Assembly (NCBI GenBank): GCA_020161835.1
Contig: JAIUNL010000006.1
Location: 1 to 64,000, forward strand
Origin: Bacteroidota bacterium
GTDB taxonomy: Bacteria; Bacteroidota; JABWAT01
Length of the DNA stretch: 64,000 nt
Reading direction: 5' to 3'
Shown here: positions 1-64,000 of the stretch, one piece after another
Position numbering within the stretch: position 1 is the first letter of the stretch
How the letters are laid out: every line of letters begins with the position of its first letter
The notes under the pieces: model-generated
What the model saw: only the letters and a program-made list of their open reading frames with translations
Told to the model about the DNA's origin: nothing
Databases searched by the model: none
Translations under genes and position numbers: made by a program

Positions 1-141
1 GAAATGGTTATGCCTGGTGATAAGATCAGCGTAAATGCTGAACTGATTACCCCGGTAGCTATGGAAGCAGGTCTCCGGTTCGCTATCCGTGAGGGTGGTC
101 GTACTGTTGGGGCTGGCGTTGTAAATAAGATTATTAAATAA
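1..141 (+). CDS. tuf: Elongation factor Tu, C-terminal fragment (cut by window start)
   Basis: Frame 1 is open from the first base and encodes the last 46 residues of EF-Tu. These belong to beta-barrel domain 3, with the typical segments [29 protein letters not shown] and a VVNKIIK end. EF-Tu delivers aminoacyl-tRNA to the ribosome. The gene sits directly upstream of rpsJ (14 bp gap), the classical str-S10 arrangement. The N-terminal GTPase domain lies outside the window. Confidence 0.97.
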
Positions 142-155
142 GGGGTTATTGTATC

Positions 156-464
156 ATGGCAACCCAAAAAATAAGAATCAAACTGAAATCATACGATCAT
201 ACCTTGATTGATAAATCTGCAAAGAGAATCATTCAGACTGCAAAGTCAACAGGGGCAGTGATATCAGGACCGATTCCTCTGCCAACCCAACGTTCCTTAT
301 ATACGGTTCTCCGGTCTCCGCACGTTGATAAAAAATCACGTGAACAATTTGAAACCAGAAGCCATAAACGCATCATCGATATTTTAAATCCGTCAAGTAA
401 GACAATTGATCAGTTGCTGAAAATTGAACTTCCTGCCGGTGTCGATGTTGAAATCAAATCCTAA
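156..464 (+). CDS. rpsJ: 30S ribosomal protein S10
   Basis: This 102-residue protein has the normal S10 length. It contains the conserved GPIPLPT loop and the [14 protein letters not shown] segment. S10 sits in the 30S head and doubles as NusE in transcription antitermination. It opens the S10 cluster, 14 bp after tuf. The ATG has a weak purine-rich AAGGGG about 11 bases upstream. Confidence 0.98.
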
Positions 465-485
465 TTAAACAGATCAGGTTAAGTC

Positions 486-1109
486 ATGTTAGGACTCATA
501 GGTAAAAAAGTCGGAATGACCAGCATCTTTGATGAAAAAGGTCGCCAGCAAAACTGTACAGTAATTGAACTTGGCCCCTGTACAGTTGTGCAGGTCAAGA
601 AAACCGAAAGTGATGGCTATAATGCTATCCAACTCGGTTTCGGTTCCAAAAAAGAAAAGAATACAACAAAAGCTCTTGTTGGCCACTTCAAAAAGGCTGG
701 CTCTGATATTAAAAGTATTCTTCTCGAATTTCGTGTTGATGAACTCCCTGAAGTTGGATCTGTCCTGAATGTGGACTTATTCAAAGAAGGTGAAATCGTT
801 GATGTGGTTGGAAAATCGAAGGGTCGTGGTTTTCAAGGCGTTGTTCGCCGTCACGGTTTTAGTGGTGTGGGTGGTCGTACTCACGGTCAACATGATCGTG
901 AACGTGCTCCCGGATCAGTTGGTTCTTCTTCCTACCCTTCACGGGTACTTAAAGGATTGAGAATGGCCGGACAACACGGAAATACTCAGTTTACATCAAA
1001 AAATGTCCAGGTCATTAAGGTTATGCCCGAATCAAATCTGATTTTGGTAAGGGGGGCCGTTCCAGGTGCTCCTAATTCTTTTGTCCAGGTTTTAAAAACT
1101 TCTAAATAA
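486..1109 (+). CDS. rplC: 50S ribosomal protein L3
   Basis: A 207-residue L3 that starts MLGLIGKKVGMT. It carries the GRGFQGVVRRHGF and KGLRMAGQHG segments that line the peptidyl-transferase region; the MAGQ glutamine is the usual methylation site in this family. L3 is an early assembly protein of the 50S subunit. It lies 21 bp after rpsJ and 16 bp before rplD. Confidence 0.98.
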   Translation: MLGLIGKKVGMTSIFDEKGRQQNCTVIELGPCTVVQVKKTESDGYNAIQLGFGSKKEKNTTKALVGHFKKAGSDIKSILLEFRVDELPEVGSVLNVDLFKEGEIVDVVGKSKGRGFQGVVRRHGFSGVGGRTHGQHDRERAPGSVGSSSYPSRVLKGLRMAGQHGNTQFTSKNVQVIKVMPESNLILVRGAVPGAPNSFVQVLKTSK

Positions 1110-1125
1110 GCATAAGTGATATACA

Positions 1126-1752
1126 ATGGAAGTTAACGTATTAAAAATAGATGGCAAAGATTCAGGAAAGAAAGTAATTCTTCCTGAGAATGTCTTTGCA
1201 ATTGAACCAAATGACCACGCCATTTACATGGATGTGCGGTCAATCCGTGCAAATGACCATTTGGGTCTTCATAAAGTAAAATCCAGAAGAGAAGTTCGCG
1301 GTGGCGGTAAAAAGCCATGGAGACAAAAGGGGCGTGGTACTGCGCGTTCAGGATCTACCCGTTCAGGTGTCTGGGTTGGTGGAGGATCAATTTTTGGTCC
1401 TGTTCCCCATGATTACATCATTGGAATAAACAAAAAAATGAAACGTTTGGCTCAGAGATCTGCCCTGGCTTATAAAGCCTCGTCATCGTCTTTGATTGTT
1501 GTTGAAGAGTTCTCAGTTGATTCACCAAAAACAAAGTCACTTGTTTCTATTCTGAAGAATCTTGCTGTATCCGATAAGAAGGTTCTTGTTGTAACTTCTG
1601 GTTCAGATAAAAATCTTTATTTGTCAGGAAGAAATTTACCAATGGCATCAATCAAGCCAGTAACTGATTTCTCTACCTACGATATTATGAATGCAGATAT
1701 TCTGGTTCTACAGGAAAATGCAATTCCAGGTCTCGAAAGGCTGGTAAAATAA
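1126..1752 (+). CDS. rplD: 50S ribosomal protein L4
   Basis: A 208-residue L4/L1e family protein. The central loop KPWRQKGRGTARSGSTRSG is the extended arm that reaches the nascent-peptide tunnel. In enterobacteria L4 also represses the S10 operon; nothing in this sequence shows whether it does so here. Its stop codon overlaps the rplW start by one base (TAATG), which suggests translational coupling. Confidence 0.98.
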   Translation: MEVNVLKIDGKDSGKKVILPENVFAIEPNDHAIYMDVRSIRANDHLGLHKVKSRREVRGGGKKPWRQKGRGTARSGSTRSGVWVGGGSIFGPVPHDYIIGINKKMKRLAQRSALAYKASSSSLIVVEEFSVDSPKTKSLVSILKNLAVSDKKVLVVTSGSDKNLYLSGRNLPMASIKPVTDFSTYDIMNADILVLQENAIPGLERLVK

Positions 1753-2045
1753 TGAAAACAATTCTAGTAAAGCCATTGCTGACTGAAAAGTTAACATTGT
1801 TACAGGAGAAGCAAAATAAATATGCTTTTCAGGTAACAAAAGGTTCAAATAAAATTGAAATCAAGAAAGCCGTAGAAGACAAATACGGTGTTACGGTTAC
1901 TGGTGTTAATACATCGGTAAAAGAAGGTAAAGTCAAGATTCAAATGACCAAAAAGGGACTCCTTGTTGGTAAGAGAGATGATGTAAAGAAAGCTTTTGTT
2001 ACATTAAAAGCTGGCGATACGATCGATTTCTTAAAAAATACTTGA
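1752..2045 (+). CDS. rplW: 50S ribosomal protein L23
   Basis: A 97-residue L23 starting MKTILVKPLLTEK, the family's usual opening (xPxxTEK). L23 sits at the exit of the peptide tunnel and docks trigger factor and SRP. It overlaps rplD by one base. A structured 147-bp gap begins immediately after its TGA stop. Confidence 0.98.
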   Translation: MKTILVKPLLTEKLTLLQEKQNKYAFQVTKGSNKIEIKKAVEDKYGVTVTGVNTSVKEGKVKIQMTKKGLLVGKRDDVKKAFVTLKAGDTIDFLKNT

Positions 2046-2192
2046 CAACAAAGTAAACATACCTTACCTTTGTTGCTCTTCAATTAGAAGAGTCGAATTT
2101 TACAGATCTAAGCCAGTCCAGGACAAAACGCTGCCTCAGCAAAAACCTATCTGGACGGCAAATTAAAGCACATATTTCGCTGGAGTTTCTGA
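2046..2192 (+). promoter_or_regulatory. Highly structured rplW-rplB intergenic RNA (candidate cis-regulatory leader of rplB)
   Basis: Three consecutive stem-loops are visible. Stem 1 is CAACAAAG (2046-2053) with CTTTGTTG (2068-2075). Stem 2 is CTCTTC (2076-2081) with GAAGAG (2087-2092) and a 5-nt loop; it abuts stem 1, so the two could stack. Stem 3 is GCC-A-GTCCAG (2112-2121) with CTGGACGGC (2151-2159), 9 bp with one bulged A. It encloses a small GCTG/CAGC hairpin (2130-2140) and A-rich internal loops. A GGAG at 2182-2185 is the rplB ribosome binding site. Neighbouring ribosomal genes are 0-44 bp apart, so this gap is exceptional. No GC-rich stem followed by a U-run is present, so a simple terminator is unlikely. 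A regulatory function is inference. Confidence 0.6.
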
Positions 2193-3017
2193 ATGCCTAT
2201 CAAAAGTTTCAGACCAGTAACTCCGTCTTTACGATTCACTAATGTGGCATCGTTTGATGAGATTACGACTGATAAGCCAGAAAAATCGCTGCTCGCCCCC
2301 AAGAAAAGAACTGGTGGGCGAAATAATACTGGTCACACGACATCCAGGTTCATGGGTGGTGGTCATAAGCAGCATTATAGGATTATTGATTTTAAACGTA
2401 ACAAAATTGGCATCGAAGCTAAGGTTGCTACTATTGAATATGATCCAAACCGTTCTGCACGGATTGCACTTCTTAATTACGTTGATGGTGAAAAAAGATA
2501 TATTCTTTCACCAGACGGCCTTAAGGTAGGTGATTCTGTAGTAAGTGGTGTGGATGCAGAAATCAAAGTAGGCAATACATTGCCACTGAAAAACATTCCT
2601 GTTGGTACCATAATTCATAACATTGAATTACGGGCCGGTAAGGGTGGCCAGATGGCTCGAAGTGCCGGTACTTCTGCTCAGCTTGCTGCAAAAGAGGGTG
2701 ATTATGCAACCCTCCGTCTTCCTTCTGGAGAGATGCGGATGGTTAGAAGTGAATGTTTTGCAACCATAGGAATGGTTAGTAATGCTGATCACTTTAACAT
2801 CTCTCTTGGTAAGGCAGGTAGGTCTCGCTGGTTGGGTAAACGTCCGCATGTTCGTGGTGTTGCAATGAATCCTGTAGATCACCCGATGGGTGGTGGTGAA
2901 GGAAAAACATCCGGTGGTGGGCATCCTGTTTCTCCTTGGGGTCAAAAGGCCAAAGGGCTTAAGACACGTAAGAAGAAGAATCAGTCCAATCAATATATAG
3001 TCAGAAGAAGAAAATAA
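2193..3017 (+). CDS. rplB: 50S ribosomal protein L2
   Basis: A 274-residue L2 of normal length. The N-terminal RNA-binding part carries [19 protein letters not shown]. The C-terminal part carries [19 protein letters not shown], which includes the conserved histidine near the peptidyl-transferase centre. L2 is needed for subunit association and peptide-bond formation. It is separated from rplW by the structured 147-bp gap, so its expression may be set independently of the upstream genes. Confidence 0.98.
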
Positions 3018-3037
3018 TTTCTGGATTTGGATAAATT

Positions 3038-3301
3038 ATGTCGCGATCACTAAAAAAAGGTCCATTTATTAACGACAAACTGTTGAAGAAGGTTACAGAC
3101 CTTAATACAGCAGGCTTGAAAAAAGTTATTAAAACTTGGAGCCGTTCAAGTATGATTTCTCCGGATATGGTAGGCCACACTTTTGCTGTACATAACGGAA
3201 ATAAATTTATTCCTGTTTATGTTTCAGAAAATATGGTAGGACACAAACTCGGTGAGTTTGCTCCAACGCGGACGTTCCGCAGTCACGCCGGTAACAGATA
3301 A
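3038..3301 (+). CDS. rpsS: 30S ribosomal protein S19
   Basis: An 87-residue S19 starting [10 protein letters not shown], with the family motif [13 protein letters not shown] near the end. It binds 16S rRNA in the 30S head with S13. It lies 20 bp after rplB and 17 bp before rplV. Confidence 0.98.
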
Positions 3302-3318
3302 GCTCATAGGAAATATTT

Positions 3319-3663
3319 ATGGAAGCAAGAGCTGTCATTAGAAATGTAAGAAGTTCACCCAGGAAAATGCGCCTGGTTGTGGATCAGATTCGTGGAAAAA
3401 AAGTTGAAGAAGCCTTAAACCTGCTTCATTTTAATCCAAAGCACGGTTCAAAAGTAGTTGAAAAAGTGCTAAGATCTGCTATCTCGAATTTTGTGAATAA
3501 ATCTGACGGAGCCCGGGTTCAAACCGAGGGTCTTGTTGTAACCACTGCCTTTGTCGATGCTGGTCCAGTTGTAAAACGTGTTCAGCCTGCACCAATGGGT
3601 CGTGCTTACCGTAAGCGGAAAAGATCAAATCACGTCACTGTTATCGTATCAGATATTAACTGA
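3319..3663 (+). CDS. rplV: 50S ribosomal protein L22
   Basis: A 114-residue L22. The N-terminus contains [17 protein letters not shown]. The hairpin that lines the exit tunnel ends in the conserved [17 protein letters not shown]. It lies directly upstream of rpsC with about 10 bp between stop and start. Confidence 0.98.
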
Positions 3664-3673
3664 GGAGTTCATT

Positions 3674-4315
3674 TTGGGTCAGAAAACGAATAGCGTCGGC
3701 CTGAGACTGGGAATAACCACAAACTGGGAATCTCAGTGGTACGACGAAAAAGAGTTTGCTGAAAAGCTTTTTGAAGATGAAAGAATCCGCAAATATGTAA
3801 AAGCCCGGCTTAAAAAAGCAGGCATTTCAAGGATTCAAATTGAGCGTACCGCGAAGAGAATTGCTTTAACAATTTCAACATCCAAACCTGGAGTTGTAAT
3901 CGGTAAGCAAGGGTCAGAAGTTGATAAGCTTAAAGAAGAAATTAAAAAGCTTACCGGAAAAGAAATTAACATTTCAATCAATGAAATTAAAAGACCCGAA
4001 CTGGATGCTGCACTTGTGGGTGATAATATTGCTGCCCAGCTTGAGAATCGTGTCGCTTTCCGGCGTGCAATGAAAAGTGCGATCGCTTCCTCCATGAGAA
4101 TGGGAGCTGATGGTATCCGGATTATTTGTTCCGGACGTCTTGGTGGTGCTGAAATGGCACGCACAGAACAATATAAAGAAGGACGTGTTCCGCTTCACAC
4201 TCTTCGGGCTGATATTGATTATGCCCGTTCAACAGCTCATACTATTTATGGTGCCATCGGCGTTAAGGTATGGATCTGCAAGGGTGAAGTAATTGGCAAT
4301 CGTCAGGACCGTTAA
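3674..4315 (+). CDS. rpsC: 30S ribosomal protein S3
   Basis: The TTG at 3674 gives a 213-residue protein beginning [14 protein letters not shown], the normal S3 N-terminus. A GAGGAG stands about 7 bases upstream. The frame is open further upstream into rplV, but that extension matches no S3. The KH domain has the GxxG-type segment [12 protein letters not shown]. The C-terminal half carries [11 protein letters not shown]3 lines the mRNA entry channel. Confidence 0.97.
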
Positions 4316-4342
4316 ACAGGATTTTAGCAGGGAATTTGACCA

Positions 4343-4780
4343 ATGTTAATGCCAAAAAGAGTTAAGTATAGAAAGGCCATGCGTGGCAAAATGAAGGGTA
4401 ACGAGACACGTGGTGTTGAGATTGCCTTCGGTTCCTTTGGAATAAAAGCGCTTGAGCACGCCTGGATCACAAGCAGACAAATTGAAGCTGCCCGGGTTGC
4501 AATGACCCGTAAAATGAAACGTGATGGTAAGGTCTGGATTAAAATATTTCCTGATAAGCCTGTAACCAAGAAGCCTGCTGAAGTGCGAATGGGTTCTGGT
4601 AAGGGAGCTCCTGAGTTTTGGGTTGCTGTAGTAAAGCCAGGTCGTATTCTATTTGAAGTCGATGGAATTTCTGAAGAACTGGCACGTGAGGCTCTTGCAT
4701 TAGCAATGGCGAAATTGCCAATCAGAACCCGTTTTGTTGCCCGTCACGACTTTGTGGCAGCAGAAGCAGAAGGAAAGTAA
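4343..4780 (+). CDS. rplP: 50S ribosomal protein L16
   Basis: A 145-residue L16 starting [15 protein letters not shown]. It has the [15 protein letters not shown] segment and [15 protein letters not shown], which are family signatures. L16 organises the A-site region of the 50S subunit. rpmC follows after 7 bp. Confidence 0.98.
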
Positions 4781-4787
4781 GCAGACT

Positions 4788-4973
4788 ATGAAAAAGTATG
4801 AACTTAAAGCCTTGAATGAAAGTGATTTGAGAGCACAGCTGATAGATGCGAAGAGTCAGCTTCAGGATCTCAATTTTCAAAAAAGCATTTCTCCGATTGA
4901 AAATCCATTGAGAATGCGTAATCTACGCCGGGAAATTGCCCGGATTGAGACCTTGCTTAAAGGCCGGAAATAA
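4788..4973 (+). CDS. rpmC: 50S ribosomal protein L29
   Basis: Starting at the ATG at 4788 gives 61 residues, the normal L29 length. The frame extends upstream into rplP, but the sequence there is not L29-like. The protein is a helical hairpin with LRAQLIDAKSQLQDLNFQ and the family-typical RREIARIETLL. L29 sits beside L23 at the tunnel exit. Confidence 0.95.
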   Translation: MKKYELKALNESDLRAQLIDAKSQLQDLNFQKSISPIENPLRMRNLRREIARIETLLKGRK

Positions 4974-4996
4974 TCCAATAGGAAGTAACGGATAGT

Positions 4997-5254
4997 ATGA
5001 CGGAAAGAAATAGCAGAAAAGAACGTGTCGGTAAAGTCGTCAGCAATAAGATGGAAAAAACCATCACTGTTGCAATCGAACGGCGTGTTAAACACCCGAT
5101 TTACGGAAAATACTATTACAAGACAAAAAAACTGATGGCTCATGATGAAGGCAATGCTGCCGGAATCGGCGATGTTGTCAGAGTTCAGGAAACACGTCCG
5201 CTCAGCAAGTTAAAGCGCTGGCGGTTAGTTGAAGTGGTTGAAAAAGCAAAATAA
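4997..5254 (+). CDS. rpsQ: 30S ribosomal protein S17
   Basis: An 85-residue S17 of the OB-fold type. It has [14 protein letters not shown] near the start and [18 protein letters not shown] toward the end, both family signatures. It is a primary 16S rRNA binder in the 30S body. It sits in the usual rpmC-rpsQ-rplN order. Confidence 0.98.
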
Positions 5255-5272
5255 AAAGTTTCAGAGGGAATC

Positions 5273-5641
5273 ATGATTCAGGAAGAATCGAATCTTGTCG
5301 TAGCCGACAACAGCGGAGCGAAGAAAGTCCGTTGTATCAGAGTCCTCGGTGGCAGTGACCGCCGGTACGCTTACGTTGGCGACCTCGTGGTTGTTTCTGT
5401 CAAGTCAGCTATTCCAGGTGGCACTGTAAAGAAGGGTGATGTTTCAAAAGCCGTCATCGTGCGTACCAAAAAGGAATATCGCCGGCAGGATGGATCTTAC
5501 ATCCGCTTCGACGAGAACGCAGCGGTTCTGATTAACAATCAGAATGAACCAAGAGGTACCCGCATTTTCGGGCCAGTTGCCAGAGAACTTCGTGAAAAGC
5601 AATTCATGAAGATCGTTTCTCTCGCACCGGAAGTCATCTAA
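5273..5641 (+). CDS. rplN: 50S ribosomal protein L14
   Basis: A 122-residue L14, the standard length. It begins [19 protein letters not shown] and contains [14 protein letters not shown]14 forms an intersubunit bridge and is the docking site of the silencing factor RsfS. An AGAGGGA lies just before the ATG. Confidence 0.98.
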
Positions 5642-5660
5642 AGCGAATTGAGATAATCAA

Positions 5661-5999
5661 ATGGCAGTGAAATTACATATAAAGAAAAACGATACCGTAC
5701 GGGTCATCACCGGTAATGCCAAAGGTACACTGGGCAAGGTTCTTAAGGTTTATCCTGAGACCAACCGCGTTATTGTTGAAGGTGTTAACATCCGCATCAG
5801 GCATACAAAGCCGAATGCTACCTATCCGCAGGGCGGACGGATTGAAAAAGAAGCACCGGTAAATATTTCCAATTTAATGCTTGTTTGTCCTAAATGCAGT
5901 GCCAACACTCGCGTTGGTCACAAGCTGATTACTGAAGAAAATACCGGAAAACTAAAAAGCCGTCGCGCCTGTAAAAAGTGCGGCGAATTAATCGACTGA
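5661..5999 (+). CDS. rplX: 50S ribosomal protein L24
   Basis: A 112-residue L24 with the N-terminal KOW motif, seen in [19 protein letters not shown]. The C-terminal extension has two cysteine pairs, CPKC and CKKC, spaced like a zinc ribbon. They occur in many but not all bacterial L24 proteins. L24 starts 50S assembly. Confidence 0.97.
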
Positions 6000-6007
6000 G
6001 AACGTAT

Positions 6008-6562
6008 ATGAAGCCTCGTTTAGCAGAATTATATAAGTCGAAAATTGTTCCTGACCTCATGAAGAAGAATAATTATTCGAATGTCATGCAGGTTCCTAAA
6101 ATCACCAAAATCTCATTAAACATGGGTTTGGGTGCAGCAACTCAGGATGCAAAAATCCTGGAAGTTGCAGTTAAGGAACTGGGAATCGTTTGCGGCCAAA
6201 AGCCCGTTGTCACTAAGGCAAAAAAGGCTATTTCCAACTTTAAACTCCGTGAAAATATGCCAATTGGCGCAAAAGTTACTCTTCGTGGAGACACGATGTA
6301 TGAGTTTCTTGATCGCTTGATTAATTTGGCAATGCCACGAATCCGTGACTTTCGCGGTGTGTCTGATAAGAGTTTTGATGGATTTGGCAATTACACCTTT
6401 GGTGTTAAGGAACAAATCATTTTTCCTGAAATCAATGTAGATCAGGTTGACAGAATCGTCGGACTTGATATCACCATTGTGACTACTGCCAAAACAGATG
6501 CAGAAGCTTATGACTTACTAAAATCATTTAGCTTTCCGTTCAGAAAACGTAATGAAAATTAA
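6008..6562 (+). CDS. rplE: 50S ribosomal protein L5
   Basis: The ATG at 6008 gives 184 residues starting [20 protein letters not shown]. The frame opens 30 bp earlier inside rplX, but that extension is not L5-like. Family segments include [19 protein letters not shown] and [11 protein letters not shown]5 binds 5S rRNA and contacts P-site tRNA. Confidence 0.97.
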
Positions 6563-6582
6563 ATCCTGTTCAGAGGTCTCAA

Positions 6583-6768
6583 TTGGCTACTAAAGCGATG
6601 GTTGCTAAATGCAACAGAAAACCAAAATTCAGCACTCAGGCTTACAATCGTTGTAAGATGTGTGGCCGGCCCAGAGCATTTCTGAGAGATTTCGGTCTTT
6701 GCCGGATCTGTTTCAGAAATATGGCACTTGATGGGAAAATTCCTGGTGTCAAAAAGTCAAGCTGGTAA
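6583..6768 (+). CDS. rpsN: 30S ribosomal protein S14, short zinc-binding type
   Basis: A TTG start with AGAGG upstream gives 61 residues. Two CxxC pairs (CKMC and CRIC) in the [21 protein letters not shown] segment mark the short zinc-containing (type Z) S14, not the roughly 90-100 residue zinc-free form. It lies between rplE and rpsH as usual. Confidence 0.97.
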
Positions 6769-6792
6769 AATTCAGAATAGGGGATTGAAATA

Positions 6793-7191
6793 ATGTCAAT
6801 GTCAGATCCGATCTCGGATTTTCTAACCAGGATCAGAAACGCTCAGAAGGCCAGGCACCGCACAACCGATGCTCCTTCATCAAACATGAAAAAAGAAATT
6901 GCACGCATCCTTTTCGAAAAGGGATATATTCAAAAGTATGTTATCATTGAAGATGGCAACACTCAGATTATTCGTGTCTTTCTAAAATATGATGCTAAAA
7001 AGAATGGTACCATTACCGGAATCCAAAGACTTTCCAAGCCAGGTTTACGCAGGTATGCTGGTGTAGAAGATGTACCAAAGGTGTTGAACGGACTAGGTCT
7101 AGCTATCATTTCAACTTCAAAAGGAATTCTGACTGACAAAGAAGCGCGCCTCCAAAATGTTGGTGGTGAAGTTATTTGTTACGTTTGGTAG
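6793..7191 (+). CDS. rpsH: 30S ribosomal protein S8
   Basis: A 132-residue S8 starting [17 protein letters not shown]. The family C-terminus is present: [20 protein letters not shown] followed by VICYVW. S8 organises the central domain of 16S rRNA. In enterobacteria it represses the spc operon; that control is not visible here. Confidence 0.98.
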
Positions 7192-7203
7192 GAGTAGTTT
7201 TCA

Positions 7204-7743
7204 ATGTCACGTATCGGAAAAAAAATTATTACTCTTCCATCTGCCGTTACTCTTAAGATAACTGCAGACAATGTAGAGGTTAAAGGTCCAAAGGGTACAC
7301 TCAATGTAGGATATGATCCTGCAATCGCTGTCAATATTGACTCTAATGTAGTGACACTTTCCAGAAGTTCTGAAGAAAAAGACGTGAGAGCAAAGCATGG
7401 TCTTTACAGGGCACTTCTTCAAAGCGCAGTGGTTGGAGTCACCGATGGTTATACCCGTAAATTGGATATCGTTGGTGTAGGTTACCGTGCTGAATTGAAG
7501 GGAAGTTTTCTCTACATGGCAGTTGGTTATTCACACCCGGTTTATTTCAAAGCTCCTGCCAGTGTTAAGGTAGAAGTACCTGTCCCTACTCAGATTATTG
7601 TTTCCGGAATTGATAAGCAATTAGTCGGTCAGGTAGCTGCAAAAATCAGGGCAATTCGTGAGCCTGAGCCTTATAAGGGTAAGGGAATCAAATATGATAA
7701 CGAAGTTGTTCGCAGAAAAGCTGGTAAGACGGCTTCTAGATAA
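7204..7743 (+). CDS. rplF: 50S ribosomal protein L6
   Basis: A 179-residue L6 with two repeated alpha/beta domains. It starts MSRIGKKIITLP and ends with the signature PEPYKGKGIKYDNEVVRRKAG. L6 sits near the sarcin-ricin loop and the factor-binding site. A small hairpin follows in the gap before rplR. Confidence 0.98.
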   Translation: MSRIGKKIITLPSAVTLKITADNVEVKGPKGTLNVGYDPAIAVNIDSNVVTLSRSSEEKDVRAKHGLYRALLQSAVVGVTDGYTRKLDIVGVGYRAELKGSFLYMAVGYSHPVYFKAPASVKVEVPVPTQIIVSGIDKQLVGQVAAKIRAIREPEPYKGKGIKYDNEVVRRKAGKTASR

Positions 7744-7749
7744 TAATCA

Positions 7750-7770
7750 ATGAATGACAAGTCCATTCAT
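7750..7770 (+). promoter_or_regulatory. Small hairpin between rplF and rplR
   Basis: ATGAATG (7750-7756) pairs with CATTCAT (7764-7770) across a 7-nt loop, in the 44-bp rplF-rplR gap. There is no U-run, so it is not an intrinsic terminator. It may be a processing or stability element. Its small size and AT content make a chance occurrence possible. Confidence 0.25.
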
Positions 7771-7787
7771 CACTAACGGATAAAAAA

Positions 7788-8153
7788 ATGGCATCTTTTT
7801 CACGTGTAAACAGAAGAAACCGGATTAAAATTTCTGTAAGGAAAAAAATCAGGGGAACTGAAGAACGTCCGCGGTTGTGTGTTTACCGCAGTAACAATCA
7901 TATCTATGTGCAGATTATCAATGATTTGAATGGCTCAACATTAGCCGCTGCATCTAGTCTATCAAAGACATTTACTGAACAGATCAAGGGAAAGAAACCT
8001 GTTGAGGTTTCCAAACTAATCGGTGCAGAAATAGCAAAACTGGCCATCGAGAAAAATATTAAGAACGTGGTGTTCGACCGTAATGGTTATCTTTACCATG
8101 GCCGTATAAAGGCTGTTGCTGATGGTGCCCGTGAAGCAGGTCTGAACTTTTAA
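7788..8153 (+). CDS. rplR: 50S ribosomal protein L18
   Basis: A 121-residue L18. The basic N-terminus [19 protein letters not shown] is followed by [18 protein letters not shown]. The end is the family-typical [20 protein letters not shown]. It binds 5S rRNA together with L5. Confidence 0.98.
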
Positions 8154-8182
8154 TCCAACGTATTGACTCTCGGAGAAGAAAC

Positions 8183-8686
8183 TTGAAAAAGTTAAAAGCA
8201 AATGAATTAACTCTTAAAGAAAAACTTGTTTACATCAATCGTGTAGCAAAAGTTGTAAAGGGCGGTCGCCGCTTCAGTTTTACAGCAATTATTGTTGTTG
8301 GTGATGGTAACGGACATGTTGGTATCGGTCTTGGTAAAGCAAATGAAGTAACAGATGCAGTAACCAAGGGCACTGAAGATGCCAAAAAGAATCTAGTTGG
8401 TGTTTCTCTTTACAAGGGTACCATCCCTCACACAATAATCGCAAAATTTGGTGCAGCAAAGGTTCTTCTGAAACCAGCTTCACCAGGAACCGGAATTATC
8501 GCAGGTGGTGCTGTTCGCGCTGTACTTGAAAGTGTAGGGGTTCAGGATATTCTTTCAAAATGTCTGGGATCAACCAATCCGCATAATGTTACCAAAGCAA
8601 CTCTTCAGGGTTTGATGGATCTGATGGATCCATCGGTAGTTGCCCGGAAACGTGGTAAAACCCTTAAAGAAGTTTTTGAAGGATAA
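8183..8686 (+). CDS. rpsE: 30S ribosomal protein S5
   Basis: The TTG start with GGAG upstream gives 167 residues. The double-stranded RNA-binding-like N-domain carries [16 protein letters not shown] and [17 protein letters not shown]. The C-domain has [17 protein letters not shown]5 takes part in mRNA unwinding at the entry site and in decoding fidelity. rpmD follows after 4 bp. Confidence 0.98.
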
Positions 8687-8690
8687 GAAC

Positions 8691-8873
8691 ATGCCTAAAA
8701 TTAAAATTACTCAGGTTAAAAGCGCAATCGACAGACCTGCAATCCAGAAAAGAACTATTACAGCACTCGGACTTGGCCGCACGAACTATTTCAACATTGT
8801 TGAAGATGGTGCTGCAATCAGAGGGATGATCAGAAAAGTCTCCCATCTTGTCTCAGTCGAAGCAATCAAGTAA
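8691..8873 (+). CDS. rpmD: 50S ribosomal protein L30
   Basis: Starting at the ATG at 8691 gives 60 residues, the usual bacterial L30 length. A GGATAA lies upstream. The sequence MPKIKITQVKS and ALGLGRTN match the family. The frame also runs upstream into rpsE, but that part has no similarity to L30. Some FCB lineages lack L30; it is present here. Confidence 0.95.
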   Translation: MPKIKITQVKSAIDRPAIQKRTITALGLGRTNYFNIVEDGAAIRGMIRKVSHLVSVEAIK

Positions 8874-8891
8874 CCATACACAGGCTTTACA

Positions 8892-9335
8892 ATGAAATTA
8901 CATACTTTAAAATTTGCTGCCGGATCACGTAAGAACAGAAAGCGTGTTGGTCGTGGTCAGGGTTCTGGCCATGGTGAAACAGCTTCAAAGGGCGTCAAGG
9001 GTGCCCGTTCAAGAAGCGGTGATATTCAGCGTGCCTGGTTTGAAGGCGGTCAGATGCCTATTCAAAGAAGGCTCCCAAAATATGGTTTTACAAACCGTCA
9101 CAGAGTTGAATACCTTCCTGTAAATGTGAATCGGTTAAATGATTTTCTTGAAACAGTAAAAGAATTTACACCCGAAGTTTTATACACCCTCGGAATTATC
9201 TCTAAAAAGGGTGCCCTTATTAAGATTCTTGGTGATGGTGAATTGTCAGGAAAAGTAACAGTTTCAGCACATGCATTCAGTGAATCTGCCAAGACTAAAA
9301 TCGAAGCAGCAGGCGGTAAGGTTAACCAACTATGA
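8892..9335 (+). CDS. rplO: 50S ribosomal protein L15
   Basis: A 147-residue L15. The glycine- and arginine-rich N-terminus contains [17 protein letters not shown], followed by [17 protein letters not shown], the family signature. The stop overlaps the secY start by four bases (ATGA), which suggests translational coupling. Confidence 0.98.
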
Positions 9336-10660
9336 GCAAATTCACGGACGGAATCCGTAATGCATTCAAAATTCAGGAGTTAAGAGATCGTATTCTCTAT
9401 ACTTTAGGAATGATACTTGTATTCCGGATCGGATCTCACATTACATTACCAGGTGTTGATGGTTCATTAATTGCGTCTCAAAGCAGTAGTGCAGCCAATG
9501 ACCTTCTTGGCCTTTTTGACATGTTTGTAGGTGGTGCTTTTTCAAGGGCATCCATTCTTGCACTAGGTATAATGCCTTATATTTCTGCTTCTATTATTAT
9601 CCAATTAATGGGGGCAGTTGTTCCTTTCATCCAAAAGATGCAAAAGGAAGGCGAAGAAGGTCGCAAGAAAATTACGCAGTGGACGCGTTATGGAACTGTA
9701 TTTATTGCAGCTCTTCAGGCATGGGGAATGAGTGTTCAATTGGCTTCCCGCAGCGGTGTTGGTGATCAGTCTATCGTTATCAACCCAGGCGTTTTATTCA
9801 CTGTTTCAACTATACTGCTCTTAACAGCAGGTACAATCTTTGCCATGTGGATTGGTGAAAGAATCACTGACCGGGGAATAGGAAACGGTATTTCTCTTTT
9901 GATCTTTGTTGGAATTGTTGCCAGAATGCCTGTCAATATATTTAACGAATTTCAGATTATTTCTTCAGGGGGTCAAAACCTTCTTGTTGAAATTATAATG
10001 GTAGTTCTTCTTGTATTCATCACAGCTGGCGTAATTGCTATGACACAGGGTACAAGAAAAATTCCTGTTCAGTACGCAAAGAGAGTTGTTGGAAAGCGTA
10101 CTTACGGGGGAATCACTCAGTTTATACCGTTAAAGGTAAATACTGCAGGTGTGATGCCAATTATTTTTGCTCAGTCTATTATGTTTATTCCTAGTACATT
10201 GTTATCATTTTTCCCGGAAAATGAAGTAATGCAATCGATGGGAATGTACTTTCAGCATGATGCATTTTTCTACAATCTCATGTTTGCAGTGATGATCATT
10301 TTCTTCACATACTTCTATACTGCAATTGCATTTAATCCAAATGATGTTGCCGAAAATATGAAAAAGCAGGGTGGCTTTATTCCAGGTATAAGACCCGGTA
10401 GTCACACCAGTGAATTCATTGATAATATTTTATCAAGAATTACATTACCAGGTTCTGTTATTCTTGCACTTATTGCAGTTTTGCCGGCCATTGTTATGCG
10501 TTTTGGTATCACACCAGGTTTCGCACAATTCTTTGGTGGTACGAGTCTTTTAATTATGGTTGGTGTTGCACTTGATACACTGAAACAAGTTGAAAGTCAT
10601 CTTCTGATGCGTCATTATGATGGTCTTATGAAGTCAGGTCGTCTTCGCGGCAGAAAATAA
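9332..10660 (+). CDS. secY: Protein translocase subunit SecY
   Basis: A 442-residue polytopic membrane protein of normal SecY length with about ten hydrophobic helices. Family segments include [13 protein letters not shown] near the N-terminus, [14 protein letters not shown], the [18 protein letters not shown] loop, and [15 protein letters not shown] in a late cytoplasmic loop. SecY forms the channel for Sec-dependent export and membrane insertion. It overlaps rplO by 4 bp. It lies 3 bp before map, with no adk between them although many bacteria have it there. Confidence 0.98.
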
Positions 10661-10663
10661 ATA

Positions 10664-11422
10664 ATGATTACCATCTATACGGAAGAGGAAATATCCTACA
10701 TCCGTGCCTCTGCAAAGCTTGTTGCTAATACTTTGAATTTTATTGAAACACAGGTAAAACCCGGTGTTTCAACCTTGTTCCTTGACAAAATTGCTGAAGA
10801 CTTTATCAGGTCAAATAATGCCATCCCTGCTTTTTTGGGGTATGGTGGTTCACGGAATCCTTATCCGGCAACTTTATGTATATCAATAAACGAAGAAGTT
10901 GTACATGGAATACCTGGTGCTCGTTATCTTAAGGATGGAGACATTGTAGGTATTGATTGTGGCACCATCCTAAACGGTTTTTACGGTGATCATGCAAAGA
11001 CATTTTTTGTTGGCTCGGTATCAGAATCAAACAAAAAATTGGTTGAGAAAACAAAAGAATCACTTGATATTGGAATCTCGATGGCCATTGACGGTAATCA
11101 TGTCAATGACATTGGAGCCGCCATACAAAGCTTCATTGAATCAAACGGTTATTCTGTTGTAAGAGATTTGGTTGGTCATGGAGTTGGGAAAAAATTGCAC
11201 GAGGATCCACCTGTTCCAAATTATGGGAAAAAGGGTGTTGGTCCGGTTTTAAGAGAAGGTATGGTACTAGCTATTGAACCCATGATTAACATGGGAACAT
11301 GGAGAGTAAAAGTACTTAGAGATGGTTGGACAATTGTCACCGCCGATAAGAAGAATTCAGCACATTTTGAACACACAGTTCTTGTGCGTAAGGACAAAGC
11401 AGAAATTTTATCACAAGCATAA
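10664..11422 (+). CDS. map: Methionine aminopeptidase, type I
   Basis: A 252-residue type I enzyme that removes the initiator methionine from nascent proteins. The metal ligands of the pita-bread fold are all recognisable: Asp in VGIDCGT, Asp in GFYGDHAKT, His in GVGKKLHEDPPVPN, Glu in LAIEPMI, and Glu in HFEHTVLV. It sits between secY and infA, as in many spc/alpha clusters. Confidence 0.97.
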   Translation: MITIYTEEEISYIRASAKLVANTLNFIETQVKPGVSTLFLDKIAEDFIRSNNAIPAFLGYGGSRNPYPATLCISINEEVVHGIPGARYLKDGDIVGIDCGTILNGFYGDHAKTFFVGSVSESNKKLVEKTKESLDIGISMAIDGNHVNDIGAAIQSFIESNGYSVVRDLVGHGVGKKLHEDPPVPNYGKKGVGPVLREGMVLAIEPMINMGTWRVKVLRDGWTIVTADKKNSAHFEHTVLVRKDKAEILSQA

Positions 11423-11425
11423 ATT

Positions 11426-11644
11426 ATGGCAAAAGAAGGTCACATAAAGGTAGACGGTACAATAGAGGAAGCTCTGCCGAACGCCAATTTTAAGGTAAAA
11501 CTGGAGAATGGGCATGGAATATTGGCTCACGTTTCCGGGAAAATGAGAATGCACTTCATTAAAATTTTACCTGGCGATAAGGTTTCAGTAGAACTTTCCC
11601 CCTATGATCTGACAAAGGGCAGAATCGTTTACAGGTATAAATAA
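11426..11644 (+). CDS. infA: Translation initiation factor IF-1
   Basis: A 72-residue single OB-fold protein. It starts [19 protein letters not shown] and contains [20 protein letters not shown] and ending [10 protein letters not shown], all typical of IF-1. It occupies the ribosomal A site during initiation. It lies 3 bp after map and 11 bp before rpmJ. Confidence 0.97.
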
Positions 11645-11655
11645 CAGGATCAAAA

Positions 11656-11769
11656 ATGAAAATCAGAGCTTCTGTAAAAAAAAGATGTGATAAATGTAAG
11701 GTTATTCGCAGGAATGGAATAGTTCTAGTTATCTGTGAAAACCCAAAACACAAACAACGTCAGGGATAA
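11656..11769 (+). CDS. rpmJ: 50S ribosomal protein L36, zinc-binding type
   Basis: A 37-residue ORF beginning [15 protein letters not shown] and ending NPKHKQRQG. The zinc ligands of the C+ form are present: Cys11, Cys14, Cys27 and His32. The size, the sequence and its place between infA and rpsM identify it. Confidence 0.96.
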
Positions 11770-11790
11770 AACTAAGAGAGGAGAATAACT

Positions 11791-12168
11791 TTGGCTCGTA
11801 TAGCTGGGGTTGATTTACCTAAAAATAAAAGAGTTCTCATAGGACTGACTTATATTTATGGTATCGGAAAAGCCCGTTCCGCACAAATTCTGGTGAAAGC
11901 CGGAGTCAGTGAAAATAAACGGGTACATGAACTTACCGACGATGACGTCAATAAGATTAAAGAAACTATCAACAATGAATATAAAGTTGAAGGACCTCTC
12001 AGGAGCGAAGTTCAGCTAAGTATTAAACGATTGATGGATATCGGTTGCTATAGAGGCATCCGTCACCGGAGGAGTTTGCCTGTTCGCGGGCAGCGCACCC
12101 GGACTAATGCCCGTACCCGTAAGGGTAAGCGCAAGACGGTTGCTAACAAGAAAAAAGCAACTAAGTAA
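11791..12168 (+). CDS. rpsM: 30S ribosomal protein S13
   Basis: The TTG start with GGAG upstream gives 125 residues beginning [14 protein letters not shown]. The C-terminal tail has [22 protein letters not shown], which reaches toward the A- and P-site tRNAs. It is the first gene of the classical alpha operon, here continuous with infA-rpmJ. Confidence 0.98.
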
Positions 12169-12189
12169 TAGTTTATTGGGAGAATCAGA

Positions 12190-12576
12190 TTGGCTAAGCA
12201 AGTAAAAAAAGTCAAGAAAAAAGCCTCCGTTGAAGCCAATGGACAGGCCCACATTCAAGCGACGTTCAATAATGTCATTGTTACACTGACTGACAGCTAT
12301 GGAAATACAATTTCATGGTCAAGTGCAGGTAAGAATGGGTTTAAGGGGTCCAGAAAAAATACTCCCTTTGCAGCTCAGGTAACTGCTGAAGCTGCAGCTA
12401 AAGAAGCCTATGCACTCGGGCTTCGTAAGGTTGAAGTTCTGATCAAAGGCCCAGGTTCAGGACGGGAAGCAGCTGTTCGCAGTCTGCAAACATCCGGTCT
12501 TGAAATTCAGGTGATCAAGGACATCACTCCTATTCCTCATAACGGCTGCCGCCCGCCGAAAAAGAGAAGAGTTTAA
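12190..12576 (+). CDS. rpsK: 30S ribosomal protein S11
   Basis: A TTG start at 12190 gives 128 residues. Family segments are [29 protein letters not shown] and the end [19 protein letters not shown]11 forms part of the platform of the 30S subunit. A 68-bp gap with a compact hairpin follows. Confidence 0.98.
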
Positions 12577-12597
12577 GTTTTAACCTGTATTCGTAAA

Positions 12598-12615
12598 CCT
12601 GTCAGCCATGACAGG
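12598..12615 (+). promoter_or_regulatory. Compact hairpin in the rpsD leader
   Basis: CCTGTCA (12598-12604) pairs perfectly with TGACAGG (12609-12615) around a GCCA tetraloop, 30 bp before the rpsD start. No U-run follows, so this is not a terminator. S4 regulates its own operon through leader RNA structures in several bacteria, so this is a candidate S4 control or RNA-processing element. That function is inference. Confidence 0.4.
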
Positions 12616-12644
12616 GAAGAAGAATCAATTTCTGGAGTTAGTTA

Positions 12645-13274
12645 ATGGCAAGATATACAGATGCTGTATGTAAGTTGTGCCGTAGAGAAAAACAAAAACT
12701 TTTTCTCAAGGGTTCACGTTGTTTTACAGCAAAATGCGCAATTGAAAAACGTAATTATGCACCTGGTCAGCATGGTCAATCACGCAGATCAAAGTTTTCA
12801 GAATATGCACGTCAGTTGCGTGAAAAACAAAAGCTCAAAAGAATTTATGGTTTGCTGGAGCAACCTTTCCGTTTGATTTATGAAAAATCAAATCGTCAAA
12901 AAGGTATCACAGGGGAAAACCTGATAGTGAATCTCGAAAGAAGACTTGATAACGTCGTATATCGTTTGGGATTTGCTGCATCAAGAAATGCTGCCCGTCA
13001 GATTGTTCGTCATCGTCACCTTCTGGTAAATGATCAGCTTGTTGATATACCATCTTTCATGGTAAAGCCTGGTGATGTTCTTAAAATTAAAGATCAGTCC
13101 AAAAAAATGGCATCAATTCATGATTCTGTTTCAAAGATCAAAGATTCTCAACTTCCAGCCTGGCTTGAATTGGATAAAGCAAACCTTGCAGGTAAGTTTT
13201 TATCTCTTCCTACCCGCGCAGAGGTTCAGGTTGAAGTCAACGAACAACTTATCGTCGAATTGTATTCCAAGTAA
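12645..13274 (+). CDS. rpsD: 30S ribosomal protein S4, zinc-binding (C+) type
   Basis: A 209-residue S4. The N-terminus carries four cysteines (Cys9, Cys12, Cys26 and Cys31) in the zinc-knuckle arrangement of C+ S4. The S4 RNA-binding domain is seen at RRLDNVVYRLGFAASRNAARQ. S4 starts 30S assembly. It lies between rpsK and rpoA, the usual alpha-operon order. Confidence 0.98.
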   Translation: MARYTDAVCKLCRREKQKLFLKGSRCFTAKCAIEKRNYAPGQHGQSRRSKFSEYARQLREKQKLKRIYGLLEQPFRLIYEKSNRQKGITGENLIVNLERRLDNVVYRLGFAASRNAARQIVRHRHLLVNDQLVDIPSFMVKPGDVLKIKDQSKKMASIHDSVSKIKDSQLPAWLELDKANLAGKFLSLPTRAEVQVEVNEQLIVELYSK

Positions 13275-13312
13275 GACCTGACCCGGTCAGAAGACAGAAA
13301 GGACATGGTTTT

Positions 13313-14323
13313 ATGAGTCAAAATTATTTACAGATGCCAGAAGGTATTCAGATCGATGAATCAACACGTTCTGCTACCTTTGCAAGATTTACCGTTCAGC
13401 CTCTTGAAAGAGGCTACGGAGTAACTATCGGTAATAGCTTGAGAAGGGTTTTGGTATCGTCTCTTCAAGGTATTGCAATTACAGGTGTTAAATTTGAAGG
13501 TGTTTCGCACGAATTTTCAACCATCCCCGGGGTTGTTGAAGATGTAACTGACATTGTTTTAAACTTAAAACAAATCAGGTTCAAGTCTGATCATCAAAAA
13601 TTCAATAAAATATATATTAAAGTTAAGGGACCAATTACACTTACTGCTGCTGAAATACAGAAAGTAACAGATGAAGTTGAGGTTTTAAATCCCCAACAGG
13701 AAATTCTAACTTTAAATACTGAAAAAACGCTTGAATTTGAGATCCGCCTTTCAAAGGGCAAAGGTTATGTTCCTTCAGATGATAATAAAACGCCTGATCA
13801 ATCAATAGGTTTGATTTCAGTTGATGCTTTATTTTCACCTGTAAAGACTGTTACTTATACCATTGAAAATACACGGGTTGGTCAGCGTACCGACTATGAA
13901 AAATTGATTATGGATTTGCATACAGACGGATCAATCATTCCGGAAGATGCTCTAGCCCAAGCTTCAAAGATATTAAAAGATCACCTCCAATTTTTCCACG
14001 GTTTTGAAAAAGGAACCGAAGAAAACGTGAAGAAAGAGAAAGTTTACGACGAAGAGTTTTTAAACATCAGACGTATTCTGAAAACTGCTGTTGATGATCT
14101 TGAACTTTCAGTTCGTTCACATAACTGCCTAAAAGCTGCCAATGTGAAAATCCTGGCTGACCTTGTCAGAAAAGATGAAAGCGAAATGCTTAAATTCAGA
14201 AATTTCGGAAGAAAATCCCTAGCTGAATTAACTGAACTTGTGCAGGTTAAAGGCTTGTCATTCGGTATGGATGTTGACAAGTATTTGGAAGACGACGAAG
14301 ATTATAAATCAGGAATTAAATAA
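13313..14323 (+). CDS. rpoA: DNA-directed RNA polymerase subunit alpha
   Basis: A 336-residue alpha subunit. The N-terminal dimerisation domain carries PLERGYGVTIGNSLRRVL. The C-terminal domain carries LELSVRSHNCLKAANV and FRNFGRKSLAEL, the DNA-binding helices that contact UP elements and activators. The start at 13313 is preceded by an AAAGGA. rplQ starts immediately after the stop. Confidence 0.98.
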   Translation: MSQNYLQMPEGIQIDESTRSATFARFTVQPLERGYGVTIGNSLRRVLVSSLQGIAITGVKFEGVSHEFSTIPGVVEDVTDIVLNLKQIRFKSDHQKFNKIYIKVKGPITLTAAEIQKVTDEVEVLNPQQEILTLNTEKTLEFEIRLSKGKGYVPSDDNKTPDQSIGLISVDALFSPVKTVTYTIENTRVGQRTDYEKLIMDLHTDGSIIPEDALAQASKILKDHLQFFHGFEKGTEENVKKEKVYDEEFLNIRRILKTAVDDLELSVRSHNCLKAANVKILADLVRKDESEMLKFRNFGRKSLAELTELVQVKGLSFGMDVDKYLEDDEDYKSGIK

Positions 14324-14701
14324 ATGAGACATAGAGTTTCCGGTAAAAATCTTGGCCGTAAAGCAAGTCACCGTAAGGCCACATTGAATTCATTATGTAC
14401 GGCTTTGTTTTTACACAAGCGTATCACAACTACCGTAACAAAGGCTAAAGAAGCTCGCCGGTTCGCCGAAAAGCTTATTACTACCGCCAAAGCTAATGAC
14501 CACAATGCTTATCGTGAAGTGTTCAAATCAATCAGAAGCAAAGAAGCCATTCAGCAACTTTTCAAGGAAATCGTTCCTAAGGTTGGTAATCGCCCAGGTG
14601 GATATACCCGGGTTGTTAAACTGGGTAAACGCCTAGGAGACAGTGCTGAGGTTGCGGTTTTTGAATTGGTAGATTTTAATATCACCGATACAAAAGCATA
14701 A
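14324..14701 (+). CDS. rplQ: 50S ribosomal protein L17
   Basis: A 125-residue L17 starting MRHRVSGKNLGRKASHRKA. It contains LFLHKRITTTVTKAKEARRFAEKLI (shown in part: HKRITTTVTKAKEAR) and the family end GKRLGDSAEVAVFELV. It is the last gene of the ribosomal cluster. Its ATG directly abuts the rpoA stop, and a strong intrinsic terminator follows. Confidence 0.97.
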   Translation: MRHRVSGKNLGRKASHRKATLNSLCTALFLHKRITTTVTKAKEARRFAEKLITTAKANDHNAYREVFKSIRSKEAIQQLFKEIVPKVGNRPGGYTRVVKLGKRLGDSAEVAVFELVDFNITDTKA

Positions 14702-14718
14702 ATTAAGCCTCTTTTTTT

Positions 14719-14751
14719 TAAAAGCCCGTTCAAAAGACGGGCTTTTTTTTT
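14719..14751 (+). terminator. Intrinsic terminator of the ribosomal cluster
   Basis: The arms AAAGCCCGT and ACGGGCTTT form a stem of about nine base pairs around a short A-rich loop. A run of about nine T follows on the + strand. It lies about 20 bp after rplQ and ends the long ribosomal transcript. Confidence 0.9.
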
Positions 14752-14820
14752 ATTATCTGGCCAGATTCCCGACAGTTTATTCCTTTATTATTGCGGAATA
14801 AATCCGTATTTTCAAACCCT

Positions 14821-15414
14821 ATGGATGCTCTTAATCTTCAAATTGAATTTCTTTCAGTTAAACCGGAATCTCTGAAACTCGAACCCTTCAGACACGTGGC
14901 TGTGATTGGACGATCAAATGTTGGGAAGTCGAGTTTAATCAACATGCTGTCTAAAAGGCAGCAGGCTGCATATATCTCATCGAATCCCGGAAAAACACGC
15001 ACTCTTAATTTTTACAAAACGCAGTATCCTCTATACCTTGTCGATATGCCAGGTTATGGCTATGCCCGTGTATCAAAAGCTGAAAGAGAAAAGTGGCATT
15101 ACATGATACAAAGCTATTTTGCTCTTTTTCAGGATAGAATGCTCCTTTTTCTTTTAATAGATGCCCGGCATCCTGTTCAACCGGCCGATGTTGAGTTTTT
15201 TCTGATGGCCAGATCATATTCAATGCCAAAAATTGTTTGTTTGACAAAAACCGATCAGGCAGGGCAAAAGGAAATTGCAATTTGCCGGAAAAGTCTTAAA
15301 AATATTCTTTCTGAAATTGGATCAGATTACCAGGTTGTAGAATCTTCTTCAAAAACTGGTAAGGGAAAAAAAGACTTATTAAAATTGATAGCTGAATACC
15401 AGGATAAACCTTAA
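14821..15414 (+). CDS. engB: Ribosome-biogenesis GTPase EngB/YsxC
   Basis: A P-loop GTPase of the TrmE-Era-EngA-YihA family, needed for 50S maturation. The GTPase motifs are in order: G1 GRSNVGKSS, G2-region NPGKTRTLNFY, G3 DMPGYGYA, G4 LTKTD and G5 VVESSSKTGKG. Starting at the ATG at 14821 gives 197 residues, the normal size. An in-frame TTG 30 bp upstream is possible; neither start has a clear ribosome binding site. It follows the ribosomal terminator and precedes the serine genes by 13 bp. Confidence 0.93.
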   Translation: MDALNLQIEFLSVKPESLKLEPFRHVAVIGRSNVGKSSLINMLSKRQQAAYISSNPGKTRTLNFYKTQYPLYLVDMPGYGYARVSKAEREKWHYMIQSYFALFQDRMLLFLLIDARHPVQPADVEFFLMARSYSMPKIVCLTKTDQAGQKEIAICRKSLKNILSEIGSDYQVVESSSKTGKGKKDLLKLIAEYQDKP

Positions 15415-15427
15415 TAAGGATAAAACC

Positions 15428-16576
15428 ATGAAACCACGTTTATTCACGCCAGGACCAACACCCGTACCAGAAACAATTCAACTGATGATGGCTAAACCAA
15501 TGATCCATCACAGAAATGAAGATTTTCAGGCTTATCTCACTGCCTGTCACGATAAATTAAAATATCTGTTCCAGACCACATCACCGGTTGTAATTCTAAC
15601 CGGAAGCGGTACATCAGGAATGGAATCACTGGTAAGCTCAGTTCTTGGTGAGGGAGAAGAGGCGGTTTTTGTTAATGGCGGTAAATTTGGAGAACGATGG
15701 GGCGAACTGCTCGTACATTATCAGGTTACACATTATGAAATTACAAAAAAATGGGGGGTCCCGGTAACTTCTGATGAAATTATTGAACAGATCAACCAGC
15801 ATCCAAAAATTTCAGCTGTCTTTCTAACTCATTCAGAAACTTCTACGGGAACTTACACTGACATTAAAACTATAACGGCAGAAGTTAAGGCTAAATTTCC
15901 GGAAATGAAGGTGATTGTTGATGGTATCACTTCTGTTGGTTCTCATGAATTACGGATGGATGAATGGAAAATTGATGCAGTTGTTACAGGGTCTCAGAAG
16001 GGATTAATGATTCCTCCCGGACTGGCCCTTGTTGCTGTCCAAAATTCACTGATTGAAAAGATCAAAAATCAGAAATCAAAATCATACTACCTGAGTCTCC
16101 AGGAGGCCGTAAAGGCGCACGCCGGAAATGATACACCATGGACACCTGCAGTATCTTTAATTATTGGTTTAAAATATGCCCTTGAGATGATCGAGGAAGA
16201 AGGTATTGAGAATGTGTGGAAACGTCATCAGTTATTGGGTGAAAGTATCAGACGGGGCATTACAGCCCTTGGCCTGAATTTGTTTTCAACATCTCCTTCC
16301 AATGCCGTAACCCCAGTTTATCTACCTGAAGGTGTTGATTGGAAGAAATTCAATAATCACCTGAAGAAAAAAGATGGAATCACAATTGCAGGCGGACAAG
16401 GTTCTTTTACCGGAAAAATTTTCAGATTAAGTCACCTGGGATATTATGATATATTTGACATGGTAACAATCATGGTTGGTATAGAACGAGCATTGAAAGC
16501 TTGCGGGCATTCATTTAAAGTTGGTTCGGGGGTTGCTGAAACTCATAATTATTTGATGGAAAATATGGAGAAATGA
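15428..16576 (+). CDS. Class V PLP aminotransferase, probable phosphoserine aminotransferase
   Basis: A 382-residue fold-type I class V aminotransferase of the serine-pyruvate/alanine-glyoxylate group. It starts with the FTPGPTPVP motif. The cofactor-phosphate loop GSGTSGMES is at about 59-67. The Schiff-base lysine is Lys191 in GSQKGLMIPPG. It overlaps serA by four bases (ATGA), so the two are translationally coupled. This fits conversion of phosphohydroxypyruvate to phosphoserine, as known for class V enzymes in organisms lacking canonical SerC. A serine-glyoxylate or alanine-glyoxylate activity cannot be excluded from sequence. AAGGAT precedes the ATG. Confidence 0.85.
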   Translation: MKPRLFTPGPTPVPETIQLMMAKPMIHHRNEDFQAYLTACHDKLKYLFQTTSPVVILTGSGTSGMESLVSSVLGEGEEAVFVNGGKFGERWGELLVHYQVTHYEITKKWGVPVTSDEIIEQINQHPKISAVFLTHSETSTGTYTDIKTITAEVKAKFPEMKVIVDGITSVGSHELRMDEWKIDAVVTGSQKGLMIPPGLALVAVQNSLIEKIKNQKSKSYYLSLQEAVKAHAGNDTPWTPAVSLIIGLKYALEMIEEEGIENVWKRHQLLGESIRRGITALGLNLFSTSPSNAVTPVYLPEGVDWKKFNNHLKKKDGITIAGGQGSFTGKIFRLSHLGYYDIFDMVTIMVGIERALKACGHSFKVGSGVAETHNYLMENMEK

Positions 16577-18165
16577 TGAAAGTTCTAATTGCAGATGCAG
16601 TAGATCAGCGGGTTGAAACTCTTTTTACCCAGGCCGGTGTAGAATGTGATTACAAAGCCGGTATTAAAAAAGATGAGTTACTCTCAATTATAGGTAACTA
16701 TGAAGGGTTAGTTGTACGAAGTTCAACACAGGTAACAGCCGAAGTTGTTGAAAAGGCTGTCAAATTGCGGATTGTTGGAAGGGCAGGGGCAGGTGTTGAT
16801 AACATTGATGTGAAGGCCTGCACCAAAAAGGGGATACTTGTAATGAATACCCCTGGTGGAAACACGATTTCAACTGCTGAACATACCTGTGCGCTTCTAC
16901 TGAGTGTTGCCAGGTGGACACCGTCCTCCTATGCTGATATTCGGGCAGGGAAGTGGGAACGTAAAAAGTGGACGGGTACCGAACTTGACAGCAAAGTTCT
17001 CGGTATAGTTGGACTTGGAAAAATTGGAAAAGAAGTTGCAAAACGGATGCAAGCCTTTAATATGAAAACGGTTGGTTATGATCCTTTTCTTAGTAAAGAA
17101 GCTGCAGCTGAAAATGGTATTGAACTGATGTCTGTTGAGGATATTTTCAGAAAATCAGATTTTATTACCTTCCACACACCTTTGAGTTCTGAAACAAAAT
17201 ACCTTTTTAATACCGAATCATTGAAACTGGTGAAAAAAGGTGTAAAAATTGTGAATTGTGCACGTGGTGGAATTGTGCAGGAACAGGCTATTCTTGAAGG
17301 GATTCAATCGGGAATAGTAGGTGGTTATGCTGCTGATGTGACTGAAGTTGAACCCCCAACTTTTCAGGAAGCTATTCTGAAAGAAGAACGTGTAATAATT
17401 ACTCCCCATTTGGGTGCATCAACTGAGGAAGCCCAGGAAAAAGTAGCCATTCAGATTGCAGAGCAAATGATTGACGCTTTTAAAGAAAAGGATATTAAGG
17501 GTGCAGTAAATGGGGCTGCTCTTCAATTTGCCTTTGATCCCGAATCAAAACCCTTTGTTGAGCTCGCAGAAAACCTCGGGTTAATTCTTGGACAGCTTGA
17601 AAATAGTTCATTTACCAAAATTGAACTTTCTTATGGCGGTAAAGGTCCGACCAAATATGCCGATATATTATTGAACGCAGCTTTGAAGGGGATTTTTAAC
17701 AATAAAACAAGTGAACCGATTAACTACATTAATGCAAGGTTTTTTGCAGAAGAACAGGGTGTCAATTTTTCAGAAGCAAAACAACCCCAGGCCGTAAGAG
17801 GGTACACGAACAGCCTGGCCATCAGTGTTGAATTTGGTTCCGGAAAGAAAAGTTCTGTTGTTGGGTCTGTCTTTAATGATACTGAAGGCCGTCTTGTTCA
17901 GTTAAATGATTACGATATGGAAATTAAATTTGACGGTGATTTTCTGTTGTATGAAAATGAAGACCGTCCAGGGATGCTGGCTCAGGTTGGTGGTATTCTG
18001 GCTGAAAATCAGGTCAATATCGGGTCATTGGTATTAGGACGGAAGAAGGAAACAAGAAAAGCGCTGACAGTCTTAACAGTTGACTCGGGACTTTCTGATG
18101 CCATTCTTCAGAAAATAAATACAGTTAAAGGTGTGATCAGTTCAACTTATATCAGAATGAGCTGA
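16573..18165 (+). CDS. serA: D-3-phosphoglycerate dehydrogenase with ACT domain
   Basis: A 530-residue long-form SerA catalysing the first step of phosphorylated serine synthesis. The NAD-binding loop GLGKIG is at 147-152. Catalytic residues follow the family pattern: Arg231 in NCARGG, Glu260 and His279 in ITPHLGAS. An intervening substrate-binding domain spans about 315-450, and an ACT domain occupies about 455-530, where serine feedback usually acts. It overlaps the aminotransferase by 4 bp. An in-frame ATG one codon later is an equally good start. A strong terminator follows the stop. Confidence 0.95.
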   Translation: MMKVLIADAVDQRVETLFTQAGVECDYKAGIKKDELLSIIGNYEGLVVRSSTQVTAEVVEKAVKLRIVGRAGAGVDNIDVKACTKKGILVMNTPGGNTISTAEHTCALLLSVARWTPSSYADIRAGKWERKKWTGTELDSKVLGIVGLGKIGKEVAKRMQAFNMKTVGYDPFLSKEAAAENGIELMSVEDIFRKSDFITFHTPLSSETKYLFNTESLKLVKKGVKIVNCARGGIVQEQAILEGIQSGIVGGYAADVTEVEPPTFQEAILKEERVIITPHLGASTEEAQEKVAIQIAEQMIDAFKEKDIKGAVNGAALQFAFDPESKPFVELAENLGLILGQLENSSFTKIELSYGGKGPTKYADILLNAALKGIFNNKTSEPINYINARFFAEEQGVNFSEAKQPQAVRGYTNSLAISVEFGSGKKSSVVGSVFNDTEGRLVQLNDYDMEIKFDGDFLLYENEDRPGMLAQVGGILAENQVNIGSLVLGRKKETRKALTVLTVDSGLSDAILQKINTVKGVISSTYIRMS

Positions 18166-18178
18166 TTTCCAAGTTAAT

Positions 18179-18218
18179 AAAAAAGGGGCTGTCTTTTTAA
18201 GGCAGCCCCTTTTTTTTA
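18179..18218. terminator. Bidirectional intrinsic terminator between serA and the subtilase gene
   Basis: GGGGCTG (18185-18191) pairs with CAGCCCC (18203-18209). The stem is flanked by an A-run on the left and eight T on the right, so it can work for both strands. The stop codon of the opposite-strand protease lies inside the T-run (18216-18218), so this gene end doubles as part of the terminator. Confidence 0.92.
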
Positions 18219-21200
18219 TTTCATCAGTACCATTTTCTTCATAAGCCTTCGGGTCCCAGCCTCAACAACATAAATATAGATTCCCGATGACAATTGAGAA
18301 CCATCAATTGTTTCTTTGAACACCCCACTTGGTTTAAATCCGGAAATCACGGTTTTAACCTCCCTGCCCAGAGCATCATAAATTAAAATCTTCACAAATG
18401 CAGGTTCAGGCAATTCATAATAGAACGATGTAATTGGGTTGAATGGATTTGGGTAATTTTGGGACAATGAAAATTCGGAAGGAGTCGCCGGTCTTTCATT
18501 TTCAGCTGAAGTTACAGTTGAAGTATCACCAATGACTTCTAGATTATCAATGTAGATACCAAAGTTTGTTCCCGAATGATCTGAATTTGAAATAAAATGG
18601 TATCTCAATTGAACATCTTTCTTTCCGCCATAATCAGGAAGGAAAATTACTTTTCGAGAAAAGGCTGCCCACATTGAGGCATCTGTTACTGCTATTGATG
18701 CCACTTTTTTCCATTCATTTCCACTGTTGATTTCTACAAAACAAGTATCACCTTTTCCAAATCTTAATGCCGAATAAAAAGCAATTGCCGGTTTACTGTA
18801 ACCAGTAAAGTTGAGAGGAAGGTTCAATGTTGCAGTAGTGTTTGAGTTGGCAACGTAATTTGTTCCCTTATTGTTATGCAGACTAAAGCCGCCTGATACT
18901 TTTCTTTTAGAAGTTATTCCAAAAGCCCCGTCAAAACTCCATGCTAAGTCAGTTTCGAAATCATCCATCATTTCTCTTCCAATCTCAAAATCGAAAGAAC
19001 CAGATTCTGGTGATCTAACTGAATTCTGAGCTATTGAAGCATCTGATGCAGTGAAAAAGTAGGAAACAATTGTATTTGATGCAACTGGTGGAGGAATCAA
19101 GATTGATCCGGTAAACCAATTATCAGAACCAACCGAAGAGAGAAGGGTTGAATCTGCATATCCGGTTGAAGTTGTAAAGTGTAATTGAACAGTTCCAACC
19201 TTGATTCCTGATTCATCTGAAATCTGGATAGCTACCGGATAATTTCCCCCATTTTCAAGAGTATTTTTTAACAGGTGAACTGTATTGACAACTGGTTTTA
19301 CTTCATCAATTTTAACACTGTACTGGTAAATTGTATATGGAGTTAGTGAACCGGATTCAGTTTTTCCGACAAAGAAATAATAAACACTGGTTCCAAGTGG
19401 TGCCGAAGGAATCTGACCAGACCAAACTGTACCACTTTTTTCCATTGAAGTTTTTGAAAAAGGAAAAGCTCCGGTTGTTGAAAAATAAAGATCAGCAGAG
19501 TTGATGGGGTCTGAACCTGAAATCTCTACAGAGATTTCAACAGGATCAGATGTGTTCTCTGTGTTGTTCACAGGGTTGAAAACTACATTGAATCCGCTTA
19601 AATAGGTTAATATTCTGGTTGTAAGCTGATTTGCAGCATCTTGATCGGTAACAGCCTCAAGCCCTCCAAAGGGTAAGTAAACCAATTTGTGCAGACCAGA
19701 CTGAAATCGGATGCCTGCTGTTTGGCCATTTGGATAAACCAAAAATGAAGAAGATCCACCCTTTGGGGAAACATAATCAGGATACTGATTGGTAGCAGGT
19801 ATTTCTGGCATTGATATTCCAGAAGAAATTCCGTTACCCAACAAATCATCTTTGACACCCGAAATTTCAGTTTGGTTATTATCATCACCAAGAAATTCAG
19901 ATTTCAGATAAGTTTCAAACCAGGTTTTAGAGCTCCCACCACTGGCAATGTACTCTGTTCCAGTCGGATCAGCCAAATCCCAGCCAAGATCCTGACCAGA
20001 AACAAGTAAACTTCCGCCAGAATTGATAAAATCTGCCAAAAGAGTGCGGTCATCACTATTAAAACTTGGGAAAGACCAACCAACAGCCCAGATCACTGCC
20101 TGATAACTGTTTAACTTTTCTTTTGTGAGTGTAACTGAGCCTCTTTGTACCAGGTCAAATGAAAAGTTATTTTGTGATAAAAGCTTTTGGTAGTTCTTGC
20201 TGTAATTCGGACCGTCATCAAAGTCAGCAATAACCAAGAACTGGGGTTCAACCGCGAGTTGAATTTTTATTGTATCGAGATATCCGTTATCAGCAGATAG
20301 AATAAGATTATAATTTAACATGCGTGGAAGGCCATCGGGCTCACAGGACAGGTTGAAAACAATTTCAGAAGAGGAACCAGAAACATCAGTTACTTCAGAA
20401 AGTGAACCAATAGAAATTATTGGATTATTGATAACAAGTGGCCAGCCATCAGAGGATGCCAGAGTCACGTTCAGATTTTCTGCCTTGCCCCAGTCATTTT
20501 TTAATTCGATTTTCAGGTCAAAAGATTCACCAATGTTAATAATGCCGTTTGAATTACCACCCTGATCGACTACTTTTTGGCTAACCGGGTAGATTTTGGG
20601 TTTAGCAGGTTCTAATCCGGTAAGCGTCAATGCCTTGAAGGCATTGATCCGGCCAGCACCCAATTTTCCTTTATATCCAGGGTTTAATGCATCAATATTA
20701 TCAGCAGACTGTTTGATGCGTTCAGCAAGTTCAATTAGTGTGATGTCCGGGAATTTTGATTTTATGAGACCGGCAAGAGAAGCAACAAAGGGTGATGCCA
20801 TTGATGTCCCCTGAAAGTACTCGTACTTTTTATTGCCATAGAGTGAACTTGGATAGGGAACGGTACTTAAAAATCCGTTTAAATTTGAAGAACTTTGGTC
20901 ACCACCGGGAGCTGAAATCTTAACCCAGGAACCGTAGGAAGAATAGTATGCTTTTTTGTCGGTTTTGGCAACGGATGAAACCGAAATTGCCCATGGATGT
21001 ACATCAAGTTCAGATGGATTGTCATTGTCATCATTTCCAGCGGAAATTATCACAAGGGTTCCCTTTTCAGTGGCATACCTTCCTGCGTCTTCAATTAGTT
21101 TTCCGCCATTTGTGAAACTCATGTTCAGGGCATCAGCACCCATATCAGCGGCATAAATGAAAGCCCTTGACTGAAAAAGAGAATTACTTGAGCCCTGACC

Positions 21201-22073
21201 ATCAGCAGTATGGTATCCAATTCTGATTGGAAGGATTTTCACACCCCATGATAAAGAGGCTATACCAACACCATTGTCAGTTTGTCCTCCGGCTATACCT
21301 GCTACATGGCTTCCGTGTCCATTAAAGTCCATTGGATTGTTATCTTCAATATCTTTGTCCTCTCCTGCCGCAGCGTTTGATGATGTTTCAACAAAATCCC
21401 ATCCCATAAAGTCATCAATTTTTCCATTTCCATCATCATCAACCCCATTCGTTCTTTTATCTTTATCGGATAAATCCAAACCGGTTTCGCCCGGATTGTT
21501 CCAAATAGAGCCGGCAAGGTCTTCATGATCCCAATCAACACCCGTATCAATAATAGCAAGAACAACATTTGAATCGCCTTTTTGAACATCCCAGGCATTA
21601 AAAGCACCAACCTGGGTCAACGGATGGAGATTTGGAATGAGTGGATCATTTGGGGTTGTGGAAATTGAACCGGGAAAAACCTGCATTCCTGGAGATACAT
21701 CAGTTGTTTTTGCAAAAAAAACAGGTTCAGCATATTCAATTTCTTTGAATGAGTTTAATTTTGAGGCCAATTCACCAGAGTTTGACCCCGGTGGGAGTGA
21801 ATAAATAAAAATCCTGTCAATGCCAATATTTTCTGCAACCGCCTGATTGACATATTCAGAAATAAAAGGAGACACCTTTTCGGCAAAAAGAATGGATGAA
21901 AACTGATCTTTCAGGTTCCCAATAGATTTTGACTGGCTTTCAGTTTTTTTAAATTTGACGACAAGCAGATTTTCTGTAAGATTTTTTTTCTTATCGGAGG
22001 ATTTTAGTCCGGCAGAGAATAAAGTTGATGTAAATATAAGTAAAGAAAGAACTGACAAGATCAAAACCTTCAT
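18216..22073 (-). CDS. Large secreted subtilisin-like protease (S8) with T9SS-type C-terminal sorting domain
   Basis: A 1285-residue protein with a Sec signal peptide (first ~21 residues, ending FSAG). The propeptide region is about 30-125. The S8 catalytic domain has Asp176 (IIDTGVD), His253 (NGHGSHVAG), oxyanion Asn347 (SAGND) and Ser424 (GTSMASP), so it looks active. An acidic insert near 200-245 is rich in D and G and may bind calcium. Residues about 611-835 resemble a glutamine-amidotransferase-like (ThuA-like) fold, with FLVIADFDDG and GGSLLVSGQDLGW. Ig-like and jelly-roll-like parts follow. The last ~90 residues are a type A sorting domain with FSLSQNYPNPFNP at about 1201-1213. GGAG lies 6 bases before the ATG. 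It is divergent from the envelope operon. Predicted to be exported and anchored at the cell surface. Confidence 0.92.
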   Translation of the reverse strand: MKVLILSVLSLLIFTSTLFSAGLKSSDKKKNLTENLLVVKFKKTESQSKSIGNLKDQFSSILFAEKVSPFISEYVNQAVAENIGIDRIFIYSLPPGSNSGELASKLNSFKEIEYAEPVFFAKTTDVSPGMQVFPGSISTTPNDPLIPNLHPLTQVGAFNAWDVQKGDSNVVLAIIDTGVDWDHEDLAGSIWNNPGETGLDLSDKDKRTNGVDDDGNGKIDDFMGWDFVETSSNAAAGEDKDIEDNNPMDFNGHGSHVAGIAGGQTDNGVGIASLSWGVKILPIRIGYHTADGQGSSNSLFQSRAFIYAADMGADALNMSFTNGGKLIEDAGRYATEKGTLVIISAGNDDNDNPSELDVHPWAISVSSVAKTDKKAYYSSYGSWVKISAPGGDQSSSNLNGFLSTVPYPSSLYGNKKYEYFQGTSMASPFVASLAGLIKSKFPDITLIELAERIKQSADNIDALNPGYKGKLGAGRINAFKALTLTGLEPAKPKIYPVSQKVVDQGGNSNGIINIGESFDLKIELKNDWGKAENLNVTLASSDGWPLVINNPIISIGSLSEVTDVSGSSSEIVFNLSCEPDGLPRMLNYNLILSADNGYLDTIKIQLAVEPQFLVIADFDDGPNYSKNYQKLLSQNNFSFDLVQRGSVTLTKEKLNSYQAVIWAVGWSFPSFNSDDRTLLADFINSGGSLLVSGQDLGWDLADPTGTEYIASGGSSKTWFETYLKSEFLGDDNNQTEISGVKDDLLGNGISSGISMPEIPATNQYPDYVSPKGGSSSFLVYPNGQTAGIRFQSGLHKLVYLPFGGLEAVTDQDAANQLTTRILTYLSGFNVVFNPVNNTENTSDPVEISVEISGSDPINSADLYFSTTGAFPFSKTSMEKSGTVWSGQIPSAPLGTSVYYFFVGKTESGSLTPYTIYQYSVKIDEVKPVVNTVHLLKNTLENGGNYPVAIQISDESGIKVGTVQLHFTTSTGYADSTLLSSVGSDNWFTGSILIPPPVASNTIVSYFFTASDASIAQNSVRSPESGSFDFEIGREMMDDFETDLAWSFDGAFGITSKRKVSGGFSLHNNKGTNYVANSNTTATLNLPLNFTGYSKPAIAFYSALRFGKGDTCFVEINSGNEWKKVASIAVTDASMWAAFSRKVIFLPDYGGKKDVQLRYHFISNSDHSGTNFGIYIDNLEVIGDTSTVTSAENERPATPSEFSLSQNYPNPFNPITSFYYELPEPAFVKILIYDALGREVKTVISGFKPSGVFKETIDGSQLSSGIYIYVVEAGTRRLMKKMVLMK

Positions 22074-22100
22074 TTGTGCTCCACTTTGTTGTAACCCATG

Positions 22101-22144
22101 GTTGTTTCGTTAATAATTTATGAATACTACTGTTGTTTCATTAA
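22101..22144 (-). repeat. Tandem 13-nt direct repeat upstream of the subtilase gene
   Basis: GTTGTTTCGTTAA (22101-22113) and GTTGTTTCATTAA (22132-22144) differ at one base and are spaced 31 bp start to start, close to three helical turns. They lie about 28-71 bp upstream of the protease ATG, where a regulator could bind. No regulator is identified, and an AT-rich chance repeat is possible. Confidence 0.4.
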
Positions 22145-22590
22145 AAAGTCAAACAAAAATGGAAAACGAGAAGGAGAAAATAATTCAATAGGGTAAAAGG
22201 AGTTACCAATCGTAGAATTAGGGAATGTAACCTAAATTGCCTGATAGTAGGAATTGGGTTTGCAGTAAATGGGATTTATAGAGTTTAAATAAAAAATATT
22301 TGGGATAGGTACAAAATATTTTAGTCACCATTATTAAAGAGGAAAGGGTTTCCAACCTGTAATAATTAAAATCGAAAATAACCTGCACCCTAAATTCCTT
22401 AAAGTTTGTAAAAGTTGAAAATTCTGAGCAATTCAATTCCATGTTAAGAAATTTATGGTAAAATTTTGGTTGGGTTTGTTTAGTAAAGTTTAACTCTGAT
22501 TTGTCAATACTCTTAAAAAGAAATGGCCTTTTCACTTAAAAACGTTTTTTTTACAAACCATACTTGATAAAGTTCAGTTTTCAAGTTAAT

Positions 22591-22618
22591 TTGACACAGA
22601 TTAACATTTGATTAAATC
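22591..22618 (+). promoter_or_regulatory. Possible promoter of the envelope operon
   Basis: A perfect TTGACA (22591-22596) is followed after 16 bp by TAAATC (22613-22618), a poor -10 match. It lies about 40 bp before the lipoprotein start. The -10 is weak, and FCB bacteria often use other promoter consensus sequences, so this is tentative. Confidence 0.3.
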
Positions 22619-22655
22619 TTATGTTGACTGGAATCTTAAGTTCAAAGGAGGAAAA

Positions 22656-23570
22656 ATGATTCGAAAATTAACGCTTCCGCTTCTGGTAGCACTTGGATTT
22701 GCTGCTGTGGGTTGTGAAGATTATGAAGCTCCGGATTTGAAAAATTCGGGACCAACACTTGTGGTAAAAGGTGTTCAACCAGATACGGTGATCACAGGAA
22801 CTTTTACCTTAAAAATCAAATCAACAGATGACAGGTACACCAATTCCTTAGGGATATTTCTGTATAACAATGATGAAGGCAAGTCATTGGAGTATGGTTA
22901 CGGATATCCTAAAGCGAGGATTAACAAAACTGTTGTTGATACAACAAAAACAATTGATGTTGTTGCCAGCCGGGTTGTAGATGGTAAATACACACTTGTT
23001 GTTGAATCGATTGATGTACAGGGATTATCCGACAAAAAGGAATTTCCAGTAACGATTACCGCTGGTGCTACAAATGTGGATACGCTTACCACATCTAAGG
23101 TTCAGATCTGGTCTTCTACAGAAAGGAATGCGGCATGCTATTTCAGAATAAAAGAAATGAAAGCATATCCAGCCGGTACCCTGAAAAATCCTGCCAACCT
23201 AAATGAAATTGATATTGTTGTTGCCAACATAGGCGGCTCAATTCAATTCCTTTCCCAAAAGGCTACAAAGAGTATTTTGGCATCTGAAGGTTTTACTGCC
23301 AGTGACTCTTTAGGAAACAGTGATGTGGAATTTGTGGCAACAGGTCTTACCGCAGTTCAACTCAATGCTATTACTACCAGTACTGAAATCAGGAAAGTTT
23401 ACAACGACCTTGTTGCAGCAGGAGCAAATGTCAAAAACACAATTTCGATTGTGAATAATGGTATTTATGCCGCAAAAACTGGCAAGGGTGTGTATGCTCT
23501 TTTCCAAACAAGGGCAATTTCGGGGAAAAAAATTATTATCAAGGGTTACTTTAAACGTTTTTACCCATGA
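22656..23570 (+). CDS. Secreted lipoprotein with Ig-like region, function unknown
   Basis: Starting at the ATG at 22656, which has a strong AAAGGAGG just upstream, gives 304 residues. The frame opens 48 bp earlier at a start without such a site. The signal peptide ends in a lipobox (FAAVGC) with Cys20 as the lipidation site. Residues about 35-150 look like a beta-sandwich of Ig type, with VDGKYTLVVESIDVQGLSDKKEF. The rest is not recognised. It is the first gene before a TonB-type receptor and is probably an envelope accessory of that system. Confidence 0.8.
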   Translation: MIRKLTLPLLVALGFAAVGCEDYEAPDLKNSGPTLVVKGVQPDTVITGTFTLKIKSTDDRYTNSLGIFLYNNDEGKSLEYGYGYPKARINKTVVDTTKTIDVVASRVVDGKYTLVVESIDVQGLSDKKEFPVTITAGATNVDTLTTSKVQIWSSTERNAACYFRIKEMKAYPAGTLKNPANLNEIDIVVANIGGSIQFLSQKATKSILASEGFTASDSLGNSDVEFVATGLTAVQLNAITTSTEIRKVYNDLVAAGANVKNTISIVNNGIYAAKTGKGVYALFQTRAISGKKIIIKGYFKRFYP

Positions 23571-23621
23571 TAAAATGAATGGATTGAATTTTTTGTAATT
23601 GTTTAACTGGAGGATGTTTTT

Positions 23622-26423
23622 ATGTTTAAAAAATTACTGCTAGTCAGTCTGACGGCTTTGCTGGTTTTACCAGCTGGGGTGTTTGCTGGTGTAACAGGTA
23701 AAATAGCTGGTCGGGTTACAGATAAGAAAACCGGCGAAGCTCTTGAACTTGCTAACGTTGTTCTTATTGGAACTCAATATGGCGGGTCAACAAACCGGGA
23801 TGGTTATTACAACATTTTAGGTGTGCCTGCTGGTAATTATACTATTAAATTTGCCTATCTGGGTTATAACCCGGTTACTGTTACAAACGTCAGGGTTGTG
23901 CCTGACATAACACTAACAGTTGATATGGCATTAAGTGAATTATCTATTGAAGTAGGTGAAATCGTTGTTCAGGCAGACAGACCATTGTTTGAGCGTGGAT
24001 CAACCAATTCAGTTAAGGTTATTGAAAAGGAGCAGATTGCCAATCTTCCAACAAGAGGAATTGAAAATGTTGCTTCATTGACTGCCGGAGTAGTTAAAAC
24101 GGACAACTCAGGTGGTGAAACAAGAAACGCAAACTTGAATATAAGGGGTGGTCGTGGCAACGAAACTGCTTACATCATTGATGGTGTAATGGTAAATGAT
24201 GCAAGCTCTGGAGGTGCAAGTGGTCAAATCTCTCAAAGTGCTATTGATCAAATATCACTGCAGGTAGGTGGATTTGAAGCCAAATATGGCCAGGCAATGT
24301 CTGGAATCGTAAATACTGTTACCAAGACTGGAACAAAAGAATATCAGGTTGGCGCAGAAGTTATAACTTCTTCATACACTGACAACTTTGGTTACAATTT
24401 GTATAGTTTTAATACAAGCGGACCAATCTATGGTATTCCCGACCTTAGTTTTTTCACTTCATATGAAAGAACCTGGGTAAGAGACTCGAATCCGAGATAT
24501 ATTCAGGATGAGGCAAGAAAAGACATGGAAGGGGCATTAAATAAATTCTCCGGAAAAGTTAATTATAACCTTTCCTCAAGTTTACGGTTTACAACTTCAT
24601 TCCATGGCACTAATAGAATGGACAGGAATTATAACCATCTTTATTCAAAGGAAAATACTGCTCATAATCAACGTCAAATTAGCAATGATTACCTTTTAAA
24701 TCAGCGGATTTCATTTACTGTTAATGAATATACATTCATTAATTTTGATGTTCATAAACGGGTAATTGAACAAGAACGGGGTGATGGTGTATATTTTGAT
24801 GATATTGAAGCCTACGGAGATACAACCCTCGGTCTTTCCAATTTAAAACAAGGCGGAAAACCGCACCCCAGTCAAGGGGGATCATATGGTTTGGATTCCA
24901 TAGGAATTTTTAACCAGGCAGGTACAATTAATAACGGATATGTACTTTCTTCCTCAGATTATTTGGGAACAGCACTTTCAATTACCTCGCAGCTTGGCAA
25001 TCATATGATTGAAGCTGGTGGTGATTACAAAGTCTATACCTTCCGTACCTACGGTCTGGGCCCTGTTGGGTATTCAATTGATAAAGATATATATTCTCCG
25101 ACTGAGCGTTTTTATTCATCCTTTGGTCGTGCTGTTGGATATGATATTTATGGTAAGCGATCAGATAAAGGCGATGGAAAAACAACATTCAATCCTATTT
25201 ATCCTGTTGAAGCATCTGCATACATTCAAGACAAGATTGAATTGAAAGATCTGGTATTCAATTTTGGTATGCGAATGGACTATTTTGCCCCTAACGGTAA
25301 ACAGGTTAAGAATGTAAATGATCCGCTGGGAGTTGAAAACCAATTGACAGCAGCAGACCTTGAAGATCAGAAAACCTTCCTTTATTTTTCCCCAAGGCTT
25401 GGTATTGGGTTTCCTGTAACTGAAAACATGAAATTTCATGCACAATATGGCCGGTTTGTTGCAAGACCTCCATTGAATGACGTTTATGCCTATGAATCAC
25501 GGTTACGTCTTCTTGAAAGTGATGCACAACTGGAAGCCAATACAGGTCAGGTAAAACCAGAAAACACTATTCAATATGAAGCTGGTGTGAACTATGCATT
25601 TGGGAATGTAGCATCAACCGATATTACTTTTTTCTACAAAGAAGTAAGGGATTTGGTGAATGAAACTATTTACATTTCTCCAAAAGGAAAGTATTACTCA
25701 ACAAGTAATATTGATTTTTCTACTGTTAAAGGTGCTTCCATTTCTGTTAACACCAGACGGTTTGCAAATTATCTGATGATTTCTGCTAATTATCTGTACC
25801 AAATTGCAGAAGGAACAGGTTCATCTTCAAACTCTAACTTTATTGCGGCATTCCGTTCTGAAGTTATTCCTCGTCAGGTTAACCTCCTTGATTTTGATCA
25901 ACGCCATACATTATCTGCAAACATAGATGTAAGAACTAAAAGTGATGATGGTCCTGAAATCGCAGGTATGAAACCTTTGGCAAACTTAGGTACAAACCTG
26001 GTCGTTACATTTAACAGCGGTCGTCCTTATACTCCTGTTGAACCCTATGATGCCTATAATGGTGGTGGAGCACCCTCTCCTCAAACTCTTGGGACAGTAA
26101 ATTCAGCCTCAGGTCCTGGTAGTTTTAGGCTTGATGCAAAATTTGATAAATCAGTAAAAATTTCAGTTGGGCCAACGGCTTTGAATTTGAATTTTTATGT
26201 TTGGGTACTGAATCTCTTAAACAATGAGAATTCTGTTGCAGTTTACCGGGCAACCGGAAGTTCTCAGGATACCGGATTCCTTCAAACTCAAACCGGGCAA
26301 TCTTCGCTTAGTAACACCAAATATCCTAAGCAATTTGCAGCTGATTATAAAACCTGGGAAAATAATCCTGATAATTATGGGGCCGCCCGTCAAATCCGCT
26401 TAGGTATGAGACTTGACTGGTAA
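23622..26423 (+). CDS. TonB-dependent receptor-like outer-membrane protein with carboxypeptidase-regulatory domain
   Basis: A 933-residue protein with GGAGG upstream and a signal peptide of about 22 residues. Residues about 25-115 form a carboxypeptidase-regulatory-like beta-sandwich (GKIAGRVTDKKTGEALELAN). The plug domain follows (about 120-240), with LNIRGGRGNETAYIIDGVMV and KYGQAMSGIVN. The remainder is barrel-like, ending in the aromatic residue of RLGMRLDW, as expected for an outer-membrane barrel. It has the architecture of SusC/oar-type receptors, but no SusD partner is adjacent. It is flanked by a lipoprotein and a T9SS-tailed protein. The substrate is unknown. Confidence 0.9.
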   Translation: MFKKLLLVSLTALLVLPAGVFAGVTGKIAGRVTDKKTGEALELANVVLIGTQYGGSTNRDGYYNILGVPAGNYTIKFAYLGYNPVTVTNVRVVPDITLTVDMALSELSIEVGEIVVQADRPLFERGSTNSVKVIEKEQIANLPTRGIENVASLTAGVVKTDNSGGETRNANLNIRGGRGNETAYIIDGVMVNDASSGGASGQISQSAIDQISLQVGGFEAKYGQAMSGIVNTVTKTGTKEYQVGAEVITSSYTDNFGYNLYSFNTSGPIYGIPDLSFFTSYERTWVRDSNPRYIQDEARKDMEGALNKFSGKVNYNLSSSLRFTTSFHGTNRMDRNYNHLYSKENTAHNQRQISNDYLLNQRISFTVNEYTFINFDVHKRVIEQERGDGVYFDDIEAYGDTTLGLSNLKQGGKPHPSQGGSYGLDSIGIFNQAGTINNGYVLSSSDYLGTALSITSQLGNHMIEAGGDYKVYTFRTYGLGPVGYSIDKDIYSPTERFYSSFGRAVGYDIYGKRSDKGDGKTTFNPIYPVEASAYIQDKIELKDLVFNFGMRMDYFAPNGKQVKNVNDPLGVENQLTAADLEDQKTFLYFSPRLGIGFPVTENMKFHAQYGRFVARPPLNDVYAYESRLRLLESDAQLEANTGQVKPENTIQYEAGVNYAFGNVASTDITFFYKEVRDLVNETIYISPKGKYYSTSNIDFSTVKGASISVNTRRFANYLMISANYLYQIAEGTGSSSNSNFIAAFRSEVIPRQVNLLDFDQRHTLSANIDVRTKSDDGPEIAGMKPLANLGTNLVVTFNSGRPYTPVEPYDAYNGGGAPSPQTLGTVNSASGPGSFRLDAKFDKSVKISVGPTALNLNFYVWVLNLLNNENSVAVYRATGSSQDTGFLQTQTGQSSLSNTKYPKQFAADYKTWENNPDNYGAARQIRLGMRLDW

Positions 26424-26455
26424 TACAGATAAAATGAAAAAATGGAGTATAAAAA

Positions 26456-29400
26456 ATGATTAAAATAAATTTCAATTTCACGAAACTTTTTAGTTTCCTG
26501 ATTTTGATGGCTTTTTCAGGGTTGGTTTTGGCTGGTAATGCGCCGGAGAAAACAAGTTCAGGTAAAAAGCTTTCAAAAAACAGTGCATTTAGCAGTTTCA
26601 ACTTTTTGGATGTAAACAATATTCTTGTCTATTTTGAAAATACAGGAAATATCCAGGATCCGGGTGGAAACTGGTCAATTGAGTATCCAAAAGGTTCAGG
26701 GAAGCACCCGATTTTTGCTGCTGGGTTTGCCTTTAGCGGGTACGTTGATGGAGAACTCAGAACAGCCTGGATGGCTTCAGCATCCCGTGCAGAAGAATGG
26801 CAACCAGGAAATATTGAAAACAATGGGGTGCCTGCTGATCCAAATAATTCCAGATTCCGGGTTTACAAATATACAAAAGGTGATGGACCCAGTTCCAATG
26901 ATGTTCTGGATTGGCCAACCGATCTAGGCGCTGAATATACTGATGTGAACGGGAATGGGACATACGAACCCGAACTGGGTGAATTGCCAAAACTCTATGG
27001 TGACCAGATGGTTTGGTATGTTATCAATGATGGTATGCTACCATCTGCCAGTACCAGATTGACGGGTAGTAAACCCATTGGTATAGAAGCACAGGTTACT
27101 GCTTTTTCATTCGCACAAAAAAATGACCTGGGCAATGTATTTTACGTCATCTATAAATTTATCAATAAGGGATCAAAAAAACTTGAGAATGCAATTTTCT
27201 CGATTTATTCTGACCCCGATCTTGGTAATGCAACTGATGATCTCGTAGGTGTTGATTCATTACGGTCACTTGCCTACGTTTATAATGAAACGAACAATGA
27301 TAATTCATACGGATCTGCCCCTCCTGCTGCCGGCTACGACTTTTTTCTTGGTCCGAAGGAATTCACAGGGAATATTGCAGACACAACCTGGATTTTAGGT
27401 AAACCTTATGCAGGTTACAGGCAATTGGTCATGAAATCATTTGTAAAGTTTATTAACGGCCGCGCTGACCTTCGTGATCCAAATACAAATGATGAAGGAC
27501 GATATTATCAGGAAGGATTAAAGTTTGATGGAAGTCCATTCAATCCGTTAACCGATGGTGTTGGCGGTCTTGCAACCGATAATAAAATTATTGTTCATCC
27601 CGGGTATCCAGAATCGAATTTAGGCTGGAGAGATGCAATTGGTGATGACCGACGGATGATGATCAATACAAAACCATTTAATATTGATCCGAGCGATACT
27701 CAGGTCATTGTTGTGGGTTATATGGTTGCTTCTGGAACAGACAATAAAAATTCGATAGCCAAACTACGGAACATGGACGAACTTGCTCAAAAAGTTTTCA
27801 ATGAAAACTTTAAAGTTGCAGGAACCCCACCTCCGCCAAAGAACCCTATCGGCAGAATAGATAAAAGTGGTGCGATTCACTTAACTTTTAAAACTTATGA
27901 ACCATTCAAAGATGTTCAGCGTGATAGTTTAGGCAATAAAAAAGTATTCAAGGGATTTAATATTTATCAATATAATTCTGGCCAGTTTACAGAAACCGTT
28001 GATGGTGTTGCCAATAAAAAATTGCTTCTCCAAATTGACAGAAAAGATGGTTACGATAATCTTTATCAGTTAAGTGCTGACGGACTTACCTCCACTCAGG
28101 TGTTTAAATCGGCGGCCAAATTTGCTGATGATAATGATTATAATCAACCAGACTCATATTTTGACTTCAGTTTAACAAGTGATGCGTTTACAAATTTTAA
28201 ATTTGTAGAGGGACAAACTTATTATTTTGGGCTATCCTCTTATAATGTTGAAGTCAATAAATTGGTGCCAATATTGAAAGGCGGTGAAGTCATTGCACAC
28301 AGACACCCTGATGAACCCATTACTGAATCTGGTGAAACCAAATTCAGCATTGTTTACAAAAGTTCGGTTTCTGAACCCTTTGTTATTGGTGCAAATGATT
28401 CAAGTAATTACGTCAAGAAAAACGCAGGTAATGGAACAGGACTTCTTTATGTTGACGTACTTGACCAATCATTAGTCAAAGACGGTGCTGTTTACAATGT
28501 TGATTTCTATTATACTTCGTTTGATACTCTTGTCTGGAGAGTTAAAAATGAATCTGCTGTTATTAAGCTTGATTCGGTTTCTCATTTTTCCACCGAAATG
28601 ACAAACAAACCTGTTGATGGATTGTCAATCAGAATTGCTACTCCTGTTCATGAAATAAAGAAAGTTGAATTTGCCAGGGGCAATGTAGTTGGAACCGGAC
28701 CTATTTCAGAGGTACCACGGCGTACTAAAACGGGTGCTACAATTCCAACTTCAACCGCAATTGCAAAAGATGGCGGTTTTGTTAAAGTAATCGAAGGGTC
28801 AACTCCTGTTGAATATGTTCACATCACGTCGAATGCCAAACCGGCTTTAGTTCGTGATATTCAAATTGAGTATAACAAACAAAATCCTTCTAAAGCTTAT
28901 CGTTATCTTTCTGGTGTAAGCCATGTTACAAACAAAGCTATACGCCCTATCTGGCAGCCGGCTGCAATTGTAAGAGGTCCATCAGATTCATTGGTTTGGG
29001 CTGGTTATACCGTCACTAATGCAACTGACGTTCAATTAACCGGACGTTTAAGAGCAACAAGGAAACCTGGCGTTGGAATTGTAGATATTCCGTTCATCGC
29101 TTATGACAATTCTTACAGAAAACCAAACGGTGATAGAAGAAGACTTAAGATTTCTCTGATTGAAAGTTTCGTAACTCCAGTTGGTTCAGCTATTAATGGA
29201 TTTGTCAATGGTCGCTGGGATGGTGTTTCAGAAGCCAAGGAAATACTTGTGGTGTCGAGCGAAGAGTATAATCCAAATCTTGCTATGCCTGCAGATACAA
29301 CAAAAATCGACCGTTATATGAATTATTTTGTAAAAAATGATTCACTTCTCGGAGATGCCATTCTTATCTGGGAGGCTGTTGGTGACACGTTAGCTTGTCA

Positions 29401-29827
29401 GGATGGTGATACTTATACTTTCAAAACCACTGCCTTTGGTCCGGAAGATAAATACACCATTTCTGGGTTTACAAACAGCAATTCTTATTATGAAAATAAC
29501 AAAAAGTCTGCGTTTGAAGAACTAACAATTTATCCAAACCCATATATGGGAGATAACCCACAGGAAACCAATGCAAATGCCAGATTTGTAAGCATGTTGA
29601 ATGTTCCAAAGAAAGCAACAGTCAGAATTTACAATCTTGCTGGTGAACTTGTAAGAAAATTGGATAAGGATGATAATTCTGCACTAATGACCTGGGATTT
29701 GAAAAACCACACGGGTCTTTACGTTGCATCAGGCCTCTATCTGATTCATTTCGATGCACCTGGAATTGGCTCAAAAGTATTGAAATTTGCCTTAATTCAA
29801 CGGCAAGAACAAATCAATGTTTACTAA
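26456..29827 (+). CDS. Very large secreted protein with T9SS-like C-terminal domain, function unknown
   Basis: A 1123-residue protein with a signal peptide (about 1-24, ending VLAG) and GGAG before the ATG. No enzyme domain is recognised. The central part carries repeated beta-rich segments. The last ~90 residues match the type A sorting/FlgD-Ig-like fold, with FEELTIYPNPY, VRIYNLAGELVRKL and SGLYLIHF. It lies between a TonB-type receptor and a PorV-like barrel, the usual partners of T9SS cargo. Predicted to be exported across the outer membrane and displayed or released. Confidence 0.8.
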   Translation: MIKINFNFTKLFSFLILMAFSGLVLAGNAPEKTSSGKKLSKNSAFSSFNFLDVNNILVYFENTGNIQDPGGNWSIEYPKGSGKHPIFAAGFAFSGYVDGELRTAWMASASRAEEWQPGNIENNGVPADPNNSRFRVYKYTKGDGPSSNDVLDWPTDLGAEYTDVNGNGTYEPELGELPKLYGDQMVWYVINDGMLPSASTRLTGSKPIGIEAQVTAFSFAQKNDLGNVFYVIYKFINKGSKKLENAIFSIYSDPDLGNATDDLVGVDSLRSLAYVYNETNNDNSYGSAPPAAGYDFFLGPKEFTGNIADTTWILGKPYAGYRQLVMKSFVKFINGRADLRDPNTNDEGRYYQEGLKFDGSPFNPLTDGVGGLATDNKIIVHPGYPESNLGWRDAIGDDRRMMINTKPFNIDPSDTQVIVVGYMVASGTDNKNSIAKLRNMDELAQKVFNENFKVAGTPPPPKNPIGRIDKSGAIHLTFKTYEPFKDVQRDSLGNKKVFKGFNIYQYNSGQFTETVDGVANKKLLLQIDRKDGYDNLYQLSADGLTSTQVFKSAAKFADDNDYNQPDSYFDFSLTSDAFTNFKFVEGQTYYFGLSSYNVEVNKLVPILKGGEVIAHRHPDEPITESGETKFSIVYKSSVSEPFVIGANDSSNYVKKNAGNGTGLLYVDVLDQSLVKDGAVYNVDFYYTSFDTLVWRVKNESAVIKLDSVSHFSTEMTNKPVDGLSIRIATPVHEIKKVEFARGNVVGTGPISEVPRRTKTGATIPTSTAIAKDGGFVKVIEGSTPVEYVHITSNAKPALVRDIQIEYNKQNPSKAYRYLSGVSHVTNKAIRPIWQPAAIVRGPSDSLVWAGYTVTNATDVQLTGRLRATRKPGVGIVDIPFIAYDNSYRKPNGDRRRLKISLIESFVTPVGSAINGFVNGRWDGVSEAKEILVVSSEEYNPNLAMPADTTKIDRYMNYFVKNDSLLGDAILIWEAVGDTLACQDGDTYTFKTTAFGPEDKYTISGFTNSNSYYENNKKSAFEELTIYPNPYMGDNPQETNANARFVSMLNVPKKATVRIYNLAGELVRKLDKDDNSALMTWDLKNHTGLYVASGLYLIHFDAPGIGSKVLKFALIQRQEQINVY

Positions 29828-29845
29828 ATTGTGGAAAACAGTAAA

Positions 29846-30883
29846 ATGAAAACAAAACTATTAAATATAATTCTGACTTTCGGGTTAGTCTTGGGCTATT
29901 CTGGCAGTGTTATTGCCGGAAATACCGCCAGAACCGGAACCGCCGGGGCAACCGAACTGCTTATTCCGGTCAGTGCAAGAAACCTTGCTTTGTCAAATTC
30001 ATTCACTTCCAGTTTAAGTGGGGTAGATGGAATACCAAATAATCCTGCTTCTTTGGGGATTTTAACTAAGAATGAGTTGGCATTCAGCAGTATGAAATAT
30101 CTTGCCGATATTAACCTTTATTATTTCTCCGCGGGAGCTAATTTAGGTGAAGTAGGGAACTTTGGATTTTCAATACGTACCTTGGATTTTGGGAAAATAA
30201 CAAGAACTACTGTTTCAAATCCTAAGGGAACCGGTGAAACTTTCTCTCCTTCCTTTATAACTGTTGGGTTAACTTACGGACGTGAACTTACTGAGAATAT
30301 CCAATTTGGGACAACGTTAAAGTATGTTTACGAAAGTATTCTTAACACCAAGGCTAATGGAATTGGACTTGATATTGGTTTTCAATACTCAGGCGCAGAC
30401 ATATTACCAGGTCTCAATTTTGGGATTGCAATCAAAAATCTTGGGCTGAATAAATTAGCCTTCGAAGGTCAAAGTCTGACAACTTCTACAGCAAGGCCGG
30501 ATGGTGCACCAGCAAATGCTCCCAAAAGAGCACTTAGGACACCAACTGAAGCATTTGATATGCCATCTTCATTTGAGTTTGGACTATCTTATGTGTTAGG
30601 AATTGATGATTTGCAATCATTAGCCCTGAGTTCAAATTATGTAAACAATAACCTTTCTCTTGATACCTATAATTTTGGTGGTGAATATAATTACCAAAAT
30701 CTGTTGTTTTTGAGAGGTGGCTATAGTCTTGTTCCAGATGCTGTTGACAATCCATTTGGACCAACTTTTGGAGTCGGATTGAAATACAATTTAGGCTTTG
30801 ATTTTACACTTGATTATGCTTACAGGCAAGTAGATGTTTTTGCCGATGCAAACCAACTTGTAACTATTAAAATCGGGCTATAA
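29846..30883 (+). CDS. PorV/PorQ-like outer-membrane barrel protein
   Basis: The ATG at 29846 gives 345 residues with a clean signal peptide (MKTKLLNIILTFGLVLGY onwards, cleavage near VIAG). A GTG 15 bp upstream would spoil it. The mature N-terminus GTAGATELLIPVSARNLAL and the motif GVDGIPNNPASLG are typical of the PorV/UPF0164 family. In T9SS organisms PorV shuttles cargo at the outer membrane, and this family often stands beside a T9SS-tailed protein as here. Whether this copy serves the general system or only its neighbour is not known. A terminator follows. Confidence 0.82.
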   Translation: MKTKLLNIILTFGLVLGYSGSVIAGNTARTGTAGATELLIPVSARNLALSNSFTSSLSGVDGIPNNPASLGILTKNELAFSSMKYLADINLYYFSAGANLGEVGNFGFSIRTLDFGKITRTTVSNPKGTGETFSPSFITVGLTYGRELTENIQFGTTLKYVYESILNTKANGIGLDIGFQYSGADILPGLNFGIAIKNLGLNKLAFEGQSLTTSTARPDGAPANAPKRALRTPTEAFDMPSSFEFGLSYVLGIDDLQSLALSSNYVNNNLSLDTYNFGGEYNYQNLLFLRGGYSLVPDAVDNPFGPTFGVGLKYNLGFDFTLDYAYRQVDVFADANQLVTIKIGL

Positions 30884-30892
30884 ATGTGATTT

Positions 30893-30928
30893 TCGGGACG
30901 GGAATATATATTTCCGTCCCTTTTTTTG
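30893..30928 (+). terminator. Intrinsic terminator of the envelope operon
   Basis: GGGACGG (30895-30901) pairs with CCGTCCC (30914-30920) across an AT loop that can add further pairs, and seven T follow. It lies 10 bp after the PorV-like gene. Confidence 0.88.
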
Positions 30929-30996
30929 CCTTCCTTTACCCTCCCTCAATAAAATATACCTGATCTTCAATGATTTGATGAAAAGGGGTCTTCCCG

Positions 30997-32292
30997 ATGA
31001 AAAATCTATTAAGTTTGTTTTTCCTTTGTTTCGCATTTGAACAGGTTAATGCGCAAGACCTGGTCGTTTTACCAGCATTTGATATTTCTGAATTAACAGA
31101 TTCTACTTTGACAATTATTCATAATGACAGATTAATTTCAAGACTTACATCTGCAGATTCCGTTCAATACCAGATCAGGGTTTTTAATGGAGATACTTTA
31201 GTCCAAAACGAGAATCCATTTTGGTTTAAAGTTGACCAAAAGGATGCAGCTATAGACCTTAAAAGAACAAATACTTTAAAAACAGGAAATAAAAGTGGAA
31301 CATCTTCCTGGATTTTCGAAAAGACATTGAAATTCAAAAACACAGTATTTACAACTACCCAAAGTTTGTTTTTAACAAAATCCACTAGTGGCAACGGTGT
31401 GATGGAAGTTTATTCAATCCGCAATTATGATGGAAATGATTTTAAAATATCCCGTGATTTTTATGACTTTAAATCAGATTCCCTTTTTGTCAGGTTTTAT
31501 CTACAGCCGTTAAAAGTGGAAAATGACCCGCATCAAATTATTTTCTCAATTTCACAGGCGGATGAAATTGTTTTGGTTAAAAAAATAGCTGTAGTCCTGT
31601 CTGAATCAGTAAATGTAATCAATTTTCCTATTGGGAAATTACCCAAAAGGTTTGAAAACGGAGGGCGTTATACCATTAGTGCCGAAGGTTACTCTCCACA
31701 AAAAAATCTTATTTTTTCATTTGATCAAATCACCTTGTTTATAAAAGGTGAAGCTCCATTAGTAAAGTTAAATACGGGGACAGATGACCCTTATTTTCTA
31801 GATACCTATTCTGATGAAGATTTTGATCAATTACTCGAAATTTCAACACTTTTTGCAACAACTGCTGAACGTGATCTGATAAAAAATACACAATCAAAAG
31901 TTAATAAAAGAAACTTTCTCAACCATTTCTGGCAAAAAAGAGAAAAACAAGAATCTCAACACCAACCTAATTTTGCAATTTTAAAATACAGGATGAAACT
32001 CGCCTCTGAATTGAAACTGGAGTATTTAGGAACCAAATACTGGCGTACAGACCGCGGACGGGTTTTGCTTCAGTATGGTTTCCCAGACAATATTGATAAG
32101 GAACCATTTGGCCAAAATAACACTCCACTTCAGATATGGGAGTTTAATGGCATTGAAGATGGTGTAATATTTATCTTTATTGATTTTAACAAGACAGGTG
32201 AATTCAGGTTGGTTCACAGTACAAAAAGAGGTGAAATATATAATCCTAAGTATAGTGACGATGCAGAAAGTGGAAATTTTAACTCGTATTAA
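30997..32292 (+). CDS. GWxTD-domain family protein (YWRTD variant)
   Basis: A 431-residue exported protein with a short signal peptide (ending VNAQ, about residue 19). The C-terminal part (about 280-425) matches the GWxTD domain: FLNHFWQKRE, then KYWRTDRGRVLLQYGFPD, and the end LVHSTKRGEIYNP. The name-giving motif reads YWRTD (348-352), with Tyr in place of Gly. The function of this family is unknown; it is common in FCB and Gemmatimonadota-like lineages. It is paralogous to the next gene. Confidence 0.82.
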   Translation: MKNLLSLFFLCFAFEQVNAQDLVVLPAFDISELTDSTLTIIHNDRLISRLTSADSVQYQIRVFNGDTLVQNENPFWFKVDQKDAAIDLKRTNTLKTGNKSGTSSWIFEKTLKFKNTVFTTTQSLFLTKSTSGNGVMEVYSIRNYDGNDFKISRDFYDFKSDSLFVRFYLQPLKVENDPHQIIFSISQADEIVLVKKIAVVLSESVNVINFPIGKLPKRFENGGRYTISAEGYSPQKNLIFSFDQITLFIKGEAPLVKLNTGTDDPYFLDTYSDEDFDQLLEISTLFATTAERDLIKNTQSKVNKRNFLNHFWQKREKQESQHQPNFAILKYRMKLASELKLEYLGTKYWRTDRGRVLLQYGFPDNIDKEPFGQNNTPLQIWEFNGIEDGVIFIFIDFNKTGEFRLVHSTKRGEIYNPKYSDDAESGNFNSY

Positions 32293-32370
32293 ACTTGAAA
32301 CAGTTGAAAATAAATTTGTTTCCGGGTTAGTTTCTTCTGAATTTTAATGATTCTTACTGAAGTCAATAAA

Positions 32371-33636
32371 ATGAAATATTTTTTCCTTATACTGGTATTA
32401 TTCCCGCTTCAACTTTTATCACAAACGAATACAGCCCAAATTTTCATTATTCAGGATAGTTGGACTGATACAACAGTTCAGCATTCAATTTACGGGTTTC
32501 TTAATCAGGGTGCAGCTGAAAAAGATACTGCCGATTTGATATTTTTTAGTTCTGGTAATGTTGTTGATAAAAAAATACTGACCATTCAACAAGTCGATTT
32601 ATCGCTGATAAATTTTAAATCAGTTCAGAAAAATCATGTCCATATTGATTCCTGTCGGATTACACTTCGATCAGGCAGAAGTATTAAATACAAGATTTTG
32701 CAATATTTGCTTACTGCAACCGGTAAAGTTAAATATTCACCACTGGTAACTTTTCTTCAAAAAAAAGGGGGAGACAGTGGTAACTTTAAAATGCCAGCAA
32801 ATAATTTCAATCCCGATACCGATTCTCTAACATTTTCAATTACGACCCAGTTTTTTCCCGGAAACAAACAAAGCAGGTTTGGATACCAGTTTTTATTGTT
32901 GTCATCTAACCAGGACACCCTTACCCGTTTCTATCAAAAAGTACCTGATTCTACGCAAAGGATAAATACGGTAACACTTGCATTAAGTAAGATTCCCTCA
33001 GGCAAGTTTGATTTGGTTGTTGAGTTGTTGGTAAATAACAACCGTGTTGGGCGGGTTCAGGGTGGACCTGTTTTTATTCTGGCCGGAAATACCAATCGTG
33101 GAATTTTACCAAATGAAGGGAAGAAAGACGAAACTTTGTCCTTTTTCAATGATTATTCTGAGTCTGAAATTGATGAGTTTATGGAAAAATCACGATTTAT
33201 TGCCACCAATGATGAGTTATCACTTTTTGGCAATTTAAAAAATGTGACTCAAAAACGATTATTTTTAAGATCTTTTTGGGAAAAACGTCAAAATGATCAG
33301 GAGAATAATTTATTCAGATATCTTGAAAAATTATCATTGGTGGAAGGAAAATATGGAATCAGTGGGCGCCGGGGATATAAAACTGACCGGGGTCGGATTT
33401 ATCTCAGGTATGGGGCCTGTGATGATATATATGTTTCAAACTCAACAACAACTGTTAAGCCGTTTGAGGTTTGGTTTTATCCGAGTTTAAATGGTCAAAG
33501 CAGTGTTTATTTTTATTTTGTTGATCAGAAAGGGTATGGCGACCTGCAATTGATTCACTCAACGGCCCGTGACGAAGTCTATAACCCAACTCTGCTTGAC
33601 AGGTTGGGTATTGATGCAATAAACTACAGGAATTGA
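32371..33636 (+). CDS. GWxTD-domain family protein (GYKTD variant)
   Basis: Starting at the ATG at 32371 gives 421 residues with a signal peptide ending LLSQ. An ATG 24 bp upstream is possible but adds charged residues before the hydrophobic stretch. It shares the preceding gene's layout: a long N-terminal region, then a segment near 270-310 ending FLRSFWEKRQ, then GRRGYKTDRGRIYLRYG. The motif reads GYKTD (335-339), with Tyr instead of Trp. The end LIHSTARDEVYNP matches its neighbour. It overlaps the acyltransferase start by a few bases. Confidence 0.82.
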   Translation: MKYFFLILVLFPLQLLSQTNTAQIFIIQDSWTDTTVQHSIYGFLNQGAAEKDTADLIFFSSGNVVDKKILTIQQVDLSLINFKSVQKNHVHIDSCRITLRSGRSIKYKILQYLLTATGKVKYSPLVTFLQKKGGDSGNFKMPANNFNPDTDSLTFSITTQFFPGNKQSRFGYQFLLLSSNQDTLTRFYQKVPDSTQRINTVTLALSKIPSGKFDLVVELLVNNNRVGRVQGGPVFILAGNTNRGILPNEGKKDETLSFFNDYSESEIDEFMEKSRFIATNDELSLFGNLKNVTQKRLFLRSFWEKRQNDQENNLFRYLEKLSLVEGKYGISGRRGYKTDRGRIYLRYGACDDIYVSNSTTTVKPFEVWFYPSLNGQSSVYFYFVDQKGYGDLQLIHSTARDEVYNPTLLDRLGIDAINYRN

Positions 33637-34529
33637 ATGTGCTTGCCATTCTAAGTCAATTTTTTAAAAATTATTCAATTGAAGAAATTGATGAAACCGG
33701 CAAGCGATTTGGTTCGATTGTAAGAAAAGTCTTTCCTTACCGAAAAAGATTGATTGAAGAAAATATCAGACACTTTCTGAAATGGGCAAACCGACCAGAA
33801 ACTGATCTCCCTGATCTTGTAAATAAAAATTATGAGCACATGGGAATGTTATTTTTTGAAAATTTCTGGTTGAGTGGTGTTCGTTTGTCTGATTATTGCC
33901 AGCATGTGACACTTAATGTTGATCCTGCTCTAAAGCTGGCCCTTGAAAATGAACGTCAGGGAATTGTATTAATTGGGCATTTGGGAAGTTGGGAGCTTCT
34001 GGTTTCAGGAATGTCACTTTTAACCGGAAAACCAGTTTCTTTTATTTCCAAAAAAATAAAAAACCAATCAATAAATTTTTTTATGCATTCTCTGAGAGAG
34101 CAGTACAACAATCGAATGGTCCCAACCGGGTTTGCCCGGGATGTTATAAATAAAATATTGGGAGCAGGTAAAACAATCGGTCTTGCAGCAGATCAGAGTG
34201 CACCTGTTGAAAGTTACTGGGATTACTTCCTGGGACGGCCGGTTCCCATTTTTTTAGGTCCTGCTTCCTTTGCCCTCAAACATCGCCTTCCTATCTATTT
34301 TCTTGCACCTATTAGAACTGGTCCTGGCAAATTTGTTATTTATGGAGAAGAAATTTTAACGAGTGACCTTGACCCTGCTGATAAGAAAAGCCTTTATATT
34401 TTGACTGTGCGTCATACCCGTGTTTTGGAAACCTACATAAAAAAATATCCTGAACAGTATTACTGGATTCACAAAAGGTGGAAACACACAGAAAAATCCC
34501 CGATTTATATGCCTTTATATCACACCTGA
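33633..34529 (+). CDS. LpxL/HtrB-like lysophospholipid (lipid A type) acyltransferase
   Basis: A 298-residue protein of the lauroyl/myristoyl acyltransferase family. The catalytic H(x)4E motif is His116-Glu121 in GHLGSWEL. It contains an AADQS segment and the family end YWIHKRWKH. These enzymes transfer acyl chains to lipid A precursors or other lipids at the inner membrane. The TTG at 33633 overlaps the preceding stop, and a GTG at 33639 is an alternative. The acyl acceptor cannot be told from sequence. Confidence 0.88.
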   Translation: MNVLAILSQFFKNYSIEEIDETGKRFGSIVRKVFPYRKRLIEENIRHFLKWANRPETDLPDLVNKNYEHMGMLFFENFWLSGVRLSDYCQHVTLNVDPALKLALENERQGIVLIGHLGSWELLVSGMSLLTGKPVSFISKKIKNQSINFFMHSLREQYNNRMVPTGFARDVINKILGAGKTIGLAADQSAPVESYWDYFLGRPVPIFLGPASFALKHRLPIYFLAPIRTGPGKFVIYGEEILTSDLDPADKKSLYILTVRHTRVLETYIKKYPEQYYWIHKRWKHTEKSPIYMPLYHT

Positions 34530-34674
34530 GTTTTTTATCTGCCTGATTTCCGCTAATTAAATCTGTTTTTCTCATCAATATCCAATTAATTCTTTATTTT
34601 TGTAGAACGAAACGAAGTGGGCTGTATGTAAATGGCTCATTTTTCTCGAAAAATGCAATCAAAAATTTAATTTC

Positions 34675-35796
34675 ATGAAAAAAATATTTTATCTGGTTTT
34701 AAGTCTCCTATTATTCATTTCTTGTTCTAACGAACCAGATGTCACAGAAAACCCAATTCCGTATGCTAAAGGTTCAGATAGTTTAGATACGCCTTTCACT
34801 CCTGACAGTTCATTTTCAGACATACCCTTAGATACAACTGATTTTATCAGGCTTGATTCAGTTACAATTGATTCAACTGATGAAGATTTAGCCGACTCAG
34901 ACAGCCCAGCCAAAGATTCAGTTATTGCAAAAAATGAAAGTGAAAAACCTGAAAAACAAACCATTGCAGAACCTGAAAAACCAACCGTACCGGAAGGTTC
35001 AGTTCAAAAACCGATTAAACCGGCAAATGGCAAACCAGTTGCTGTTGCAGTTCCCAAGGCTGAGCAACCTCCGGTATTTGATTACCGGAGAATGAACCTT
35101 GATGCTTACAGGCTTGGAGAAAAACTAACCTTCGATATCAAGTATGGAGTCATTCTTGCGGGCAGTGGTGTCATGTCTGTCGATAAGGAATTTGTTTATA
35201 AAAACAGAATAGTTCAGCGGGTTTTATTTGAGGCAAGATCAAATTCAGCGTATTCATGGATTTACAAGGTAGAGGATAAGTATGTTTCTTATCTTGATAA
35301 ATATGGAATTTACCCCTGGAAGTTTATTCAGAAGATTAGGGAAGGTAGTTATAAAAAGGATACAGAGGTTGAGTTTGACCATGTAAAAGGTCTTGCATTT
35401 GAACGTGGCAAGCAATACAAAATACCGTCATACACACATGATATTATCAGTGCATTTTACTATTTCAGAAACAATGATCTTTCATCCGTAAAAAAAGGGA
35501 GTATAATTAAATTAAGTAATTACTCGAAAGGGAAAGTACACCCATTGGATGTTAGAATTGTGGGTTGGCAAAAGGTAAAAGTTCCTGCAGGTTCATTTAA
35601 CTGCATTATTCTTGAACCCATGGTTAAAGCCGGCGGATTGTTTAAAAATGAAGGAACTCTTTTTGTTTGGCTTACCAATGATCCTTTGAAAATTCCAGTA
35701 AAGGTCGAAACAAAGGTAGTTATTGGTTCAATTACAGTTGAATTAAGTAAAATCGAAGGAGTGACAAGAGCTATTCCTGCAAGGGTAAGTAAATGA
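34675..35796 (+). CDS. DUF3108-type lipoprotein
   Basis: A 373-residue protein with a lipoprotein signal (LLLFISC, lipid on Cys17). A disordered linker rich in Ser, Asp, Glu, Lys and Pro runs to about residue 130. A DUF3108-like beta-rich domain follows, with GEKLTFDIKYGVILAGSG and KVKVPAGSFNCIILEP. The family is periplasmic and of unknown function. It overlaps the CPBP protease gene by four bases. Confidence 0.8.
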   Translation: MKKIFYLVLSLLLFISCSNEPDVTENPIPYAKGSDSLDTPFTPDSSFSDIPLDTTDFIRLDSVTIDSTDEDLADSDSPAKDSVIAKNESEKPEKQTIAEPEKPTVPEGSVQKPIKPANGKPVAVAVPKAEQPPVFDYRRMNLDAYRLGEKLTFDIKYGVILAGSGVMSVDKEFVYKNRIVQRVLFEARSNSAYSWIYKVEDKYVSYLDKYGIYPWKFIQKIREGSYKKDTEVEFDHVKGLAFERGKQYKIPSYTHDIISAFYYFRNNDLSSVKKGSIIKLSNYSKGKVHPLDVRIVGWQKVKVPAGSFNCIILEPMVKAGGLFKNEGTLFVWLTNDPLKIPVKVETKVVIGSITVELSKIEGVTRAIPARVSK

Positions 35797-36701
35797 TCAA
35801 TGATCAAGTAAAAACTGAGCGTCCGGAAATACAACTTGATGGACAGGCCGAGATTAAAAAAATCAGTCCGATATTGCTGGCCTGGGTAAGTTTGCCGGTA
35901 ATATTTATGATTTATCAGGGATTTGGGGCTGTTCTGGTTTTTTTCCTTGGAAGTCCTGATCTCTCAACTGCCGTTAACGGTACCCGTATTTCTCAGGGAT
36001 TGGCGCAACTTTTCTTTTTAATTCTACCAGTATATCTGCTTGTCAGGCTTCATACCCGGCAGGTAGCAGGGTATACCTTTTTTTCTACAGCAGGAATGCC
36101 TTTCAGTGCCTGGTTTTTAATTCCGGTTTCTGTGTTGGCGATCCAGCCCCTTATTCAATCAATTGGGTATGCTGAGCGTCAGATTCCATGGCCCGACCAA
36201 ATGATCGCTTTTCGTGATCAGATGGAGGAAATGATGAAAATTTTAGTTCAGGCAGATGGATTGCCAGAACTTTTGCTCATTGTGATTGTCGTTTCTGTAA
36301 TTCCGGCATTTGCAGAGGAGTTTTATTTCAGGGGTTATTTACTGCGAAATTTTTCAAGACAGCACAAACCTGTTGTTACTGTTATCCTTACAGGATCACT
36401 TTTTGGATTATTTCACTTTAATCCGTTTCAAATAACCGGTTTAATTTTACTGGGTATTTATTTTTCTTTCCTTGTATGGTATTTTCAATCTTTATGGGCT
36501 GGTATTATTGCCCATTTTACCAATAATTTCCTGGCTGTGATGGTGTATTACATTTCGAGCCAAATTGATCTGGGCGTACCATTGGACGATCCGGATTACG
36601 CTTTTCCATTTTCTGCAGTACTTGTTTCCCTGGTCCTATTCGGACTGATACTGCAGGGAATACTAAATTCGGGGAAACTCACCAAACCTTCCGGAGGATG
36701 A
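35793..36701 (+). CDS. CPBP-family intramembrane metalloprotease
   Basis: A 302-residue protein with several membrane helices. The three CPBP (Abi/CAAX protease) motifs are complete: Glu175-Glu176 with Arg180 in EEFYFR, Phe204 and His208 in FGLFH, and His241 with Asn245 in HFTNN. The active-site set is therefore intact. The substrate is unknown. The gene overlaps the DUF3108 lipoprotein by 4 bp. Confidence 0.88.
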   Translation: MINDQVKTERPEIQLDGQAEIKKISPILLAWVSLPVIFMIYQGFGAVLVFFLGSPDLSTAVNGTRISQGLAQLFFLILPVYLLVRLHTRQVAGYTFFSTAGMPFSAWFLIPVSVLAIQPLIQSIGYAERQIPWPDQMIAFRDQMEEMMKILVQADGLPELLLIVIVVSVIPAFAEEFYFRGYLLRNFSRQHKPVVTVILTGSLFGLFHFNPFQITGLILLGIYFSFLVWYFQSLWAGIIAHFTNNFLAVMVYYISSQIDLGVPLDDPDYAFPFSAVLVSLVLFGLILQGILNSGKLTKPSGG

Positions 36702-36702
36702 T

Positions 36703-37239
36703 ATGCGATACTGCCCAGACTGCGGATATGAATATAATGCTGAAATAACAGAGTGTCCGGATTGTGACACAGAAATCATTGAATTCGACAGTGAAGTCTG
36801 CTCCAGTTGTGGGGAAGTCACACCCGACCACATGACATTTTGCGAACATTGCGGAAACTATGTCAGTGAACCCAGAAAATTTCAGTTTACAGTAAAAACC
36901 CAGGAACGTGATGTTGTAGGTGCCTGTGTGATTTGTGGTAACTGGATTCACGAAGGACACGGCAGAAAAGACAATAATAAATGGTTTTGCGATGAGGATG
37001 ATCATTATCAAATTTATGAAGATTGGGTTGTTCTCTTCACAGCCGGCGTTGATTATCAGGCACATATTTTAAAAGCCACCCTTGAATCAGCATCAATTCC
37101 AAGTATGATATTTAATCAGAAGGATAGTTCTTATGTTACTTCTTCTGGTGATCTTGCCATAATTAAAGTAATGGTTCCAAAAGACCATCTTGCTGAAGCA
37201 GAAGAAATTCTAGCTGAGATCAATTTCAACGAAGGTTAA
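36703..37239 (+). CDS. Zinc-ribbon protein with C-terminal DUF2007-like domain
   Basis: A 178-residue protein. The N-terminal ~55 residues contain four CxxC pairs (CPDC, CPDC, CSSC, CEHC), enough for two zinc ribbons. A further CVIC and CDEDDH follow near 75-105. The last ~65 residues (AGVDYQAHILKATLESASIP, then ILAEI near the end) resemble the DUF2007 putative signal-transducing domain. No signal peptide is seen. The function is unknown. It lies 1 bp after the CPBP gene. Confidence 0.78.
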   Translation: MRYCPDCGYEYNAEITECPDCDTEIIEFDSEVCSSCGEVTPDHMTFCEHCGNYVSEPRKFQFTVKTQERDVVGACVICGNWIHEGHGRKDNNKWFCDEDDHYQIYEDWVVLFTAGVDYQAHILKATLESASIPSMIFNQKDSSYVTSSGDLAIIKVMVPKDHLAEAEEILAEINFNEG

Positions 37240-37253
37240 CAGGAAAATGATTA

Positions 37254-38090
37254 ATGAATAATATGGTTACCCGGGTTCTTACTGCATTGGTATTGGGCCC
37301 GTTTGTGCTTGCAGGTATTTACCTGGGAGGCTGGTTCTTATTGATTTTAACCCTGCTTATCAGCGTGGTTTCAGTCTGGGAATTTTTCATGATGAGTAAG
37401 GTAAAAGACGTTTCGCCAAATTTTCTGGCGGGAATTTTGTTTTCGGTTTTATATCCGGTTTTATTTTTTACTGAAACTATTCCACTTACGCCTGCCGGTT
37501 TGCTTGTTCTTTCTGTTTTTTTGGTTTCCTTAACTGAATTATTCAGAAATAAACCCAATCCGGTTTTAAATATCGGATTTACAGTTTTTGCATCTGCTTA
37601 CATTGGTATCGGAATTGGCAGTTTGGTTGGTATCAGAAATTTAATTCCGGGAGCTGGTTTAGACAACTCTCTTGGATGGCTTTTACTTGCGATTGTTATT
37701 GGTATTTGGATGTGTGATTCATTTGCCTACTTTGGTGGAAAATTACTCGGAAGAAACAAACTATTCAAAAGAGTGAGCCCGAATAAAACCTGGGAAGGTG
37801 CTGTTTCGGGGTTTATTGCTTCGGTGTTAACACTGCTGTTTTTTGGATATTTTACACCCATGCAGGACCTTCAGCTCGGGTTTACCGAATTATTTGTGTT
37901 GGGAATTATTCCCGGACTTTTCGGGCAACTGGGTGACTTGATAGAATCCTTATTTAAGCGGGACACGGGGGTAAAAGATTCATCTCATCTGATCCCAGGG
38001 CACGGCGGAATGTTTGATCGTTTTGACAGTTTGATTCTTGTTGCACCCATTGCGTATGCATATCTTAAATTTATTGTTTTCCAGGGATAA
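37254..38090 (+). CDS. cdsA: Phosphatidate cytidylyltransferase (CDP-diacylglycerol synthase)
   Basis: A 278-residue polytopic membrane enzyme making CDP-diacylglycerol from phosphatidate and CTP, the branch point of phospholipid synthesis. The signature is complete: SPNKTWEG, then KRDTGVKDSSHLIPGHGGMF followed by DRFDS. An ATG three codons later is an alternative start. It ends 3 bp before the first cheW gene, so chemosensory expression may read through from it. Confidence 0.95.
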   Translation: MNNMVTRVLTALVLGPFVLAGIYLGGWFLLILTLLISVVSVWEFFMMSKVKDVSPNFLAGILFSVLYPVLFFTETIPLTPAGLLVLSVFLVSLTELFRNKPNPVLNIGFTVFASAYIGIGIGSLVGIRNLIPGAGLDNSLGWLLLAIVIGIWMCDSFAYFGGKLLGRNKLFKRVSPNKTWEGAVSGFIASVLTLLFFGYFTPMQDLQLGFTELFVLGIIPGLFGQLGDLIESLFKRDTGVKDSSHLIPGHGGMFDRFDSLILVAPIAYAYLKFIVFQG

Positions 38091-38093
38091 AAT

Positions 38094-38618
38094 ATGGCCA
38101 AAAATCAAAACCTCGACGACCTCATTTCGAGACTGGAAGAAAAGGAAAAAGAAGCATCAATCATCTATGCAGATGAAGAAACTGAACAGGTCGTTATTTT
38201 TGAACTTGGCGGTTCTTTATTTGCATTTCCGGGAAAGCAGGTATTTGAGATTACCACATTTGAGTCAATTACAACTGTTCCGGGTCTTCCGTCCTATTTC
38301 TCAGGACTTATCACCTTGAGGGGTGCAGTTGAAGCAGTTGTTAACCTGAAATATCTGCTCCATTTGCCTTCTGATTCACCAATTTATGGGACCAGGATCA
38401 TTTTTCTCAAGTCAGAAGACCATGTTCTGGGCGGATTGGCTGATTTGGTTTTTGATGTTATGGCAATTCCAAAAAGTAATATTCACCCGCCTCTTCAGAC
38501 CCTCGATGAAGCAAAAGCAGAATATGTTATCGGTGATTTTGAATATAAGGGAAAGCAGGTTGCACTTCTCAGTATAACCAGAATCTTTTCAAAAATTGCC
38601 GAACTCTCGAAAGCTTGA
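38094..38618 (+). CDS. cheW: CheW-like coupling protein (first)
   Basis: A 174-residue CheW-domain protein starting with about 35 charged residues. The domain is seen at VVIFELGGSLFAFPGKQVFEI, GLPSYFSGLITLRGAVEAVV and NLKYLLHL. CheW links receptors to CheA. It opens the chemosensory operon, 5 bp before a second CheW-like gene. Confidence 0.9.
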   Translation: MAKNQNLDDLISRLEEKEKEASIIYADEETEQVVIFELGGSLFAFPGKQVFEITTFESITTVPGLPSYFSGLITLRGAVEAVVNLKYLLHLPSDSPIYGTRIIFLKSEDHVLGGLADLVFDVMAIPKSNIHPPLQTLDEAKAEYVIGDFEYKGKQVALLSITRIFSKIAELSKA

Positions 38619-38623
38619 TTTAA

Positions 38624-39064
38624 ATGAGTTACTCATTTCTTATATTCAGTGTATTCAACAGCAAGTTTGCCATAAGCAGTGAACAGATTTACCGCATTGA
38701 ACGGTTTGATGTTGAAAATATTGAGTTAAGAGACAACCATCCCTCATTTTACCGGGTTGGCGATTATGTGATTTCGCTTGACTGGTTAACTGAAAAAGAG
38801 GTTACTAGTGAAGATACAACCGGGATTTCAAGATTGATTTTATACAGGTCATCCTCAAAAATCAGAGGCATTCCGGTAACAGAACTTCATAAAGTTGAAT
38901 CATTTTATGATGTCAGCCAAATTTCACATATCCCCAAATTTTTCAGGGGAAAACCAGTTTTGGGCTGGGTTCATGCTTTTATAACTGCAAACGGACAGAT
39001 TATTCCAATTCTAAACCTTGAAACACTGGCCATCCATAATCTGGGTGCCCTGGTTACACACTAA
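38624..39064 (+). CDS. CheW-like coupling protein (second, divergent)
   Basis: A 146-residue CheW-fold protein, more divergent than the first. Visible features are FSVFNSKFAISSEQIYRIE, HIPKFFRGKPVLGWVHAFIT and GQIIPILNLETL, the usual CheW strand order. It may feed a different receptor or modulate the array. It lies 13 bp before the first receptor gene. Confidence 0.82.
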   Translation: MSYSFLIFSVFNSKFAISSEQIYRIERFDVENIELRDNHPSFYRVGDYVISLDWLTEKEVTSEDTTGISRLILYRSSSKIRGIPVTELHKVESFYDVSQISHIPKFFRGKPVLGWVHAFITANGQIIPILNLETLAIHNLGALVTH

Positions 39065-39077
39065 TGCCAGGTGAATT

Positions 39078-41054
39078 ATGATCAGAACAAGAAGCATACA
39101 ATTTACTCTTTTGCTCACCATTACAGTTCTGACACTGTTGCTCATAACTGCTGTTTCATTTTTTGCCCATCAGTCTGCTATTTCAATTATCAATCAGGAA
39201 GCTGATAAACAATACTCACAGAAAGTTGATGATTTTTCAAGGCAGACTGACACTTACCTGAAAAGTTACGAACGGCTTCTGGATATGATTTCAGAAAACC
39301 ATCTTGTAAAAGATATTCTCAGAGAACATGATATTGCCCGATACCAAAAAAGGGCTGAAGATTCACGGTGGCAACTGATCAGAAAAGAAGTCATGCTCCC
39401 AGTTTTTCAGACAAACCGTGATGCAATACGGCTTCTTTATTTTGGAAGTGAACAGCATGGAGAAAATTACCGGCAAAATGATACCACATATAAAAATAAA
39501 TATGATGCAAGAGTAAGAAAATGGTATCAGGCTGCCCGCCAGCAAAACCGGTTAACCTACACAACTTATCCTTCTGCGAACAGGAAAGGTATTGATGTAA
39601 CCATTTCAAGGCCTATCACTGATTCTTTTGGCGGATTTTTAGGTGTTTCCGGAATGGATCTGATTACAGAGCAAATCTTTTCTGGTCTTAGCCAGGATTT
39701 TCTTGATTCAAGTTCTATTGCAGTTGTCATGGATTCAGTCGGTACCATTTTATTTCATTCTGATCAGACCGTGATTCTGAAGAATTTAAAGGACTCTACT
39801 TTAAATTTGGGATCTTCGTTCATAGAAATGGGTAAATCGATGATTGCTGGCGGATCTGGAAAAGTCACTTTTTTTGATCTTACCGGTGAAGAATACATCA
39901 CCTACTTTACACCTGTTGGTTCTACCGGATGGGTTGCAGGAATTGCTGTAAAAACAGAAAAATTGCATGAACCAACCCAATCATTACTCAGAAATATTAT
40001 CCTTGTTGATGTTTTTATTCTGGTTCTGATCCTGATTGCATCCTGGCTGATGACAAGACGAATGACATCTGCACTCAGAATGATTGTTGAAAATCTTAAA
40101 CTGATAGCACTTGGGGATGCAAAACGTCACCGCCAGCTCACTTTGAACACGAACGACGAATTTGGTGAACTTGCTCATTGGTTTAATGCTTTTGCAGAAA
40201 AATATGAATTGCTTTTTGAGCAGCTTAGTTTGCGGGGAGTTCAGATTACTGAACTTTCAGGACAGTTAAATAATTCAATTTACCAGTTAAATGCTGCAAC
40301 CATAGAACAGTCGACGGCAGTAGTTCAGACTACAAGTACTATGGAAGAAATGCACAAAACAAGTTTAAATATTTCAGAAAGTTCTGAAGGGGTACTTACC
40401 GCAGCGAGTAAAAACCAGTCAGCAGCCAAAGAAGGTGTTGAGCTAATGCGTATTTTCCTTAAAAAAATGGAAGATATTGATAAGCTGAATCAGGAGAAAA
40501 CCCATGATATTCTTCAGATGAAAAAGAAAGTTACCAGAATTCATGAAGTAATGGGATTAATTAAGGGAATTAATGAACAAACCAAACTGATTGCTTTTAA
40601 TGCTTCACTAGAGGCCTCAGGTGCTGGTGAAGGCGGAAAACGGTTTTCTGTTGTTGCCAATGAAATCAGACGCCTTGCCGATACCGTTCAGGAATCAATG
40701 GAAGAAATCAGGGTTATGACAGACGAAATTCAGACTCAAACCCAGTTGCTGATAAAAGGAGCTGATGAAAGTAACCAGATGGTTGCATCTGGTGTGCAGG
40801 CTTCACGTGATGTAGAAACGCATTTTAATTCTATTTATTCAGTTGCAGAATTGGTTACTTTGAATTCAAAACAGATAACACTGGCGACTACCCAGCAGAG
40901 AGTTGCAAGTGAACAGATTGTTGCAACCTTACATGATATTTCTGCTGCAATCAGTCATGTGGTAAGTATGGCATCTGATGTTTCACATATTTCTCATGAA
41001 CTGGATGTCATTTCAGCAGATTTCAAAACCTTGGGTACAATAGAAAAACGATGA
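39078..41054 (+). CDS. Methyl-accepting chemotaxis protein with periplasmic Cache-type sensor
   Basis: A 658-residue receptor. Helix 1 is about 8-30 and helix 2 about 305-326. The region between has dCache features, including YDARVRKWYQAAR and TYTTYPSANRKGIDVTISRP, and GWVAGIAV. A HAMP domain lies at about 325-380. The signalling hairpin tip reads INEQTKLIAFNASLEASGAG. There is no C-terminal CheR-docking pentapeptide. It overlaps the next receptor gene by 4 bp. The ligand is unknown. Confidence 0.92.
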   Translation: MIRTRSIQFTLLLTITVLTLLLITAVSFFAHQSAISIINQEADKQYSQKVDDFSRQTDTYLKSYERLLDMISENHLVKDILREHDIARYQKRAEDSRWQLIRKEVMLPVFQTNRDAIRLLYFGSEQHGENYRQNDTTYKNKYDARVRKWYQAARQQNRLTYTTYPSANRKGIDVTISRPITDSFGGFLGVSGMDLITEQIFSGLSQDFLDSSSIAVVMDSVGTILFHSDQTVILKNLKDSTLNLGSSFIEMGKSMIAGGSGKVTFFDLTGEEYITYFTPVGSTGWVAGIAVKTEKLHEPTQSLLRNIILVDVFILVLILIASWLMTRRMTSALRMIVENLKLIALGDAKRHRQLTLNTNDEFGELAHWFNAFAEKYELLFEQLSLRGVQITELSGQLNNSIYQLNAATIEQSTAVVQTTSTMEEMHKTSLNISESSEGVLTAASKNQSAAKEGVELMRIFLKKMEDIDKLNQEKTHDILQMKKKVTRIHEVMGLIKGINEQTKLIAFNASLEASGAGEGGKRFSVVANEIRRLADTVQESMEEIRVMTDEIQTQTQLLIKGADESNQMVASGVQASRDVETHFNSIYSVAELVTLNSKQITLATTQQRVASEQIVATLHDISAAISHVVSMASDVSHISHELDVISADFKTLGTIEKR

Positions 41055-42991
41055 AAACTTCATTTAGTCTCAGATACCGTATTCTTTTTTCTTTTGTAGG
41101 CATTACAACGCTGGTTATGATTCTGGTTTCTGTGGTAACCTTCTATTTTGCCGAAAATCTGAGACACGATGCTATTGACCGTTACTTTTCGATGCAGATT
41201 GGTCAATTTGTTGATCTTTTTGAATTGGAAACAGCACATTATCAGAGTAAGCTTAAAACATTTACTGAAGCCAACCAAAGTGAAATCTCGAAATCTTTCA
41301 CAGGTAACAGTGACGCCCGTTCTGAATCAGCACGGCATATTCAGAAAGAAATAAAATCTTTACTGAGTACTGACCCTGAAATTTTAGCCAATTTTTTTGT
41401 TGTCTCACCTCAAGGCGGGTTTTTAACGGGAGTTGAAAATGAGAACAATAATCTTTTAAAGGTGCTTTTGAATTCTGGTGCCGGTTCAAATCCTCAGATT
41501 TTACTTGACACACTTTCTTCAAACAAGCAGTCACGCCTTATTCTTACCCACCCTGCTCAGACAGGCACGTCAGCTGCTGAACGTGGTTTTGCCAGTCTTG
41601 TTCTTGACTTTTCTGCATTAATCAGAAAGTTTGGGGCAATGGCTGCAGATTCTGGTGTCTATATTCAGATTTTCGATCAGAACGATAAACTCATATTTGC
41701 CTCTGATTCGGCATTTCTGCCCTACATCGGCAAGTCCGTAATGGATGAGAATGGTGAAGTTATTGGTTTCAGAACCGGTGTTCATAATGAGAATAACGGA
41801 ATAACCAATATTGATAACTGGCACAACCGGTCTTTATATATTCTTTCTGCACCGAATACCCCGTTCAGGATTATGTTTTCAGTAAAGGATACCGAACAGA
41901 AAGAATCGGTCGCTGAAATCAGCAATTTACTTCTTGTTTTTAATGCAGTTCTCTTTTTCATTCTGATTATTCTGGCCTGGTATAACTCGACAAAAGTTAT
42001 CAGTCCGGTTACTCATCTCACCAGGCTTATCAGGGAGACTTCGGCCGGTACTTTGAAGCTTTCTGATCTCGTTGACAAAAAACAGGATGCCGAATTTCAG
42101 GAGCTTGGGATGGCATTCAGAGATTTTATTTTGTCAACAACTTCGGTTGTAGATGGTATCAAACAGAACGGAATTGAACTCAGCGGGATGACTGAAGATA
42201 TAAATGGAACGCTTTCGAAATTTTCAGAATCTGCCTCAACTTTATCAGCTGCAGTTGCGCAGACAACCTCAGCGATGGAAGAAATGGCGGCCTCAAGCCG
42301 GAATATTTCTGCAACAACCGGTTCTGTGGTTGCCATTGCACGGCAGAGTCAGGCAAGGGCCCTTGATGGTATGGATGAGTTCAAGTCATTCCTGAAAAAA
42401 ATGGAAGAAATCAGGGCTAAAAATGATAACCGGTCGCATGATATCGTTGCGCTTGGTAAAAAGGCCGCCAGAATTACCGAAATCATGACGATTATTAACC
42501 ACATTAATGAACAGACAAAACTGATCGCATTTAATGCCGCACTTGAGGCTTCTGGTGCGGGTGAGGCCGGGAAACGGTTTTCAGTTGTTGCGAATGAAAT
42601 CAGACGGCTGGCAGATAACGTGCAAGAATCAACCGAAGAAATTAAGCTGATGATCAGTGAAATTCAGCAGTCGACCGGTGAACTGATGAAGGGAACAGCA
42701 GAAGCAAATTCTTCAATTCAATCTGGTGTGAATCAGGTGAAAGATATTGTCAGTTCCATGAATTTATTTGTGGAAGAATCAAGAAATACAACCGATTCGG
42801 CGCAGCAAATAAGTTATTCAACCCAGCAACAGTTAAGTGCTGCCGAAGAAATTGTGACCACTCTTCACGATATTTCACTTACTGCTTCCCAATTTGCTGA
42901 AATGAGTACTGATCTGGCCAATACGGCTGAAAAATTAAATTCAATGTCAGTTCAACTTGTTGAAATGAGTATTGTAAGTGTTCATAAATAA
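41051..42991 (+). CDS. Methyl-accepting chemotaxis protein (second transmembrane receptor)
   Basis: A 646-residue receptor with the same layout as its neighbour: helix 1 near 10-32, a periplasmic sensor of about 260 residues, helix 2 near 297-315, HAMP, and a signalling domain. The tip INEQTKLIAFNAALEASGAG is nearly identical to that of the first receptor, but the sensor region is very different. The pair likely arose by duplication, with the sensing part diverging. No CheR-docking tail is present. Confidence 0.92.
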   Translation: MKTSFSLRYRILFSFVGITTLVMILVSVVTFYFAENLRHDAIDRYFSMQIGQFVDLFELETAHYQSKLKTFTEANQSEISKSFTGNSDARSESARHIQKEIKSLLSTDPEILANFFVVSPQGGFLTGVENENNNLLKVLLNSGAGSNPQILLDTLSSNKQSRLILTHPAQTGTSAAERGFASLVLDFSALIRKFGAMAADSGVYIQIFDQNDKLIFASDSAFLPYIGKSVMDENGEVIGFRTGVHNENNGITNIDNWHNRSLYILSAPNTPFRIMFSVKDTEQKESVAEISNLLLVFNAVLFFILIILAWYNSTKVISPVTHLTRLIRETSAGTLKLSDLVDKKQDAEFQELGMAFRDFILSTTSVVDGIKQNGIELSGMTEDINGTLSKFSESASTLSAAVAQTTSAMEEMAASSRNISATTGSVVAIARQSQARALDGMDEFKSFLKKMEEIRAKNDNRSHDIVALGKKAARITEIMTIINHINEQTKLIAFNAALEASGAGEAGKRFSVVANEIRRLADNVQESTEEIKLMISEIQQSTGELMKGTAEANSSIQSGVNQVKDIVSSMNLFVEESRNTTDSAQQISYSTQQQLSAAEEIVTTLHDISLTASQFAEMSTDLANTAEKLNSMSVQLVEMSIVSVHK

Positions 42992-43013
42992 AAACCAAAA
43001 CCGGAATACCTGA

Positions 43014-44054
43014 ATGCCACTGAAAAAAATAAGCGTTCTGATTGTGGATGATTCCCCGACAGTCAGAGATATTTTCAGGGCAATCTTTGAATCTGATCCA
43101 GATGTAGAAGTGATTGGTGAAGCAGCCAACGGTCAGGAAGCCATTGATTTTGTGGCAAAAGATCGCCCAAGTATCATCACGATGGATGTGTTTATGCCAA
43201 TAATGAATGGTCCGGATGCCATTCAGCATATTATGGGCAATACGGCAACTCCCATTTTGGTCGTTACAACAGCCAAAGATGCCACACTCGCATTTCAATG
43301 TTTGAGTAAAGGTGCTCTTGAAGTTATTGAGAAGCCTGATTTCGCCTATATTCAAGATGAAATCAAAAGAAAAGGACTCATTACCAAGCTTAAGTCATTA
43401 TCAAGAGTTCCGGTCGTCACCCACATGGCCGGAAAAACCAAAACAGTAAGAGAACCGGTTGCCGCAGATTTAGGCAACAGACGGATTTTGGCAATTTGTT
43501 CAAGTACAGGCGGTCCAAAAGCATTATCTATTTTACTGGGACAGATACCAGGTGATTTCCCCTATCCGATTGTGATCACCCAGCACATGTACGAAGGATT
43601 TATTGATGGCCTTGTTGAATGGCTTCAGACAACAACACCACTCAAGGTCAAGGTTGCAGAACAAGGTGAAATTTTAAAATCGGGTGTTGTTTTTGTGGCT
43701 CCAACCGGAAAACATCTTGAAGTCTCAATGGCAGAAACGATCAGATTAACAAATGATCCTCTGGTAGAAGGGCATCGGCCTTCGGGTGAAAAATTATTTT
43801 CTTCAGTTGCCGCCGTTTATGGAAAAAAAGCCATTGGTGTTATTCTTACCGGAATGGGCGGTGATGGTTCGACTTCACTGGGCCTTATAAAAAAAGCTGG
43901 CGGATTTACCATTGCTCAGGATGAAAAATCTTGTGTTGTATTTGGAATGCCAAAAGAAGCAATAGCAAAAGGTAGTGCAACGGTTGTGTTACCACTTACA
44001 GAAATTGCTCCGGCCATTATTAAACACCTGTCTCATTCGATATTGAAAGTTTAA
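43014..44054 (+). CDS. cheB: CheB: receptor methylesterase/glutamine deamidase with receiver domain
   Basis: A 346-residue CheB. The receiver has acidic residues in VDDSP and the phosphoacceptor Asp58 in TMDVFMP. The methylesterase triad is Ser164 (CSSTGGPKA), His191 (TQHMYEGF) and Asp284 (GMGGDG). It removes methyl groups from receptors for adaptation. It is adjacent to cheR. Confidence 0.94.
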   Translation: MPLKKISVLIVDDSPTVRDIFRAIFESDPDVEVIGEAANGQEAIDFVAKDRPSIITMDVFMPIMNGPDAIQHIMGNTATPILVVTTAKDATLAFQCLSKGALEVIEKPDFAYIQDEIKRKGLITKLKSLSRVPVVTHMAGKTKTVREPVAADLGNRRILAICSSTGGPKALSILLGQIPGDFPYPIVITQHMYEGFIDGLVEWLQTTTPLKVKVAEQGEILKSGVVFVAPTGKHLEVSMAETIRLTNDPLVEGHRPSGEKLFSSVAAVYGKKAIGVILTGMGGDGSTSLGLIKKAGGFTIAQDEKSCVVFGMPKEAIAKGSATVVLPLTEIAPAIIKHLSHSILKV

Positions 44055-44056
44055 CA

Positions 44057-45607
44057 GTGTCTTCAACGTCTGTTCAAATCCAAAAATTTGCTTCCACAAT
44101 TACTGAACGATATGGTATTGTGGTAACCCGTGAACAGAGGGAAACACTTTCAAAATATGTCGCAGAACGAATGACATATCTTGGCTATCAATACTTTGAC
44201 GATTATTATTCATGGTTGCAGTTCAAAGCAAATGAAATTGAGTGGGAACAGTACATCAGTCTGATTACAAATAATGAAACCTATTTTTTCAGAGAACCCA
44301 ATCATTTCAGAGTTCTTGATACTTTGATTTTTGATGAGTTGATGAGAACAGTACCGGCAGACAGGAAAATAAGGGTTTGGAGTTGCGGGTGCTCGTCAGG
44401 TGAAGAACCCTATTCTATTGCAACACTGATTAAAGACAAATTTGGGTTGTCAGTTTTACAAAACCGGTTTGAAGTTATTGCAAGTGACCTTGATCAGAAA
44501 ATTCTTGCTGCTGCCCGAAATGCGGAATACGGAAAGAATTCTTTCAGGGTGAAGGAACATGCCTACATTCTTTCAAATTTTACAGAAACACCCAATTCCC
44601 GCTGGAAATTGAGTGATGATATTGCAGGTGCAGTTAAATTTTTCAGGTTTAACGTTTGTGAAGAACCTGATAAAATTGAAAACCTTGCTGAACCTGTAGA
44701 TCTGATTTTTTTCAGAAACGTTTCGATTTACTTTACCTCTGATACACTAAAAAAAGTTCAGCACAGACTTCAAAGTCGTCTTAATTTGAATGGTTACCTT
44801 TTTGTTGCCAGTTGCGAAACCATGCTTCATGACCTTGGTCAATTAAAACTAATTGATCAGGGTGGTGCCTTTTTGTTTAAAAAGTCGGTCGGAAATAGTG
44901 TTTCTGAACCCTTCAAACTGAATGCAAAGCCTGTCCAGATTAAAAAAGAAGAGGTTCAGTCCAATAAGGTTGAAAGTTATGATACCCTGCTTCAAAGAAT
45001 CCGGGGACTGATTGATGAACGAAAACCTGCACATTCCGAAAAAAGGGCAGTGACCGATGCCATTGATGTTGTAAATCAGGCGATCAGCCAAAATCAGGAT
45101 CAGATTACCAATCTGGCTCTTCTTCGTCTTCAGGAAGACCTTTTTGATGAGGCTGTCAGACTGATATCACATAAAAAGGATAAAACCTTTAAAGATATGG
45201 CGGTTGAGGCTTATTCTCTCATGTGTCTGAGCAGGTTTTCTGAAGCTGATATTCCCATTGGAAAGATGAAAAAAAGTGAGGAATTTAATCCGGTTGGGTA
45301 CTTATTTGACGGGTTAAATTACAAACTTCAGGGAAAGTTTGATCAGGCAACTGTTTCTTTCAGAAGATGTATTTACCTGGATCTGAGTTTTGCAACTCCC
45401 CATTTTCATCTGGGCAATATTTACCAGCAGACTAAAAAATGGACCCTGGCAAAAAGTGAATATGAACTGACTTTGAAATTGATTGATAAAAACCGTAAAC
45501 AACTGATAGAATTCAATAAACCGGATGTCTCGATAGATTACATCCAGTATGCCTGTCAGAAAATATTGAAAAACTACACCCAGGAAATGAATGAGAAGGT
45601 GAACTGA
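44057..45607 (+). CDS. cheR: CheR methyltransferase fused to a TPR-like tail
   Basis: A GTG start gives 516 residues, much longer than a plain CheR (about 270-290). The N-terminal half is CheR: ITNNETYFFREPNHF and VWSCGCSSGEEPYSIA, with SAM binding. The second half (about 300-510) contains helical repeats resembling TPRs, with GKFDQATVSFRRCIYLD and FATPHFHLGNIYQQTKKW. CheR-TPR fusions are known in non-flagellar chemosensory systems. The stop overlaps the Hpt gene start by one base (TGATG). Confidence 0.92.
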   Translation: MSSTSVQIQKFASTITERYGIVVTREQRETLSKYVAERMTYLGYQYFDDYYSWLQFKANEIEWEQYISLITNNETYFFREPNHFRVLDTLIFDELMRTVPADRKIRVWSCGCSSGEEPYSIATLIKDKFGLSVLQNRFEVIASDLDQKILAAARNAEYGKNSFRVKEHAYILSNFTETPNSRWKLSDDIAGAVKFFRFNVCEEPDKIENLAEPVDLIFFRNVSIYFTSDTLKKVQHRLQSRLNLNGYLFVASCETMLHDLGQLKLIDQGGAFLFKKSVGNSVSEPFKLNAKPVQIKKEEVQSNKVESYDTLLQRIRGLIDERKPAHSEKRAVTDAIDVVNQAISQNQDQITNLALLRLQEDLFDEAVRLISHKKDKTFKDMAVEAYSLMCLSRFSEADIPIGKMKKSEEFNPVGYLFDGLNYKLQGKFDQATVSFRRCIYLDLSFATPHFHLGNIYQQTKKWTLAKSEYELTLKLIDKNRKQLIEFNKPDVSIDYIQYACQKILKNYTQEMNEKVN

Positions 45608-45984
45608 TGCAACTGAATCAGGCCATGTTCATTGATAAATTTTGCAATGAAGCTACACAGGTAAAAGAAAAACTTGAGGGTGCCCTTGGTGCCCTGAATG
45701 AAAACCCAGAAAATAATGATGAAATTCTGGTGATAAAGCGGGCATCACACAGCCTGAAGGGGCTAAGTCTGATGCTAAAATTCACTGCTGTCGGGCAACT
45801 TATGGCTGCAGCAGAACAGGTTAGCGAAAAATATGCAAATGGTGGCAGAGGTGCAGACCCAGATTATCTGTACCTGATAATGGAAGTATTAACTGCACTT
45901 GATGAATCTATAGATAAAATAAAATCCGGTGAAGGCAATAACCTGAACTGGGATGAACTCACAGAAAAGTTGAAACAACTCTGA
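45607..45984 (+). CDS. Stand-alone histidine phosphotransfer (Hpt) protein
   Basis: A 125-residue Hpt domain with phosphorylatable His48 in ASHSLKGLSLMLKF. Its sequence around the histidine (MLKF then GQL) resembles the first Hpt domain of the CheA next door, where the histidine is also residue 48. That suggests a duplication. It could act as an extra phosphate shuttle or sink between CheA and the two response regulators. Confidence 0.85.
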   Translation: MQLNQAMFIDKFCNEATQVKEKLEGALGALNENPENNDEILVIKRASHSLKGLSLMLKFTAVGQLMAAAEQVSEKYANGGRGADPDYLYLIMEVLTALDESIDKIKSGEGNNLNWDELTEKLKQL

Positions 45985-45994
45985 GGCCGGCTCC

Positions 45995-48900
45995 ATGGCA
46001 GGACTAGATACCTCGAAATTTGCGCAGAGGTTCAGTGCAGAAAGCAGGGAAAAAGTTTCCGGCATATATGCACAACTTCAGATTGGCCCGTTGAGTGACT
46101 ATCCGGATGCATTAGATCAGATCCGGAAAAATGTTCACTCGCTGAACGGTGTTGCCAATATGCTGAAATTTTCCACAATCGGGCAATTGGCTGCAGAAAT
46201 GGAATCCATTCTGAAGGCGATGGTTGATAAAAAAACTGAGACCTATCAGTGGGTGAATCAGCTTGTCGAAAAATTTGCAGGCATTGTTTCTGAAGAACTC
46301 AAGCGTATTGAAACGGATCCCAAGGCCGAACAGTACCGTCATGCATTTCTTGATACCCTGAAGCAAATTTCTGCCGGCGGAACTTATACGCCCGAAGTTA
46401 CCCAGACCAAAGAATCCAAACAGGAAGACCTCAGATTTACCAAAGAACGGTTTCTTAAAAAGTTTATTATTGAGGCTGAAGGTTACGTAACTGAATTAAA
46501 TTCAATTCTTCAAAGTTTAAACTCGTCCGAAGATCTTGAAACCCGCCAAACCGATCTCAAAAATGTGGTTCATGCCTTTAAAGGTTCTTCCCGTTTACTT
46601 GGGTTTAATGATTTGTTTACCAACCTTGAACGGCTTGAAGATTATTTTAACGATAATATTAAACTTGGCCGGGGTCTATCAGTTCAATTTAAAACTGATT
46701 TTAAAGAAGTAACTGATAATCTGAGTTTAGCACTGAACCGCATTTCAGGCGGTGAGATGGAAAACACAACCGATCCGCGGCTTCTTGAAAGCGTAAACCG
46801 GATTCTGGGCGTTGAAACCAAGCCGGTTGCTCCCATCCGCACAGAAAAACCGGCAGTGGTTGTTTCTACACCGGCACCTGTAATTAAAACCGAACAGCCT
46901 AAAACCGCATCTGAACCTGCCGCACCGGCACCTGGTCCGAAAAAGTTTGACCGGTCAATTTTTGTCGCAAAATTTGTTGATGAATCACTCGAAAACAATG
47001 ATTTACTTTCAGATAACCTTCTGAACCTTGAAAAAAATCTTTCTGACATGAACCTGGCCAAAGAATGCATGAGGCTTGCTCACGTATTGAAGGGTTCTGC
47101 AAGAATGATCGGGTTCAAATATCAGGGTGGAATTCTTCATAAAATTGAAGATTTACTGAATGAATTTGTAAACGGAACTCTGAAGGTGAATGAATATCAT
47201 ACAGAGTTACTTATTGCAACCGCTGATCATCTTAAAGAAAATCTGCTCAATATAAAAAGGGAACAGGCTGAATTACCTTCCAATCAGCTGATTCTGGATG
47301 CCCTTGATAATGCCGTAGCTCAAAAACCATTTACCATTCCGCAAATAGAAAAAGTTGCAGAGGCCGCACCCAAGCCAAAACAACCTGAACAGGAAGAAAA
47401 ACGCAGAGACGCAGCATCTTCATCACGATCATTGCAACTTGAAGCTGAAGCCAGGGAAGATGCCGCCACTGACAATATCAACGTCAGAAAATTTGGCGAC
47501 ACAATAAGGGTAAATACTGCAAAACTTGATGAAACGATCAAACTTGTAGGAGAGTTGTTAATCAACCGGCAACGATCACAGATTCGTCTCACCGAGCTTC
47601 AGCACCTCAGAAAAATGATGAAGGGTTTTGTTTACCAGATGACATCTCTGGTCCAGAATTCTGAAGATGATCAAACCCGTGATATTCTCAGGCAGTCGGA
47701 ACGGTTGCTTTCTATGCTTGAAGGTCAGGCACACCGTCAGCGTGAAGATATGGCCTTTCAGGATTTGATTATCAATGACCTGCAAACCAATACGATTAAA
47801 ATGCGGATGGAACCTCTCAGTGTTATTTTTAATGCATTTCCGAGAGCAATCCGTGACATATCAAAAAGTTTAAATAAACAGGTTGAACTGGTTATTCAGG
47901 GTGAAGAAACTGAACTTGACCGGAAAATGATCGAGAAACTGACTGATCCGCTTATACATCTGGTCAGAAATGCAATTGATCACGGCATCGAACCAGTTGA
48001 AGAACGCCAACGTCTTGAAAAACCACTCAGAGGGTTACTCAGAATCAGAGCCATGACTGAGGGCAGCAATATTGTGCTGATTATTCAGGATGATGGTAAA
48101 GGTATTGATGTAGAAAGCATTAAAGCGAAAGCCCTACAGAAAAAATTGTTTGAAAGTCAGGAAGAAATTGATGCTTTAAATGAAATTGAAGTCATGAAGC
48201 TTATTTTCCTTCCAAATTTTTCAACAGCAAAATTGATCACAGATTTGTCGGGTCGTGGTGTTGGACTGGATATCGTCAAGAAAAACATTGAAGATCTGAA
48301 AGGCTTTATTTCGGTTGATTCAATTCCCGGAAAAGGAACCACCTTTACCATCAAACTGCCACTTACCCTTACAACTCTTCGTTCTCTGGTTTGCACAGCG
48401 GGCGGTCAGAAATGGGCCATTCCAATCAGTTCAATCAAAAGAACACTCGTTATCAGAAAAAATGAAGTTATAGAAGTGGTTGACCGTGATGCCATACGTC
48501 TTGATAACCAGATTATTCCGCTTGTGCGGCTATCAAGAACACTTGGTATCAACGACATCAATGAATATCCTGATAAACTCATGGTTTTGGTTGGCTATTT
48601 TGGAAAAGAGCAAATTGCTTTTGTTGTTGAAGACATTTACGAAGAAACCGAAATCGTCATCAAACCGGTGCCTTCACTGATCAGAAAAATCAGAAACATC
48701 AGTTCAGTTACTGTTTCTTTGAATGGTGAAATAATCCCCATATTATTCATGCCCGAACTGATCAACAGTGCTAAACTCGTGCAGGAAGGATTAAAAGAAC
48801 CTGTTATTATTTCAAAAGGAAAGGAGAATATTCATACGGTCCTGGTCGTTGATGATTCTCTGAATACCCGTGAAATTGAAAAAACGATTCTTGAAGCCTA

Positions 48901-49195
48901 TGGCTATAAAGTTGAGACAGGTCGTGATGGTCTTGACGGATTTGAAAAAGCCATGGAAGGAAATTATGATATTATCGTGAGTGATCTTGAAATGCCAAGA
49001 TTAAATGGATTTGGATTTATTGAAAAGCTCAGACAACAGGAAAAATATAAACACACACCTGTCATAATTGTGACCAGCCGTGAAAATGAAAACGATAAAC
49101 GACGGGGCATTGAGGTGGGTGCAAATGCATATATAATTAAAGGTTCGTTCGATCAGACAAGTCTGATTGATACAATTGAAAGTCTTTTAGCTTAA
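45995..49195 (+). CDS. cheA: CheA-type hybrid histidine kinase with three Hpt domains and a receiver
   Basis: A 1066-residue kinase. Three Hpt domains carry His48 (VHSLNGVA), His193 (VHAFKGSS) and His363 (AHVLKGSA). The first is atypical, with Asn in place of the usual Lys. Linkers rich in Pro and Ala follow each. The kinase core shows NTAKLDETIKLVGELLINR, the N-box HLVRNAIDHG (655-664) and GKGI (701-704), with GRGVGLDIVKKN later. A CheW-like domain follows. A C-terminal receiver has Asp997 in SDLEMP. The layout resembles PixL/ChpA/FrzE-type kinases rather than the flagellar CheA. It is the central kinase of the operon. Confidence 0.94.
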   Translation: MAGLDTSKFAQRFSAESREKVSGIYAQLQIGPLSDYPDALDQIRKNVHSLNGVANMLKFSTIGQLAAEMESILKAMVDKKTETYQWVNQLVEKFAGIVSEELKRIETDPKAEQYRHAFLDTLKQISAGGTYTPEVTQTKESKQEDLRFTKERFLKKFIIEAEGYVTELNSILQSLNSSEDLETRQTDLKNVVHAFKGSSRLLGFNDLFTNLERLEDYFNDNIKLGRGLSVQFKTDFKEVTDNLSLALNRISGGEMENTTDPRLLESVNRILGVETKPVAPIRTEKPAVVVSTPAPVIKTEQPKTASEPAAPAPGPKKFDRSIFVAKFVDESLENNDLLSDNLLNLEKNLSDMNLAKECMRLAHVLKGSARMIGFKYQGGILHKIEDLLNEFVNGTLKVNEYHTELLIATADHLKENLLNIKREQAELPSNQLILDALDNAVAQKPFTIPQIEKVAEAAPKPKQPEQEEKRRDAASSSRSLQLEAEAREDAATDNINVRKFGDTIRVNTAKLDETIKLVGELLINRQRSQIRLTELQHLRKMMKGFVYQMTSLVQNSEDDQTRDILRQSERLLSMLEGQAHRQREDMAFQDLIINDLQTNTIKMRMEPLSVIFNAFPRAIRDISKSLNKQVELVIQGEETELDRKMIEKLTDPLIHLVRNAIDHGIEPVEERQRLEKPLRGLLRIRAMTEGSNIVLIIQDDGKGIDVESIKAKALQKKLFESQEEIDALNEIEVMKLIFLPNFSTAKLITDLSGRGVGLDIVKKNIEDLKGFISVDSIPGKGTTFTIKLPLTLTTLRSLVCTAGGQKWAIPISSIKRTLVIRKNEVIEVVDRDAIRLDNQIIPLVRLSRTLGINDINEYPDKLMVLVGYFGKEQIAFVVEDIYEETEIVIKPVPSLIRKIRNISSVTVSLNGEIIPILFMPELINSAKLVQEGLKEPVIISKGKENIHTVLVVDDSLNTREIEKTILEAYGYKVETGRDGLDGFEKAMEGNYDIIVSDLEMPRLNGFGFIEKLRQQEKYKHTPVIIVTSRENENDKRRGIEVGANAYIIKGSFDQTSLIDTIESLLA

Positions 49196-49206
49196 CGGAG
49201 GCTGAC

Positions 49207-50376
49207 GTGAATTTACGTTCATTTTTACGCTGGGGAAATAAATTTGGAGCATTCAATGTTTCTTCAATTTATTATTTTTCAGCATTTTTTACCTTGATGG
49301 CAATTCTTGTCATTTTGGTTTTCTTTTTAGCCGGTGTTGGCTTCGTGAGCATTCTTTTTACTTTGCTTGCTGCGTTTTTTTCTTCCTGGGCAATGACGGT
49401 TTTTTATAAACGGATTACAGGTCTGGTTCAGGAAATTTTTGAAGAGTTCAGACAAAATGATCAGGCCAGAATTCAAATAACAGGTACCAATGAAATGGGA
49501 CAGGTTATTAAGGTTGTGAACGAACTTCTTGAGCGGAATGCTGATTTAAAAAACCAGCTTGTTATGGCCAACGGAAAAATTAATAAACTTGTTGATGCCT
49601 TAAGTGAGCAGTTACGTGATAATGCTGAAGTTTCTGCAACACAGAGCAGTTCAATCGCTGAAACAACTGCAACAATAAAAGAACTTGCAACTTCCGCCGA
49701 AAAAATTGTTCAGGAAACATCAACAGTTGTTGGTCTTGCAGAAGCCACTCAGGCATCAGCTCAAAAAGGGACTCTTGCCATTGCCAACATGCTTGAGCGG
49801 ATGAGTGAGATCCAGAATGAAAACCAGAGACGGATTCATGAAATCGTTATTCTTGGACGAAAAGCTCAGGAAATCGAAAAGGTCATGGATATTATCAATG
49901 ACATTGCTTCAAATACAAAAATAATTGCCTTTAACGCAGGTATTGAAGCTGCCTCATCTGGCGAAGAAGGTAAACGGTTCGGAACTGTTGCTTCTGAAAT
50001 TCGTAAACTCGCAAATACGGTTGCCAATTCAACCAATGAAATCCGTGATAAAATCAAAGAAATTCAAAAAACAACCAACGAGCTTGTTATTGTTTCTGAG
50101 GAAGAAACCAAAAAAATTCAAAGTGGGGTTGATACAGCCCAAACAATGGTTAAAGAACTGACCGAAATTCTTGACAAGGCCGATAAAACATTGGATTGGG
50201 TGAAACAGATTTCACTGGCAACCCAGCAGCAGCTTACCGCAAGCGAACAGGTCGCAATAGTCTTGCATGATATTTCGGATGGTGTAAAACGGTTCACCCA
50301 GGCTATTAATCAGTCAAAGGAAACCTCAGAAGAACTCAAAGACCTTTCAAGAAGTTTAAGAGGAATGGTAAAGTAA
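49207..50376 (+). CDS. Short membrane methyl-accepting protein lacking a periplasmic sensor
   Basis: A GTG start with GGAGG upstream gives 389 residues. Two hydrophobic stretches near 20-75 are close together, leaving no periplasmic domain. The rest is a signalling domain whose tip reads IASNTKIIAFNAGIEAASSG. It may sense a membrane signal, or act through its cytoplasmic part or a partner. It differs from the two upstream receptors, which have large sensors. Confidence 0.9.
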   Translation: MNLRSFLRWGNKFGAFNVSSIYYFSAFFTLMAILVILVFFLAGVGFVSILFTLLAAFFSSWAMTVFYKRITGLVQEIFEEFRQNDQARIQITGTNEMGQVIKVVNELLERNADLKNQLVMANGKINKLVDALSEQLRDNAEVSATQSSSIAETTATIKELATSAEKIVQETSTVVGLAEATQASAQKGTLAIANMLERMSEIQNENQRRIHEIVILGRKAQEIEKVMDIINDIASNTKIIAFNAGIEAASSGEEGKRFGTVASEIRKLANTVANSTNEIRDKIKEIQKTTNELVIVSEEETKKIQSGVDTAQTMVKELTEILDKADKTLDWVKQISLATQQQLTASEQVAIVLHDISDGVKRFTQAINQSKETSEELKDLSRSLRGMVK

Positions 50377-50442
50377 AAAGGTGATTATCAATTCTGGTTT
50401 TTTCTTTAATGCTGAACGGTTCAGACTCATGAGAGGTTTCAT

Positions 50443-51561
50443 TTGCTGCTGAAACCAGTCAAACCTCAATCAAGAAAAGCAGTTGTTGCAAGAGAACGAC
50501 CTTTGATTCTCATTGCGGATGACAGCCCTACCGTTTTGGATATTCTCAAGTTCATTCTTGAAACCAATGGTATGGATACAATTACCGCAACAAATGGGGT
50601 TGAAGCTGTGCAGAAAATGTACAAGGAAATCCCCGATCTGGTCATCCTTGATCTTGAAATGCCTAAAATGAGTGGATATCAGGTTTGCCGGTTACTCAAA
50701 TCAGATCCGACTGTTTCTTATGTGCCCATCATTATTCTGACATCAAAATCATATAAACAGAACAAATTCTGGGGACTTTACTCGGGTGCAGATGATTACC
50801 TCACCAAAGATTTCGAAATTGATCAGTTGGTCAACAGGGTAAAATTCCATTATAATAATCGTGGAAAACTGGTGGATATTAAGCCAGCAATTCCCAAAAC
50901 GATCAATGAAGAAGAAATTATTGAAAATGTGAATGAGGCACTTGACCAAAAACTTTTCGAAACCACAATCATTTTTGAAATTGCCCAGGTTGCACTCAGT
51001 GCCGGGAATCTCGAAGAAAAAGTTGGGAAAGTTCTTACGTTAATGAACCGGGTTTGCGAATTTACTGTTGCTAGTATATTCGTAGTCGAAATGGGTCAGG
51101 GTCGGTTGTTTCTTGAAAACCCCGGAATGGCAAGTGAATCGTATATTTTCAGTCATGTTGAAACTGCCATTCTTGAATCTCAGAATCATGATATGAAGTT
51201 TGACACTCAAAAGGTCATGATTAACCAGTGGGAAACCGGTAAAGACCGGGGCTCACAATTTAATCACATCCAGTCAAGTGTATCTTTCCCACTGAAAATC
51301 AGAGGAATTACACAGGGTCTGGTTACCTACACCCATTTTTCATCCGGTATGTTTCCTGATATTGTTTTTCACCTGCTTAAACGGGCATCAGACCAGATTT
51401 CCATTCTGATTGATGAAGCAATTCTTTTTAATGAGTACAGCAAAATGAGAAGTGATTTATTAAGTCACGCAACAAAAGTCTTTTCAGAAGTGATGGCAAA
51501 CGGACGGGAAATTGAGAAGCAACTGAATAAGAAAATGAAAACAAATTCTCCCTGGATTTAA
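50443..51561 (+). CDS. Response regulator: receiver plus GAF-like domain
   Basis: A TTG start with GAGAGG upstream gives 372 residues. The receiver (about 20-140) has ADDSP and the phosphoacceptor Asp70 in ILDLEMPKMSG. A GAF-like region covers about 180-355. There is no DNA-binding or enzymatic output domain. Its sequence parallels the first half of the next gene, including the linker after the receiver, so the two are a tandem duplication. The likely input is the CheA/Hpt phosphate. Confidence 0.87.
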   Translation: MLLKPVKPQSRKAVVARERPLILIADDSPTVLDILKFILETNGMDTITATNGVEAVQKMYKEIPDLVILDLEMPKMSGYQVCRLLKSDPTVSYVPIIILTSKSYKQNKFWGLYSGADDYLTKDFEIDQLVNRVKFHYNNRGKLVDIKPAIPKTINEEEIIENVNEALDQKLFETTIIFEIAQVALSAGNLEEKVGKVLTLMNRVCEFTVASIFVVEMGQGRLFLENPGMASESYIFSHVETAILESQNHDMKFDTQKVMINQWETGKDRGSQFNHIQSSVSFPLKIRGITQGLVTYTHFSSGMFPDIVFHLLKRASDQISILIDEAILFNEYSKMRSDLLSHATKVFSEVMANGREIEKQLNKKMKTNSPWI

Positions 51562-51573
51562 GGAACCTGATTA

Positions 51574-53745
51574 ATGTCTAGAGATATACCTAAAATATTG
51601 ATTGCGGATGACAGCCCTACAATAGTTGACATCATGAAGTTTATGCTTGAAGCCAGCGGTTATGAAGTTGTGACGGCTACAAATGGTCTTGAAGCGGTTA
51701 TTTCTGCCTTCCGTGAAGATCCAGACCTGGTTCTGCTCGATGTCGAAATGCCAAAAATGAATGGTTATCAGGTTTGCCGGTATCTCAAAGAAGACCGCCA
51801 TCTGAAACAAACTCCCATCATCATTCTAACTTCGCACGCTCAAAAGAAAATGCGTTTTCTCGGTGTTTACACCGGTGCAGATGAATATCTGATTAAAGAT
51901 GATGATCATGAACAGCTTCTGAACCGCATCGAATATTACATCAACAGGAAAAAAACCGGATCAGGGAATCTTCGTGAACCCCGTTCAGTGACTGTTACCG
52001 AAATATCAGTAATGGAGACAGTTAACGGGATTTTGGACAAAAAACTGATTGAGTCAACCATTATCAATCAGGTTGGCCGTCTTGCCGCCAATCTTGACCG
52101 GTTTGATCTGGTAATCAATTCCATTTTCGGTCTCATTGAAAAAATGGAGGAATTTGATTTCTCTGCAATTCTGGTAAGGGAACTGGGCGGAGCTCAGCTC
52201 TATATTCAGACCCAGCGTTCTATACCCCCAGAACTCATCGAAAAATTTCAGACCAAAGTGCTTCAGAGTGCCCTGCATTATGATGTGATTATGGATTCAT
52301 CCAAAGTGACAACAAAACTGATTCCACGAACTGAAAAGGGTGAGTTTCAGTTGGGAGACAAACGGGTTGCTGCTGCCAAAGAAGGGAACCTCAAATTCCA
52401 GGATAACGTGCTCAGAAGCCGCCAGGAACCGGTTGGTATTCTTGCAATCGGGAATTTTTCTGAAGAACCCATTCATAATGATATTGTGGAAACCATTTCG
52501 ATTTTGTCGAATCACGTGGCCATGCTGCTTGATAACTGGCTGATTTGGAAAAGATATAATGATGTAAATCAAACCTTAAATGTAAGGTTGCTTGAGCTCA
52601 ACGTTGAAATTCTTCATGAACTTCAGTCATTTGCAACAAACCTGACCAAATGCAAAAACCTCGAAGAACTCACACAAACGATTATCCGCCAGATACCCAG
52701 AATTATCAGATGCCAGAAAATCAGTCTGATTATCCGAAGAAAAGTGGGTAATGATTACAAGATGGAATCATTTGGCCGTTGGGGAGAAGAATCTTCGAGT
52801 CTGATTTTTGATATTCTGGTTGAATGGCTGATCAATGAACAATTGAATAAAATTACAAATCAGTCAATTATCAACGATTTAAGCAAAGTGAAATTTTTCA
52901 AGGATCATAATCTTGATAAAAATCTTTGTCAGAACATTCTTACTGTGCCGGTCTTTATCGGTGATGAAAAAATAGGGCTCATCAGTTTATTTGACCGGCT
53001 CGAAATTCCTCAATTCAGTCAGCAGGATCTTGAAATTCTCAGGTTTATTTCCGGGATGGTTGCACTCAGCCTGAAGGGAATTATTGAGCAGGATTATCAG
53101 GCCCCGGATAGTATCATGACCAATATGTATAAACGGTTTATGCCTGATGAGTTGGCAACAACCCTCATATTAAATCCTGAATTACTTGAAATGGATGGGT
53201 CAGTACGGCATACAACCGTTCTTTTTCTGGGAATTGATGGTGTTGAGGGGATTCTTGAACATCAGGATACCAAGCGGGTTGTACAGTTTTTTAATGAGTT
53301 TCTTACCATCATGACGACCCAATCTTTCAATTTTGTTGGTGTTGTTGAAAAATATAAAGAATACGGTCTGAAGTGTGTTTTTGGTATTCCGTTCGAGCAA
53401 AAAGACGATGCTGAAAGAGCAATTCAGTGCGCGGTTCACATGCAGCAGGAATTTTCAGAATTGAAGAAAGCATTTAAGGATCTGCCAATCGGTAATTCTG
53501 GTTTAAAAATTCTCATTCACACCGGGAATATCAGTTTTGCTTATTTGGGTCATGAACACCTGAGCGATTTTATTTCCTTCGGGAAAGATGTCAATTTTGG
53601 GATTCAGCTTTCTGAAAAAATTCTTGATGCCGGAATTTATATCTCAGACCGTACCATTATTGAGATTGAACATCCATACGGGTTGAATCCCGTGGATTAT
53701 TTGGGTGAGACTGAATTTCAGATCTATCAGCTTGCAGAAAATTAG
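51574..53745 (+). CDS. Response regulator with GAF domains and a catalytically degenerate class III cyclase domain
   Basis: A 723-residue protein: receiver at about 5-125 with Asp56 in LLDVEMPKMNG, two GAF-like regions (about 165-330 and 350-525), and a class III nucleotide-cyclase homology domain at about 540-720. In that domain the first metal Asp position (F-x-D-I) reads FLGI, so it is Gly553. The second (GD) is Glu596-Tyr597. The transition-state Asn674 is kept, but the Arg four residues later is Gln678. Lys593 remains. It is therefore probably a pseudo-cyclase, perhaps a nucleotide- or protein-binding output. The rest of the fold (VFGIPF, ERAIQCAVHMQ, ILIHTGNISFAYLG) is well kept, so it is under selection. 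It overlaps the convergent bacilliredoxin gene by 4 bp. Confidence 0.88.
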   Translation: MSRDIPKILIADDSPTIVDIMKFMLEASGYEVVTATNGLEAVISAFREDPDLVLLDVEMPKMNGYQVCRYLKEDRHLKQTPIIILTSHAQKKMRFLGVYTGADEYLIKDDDHEQLLNRIEYYINRKKTGSGNLREPRSVTVTEISVMETVNGILDKKLIESTIINQVGRLAANLDRFDLVINSIFGLIEKMEEFDFSAILVRELGGAQLYIQTQRSIPPELIEKFQTKVLQSALHYDVIMDSSKVTTKLIPRTEKGEFQLGDKRVAAAKEGNLKFQDNVLRSRQEPVGILAIGNFSEEPIHNDIVETISILSNHVAMLLDNWLIWKRYNDVNQTLNVRLLELNVEILHELQSFATNLTKCKNLEELTQTIIRQIPRIIRCQKISLIIRRKVGNDYKMESFGRWGEESSSLIFDILVEWLINEQLNKITNQSIINDLSKVKFFKDHNLDKNLCQNILTVPVFIGDEKIGLISLFDRLEIPQFSQQDLEILRFISGMVALSLKGIIEQDYQAPDSIMTNMYKRFMPDELATTLILNPELLEMDGSVRHTTVLFLGIDGVEGILEHQDTKRVVQFFNEFLTIMTTQSFNFVGVVEKYKEYGLKCVFGIPFEQKDDAERAIQCAVHMQQEFSELKKAFKDLPIGNSGLKILIHTGNISFAYLGHEHLSDFISFGKDVNFGIQLSEKILDAGIYISDRTIIEIEHPYGLNPVDYLGETEFQIYQLAEN

Positions 53746-54071
53746 ATCATTTTTTCAACGGCCGCAAAAACAGAATCACGGGTTATTTTATAATGTGATG
53801 CATGCCAGATGGGCTGCCCCTTATGGAAATAAATGACCTGGGGTGATTGATGGGTTATCTTTAGCAATTCTGCAATAGCCAGACTCACCGGTCTGTCTGC
53901 AATTACATCGAGCAACACAATTTCCGGGCATGTATCTACTTTTTCTGCTTTTTCCAATTCTTCAAATGCCGCAGCACTAATACCGCACTGGTAAGAATGC
54001 TTGAACAGGATCCAGGTTTCGCCAGAGGAATTTTTTTTAGTAAAAGTTGACAGATCAGATAAAGTTTTCAT
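53742..54071 (-). CDS. Monothiol bacilliredoxin-like protein (BrxC/YtxJ, DUF2847 family)
   Basis: Starting at the ATG at 54071 gives 109 residues; the frame can extend 15 codons upstream, but that part is hydrophobic and AT-rich. It has the family motif KHSYQCGIS (Cys29) and a thioredoxin-like layout, with QVIYFHKGQPIWHASHYKIT. In bacillithiol-using bacteria this family removes bacillithiol from proteins. No bacillithiol synthesis gene is in view. The TAA overlaps the TAG of the opposite gene. Confidence 0.8.
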   Translation of the reverse strand: MKTLSDLSTFTKKNSSGETWILFKHSYQCGISAAAFEELEKAEKVDTCPEIVLLDVIADRPVSLAIAELLKITHQSPQVIYFHKGQPIWHASHYKITRDSVFAAVEKMI

Positions 54072-54277
54072 GAATTTTATAATAGATAAAGATATAAAGA
54101 TATATAAATATATCATTAGAAACAGATTAAATGTGATATGATTCGATAACCAAATTGAACTTGTTTTGGTTCACCAATTGTTCAGTTCTATATAAAAAAT
54201 AATCGCCAAAACCGCTTAAATCATAAAAAAACAGAGATTTGAAACATTAGAAATTTTAGTGCAGAGGTATTTGCCTT

Positions 54278-55165
54278 ATGAAAAATTTTAATCTAATTTT
54301 AACGATGGTTTTTTCTGCTCATGAACTGCCTTTTAGGCCATTCTATTTATTATCCAGAATTTTGCTCATGAAAACGTTGTATTTCGGATTGATTTTGCTT
54401 TTCGCGGGTGTAACATCATTACAGGCGAGTACGCTTACACCAAAAGATACAACTCAGTTACAAATTGGTATAACTGAAAAGACAGGTCAGTTTTTACCCG
54501 ATGATGCTGTATTTGTTAATGAGTATGGTGATTCGGTCAACCTTCGGTCATTGGTAAACAAACCTACTGTTATTGCGTTTGTTTATTTTGACTGTCCGGG
54601 GATATGCAGTCCACTTCTTGATGGTGTATCAAGAGTTGTTGGTAAGTCCAATATGGAAATTGGAAAAGACTATCAGGTGATAACCATCAGCATTGATTCA
54701 CTGGATACACCAGAAAAAGCCCTTCAGAAAAAGCAGAATTTTGCAGAAAAAACACAAAAGCCGGGTATTAAAGATGGCTGGCATTTTCTAACAGGAACAA
54801 ATTCAAACATCCATAAAGTAACAAATGCAGTAGGTTTTGGGTATCGGCGTCAGGGAAAAGACTTTGTACATTCTGCTGCAATAATTGTGGTTTCACCGCA
54901 TGCGAAAGTTACCCGATATTTGTTTGGTACTTATTTTCTGCCTTTTGATTTAAAAATGGCTGTGGTTGAAGCAGATGCTGAGCAAACGGGGCCAACAATA
55001 AATAAAGTACTGAGTTTTTGTTTCAACTATGACCCGGCAGGCCGCAAATATGTGATGAATATTACCCGAATAACGGGTACTCTCATTTTTTCACTGGTTG
55101 CCGTCATGTTTTTAGTTTTAATGTTTAAACCCAAAAAGAAAAAAGAAGAAGGAAGCAAGGAATAA
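54278..55165 (+). CDS. SCO1/SenC-type copper chaperone for cytochrome oxidase
   Basis: A 295-residue membrane-anchored thioredoxin-fold protein that helps deliver copper to the CuA site of cytochrome oxidase. Copper ligands are Cys106 and Cys110 in FDCPGICSP, and His198 in FVHSAA. A C-terminal membrane helix is at about 268-285. A GAGG about 10 bases upstream supports the ATG at 54278. A later ATG at 54368 gives a cleaner signal peptide and is a real alternative. It opens the oxidase operon, 3 bp before subunit I. Confidence 0.9.
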   Translation: MKNFNLILTMVFSAHELPFRPFYLLSRILLMKTLYFGLILLFAGVTSLQASTLTPKDTTQLQIGITEKTGQFLPDDAVFVNEYGDSVNLRSLVNKPTVIAFVYFDCPGICSPLLDGVSRVVGKSNMEIGKDYQVITISIDSLDTPEKALQKKQNFAEKTQKPGIKDGWHFLTGTNSNIHKVTNAVGFGYRRQGKDFVHSAAIIVVSPHAKVTRYLFGTYFLPFDLKMAVVEADAEQTGPTINKVLSFCFNYDPAGRKYVMNITRITGTLIFSLVAVMFLVLMFKPKKKKEEGSKE

Positions 55166-55168
55166 GTT

Positions 55169-56797
55169 ATGAGTGAAACCGTTTTGAAAGCCGGAACTGC
55201 TGACCAGCAGTATCAACCCAGCTATCTCGAAATGGAAACAAAGCATAAAGGCATTCTGGCCTGGATTCTGGCAACAGACCACAAGAGAATTGCTCAGCTT
55301 TATTTCTTTTCCATGATGATCATGTTCCTCATCGGTGCTTTGATTGGTGTGCTGATCCGCATCGAACTAATGGCACCGGGCAGAACCATTATGGATGCAC
55401 AAACATATAATGGCTTTTTCACCCTGCATGGAATCATCATGATATTCATGTTTGTGATTCCGGGGTTGCCGGCAGTATTCGGTAACTTCGTAATGCCAAT
55501 TATGATTGGTGCAAAGGATGTAGCCTTCCCGAGAGTCAACTTACTTTCATGGTATCTCTATGTAATCGGGGGACTTATTGTCCTTACTTCACAGTTTGTT
55601 GGATCTGGTCCTCCCGATGGTGGCTGGACATTCTATGCACCTTATTCTGTTAAATCTGCTGCAAACATTGGTATGGCAGCAATGGGTGCTTTTTTCCTTG
55701 GGTTTTCATCAATTCTAACCGGATTGAATTTTCTGGTTACCATTCACCGGATGCGTGCACCCGGAATGGACTGGTTTAAAATGCCGCTTTTTGTCTGGGC
55801 ACTTTATGCAACTGGTTGGATTCAGATTCTTGCAACACCTGTAGTGGGAATTACACTTGTTTTGGTCGTTTTTGAACGTGTATTTCAACTTGGTTTTTTT
55901 GATCCGGCCTTTGGCGGAGACCCGATCCTGTACCAGCATTTGTTCTGGATTTATTCTCACCCTGCGGTTTATATTATGATTTTGCCGGCAATGGGAGCTA
56001 TTTCAGAAATCATTCCAACTTTTGCCCAAAGAACAATTTTTGGATATAAGGCCATTGTAGTTTCCTCACTTTTAATTGCGTTTGTTGGTTACTTTGTCTG
56101 GGGTCACCACATGTACACCTCCGGAATGAGTGATACTGCAAAATGGGTGTTTTCCTTTATCACTTTCCTGGTAGCAATTCCTTCTGCAATTAAGGTATTC
56201 AACTGGGTTGCAACGCTTTATAAAGGTTCAATTGATATTCAACCGCCACTGCTCTATGCTGTTTCTTTTATGTTTACCTTCATGATTGGCGGGTTTACAG
56301 GATTGATTATTGGAGCTGTTGCGCAAGATATTCACCTGCATGATACCACCTTTATTGTTGGTCACTTCCACTACATTGTTTTCGGTGGAACCGGGTTCGC
56401 CTTTTTTGGTGCCCTGCATTATTGGTATCCGAAAATGTATGGCAGAATGTACAACATCAAACTTGCAAATATTGCATGGGGACTTTTCTTCTTTGGATTT
56501 AACGTTCTGTATTTCCCGATGTTTGTAGCTGGTTATATGGGTATGCCCCGCCGGTATTTTGATTACCTGCCAGAATTTTATATCCCAAATCTCATTTCAA
56601 CGATGGGAAGCTGGTTCCTTTATGCCGGTATAATTCTGATGATTTACAATCTGGTGAAATCAAGAAAAACCGGTGCAATTGCTCCGGCAAATCCCTGGAA
56701 TGGTGTGACTCTGGAATGGTCTATTCAGTCACCACCTACTTACGAGAACTTCGATGAAATACCGGTCGTGAAAGACGGACCGTACAAGTTTAAATAA
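55169..56797 (+). CDS. ctaD: Cytochrome c oxidase subunit I (A2-type, caa3)
   Basis: A 542-residue heme-copper oxidase subunit with 12 helices. Ligands: His87 and His401 for low-spin heme, His399 for heme a3, and His264, His313 and His314 for CuB. Tyr268 is the cross-linked tyrosine. The segment IYSHPAVY (261-268) has Tyr-Ser-His-Pro-Ala-Val in place of the HPEV glutamate, the hallmark of the A2 subfamily, as in Rhodothermus caa3. It reduces oxygen to water and pumps protons. It is followed by subunits III, IV and II. Confidence 0.97.
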   Translation: MSETVLKAGTADQQYQPSYLEMETKHKGILAWILATDHKRIAQLYFFSMMIMFLIGALIGVLIRIELMAPGRTIMDAQTYNGFFTLHGIIMIFMFVIPGLPAVFGNFVMPIMIGAKDVAFPRVNLLSWYLYVIGGLIVLTSQFVGSGPPDGGWTFYAPYSVKSAANIGMAAMGAFFLGFSSILTGLNFLVTIHRMRAPGMDWFKMPLFVWALYATGWIQILATPVVGITLVLVVFERVFQLGFFDPAFGGDPILYQHLFWIYSHPAVYIMILPAMGAISEIIPTFAQRTIFGYKAIVVSSLLIAFVGYFVWGHHMYTSGMSDTAKWVFSFITFLVAIPSAIKVFNWVATLYKGSIDIQPPLLYAVSFMFTFMIGGFTGLIIGAVAQDIHLHDTTFIVGHFHYIVFGGTGFAFFGALHYWYPKMYGRMYNIKLANIAWGLFFFGFNVLYFPMFVAGYMGMPRRYFDYLPEFYIPNLISTMGSWFLYAGIILMIYNLVKSRKTGAIAPANPWNGVTLEWSIQSPPTYENFDEIPVVKDGPYKFK

Positions 56798-56810
56798 GGA
56801 GAATTATTTA

Positions 56811-57437
56811 ATGAGTGATCATTCAACTACTCAGTCGCATGGGTTAGTGCACAGAGATGACGAAGGTTCAAAACTGGGTATGTGGTTATTTATCTTCACA
56901 GAAATTCTTCTGTTTGGAGCCCTTTTCCTTGTCTATTCAGTTTACAGATTTAAAAATCAGGATGCTTTCCATGCTGCTGCTTTAAATCTGGACACAGTTA
57001 TCGGAACAATAAATACTGTCATTCTGATTGTTTCATCAGCTACGATAGCCATGTCAATCTCTGCTTTACAGCAAAAAAATAAGAAGTTGGCTATTACCCT
57101 GATGGTCATAACTTTGGTTTTGGCTTTCTCGTTTCTTGTAAATAAATACTTTGAATGGGGTGCAAAGTTTCACCATGGTTTATACCCGGGTGCTGAGCAT
57201 CTGATCTCATTGGGAAGTGGCCAGAATCAGTTTTTCTTTCTGTATTTTTTTATGACAGGCCTTCATGCCTTCCACGTTATTGTGGGAATGGGTTTTATCA
57301 TTTTTGTAATGAGACAGGTGATGCGGGATGAACTGACCTACAACAATTACACCCGGCTTGAAAATGCCGGATTGTACTGGCACCTGGTCGATTTAATCTG
57401 GATTTATCTGTTTCCGTTATTTTATCTTATACATTGA
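56811..57437 (+). CDS. ctaE: Cytochrome c oxidase subunit III
   Basis: A 208-residue polytopic subunit III with FTEILLFGALFLVYSVYR near the start, FFFLYFFMTGLHAFHVIVG and YWHLVDLIWIYLFPLFYLIH at the end. The family signature HxxHVxxG is seen as LHAFHVIVG. It is predicted to have 5 helices. It lies 13 bp after subunit I. Confidence 0.95.
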   Translation: MSDHSTTQSHGLVHRDDEGSKLGMWLFIFTEILLFGALFLVYSVYRFKNQDAFHAAALNLDTVIGTINTVILIVSSATIAMSISALQQKNKKLAITLMVITLVLAFSFLVNKYFEWGAKFHHGLYPGAEHLISLGSGQNQFFFLYFFMTGLHAFHVIVGMGFIIFVMRQVMRDELTYNNYTRLENAGLYWHLVDLIWIYLFPLFYLIH

Positions 57438-57451
57438 CAAGGGAGGATTCT

Positions 57452-57745
57452 ATGAGTCACGATACTCACGAAGAAGTTCATATAACACCCTATAAGACTT
57501 ATTACATTATTCTGGGTCTTCTTTTGGTATTAACAGCCATAACAGTTGGGGTAACACTTATTCATCTCGGTACCTTTTCCGTTGCGGTTGCACTTTTTGT
57601 TGCAACTATAAAAGGTTCTCTTGTTTTGTTATATTTTATGCATCTGAAATTTGATAACAAACTTTTTCTCGCGCTTGTAGCTATTGTTTTTGCAGTCTAT
57701 ACTGCTGTAATTGCAATCACTTTTATCGATTATCTATCAAGGTAA
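57452..57745 (+). CDS. Cytochrome c oxidase subunit IV (caa3 type, CtaF-like)
   Basis: The ATG at 57452 has a strong AGGGAGG 7 bases upstream and gives 97 residues. The TTG at 57434 would place that site inside the gene, so the ATG is preferred. Three hydrophobic helices follow. The motif LVLLYFMHLKFDNKLFL is typical of the prokaryotic subunit IV family. It lies between subunits III and II. Confidence 0.88.
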   Translation: MSHDTHEEVHITPYKTYYIILGLLLVLTAITVGVTLIHLGTFSVAVALFVATIKGSLVLLYFMHLKFDNKLFLALVAIVFAVYTAVIAITFIDYLSR

Positions 57746-57751
57746 CCCACT

Positions 57752-58654
57752 ATGTTTAATGGTACATCTACATTTGTTGAAGGCGTTGACAACGCATTCC
57801 TGTTTATTGTTGTGATCTCCTTGATTCTGCTAATCGTTCTTACCTTTCTGATGGTTTATTTTATCTTCAGATACAGGAAAGAAAGAAATCCGGTTGCCAG
57901 CCAGATTGAAGGAAATGTAACGCTTGAAGTTCTTTGGACAGTTATTCCCGGAATTCTGGTTCTGATGATGTTCTGGTATGGCTGGAAGGCTTACACTCCT
58001 ATGAGAGACGTTCCTGAAGATGCAATGGTTGTAAAAGCTGTTGCAAGAATGTGGTCTTTCTCTTTCGAATATGACAACGGAAAAAAATCAGATAAACTTG
58101 TTGTTCCGATAAATAAACCGGTAAAAGTTGTTCTTGAAGCAACTGACGTTCTTCATGCGTTTTACATTCCGGCTTTTCGGGTTAAACAGGATATGGTTCC
58201 CGGAAATCCGCAGTATGTCTGGTTCTCTGCTACCAAAGCAGGTAGTTATGACATATTCTGTGCAGAATATTGTGGTACACTTCATTCAGCCATGATCACT
58301 AAAGTTGAAGTCCTTGAAGAATCTGACTATCAGTCGTGGTACGAAGGTTCAGCACTTGCCGCTGATGAACCGGTTGGCCTGAAATTGCTTAAAGACAATG
58401 CCTGCATCAGCTGCCATTCAATGGATGGAAGTCAATTGGTTGGACCAACTTTCAAAGGACTGTCCGGAAAAACTCACAAAGTTGTATCGAATGGGATTGA
58501 AAAAGAGATTTTGGCTGATGATGCTTACCTTATGAAGTCCATAACCGATCCGGCAGCAGATGTTGTAGTTGGGTATCCTGCAATCATGCAGCCTTACCAA
58601 CTTCCTGATTCTTCATTAAAGTCGATGGTTGAGTTTATCAAAACGTTAAAGTAA
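57752..58654 (+). CDS. ctaC: Cytochrome c oxidase subunit II fused to cytochrome c (caa3)
   Basis: A 300-residue protein with two N-terminal helices and a periplasmic CuA domain. CuA ligands: His135, and Cys170, Cys174, His178 and Met181 in CAEYCGTLHSAM. The C-terminal ~95 residues are a cytochrome c domain with CISCH (218-222); Met in AIMQPY is a likely axial ligand. This is the caa3 architecture. The stop overlaps the ctaB start by one base (TAATG). Confidence 0.95.
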   Translation: MFNGTSTFVEGVDNAFLFIVVISLILLIVLTFLMVYFIFRYRKERNPVASQIEGNVTLEVLWTVIPGILVLMMFWYGWKAYTPMRDVPEDAMVVKAVARMWSFSFEYDNGKKSDKLVVPINKPVKVVLEATDVLHAFYIPAFRVKQDMVPGNPQYVWFSATKAGSYDIFCAEYCGTLHSAMITKVEVLEESDYQSWYEGSALAADEPVGLKLLKDNACISCHSMDGSQLVGPTFKGLSGKTHKVVSNGIEKEILADDAYLMKSITDPAADVVVGYPAIMQPYQLPDSSLKSMVEFIKTLK

Positions 58655-59535
58655 TGATCAACAAATTCAAAAATTACTTAGGTTTACTGGCTGAACTGGG
58701 TAAAGTAAAAATCACTTTTGCTGTTGCTTTTACGACCATAACCGGTTACGTTCTGGCAAATGGTGGATTTGATTCAGGGCTGTTAGTACCAACACTGGGA
58801 ATTTTCATTCTTGCCTGTGGATCTTCTGCAATAAATCACTTCCAGGAACAGACAACTGATGCAATTATGGATCGGACCAAGTCACGTCCGCTTCCATCTG
58901 GCAGAATTATGCCGTTTGAAGTAATGGCAATCGCCATTTTCTGGGTAATAATCGGAAGTTGGTTGTTGTATGTCAGTTCCGGGTTTATTGGAATGCAGTT
59001 AGGTTTGCTGGCCCTTTTCTGGTACAACGGAATTTATACACCGTTGAAAAGAAAAACTGCGTTTGCAGTAGTCCCTGGGTCAGTTATTGGCGCAATTCCC
59101 CCTGCAGTTGGCTGGGTTGCCGGTGGCGGAGATATCACAGATCCAAGAATATTACTGGTAGCCTTTTTCTTTTTTATCTGGCAGGTTCCCCATTTTTGGC
59201 TTTTATCCCTAAAGTATGGCCGGCAGTATGCAGAAGCCGGGCTTCCATCAATAACCAGTCTCTATTCTCAGAACCAGATTAAAAGAATGACCTTTGTTTG
59301 GACTCTCGCAACCGCAGTTACAGTAACAATGGTGCCATTCTTTGGAGTTGTTCATTCATTTCTTTCGATAGTGATGATTTTACTCTCAGCAACCTGGTTG
59401 CTGGTTACTTTTTCAGTTCTTGTCATAAAACCTGATGCTGAGTTAAATCCCGGGAAATATTTTATGAAAATAAATTATTTTGCCCTGATGATAATGATTT
59501 CTTTGCTTCTTGAACCCTATTTTCATACCGTTTAG
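58654..59535 (+). CDS. ctaB: Heme O synthase (protoheme IX farnesyltransferase)
   Basis: A 293-residue UbiA-family prenyltransferase. The Asp-rich motif is in NHFQEQTTDAIMDRTKSRPL. It makes heme O from heme B, the precursor for heme A in the oxidase upstream. No CtaA (heme A synthase) is present in the window. It is translationally coupled to subunit II. Confidence 0.95.
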   Translation: MINKFKNYLGLLAELGKVKITFAVAFTTITGYVLANGGFDSGLLVPTLGIFILACGSSAINHFQEQTTDAIMDRTKSRPLPSGRIMPFEVMAIAIFWVIIGSWLLYVSSGFIGMQLGLLALFWYNGIYTPLKRKTAFAVVPGSVIGAIPPAVGWVAGGGDITDPRILLVAFFFFIWQVPHFWLLSLKYGRQYAEAGLPSITSLYSQNQIKRMTFVWTLATAVTVTMVPFFGVVHSFLSIVMILLSATWLLVTFSVLVIKPDAELNPGKYFMKINYFALMIMISLLLEPYFHTV

Positions 59536-59601
59536 GCTATAAAATTTTTATTTTTCAATTCCTTAACCGTAACTTGTGTGCTGATTTATAAAGGATTAAC
59601 A

Positions 59602-59964
59602 ATGAAAAAATCTGGACTATTAACCCTTCTGATCCTTCTCTTGGCAACTTTTGCTTTTGCCCAGAATAAAGATAAAAAACCTGCTGCTGTTGCTGAAGGC
59701 GATAAAGGAAAGGCTCTCATTCAAAAGAATAACTGTATTGCCTGTCATGCATCAAAGGGTGTTGTTGCTCCTGAATTTAAAGATGTTCTGGGTAAGTATA
59801 CCGATGCTGAGAAATTCCAGAAAATGCTCGCAAAACCACCCAAAAGCGGAAAATTTCCCGGTGCAATGCCACCTGTAACTGTTTCAAAAGAAGAAGCAAA
59901 GGCTATGTTGGCCTATCTGCAGAATGATTTGAAAAAGTCAGTAAAAACACCGGCAAAAAAATAA
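59602..59964 (+). CDS. Small secreted c-type cytochrome
   Basis: Starting at the ATG at 59602, with AAGGA upstream, gives 120 residues with a signal peptide (ending FAFA at 20). A GTG 24 bp upstream is a worse start. Heme-binding CIACH is at 45-49, and Met in GAMPPV is the likely axial ligand. The size fits a periplasmic electron carrier that could link the bc-type complex below with the caa3 oxidase above. Confidence 0.9.
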   Translation: MKKSGLLTLLILLLATFAFAQNKDKKPAAVAEGDKGKALIQKNNCIACHASKGVVAPEFKDVLGKYTDAEKFQKMLAKPPKSGKFPGAMPPVTVSKEEAKAMLAYLQNDLKKSVKTPAKK

Positions 59965-59977
59965 TCATTTATTGACT

Positions 59978-60004
59978 GGAAGGTTTCATCAATTTTGACC
60001 TTCC
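59978..60004 (+). promoter_or_regulatory. Hairpin between cytochrome c and the following membrane-protein gene
   Basis: GGAAGGT (59978-59984) pairs with ACCTTCC (59998-60004) around a 13-nt loop. No U-run is attached, so termination is doubtful. It could be a partial terminator or an mRNA-processing site separating the oxidase genes from the Rieske/b genes. Confidence 0.3.
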
Positions 60005-60057
60005 TGCTCTTTTGCTCAAACGGGGATTGTTACCCCTGAATCATTACGGAGGTTAAA

Positions 60058-61146
60058 TTGGATTCGTTTTTCCCAGGTCCTGATGGGCTGGCAATGCCGG
60101 CATCACCCGGCTTATTTAAATTTTTATCCATATTTACATATACCATCCACATTATCCCGATGGCTTTTTTGATCGGTCTGATGGTATTTGCAATTTATTT
60201 CGTCATCAAGAAAAATAGTAATCCCGAAGTTTTCAACTCTCTTCTTCAGGTTTCAGGTAACACACTTCCTGTCATGCTTACTTTCACATTGGTTTCAGGA
60301 GCTTTACCACTTTTATTTGTTCAGGTTTTATATGGTCAGGCTTTTTACCCTGCTGCCATACTGACCGGTTGGCTCTGGTATCTGGTACTGGCCTTTATTT
60401 TATTTGGTTTTTTTGGTTTCTGGCTGTTTAAAAACAAAATCATTGCATTTCCCTCCCTTGCCGTGATTTCACTGGTTTTATCATTGCTTGCTATGTTATT
60501 TGTAAATTTTGTTTTCACCAATACATCTGTTTTGATGTTGTCACCAGAAACAATGAAAGCAATCTATCTCTCTTCCTCGCAATCTGTTCTTCCGGTTTCT
60601 GATGCTCAGGTAGCCCCCCGCTGGATTTTCTTTTTTGTTACAAGTATTGCCTTGGGTGGTCTTCTTTTGAATGGCATCGGTCACTTCAGCAGAAAGATTA
60701 CCGAAGAAACCCGTACCTATTTGTTTGATCTGGGTTTCTGGTCTTATGCAGGTGGTTCTGTTTTAAGTATTTTTGTTGTTATTTACTGGTTACTTGTATT
60801 ACCTGAGTCAATCGCGTCAAAAATCTGGTCTTCACATTATTTTGATATTTTTGTTACTGCCTTGGTTTTTGCAATTGTCTTTTTAAAAGTATCAAATGCC
60901 ATCAAAGAAGCCGGAATTTTTATTATGGCTCCCATTTCTGCGTTTTTCTCCATTTTCCTTTTCGGATGGATCAGGCAGGTTGTCAGGGAACAAGCACTTG
61001 AGCCCGTTTACATCAATCCTGACGCATTAACTGTTCAACCTGATTATGGTAATCTTTTCTTGTTTTTCTTTCTGATAAGTGCAGGAATTGTTTATCTGGT
61101 TTATCTTTCACGCCTTTACTACCGGGCAACCCATTCTCAGTCCTGA
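60058..61146 (+). CDS. Multi-span membrane protein, distantly CydA-like, associated with the bc-type complex
   Basis: A TTG start with GGAGG gives 362 residues with about eight hydrophobic helices and no CxxCH. A histidine (His31) in helix 1 (YTIHIIPMAFLIG) stands where CydA has a heme ligand near its N-terminus. Near the end, GWIRQVVREQALEPVYI resembles the CydA segment around GW...R..PW, and a similar VR....PY stretch occurs in the partly visible gene at 62801. There is no CydB nearby and no complete bd-oxidase set. It is best described as a membrane subunit of the quinol:cytochrome c complex in this cluster. The CydA relation is by inspection only. Confidence 0.6.
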   Translation: MDSFFPGPDGLAMPASPGLFKFLSIFTYTIHIIPMAFLIGLMVFAIYFVIKKNSNPEVFNSLLQVSGNTLPVMLTFTLVSGALPLLFVQVLYGQAFYPAAILTGWLWYLVLAFILFGFFGFWLFKNKIIAFPSLAVISLVLSLLAMLFVNFVFTNTSVLMLSPETMKAIYLSSSQSVLPVSDAQVAPRWIFFFVTSIALGGLLLNGIGHFSRKITEETRTYLFDLGFWSYAGGSVLSIFVVIYWLLVLPESIASKIWSSHYFDIFVTALVFAIVFLKVSNAIKEAGIFIMAPISAFFSIFLFGWIRQVVREQALEPVYINPDALTVQPDYGNLFLFFFLISAGIVYLVYLSRLYYRATHSQS

Positions 61147-61171
61147 AAATTATTAAATGGAATAAGATGTT

Positions 61172-61663
61172 ATGAGTGACTTACAAAACGACCCAATTGA
61201 TACAATTAAACGCCGTAAATTTTTAACCTATTCTCTTCGCACGCTTGCAGGTGTCTGGGTTGCTTCATTATTATATCCGATTGTTAAATATCTTTCGCCT
61301 CATAATAAAGAGGTTACTGTTGATGTTTCTGAAATTAACCTTGGTGTTAAAGAATTAGCACCGGGTGCAGCAGAGCCGTTTGCTTTTGGGCCAAAACCTG
61401 CTATTCTTTTTAAAACAAAGGAAGGTGAACTCAAAGCAGTTAGTGCAGTTTGTACTCATCTTGGATGCACAGTCGTTCATAAAGACGATCTTTCGGCACC
61501 ACCAATCCCAGCTGGTCACAAGGGTGCAGGTTTCTTCTGTAATTGCCACCTTGGGGTTTATGATGAAAATGGCAAGAACATTGGTGGACCTCCGCCAGCC
61601 CCTCTCCCTGAATTTAAAGTCACTGTCGCTGAAAACGGTGATGTTACTGTTTCAAAATCGTAA
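61172..61663 (+). CDS. Rieske iron-sulfur protein
   Basis: A 163-residue Rieske protein with a twin-arginine start (RRKFLTYS) and one membrane anchor near 23-40. Cluster ligands: Cys94 and His96 in CTHLGC, and Cys123, Cys125 and His126 in CNCHLGVY. The usual second motif is CPCHGS. Here Pro is Asn124, Gly is Leu127 and the Ser two residues after the His is Gly128; Tyr130 is kept. The missing Ser hydrogen bond is known to lower cluster potential, which fits menaquinol oxidation. It lies 14 bp before the cytochrome b gene. Confidence 0.92.
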   Translation: MSDLQNDPIDTIKRRKFLTYSLRTLAGVWVASLLYPIVKYLSPHNKEVTVDVSEINLGVKELAPGAAEPFAFGPKPAILFKTKEGELKAVSAVCTHLGCTVVHKDDLSAPPIPAGHKGAGFFCNCHLGVYDENGKNIGGPPPAPLPEFKVTVAENGDVTVSKS

Positions 61664-61677
61664 TAAAGGGTTATTCA

Positions 61678-62778
61678 ATGTCTGAACTGCATAATGACCA
61701 AAATAAAACACCATCAGCACCTTCTGGTGTACTTGGCTGGCTGGCTGACCGGTATCACATTCAAGGATTGATTGATTATCTGGCTAAGAAAGAAGTTCCA
61801 TCCTACAGGCATTCTTTCTGGTATTATATGGGTGGTTTATCACTCCTGTTTTTTATGGTACAGATCGTTACCGGAATTCTCTTGCTATTTTATTACACAC
61901 CAGGTAAAGAAGCCTATTCTTCTGTCAAATTTATAGTTGAAAAGGTAGAATTCGGTTGGCTCATCAGATCAATTCACAGTTACGCTGCAAACCTAATGGT
62001 GTTTTTTGTATTTGTTCACATGTTTTCAGTCATATTTATGAAAGCATATCGCAGACCCCGTGAACTTACCTACATCACTGGTTTTATACTTCTTGCCCTT
62101 TCAATGGGAATGGGATTCAGTGGTTATTTATTACCCTGGGATGAACTTGCTTTCTTTGCTACAAAAATTGGTATGAATATAACAGAATCAGTACCTCTGA
62201 TCGGACCGATCATGGCCGGAATGTTAAAAGGTGGACCTGAGGTTGGGTTTGATACCATTTCCAGGTTTTTTGCCTTACACGTTTGGGGAATCCCCATTCT
62301 CATGATTGGTGTTTTGGGAGCACATCTGTTTTTTATTCAGGTTCAGGGTATTTCAGAACCAGACGGATTTAAAGCACTTCCAGTGGAAAAACAAAAATAT
62401 GTAAAGTTTTTCCCCACTTTTATGTATGATGATTTTCTGGTTTGGCTGATTGCTTTAAACGGTCTGATTGTTTTGGCTGTGTTTTTTCCATGGGAACTCG
62501 GACCTGAAGCAAATGTATTTGCGCCGACACCAGAAGGTATTCACCCCGAATGGTACTTTATGGCTATGTTCCAGATTCTGAAAATATTGCCGAATATTGG
62601 TCCGCTCGAAAGTGAACACATCGGAAATATCATTTTTGGATTAACCGGGTTGATTTTGGTACTTATTCCTTTCTGGGGCGAAAAACGTGAACGGCTTGTT
62701 TCCTATTTCACAATTGCGGTTCTTGCCGGTCTGATTATATTTTCAATTCTGGCCTATCATGCGGTAGGCAAAATTTAA
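61678..62778 (+). CDS. Cytochrome b (bc/b6f-type complex)
   Basis: A 366-residue cytochrome b. Heme ligand pairs are His100/His114 (13 residues between) and His201/His216 (14 between), the 13/14 spacing of b6-type proteins. The PEWY quinol-site motif is at 290-293. The chain ends soon after about eight or fewer helices, shorter than typical bc1 cytochrome b. With the Rieske protein it forms the core of a quinol-oxidising complex. No cytochrome c1 gene follows; a membrane protein of the 60058 type does. Confidence 0.93.
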   Translation: MSELHNDQNKTPSAPSGVLGWLADRYHIQGLIDYLAKKEVPSYRHSFWYYMGGLSLLFFMVQIVTGILLLFYYTPGKEAYSSVKFIVEKVEFGWLIRSIHSYAANLMVFFVFVHMFSVIFMKAYRRPRELTYITGFILLALSMGMGFSGYLLPWDELAFFATKIGMNITESVPLIGPIMAGMLKGGPEVGFDTISRFFALHVWGIPILMIGVLGAHLFFIQVQGISEPDGFKALPVEKQKYVKFFPTFMYDDFLVWLIALNGLIVLAVFFPWELGPEANVFAPTPEGIHPEWYFMAMFQILKILPNIGPLESEHIGNIIFGLTGLILVLIPFWGEKRERLVSYFTIAVLAGLIIFSILAYHAVGKI

Positions 62779-62800
62779 GTTACTTTCGGGAGATTAAGAT

Positions 62801-64000
62801 ATGAATTTTCCAGTATGGCTGGCAGGTGAAGGTTTTATTGGCTTCATCTTTATTTTTACAAAATCAGTTTTCACGTTAACAACACTTTCTGCTTTTGGCG
62901 CAGGTGTTTTTATGGCAATCGGAGAAAAAAGAGCACTTTTTGACTCGCATGCCGGATATCGTGAATTTATGAAAAAGTTTACCGGATTTGTCTTATTTAT
63001 TGTAACTGCATTAGGAACAGTTTCATATTCAGCTCTCTGGATATTTTATATTTTGACAGCACCAGCGACTTTAAGTACAATTGCGAATGAATTTGCCTGG
63101 GTCTGGATTCTTCAGGGGTTTGCCTATCTTTTAGAAGTAGGGTCTTTGTTTGTTCTTTATGCTACGTTTAATAAAGTGCATAAAGAAAATCACATTGACC
63201 TTGCCTGGAGTTTTGCAATTCTTTCGCTGATTACACTTATTGTCTCAAATGCTACATTGAGTTTTCAGCAAAGCCCTGGTCATTGGATCAATACACTTAA
63301 ATTTGAAGATGCATGGTTCAATGCATCTTACCTGGCTTCTCTTTCGGTCAGGATTCTGGTTTCCCTGCAAACCGGCGGTATTATTGCCCTGCTTGCTGTT
63401 TCAACTTTAGAAAAGGGTAAGTTAAAATCAGAGGTTGCATCTTTCGCGGCCGCCTTTGTTATTTACCCCTTTATCTTATTGCCATTTGCTGCTCTCTGGT
63501 TTCTTGCCACAATAGACCCTGTTATGGTTAACAACCTTGCTTCCGGGTTCAGTGGTGTAGAATCTGGTAATCTTTCAGTTTTAACCCGATTTACATTTTT
63601 GTCGGTATTTGCAGCTGTTTCAGTTTTTCTTTTTACTCTTCTCGGTGCTGTAATTAACGCAGACGGCTTTAAAAAGGCAATGGCCTTTTGGCTGGTTGTT
63701 TTGGCATTCATTGCTGCAGGTTCAACTGAATACGTAAGAACGCTGCTGGGGAATCCTTATGCAATAGCCGGATATATGTACAATAATGGTGTAAAGTTAA
63801 ATGATGCAGATCAATATTCTGATGGTTTCCTTTCAAAGTCAAAGTGGGCTGTTATCAAGGAAATAACTGAAGAAAACCGGCTTGCTGCAGGCAAAGAACT
63901 TTATACCTTTCAATTTTCTGGTGCTGTAGTTTCGGGTGGATACAATTCATTACTAGAGTTGGCTGGTGAAGCTACGAACGTTCAGGAAACACTTGATTTG
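62801..64000 (+). CDS. Large membrane protein with distantly CydA-like N-part and cytochrome c-like tail, heme motif lost (cut by window end)
   Basis: The frame from the ATG at 62801 (GGGAG upstream) is open for 400 codons to the window end. About nine hydrophobic helices span 10-325. They are followed by TEYVRTLLGNPYAIAGYMY (about 312-331), a stretch resembling the end of the 60058 protein. The tail from 364 looks like the start of a cytochrome c domain (GKELYTFQ), but where QCxxCH is expected the sequence is QFSGAV (Gln371-Val376). All three heme-attachment residues are absent. The following GYNS matches the pattern that often follows the heme site in such tails. The rest is outside the window. 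It sits directly after cytochrome b, where a cytochrome c1 would be expected. Confidence 0.6.
   Translation, partial: MNFPVWLAGEGFIGFIFIFTKSVFTLTTLSAFGAGVFMAIGEKRALFDSHAGYREFMKKFTGFVLFIVTALGTVSYSALWIFYILTAPATLSTIANEFAWVWILQGFAYLLEVGSLFVLYATFNKVHKENHIDLAWSFAILSLITLIVSNATLSFQQSPGHWINTLKFEDAWFNASYLASLSVRILVSLQTGGIIALLAVSTLEKGKLKSEVASFAAAFVIYPFILLPFAALWFLATIDPVMVNNLASGFSGVESGNLSVLTRFTFLSVFAAVSVFLFTLLGAVINADGFKKAMAFWLVVLAFIAAGSTEYVRTLLGNPYAIAGYMYNNGVKLNDADQYSDGFLSKSKWAVIKEITEENRLAAGKELYTFQFSGAVVSGGYNSLLELAGEATNVQETLDL

Follow-up and report, generated by a model that had tools for sequence, protein, structure and literature searches.

Homologues of class III cyclases that have lost catalytic residues have been described in mycobacteria. 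Rv1359 carries Gly in place of the first metal-binding Asp and lacks the critical Arg, its orthologue MSMEG_0545 carries Arg at the first metal position, and both are proposed to act non-enzymatically as transcriptional regulators (PMC3961136). In the Pil-Chp chemosensory system of Pseudomonas aeruginosa (ChpA, PilG/PilH, CyaB), PilG activates a separate class III cyclase, CyaB; FimX is described as a degenerate cyclase that binds c-di-GMP (PMC12632253). The term “pseudocyclase” was not found in the literature searched, a result that bears on the term only. Pseudo-cyclases thus already have a precedent in Rv1359 and MSMEG_0545, and the protein analyzed here, RRb, is a further variant. Orthologues of RRb differ at the lost first metal position (D1), as do the two mycobacterial proteins; the available part of that source mentions neither a receiver nor a chemosensory operon for them, whereas RRb has both.

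RRb is encoded in the window, that is, the whole stretch of 64,000 nucleotides that was analyzed. The class of the window genome was sampled as four genomes of one family (the window genome, G000, and its relatives G001, G002, and G003). RRb consists of the following parts:

51574..53745, + strand: RRb, receiver, GAF-like segment, GAF domain, and pseudo-class III cyclase, 723 amino acids, ATG start
51595..51933, + strand: receiver domain, residues 8-120 (Pfam PF00072 Response_reg, 6.7e-27)
51994..52563, + strand: GAF-like segment, residues ~141-330, common to RRb and the preceding gene RRa
52657..53073, + strand: GAF domain, residues 362-500 (PF01590/PF13185, Pfam GAF 6.1e-7)
53122..53199, + strand: cyclase N-terminal lead-in YKRFMxDExATTxxLNPxL, residues ~517-542 (alignments)
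53209..53742, + strand: pseudo-cyclase domain, residues 546-723 (Pfam, phmmer, alignment, and fold model)
53668..53691, + strand: tail motif EHPYGLNP, residues 699-706 (alignment of four genomes)

The receiver has the residues that define a response regulator (phospho-acceptor Asp, acidic pair, Thr/Ser, and Lys) in the form of Asp56, Asp12 and Asp13, Thr86, and Lys108, all invariant in the four genomes, and going by this full set its phosphorylation looks possible. The gene is convergent with a gene for a homologue of the monothiol bacilliredoxin BrxC (53742-54116, - strand) that shares 4 bases with the end of RRb; BrxC relatives are located 3' of the RRb gene in G001 and G002 and none was found at the same place in G003.

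The C-terminal part of RRb matches the Guanylate_cyc family (PF00211) over residues 546-694 with 25.7 bits against a Pfam cut-off of 21.9 (E = 1e-5), and a phmmer comparison with solved cyclases identified Cya2 (6fht, 2.9e-17; 2w01, 2.7e-11) as well as CyaC (1wc1) and CyaB (3r5g). Judged by these scores the homology to cyclases is real and well above chance. Structure prediction of the domain by itself gave a model with a pLDDT of 88.4 and a pTM of 0.86 from an alignment of 52 sequences, rich in intact cyclases, which makes its resemblance to a cyclase partly circular. Foldseek matched the model to 6fht (Cya2, 1.2e-15) and to 3r5g (CyaB, TMt 0.85), and Gly542, Gly589, Gly604, Pro606, Gly651, Gly659, and Gly670 are conserved in the alignment with homologues. 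The cyclase fold is thus predicted to be retained, and the class III cyclase fold proposed for the C-terminus in the first-pass annotation is borne out by the Pfam, phmmer, and Foldseek matches alike. The lead-in at residues ~517-542 aligns as the counterpart of the lead-in helix in intact cyclases, and Cya2 (2w01, the catalytic part of 6fht) is the nearest solved relative of the RRb tail in both sequence and fold, lead-in helix included. However, Cya2 is a working guanylyl cyclase with an intact D/D/N/R set, which RRb has lost, and its 2w01 chain carries Glu at the position of RRb Lys593.

The active site was compared with those of 46 homologous cyclases from the same class and phylum as the RRb genome. 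The two metal-binding Asp residues, the Asn and the Arg are each present in all 46 comparison cyclases, and the position of Lys593 is occupied by Lys in 43 and by Glu in the other three. RRb carries Gly553, Tyr597, Asn674, and Gln678 at the four canonical positions, keeps Lys593, and has Glu596 in place of the invariant Gly that precedes the second metal Asp position (D2), all exactly as the first-pass annotation had called these residues. Ile667 stands where class IIIb cyclases have the purine-selecting Thr (Thr in 39 of the 42 homologues having a residue there), and a C-terminal K/G pair present in 96% and 91% of homologues, respectively, falls in a deletion in RRb. Asp665 was rejected as the base-selecting residue, as the spacing to the invariant Gly670 places that site at 667. 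The possibility, raised in the first pass, that Asp555 shifts into the metal site was not realized: neither the phmmer nor the MAFFT alignment requires a gap there, the column holds A/R/K/S/E/V in intact cyclases and Thr in two of the four RRb orthologues, and Asp555 was therefore rejected as a stand-in metal ligand.

Each of the three relatives contains an RRb orthologue (94%, 82%, and 72% identical to the window protein). No orthologue outside the class was found among 395 genomes of the phylum, and a wider contig search recovered front-end relatives only; related contigs are labelled “Bacteroidetes bacterium”. Across the four orthologues D1 reads G/G/T/D, D2 reads Y/Y/T/H, the purine-selecting position I/I/V/A, the Asn position N/N/H/T, and the Arg position Q/Q/Q/L (Leu in G003), leaving Lys593 as the sole constant residue among those for metal, base, ribose, and phosphate. 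Asn674, which the first-pass annotation described as remaining, is kept in the window protein and its nearest orthologue but is His or Thr in the other two. None of the four orthologues retains D2, the purine-selecting Thr, or Arg, and the replacing residues differ between species. Given the absence of these three residues throughout, parsimony places the loss of catalysis before the split of the family; D1 and Asn would have been lost later, along separate branches. An active cyclase is recognized by two metal-binding Asp residues (here Gly553 and Tyr597), an Asn-Arg pair for ribose positioning and the transition state (not intact in the RRb family), and a base-selecting Lys with Asp or Thr, of which all four orthologues keep the Lys only. 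On this residue pattern, catalysis by the RRb cyclase domain has almost certainly been lost.

Identity between the two genera amounts to 49% in the pseudo-cyclase domain compared with 79% in the rest of RRb (Fisher p ~3e-14, computed from rounded percentages). Four comparable orthologous sets of intact cyclases from the same genera show the reverse, with domains that are 66%, 85%, 70%, and 70% identical and remainders that are 42%, 62%, 54%, and 34% identical. Enzyme-type constraint is therefore gone from the RRb domain, which is less conserved than the rest of its protein, opposite to intact cyclases. Selection was estimated from the two most similar orthologues, which have the least saturated dS (dN/dS of wider pairs is unreliable due to saturation), and gave an omega of 0.056 for the pseudo-cyclase domain (bootstrap 0.022-0.091) and of 0.011-0.027 for residues 1-505. 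The domain evolves ~3 times faster than the remainder of RRb and is still under purifying selection. No internal stop codon is present in any orthologue. Inside this fastest-evolving domain, an uninterrupted run of eight tail residues, EHPYGLNP, does not vary between the four genomes, suggesting a candidate contact surface.

RRb is the last gene of an operon of Che genes that are all on the same strand. Its upstream members are:

38094..39064, + strand: CheW (38094-38618) and a CheW-like protein (38624-39064)
39078..42991, + strand: two methyl-accepting proteins (39078-41054, with dCache; 41051-42991)
43014..44054, + strand: CheB
44057..45607, + strand: CheR with TPR repeats
45607..45984, + strand: stand-alone Hpt protein
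45995..49195, + strand: CheA with three Hpt domains, a CheW-like region, and a C-terminal receiver
49207..50376, + strand: MCP3, methyl-accepting protein
50443..51561, + strand: RRa, receiver and GAF-like segment (Pfam), a tandem relative of RRb

RRa matches RRb residues 2-337 at 36% identity and has neither the second GAF nor the cyclase domain. The operon order is the same in G001, G002, and G003 over the stretches compared, with CheW1 partly or wholly beyond their ends, so that RRb shares one conserved cluster with CheA, CheB, CheR, CheW, and methyl-accepting proteins, as expected of a CheA chemosensory output. This setting and the lost catalytic set support the first-pass view that the chemosensory cascade terminates in a degenerate cyclase and not in a cAMP synthase. 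Both the operon and Pil-Chp encode a pair of CheW-like proteins, a pair of response regulators, and a CheA that has multiple phosphotransfer domains. However, the Pil-Chp cyclase CyaB is a separate active protein whereas in RRb a dead cyclase domain is part of the regulator itself, and Pil-Chp has PilT-type retraction whereas no PilT-type retraction ATPase was found in the window genome (94% complete), where a single full T2SSE-family protein (PF00437) is GspE/PilB-like with a Cys motif. FliG was not found in the genome, and GldM had no match, which is weak evidence given that the model may miss divergent members. A type IV pilus, a flagellum, and gliding were rejected as targets of the system for want of a PilT-type protein, FliG, or GldM match. 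A second CheA-like protein is encoded elsewhere in the genome (1908 amino acid open frame, G000:C23:40874-41050).

The genome encodes several other cyclases with canonical catalytic residues and nine CRP-like cNMP-binding matches, and cyclic nucleotide signalling is therefore probably live in this organism. A lone cyclase-like frame of 172-179 amino acids is present in the window genome only (G000:C15:9563-9901; L178:5387-5905). By eye it has D1, Asn, and Arg, with Lys changed to Tyr and Gly-Asp to Ser-Ser, and a transposase-like frame is located 2.4 kb upstream.

A fitted profile that supports the GAF-like segment of RRb matches RRa and loci of Candidatus Cloacimonetes (L041) and Candidatus Muiribacteriota (L042). 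The latter locus (L042:2-5948) contains in a row the receiver end of a CheA, CheB, RR-GAF-GAF-HD-GYP, and RR-GAF-GAF-SpoIIE. Its proteins share with RRb the receiver-GAF-GAF front end and the location in a CheA/CheB cluster, but end in an HD-GYP-type domain or a PP2C-type phosphatase (SpoIIE) instead of a cyclase fold, and the front-end relative in Candidatus Cloacimonetes ends in a histidine kinase. Because the same front end carries these different outputs elsewhere, the C-terminus of RRb represents a swappable output position, which in this class is held by a dead cyclase.

Two of the relatives contain a second receiver-pseudocyclase:

L176:8338-9402 (G002) and L177:8210-9274 (G003): second receiver-pseudocyclase, 354 amino acids

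In both genomes the gene follows those for CheY, CheX, and an Amt-histidine kinase (ammonium transporter); Guanylate_cyc searches found no counterpart in G000 or G001. Like RRb, it combines a receiver-like domain (24.8 bits, under the Pfam cut-off) with a cyclase domain that lacks D1 (His/Arg), Asn (Thr), and Arg (Gln). Unlike RRb, it has no GAF domain, keeps D2, Lys, and the Ser at the purine position, and has a better conserved cyclase domain (89% identical across genera). A conserved non-catalytic, nucleotide-binding pocket is on these features more plausible here than in RRb. A tree joins the two pseudocyclases (89/90) on very long branches (2.1 and 2.6 changes per site), from which a single origin does not follow.

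The best reading of these data, to which we assign a probability of roughly 0.55, is that the RRb tail is a non-catalytic dimerization or docking module worked by phosphorylation of the receiver. RRb would serve a CheA-type chemosensory system as its terminal response regulator, and its output domain would descend from an active class III cyclase but now make no cyclic nucleotides. CheA, directly or via its Hpt domains, would phosphorylate Asp56, and both GAF segments together with the conserved lead-in helix would relay the resulting change to the cyclase fold, which may dimerize or dock by showing a surface to a partner, with the invariant EHPYGLNP tail and the segment FGIPFxQKDDAERA as the candidate surface. 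Catalytic loss, site drift, the predicted retention of the fold, purifying selection, the receiver residue set, synteny, and the swappable slot all support this reading, and protein binding or structure is the part of the first-pass proposal with which the data are compatible. Against it stand the ~3-fold faster evolution of the domain, which would fit one that is simply tolerated, the invariant Lys593, which a purely structural role leaves unexplained, and the sample of four genomes from one family. It is conceivable, if unlikely, that RRb functions through its receiver-GAF-GAF part and that a decaying cyclase domain is only tolerated; the domain's low identity relative to the rest of RRb, the reverse of intact cyclases, the active-site drift, and the sister gene RRa without any cyclase domain would fit such a vestige, but an omega far under 1, the absence of stop codons in four genomes, the kept structural glycines and prolines, and the invariant tail argue against decay.

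Class III cyclases work as dimers, and the genome's canonical cyclases and CRP-like proteins would provide a context in which the dead domain pairs with an active cyclase and modulates it, in a dominant-negative or regulatory manner, under chemosensory control. We consider such pairing improbable, since RRb shows no genetic linkage to an intact cyclase and the C-terminal K/G pair of intact cyclases is deleted. Binding of ATP, GTP, or a cyclic nucleotide without turnover, the nucleotide-sensing half of the first-pass proposal, would account for the invariant Lys593 and for Asn674 in two genomes, and degenerate signalling enzymes turned nucleotide receptors are known (FimX, PMC12632253). A sensor pocket should be conserved, however, whereas the orthologues have lost, or disagree at, the positions of the metal ligands, the purine-selecting Thr, the Asn, and the Arg; because a conserved nucleotide pocket would not be expected to drift in this way, sensing at the canonical site is not favored and appears quite improbable. 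That RRb is still an active cyclase, through a non-canonical site or as one half of a heterodimer, is very improbable from its residues, as neither metal ligand is present for one half-site, nor the Arg (and Thr) for the other, so that RRb would complete neither heterodimer site, and Asp555 is not conserved.

In c-di-GMP signalling, GGDEF and EAL domains that have degenerated are well known, whereas a degenerate fate of class III cyclases is, to our knowledge, little documented. We tentatively suggest that RRb and the protein linked to the Amt-kinase may represent a class of response regulators specific to this lineage, whose dead cyclase fold serves as a phosphorylation-gated protein-docking output and which arose either on two occasions or by a single radiation. 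If true, this class would be an analogue of the degenerate GGDEF/EAL effectors within the cAMP-cyclase superfamily. In one small lineage, the orthologues of RRb represent successive stages of active-site loss while the operon stays fixed. Intact paralogues provide internal controls, the other, well-conserved receiver-pseudocyclase provides a contrast, and the RRb lineage thus lets one test why a cyclase fold persists once catalysis is gone.
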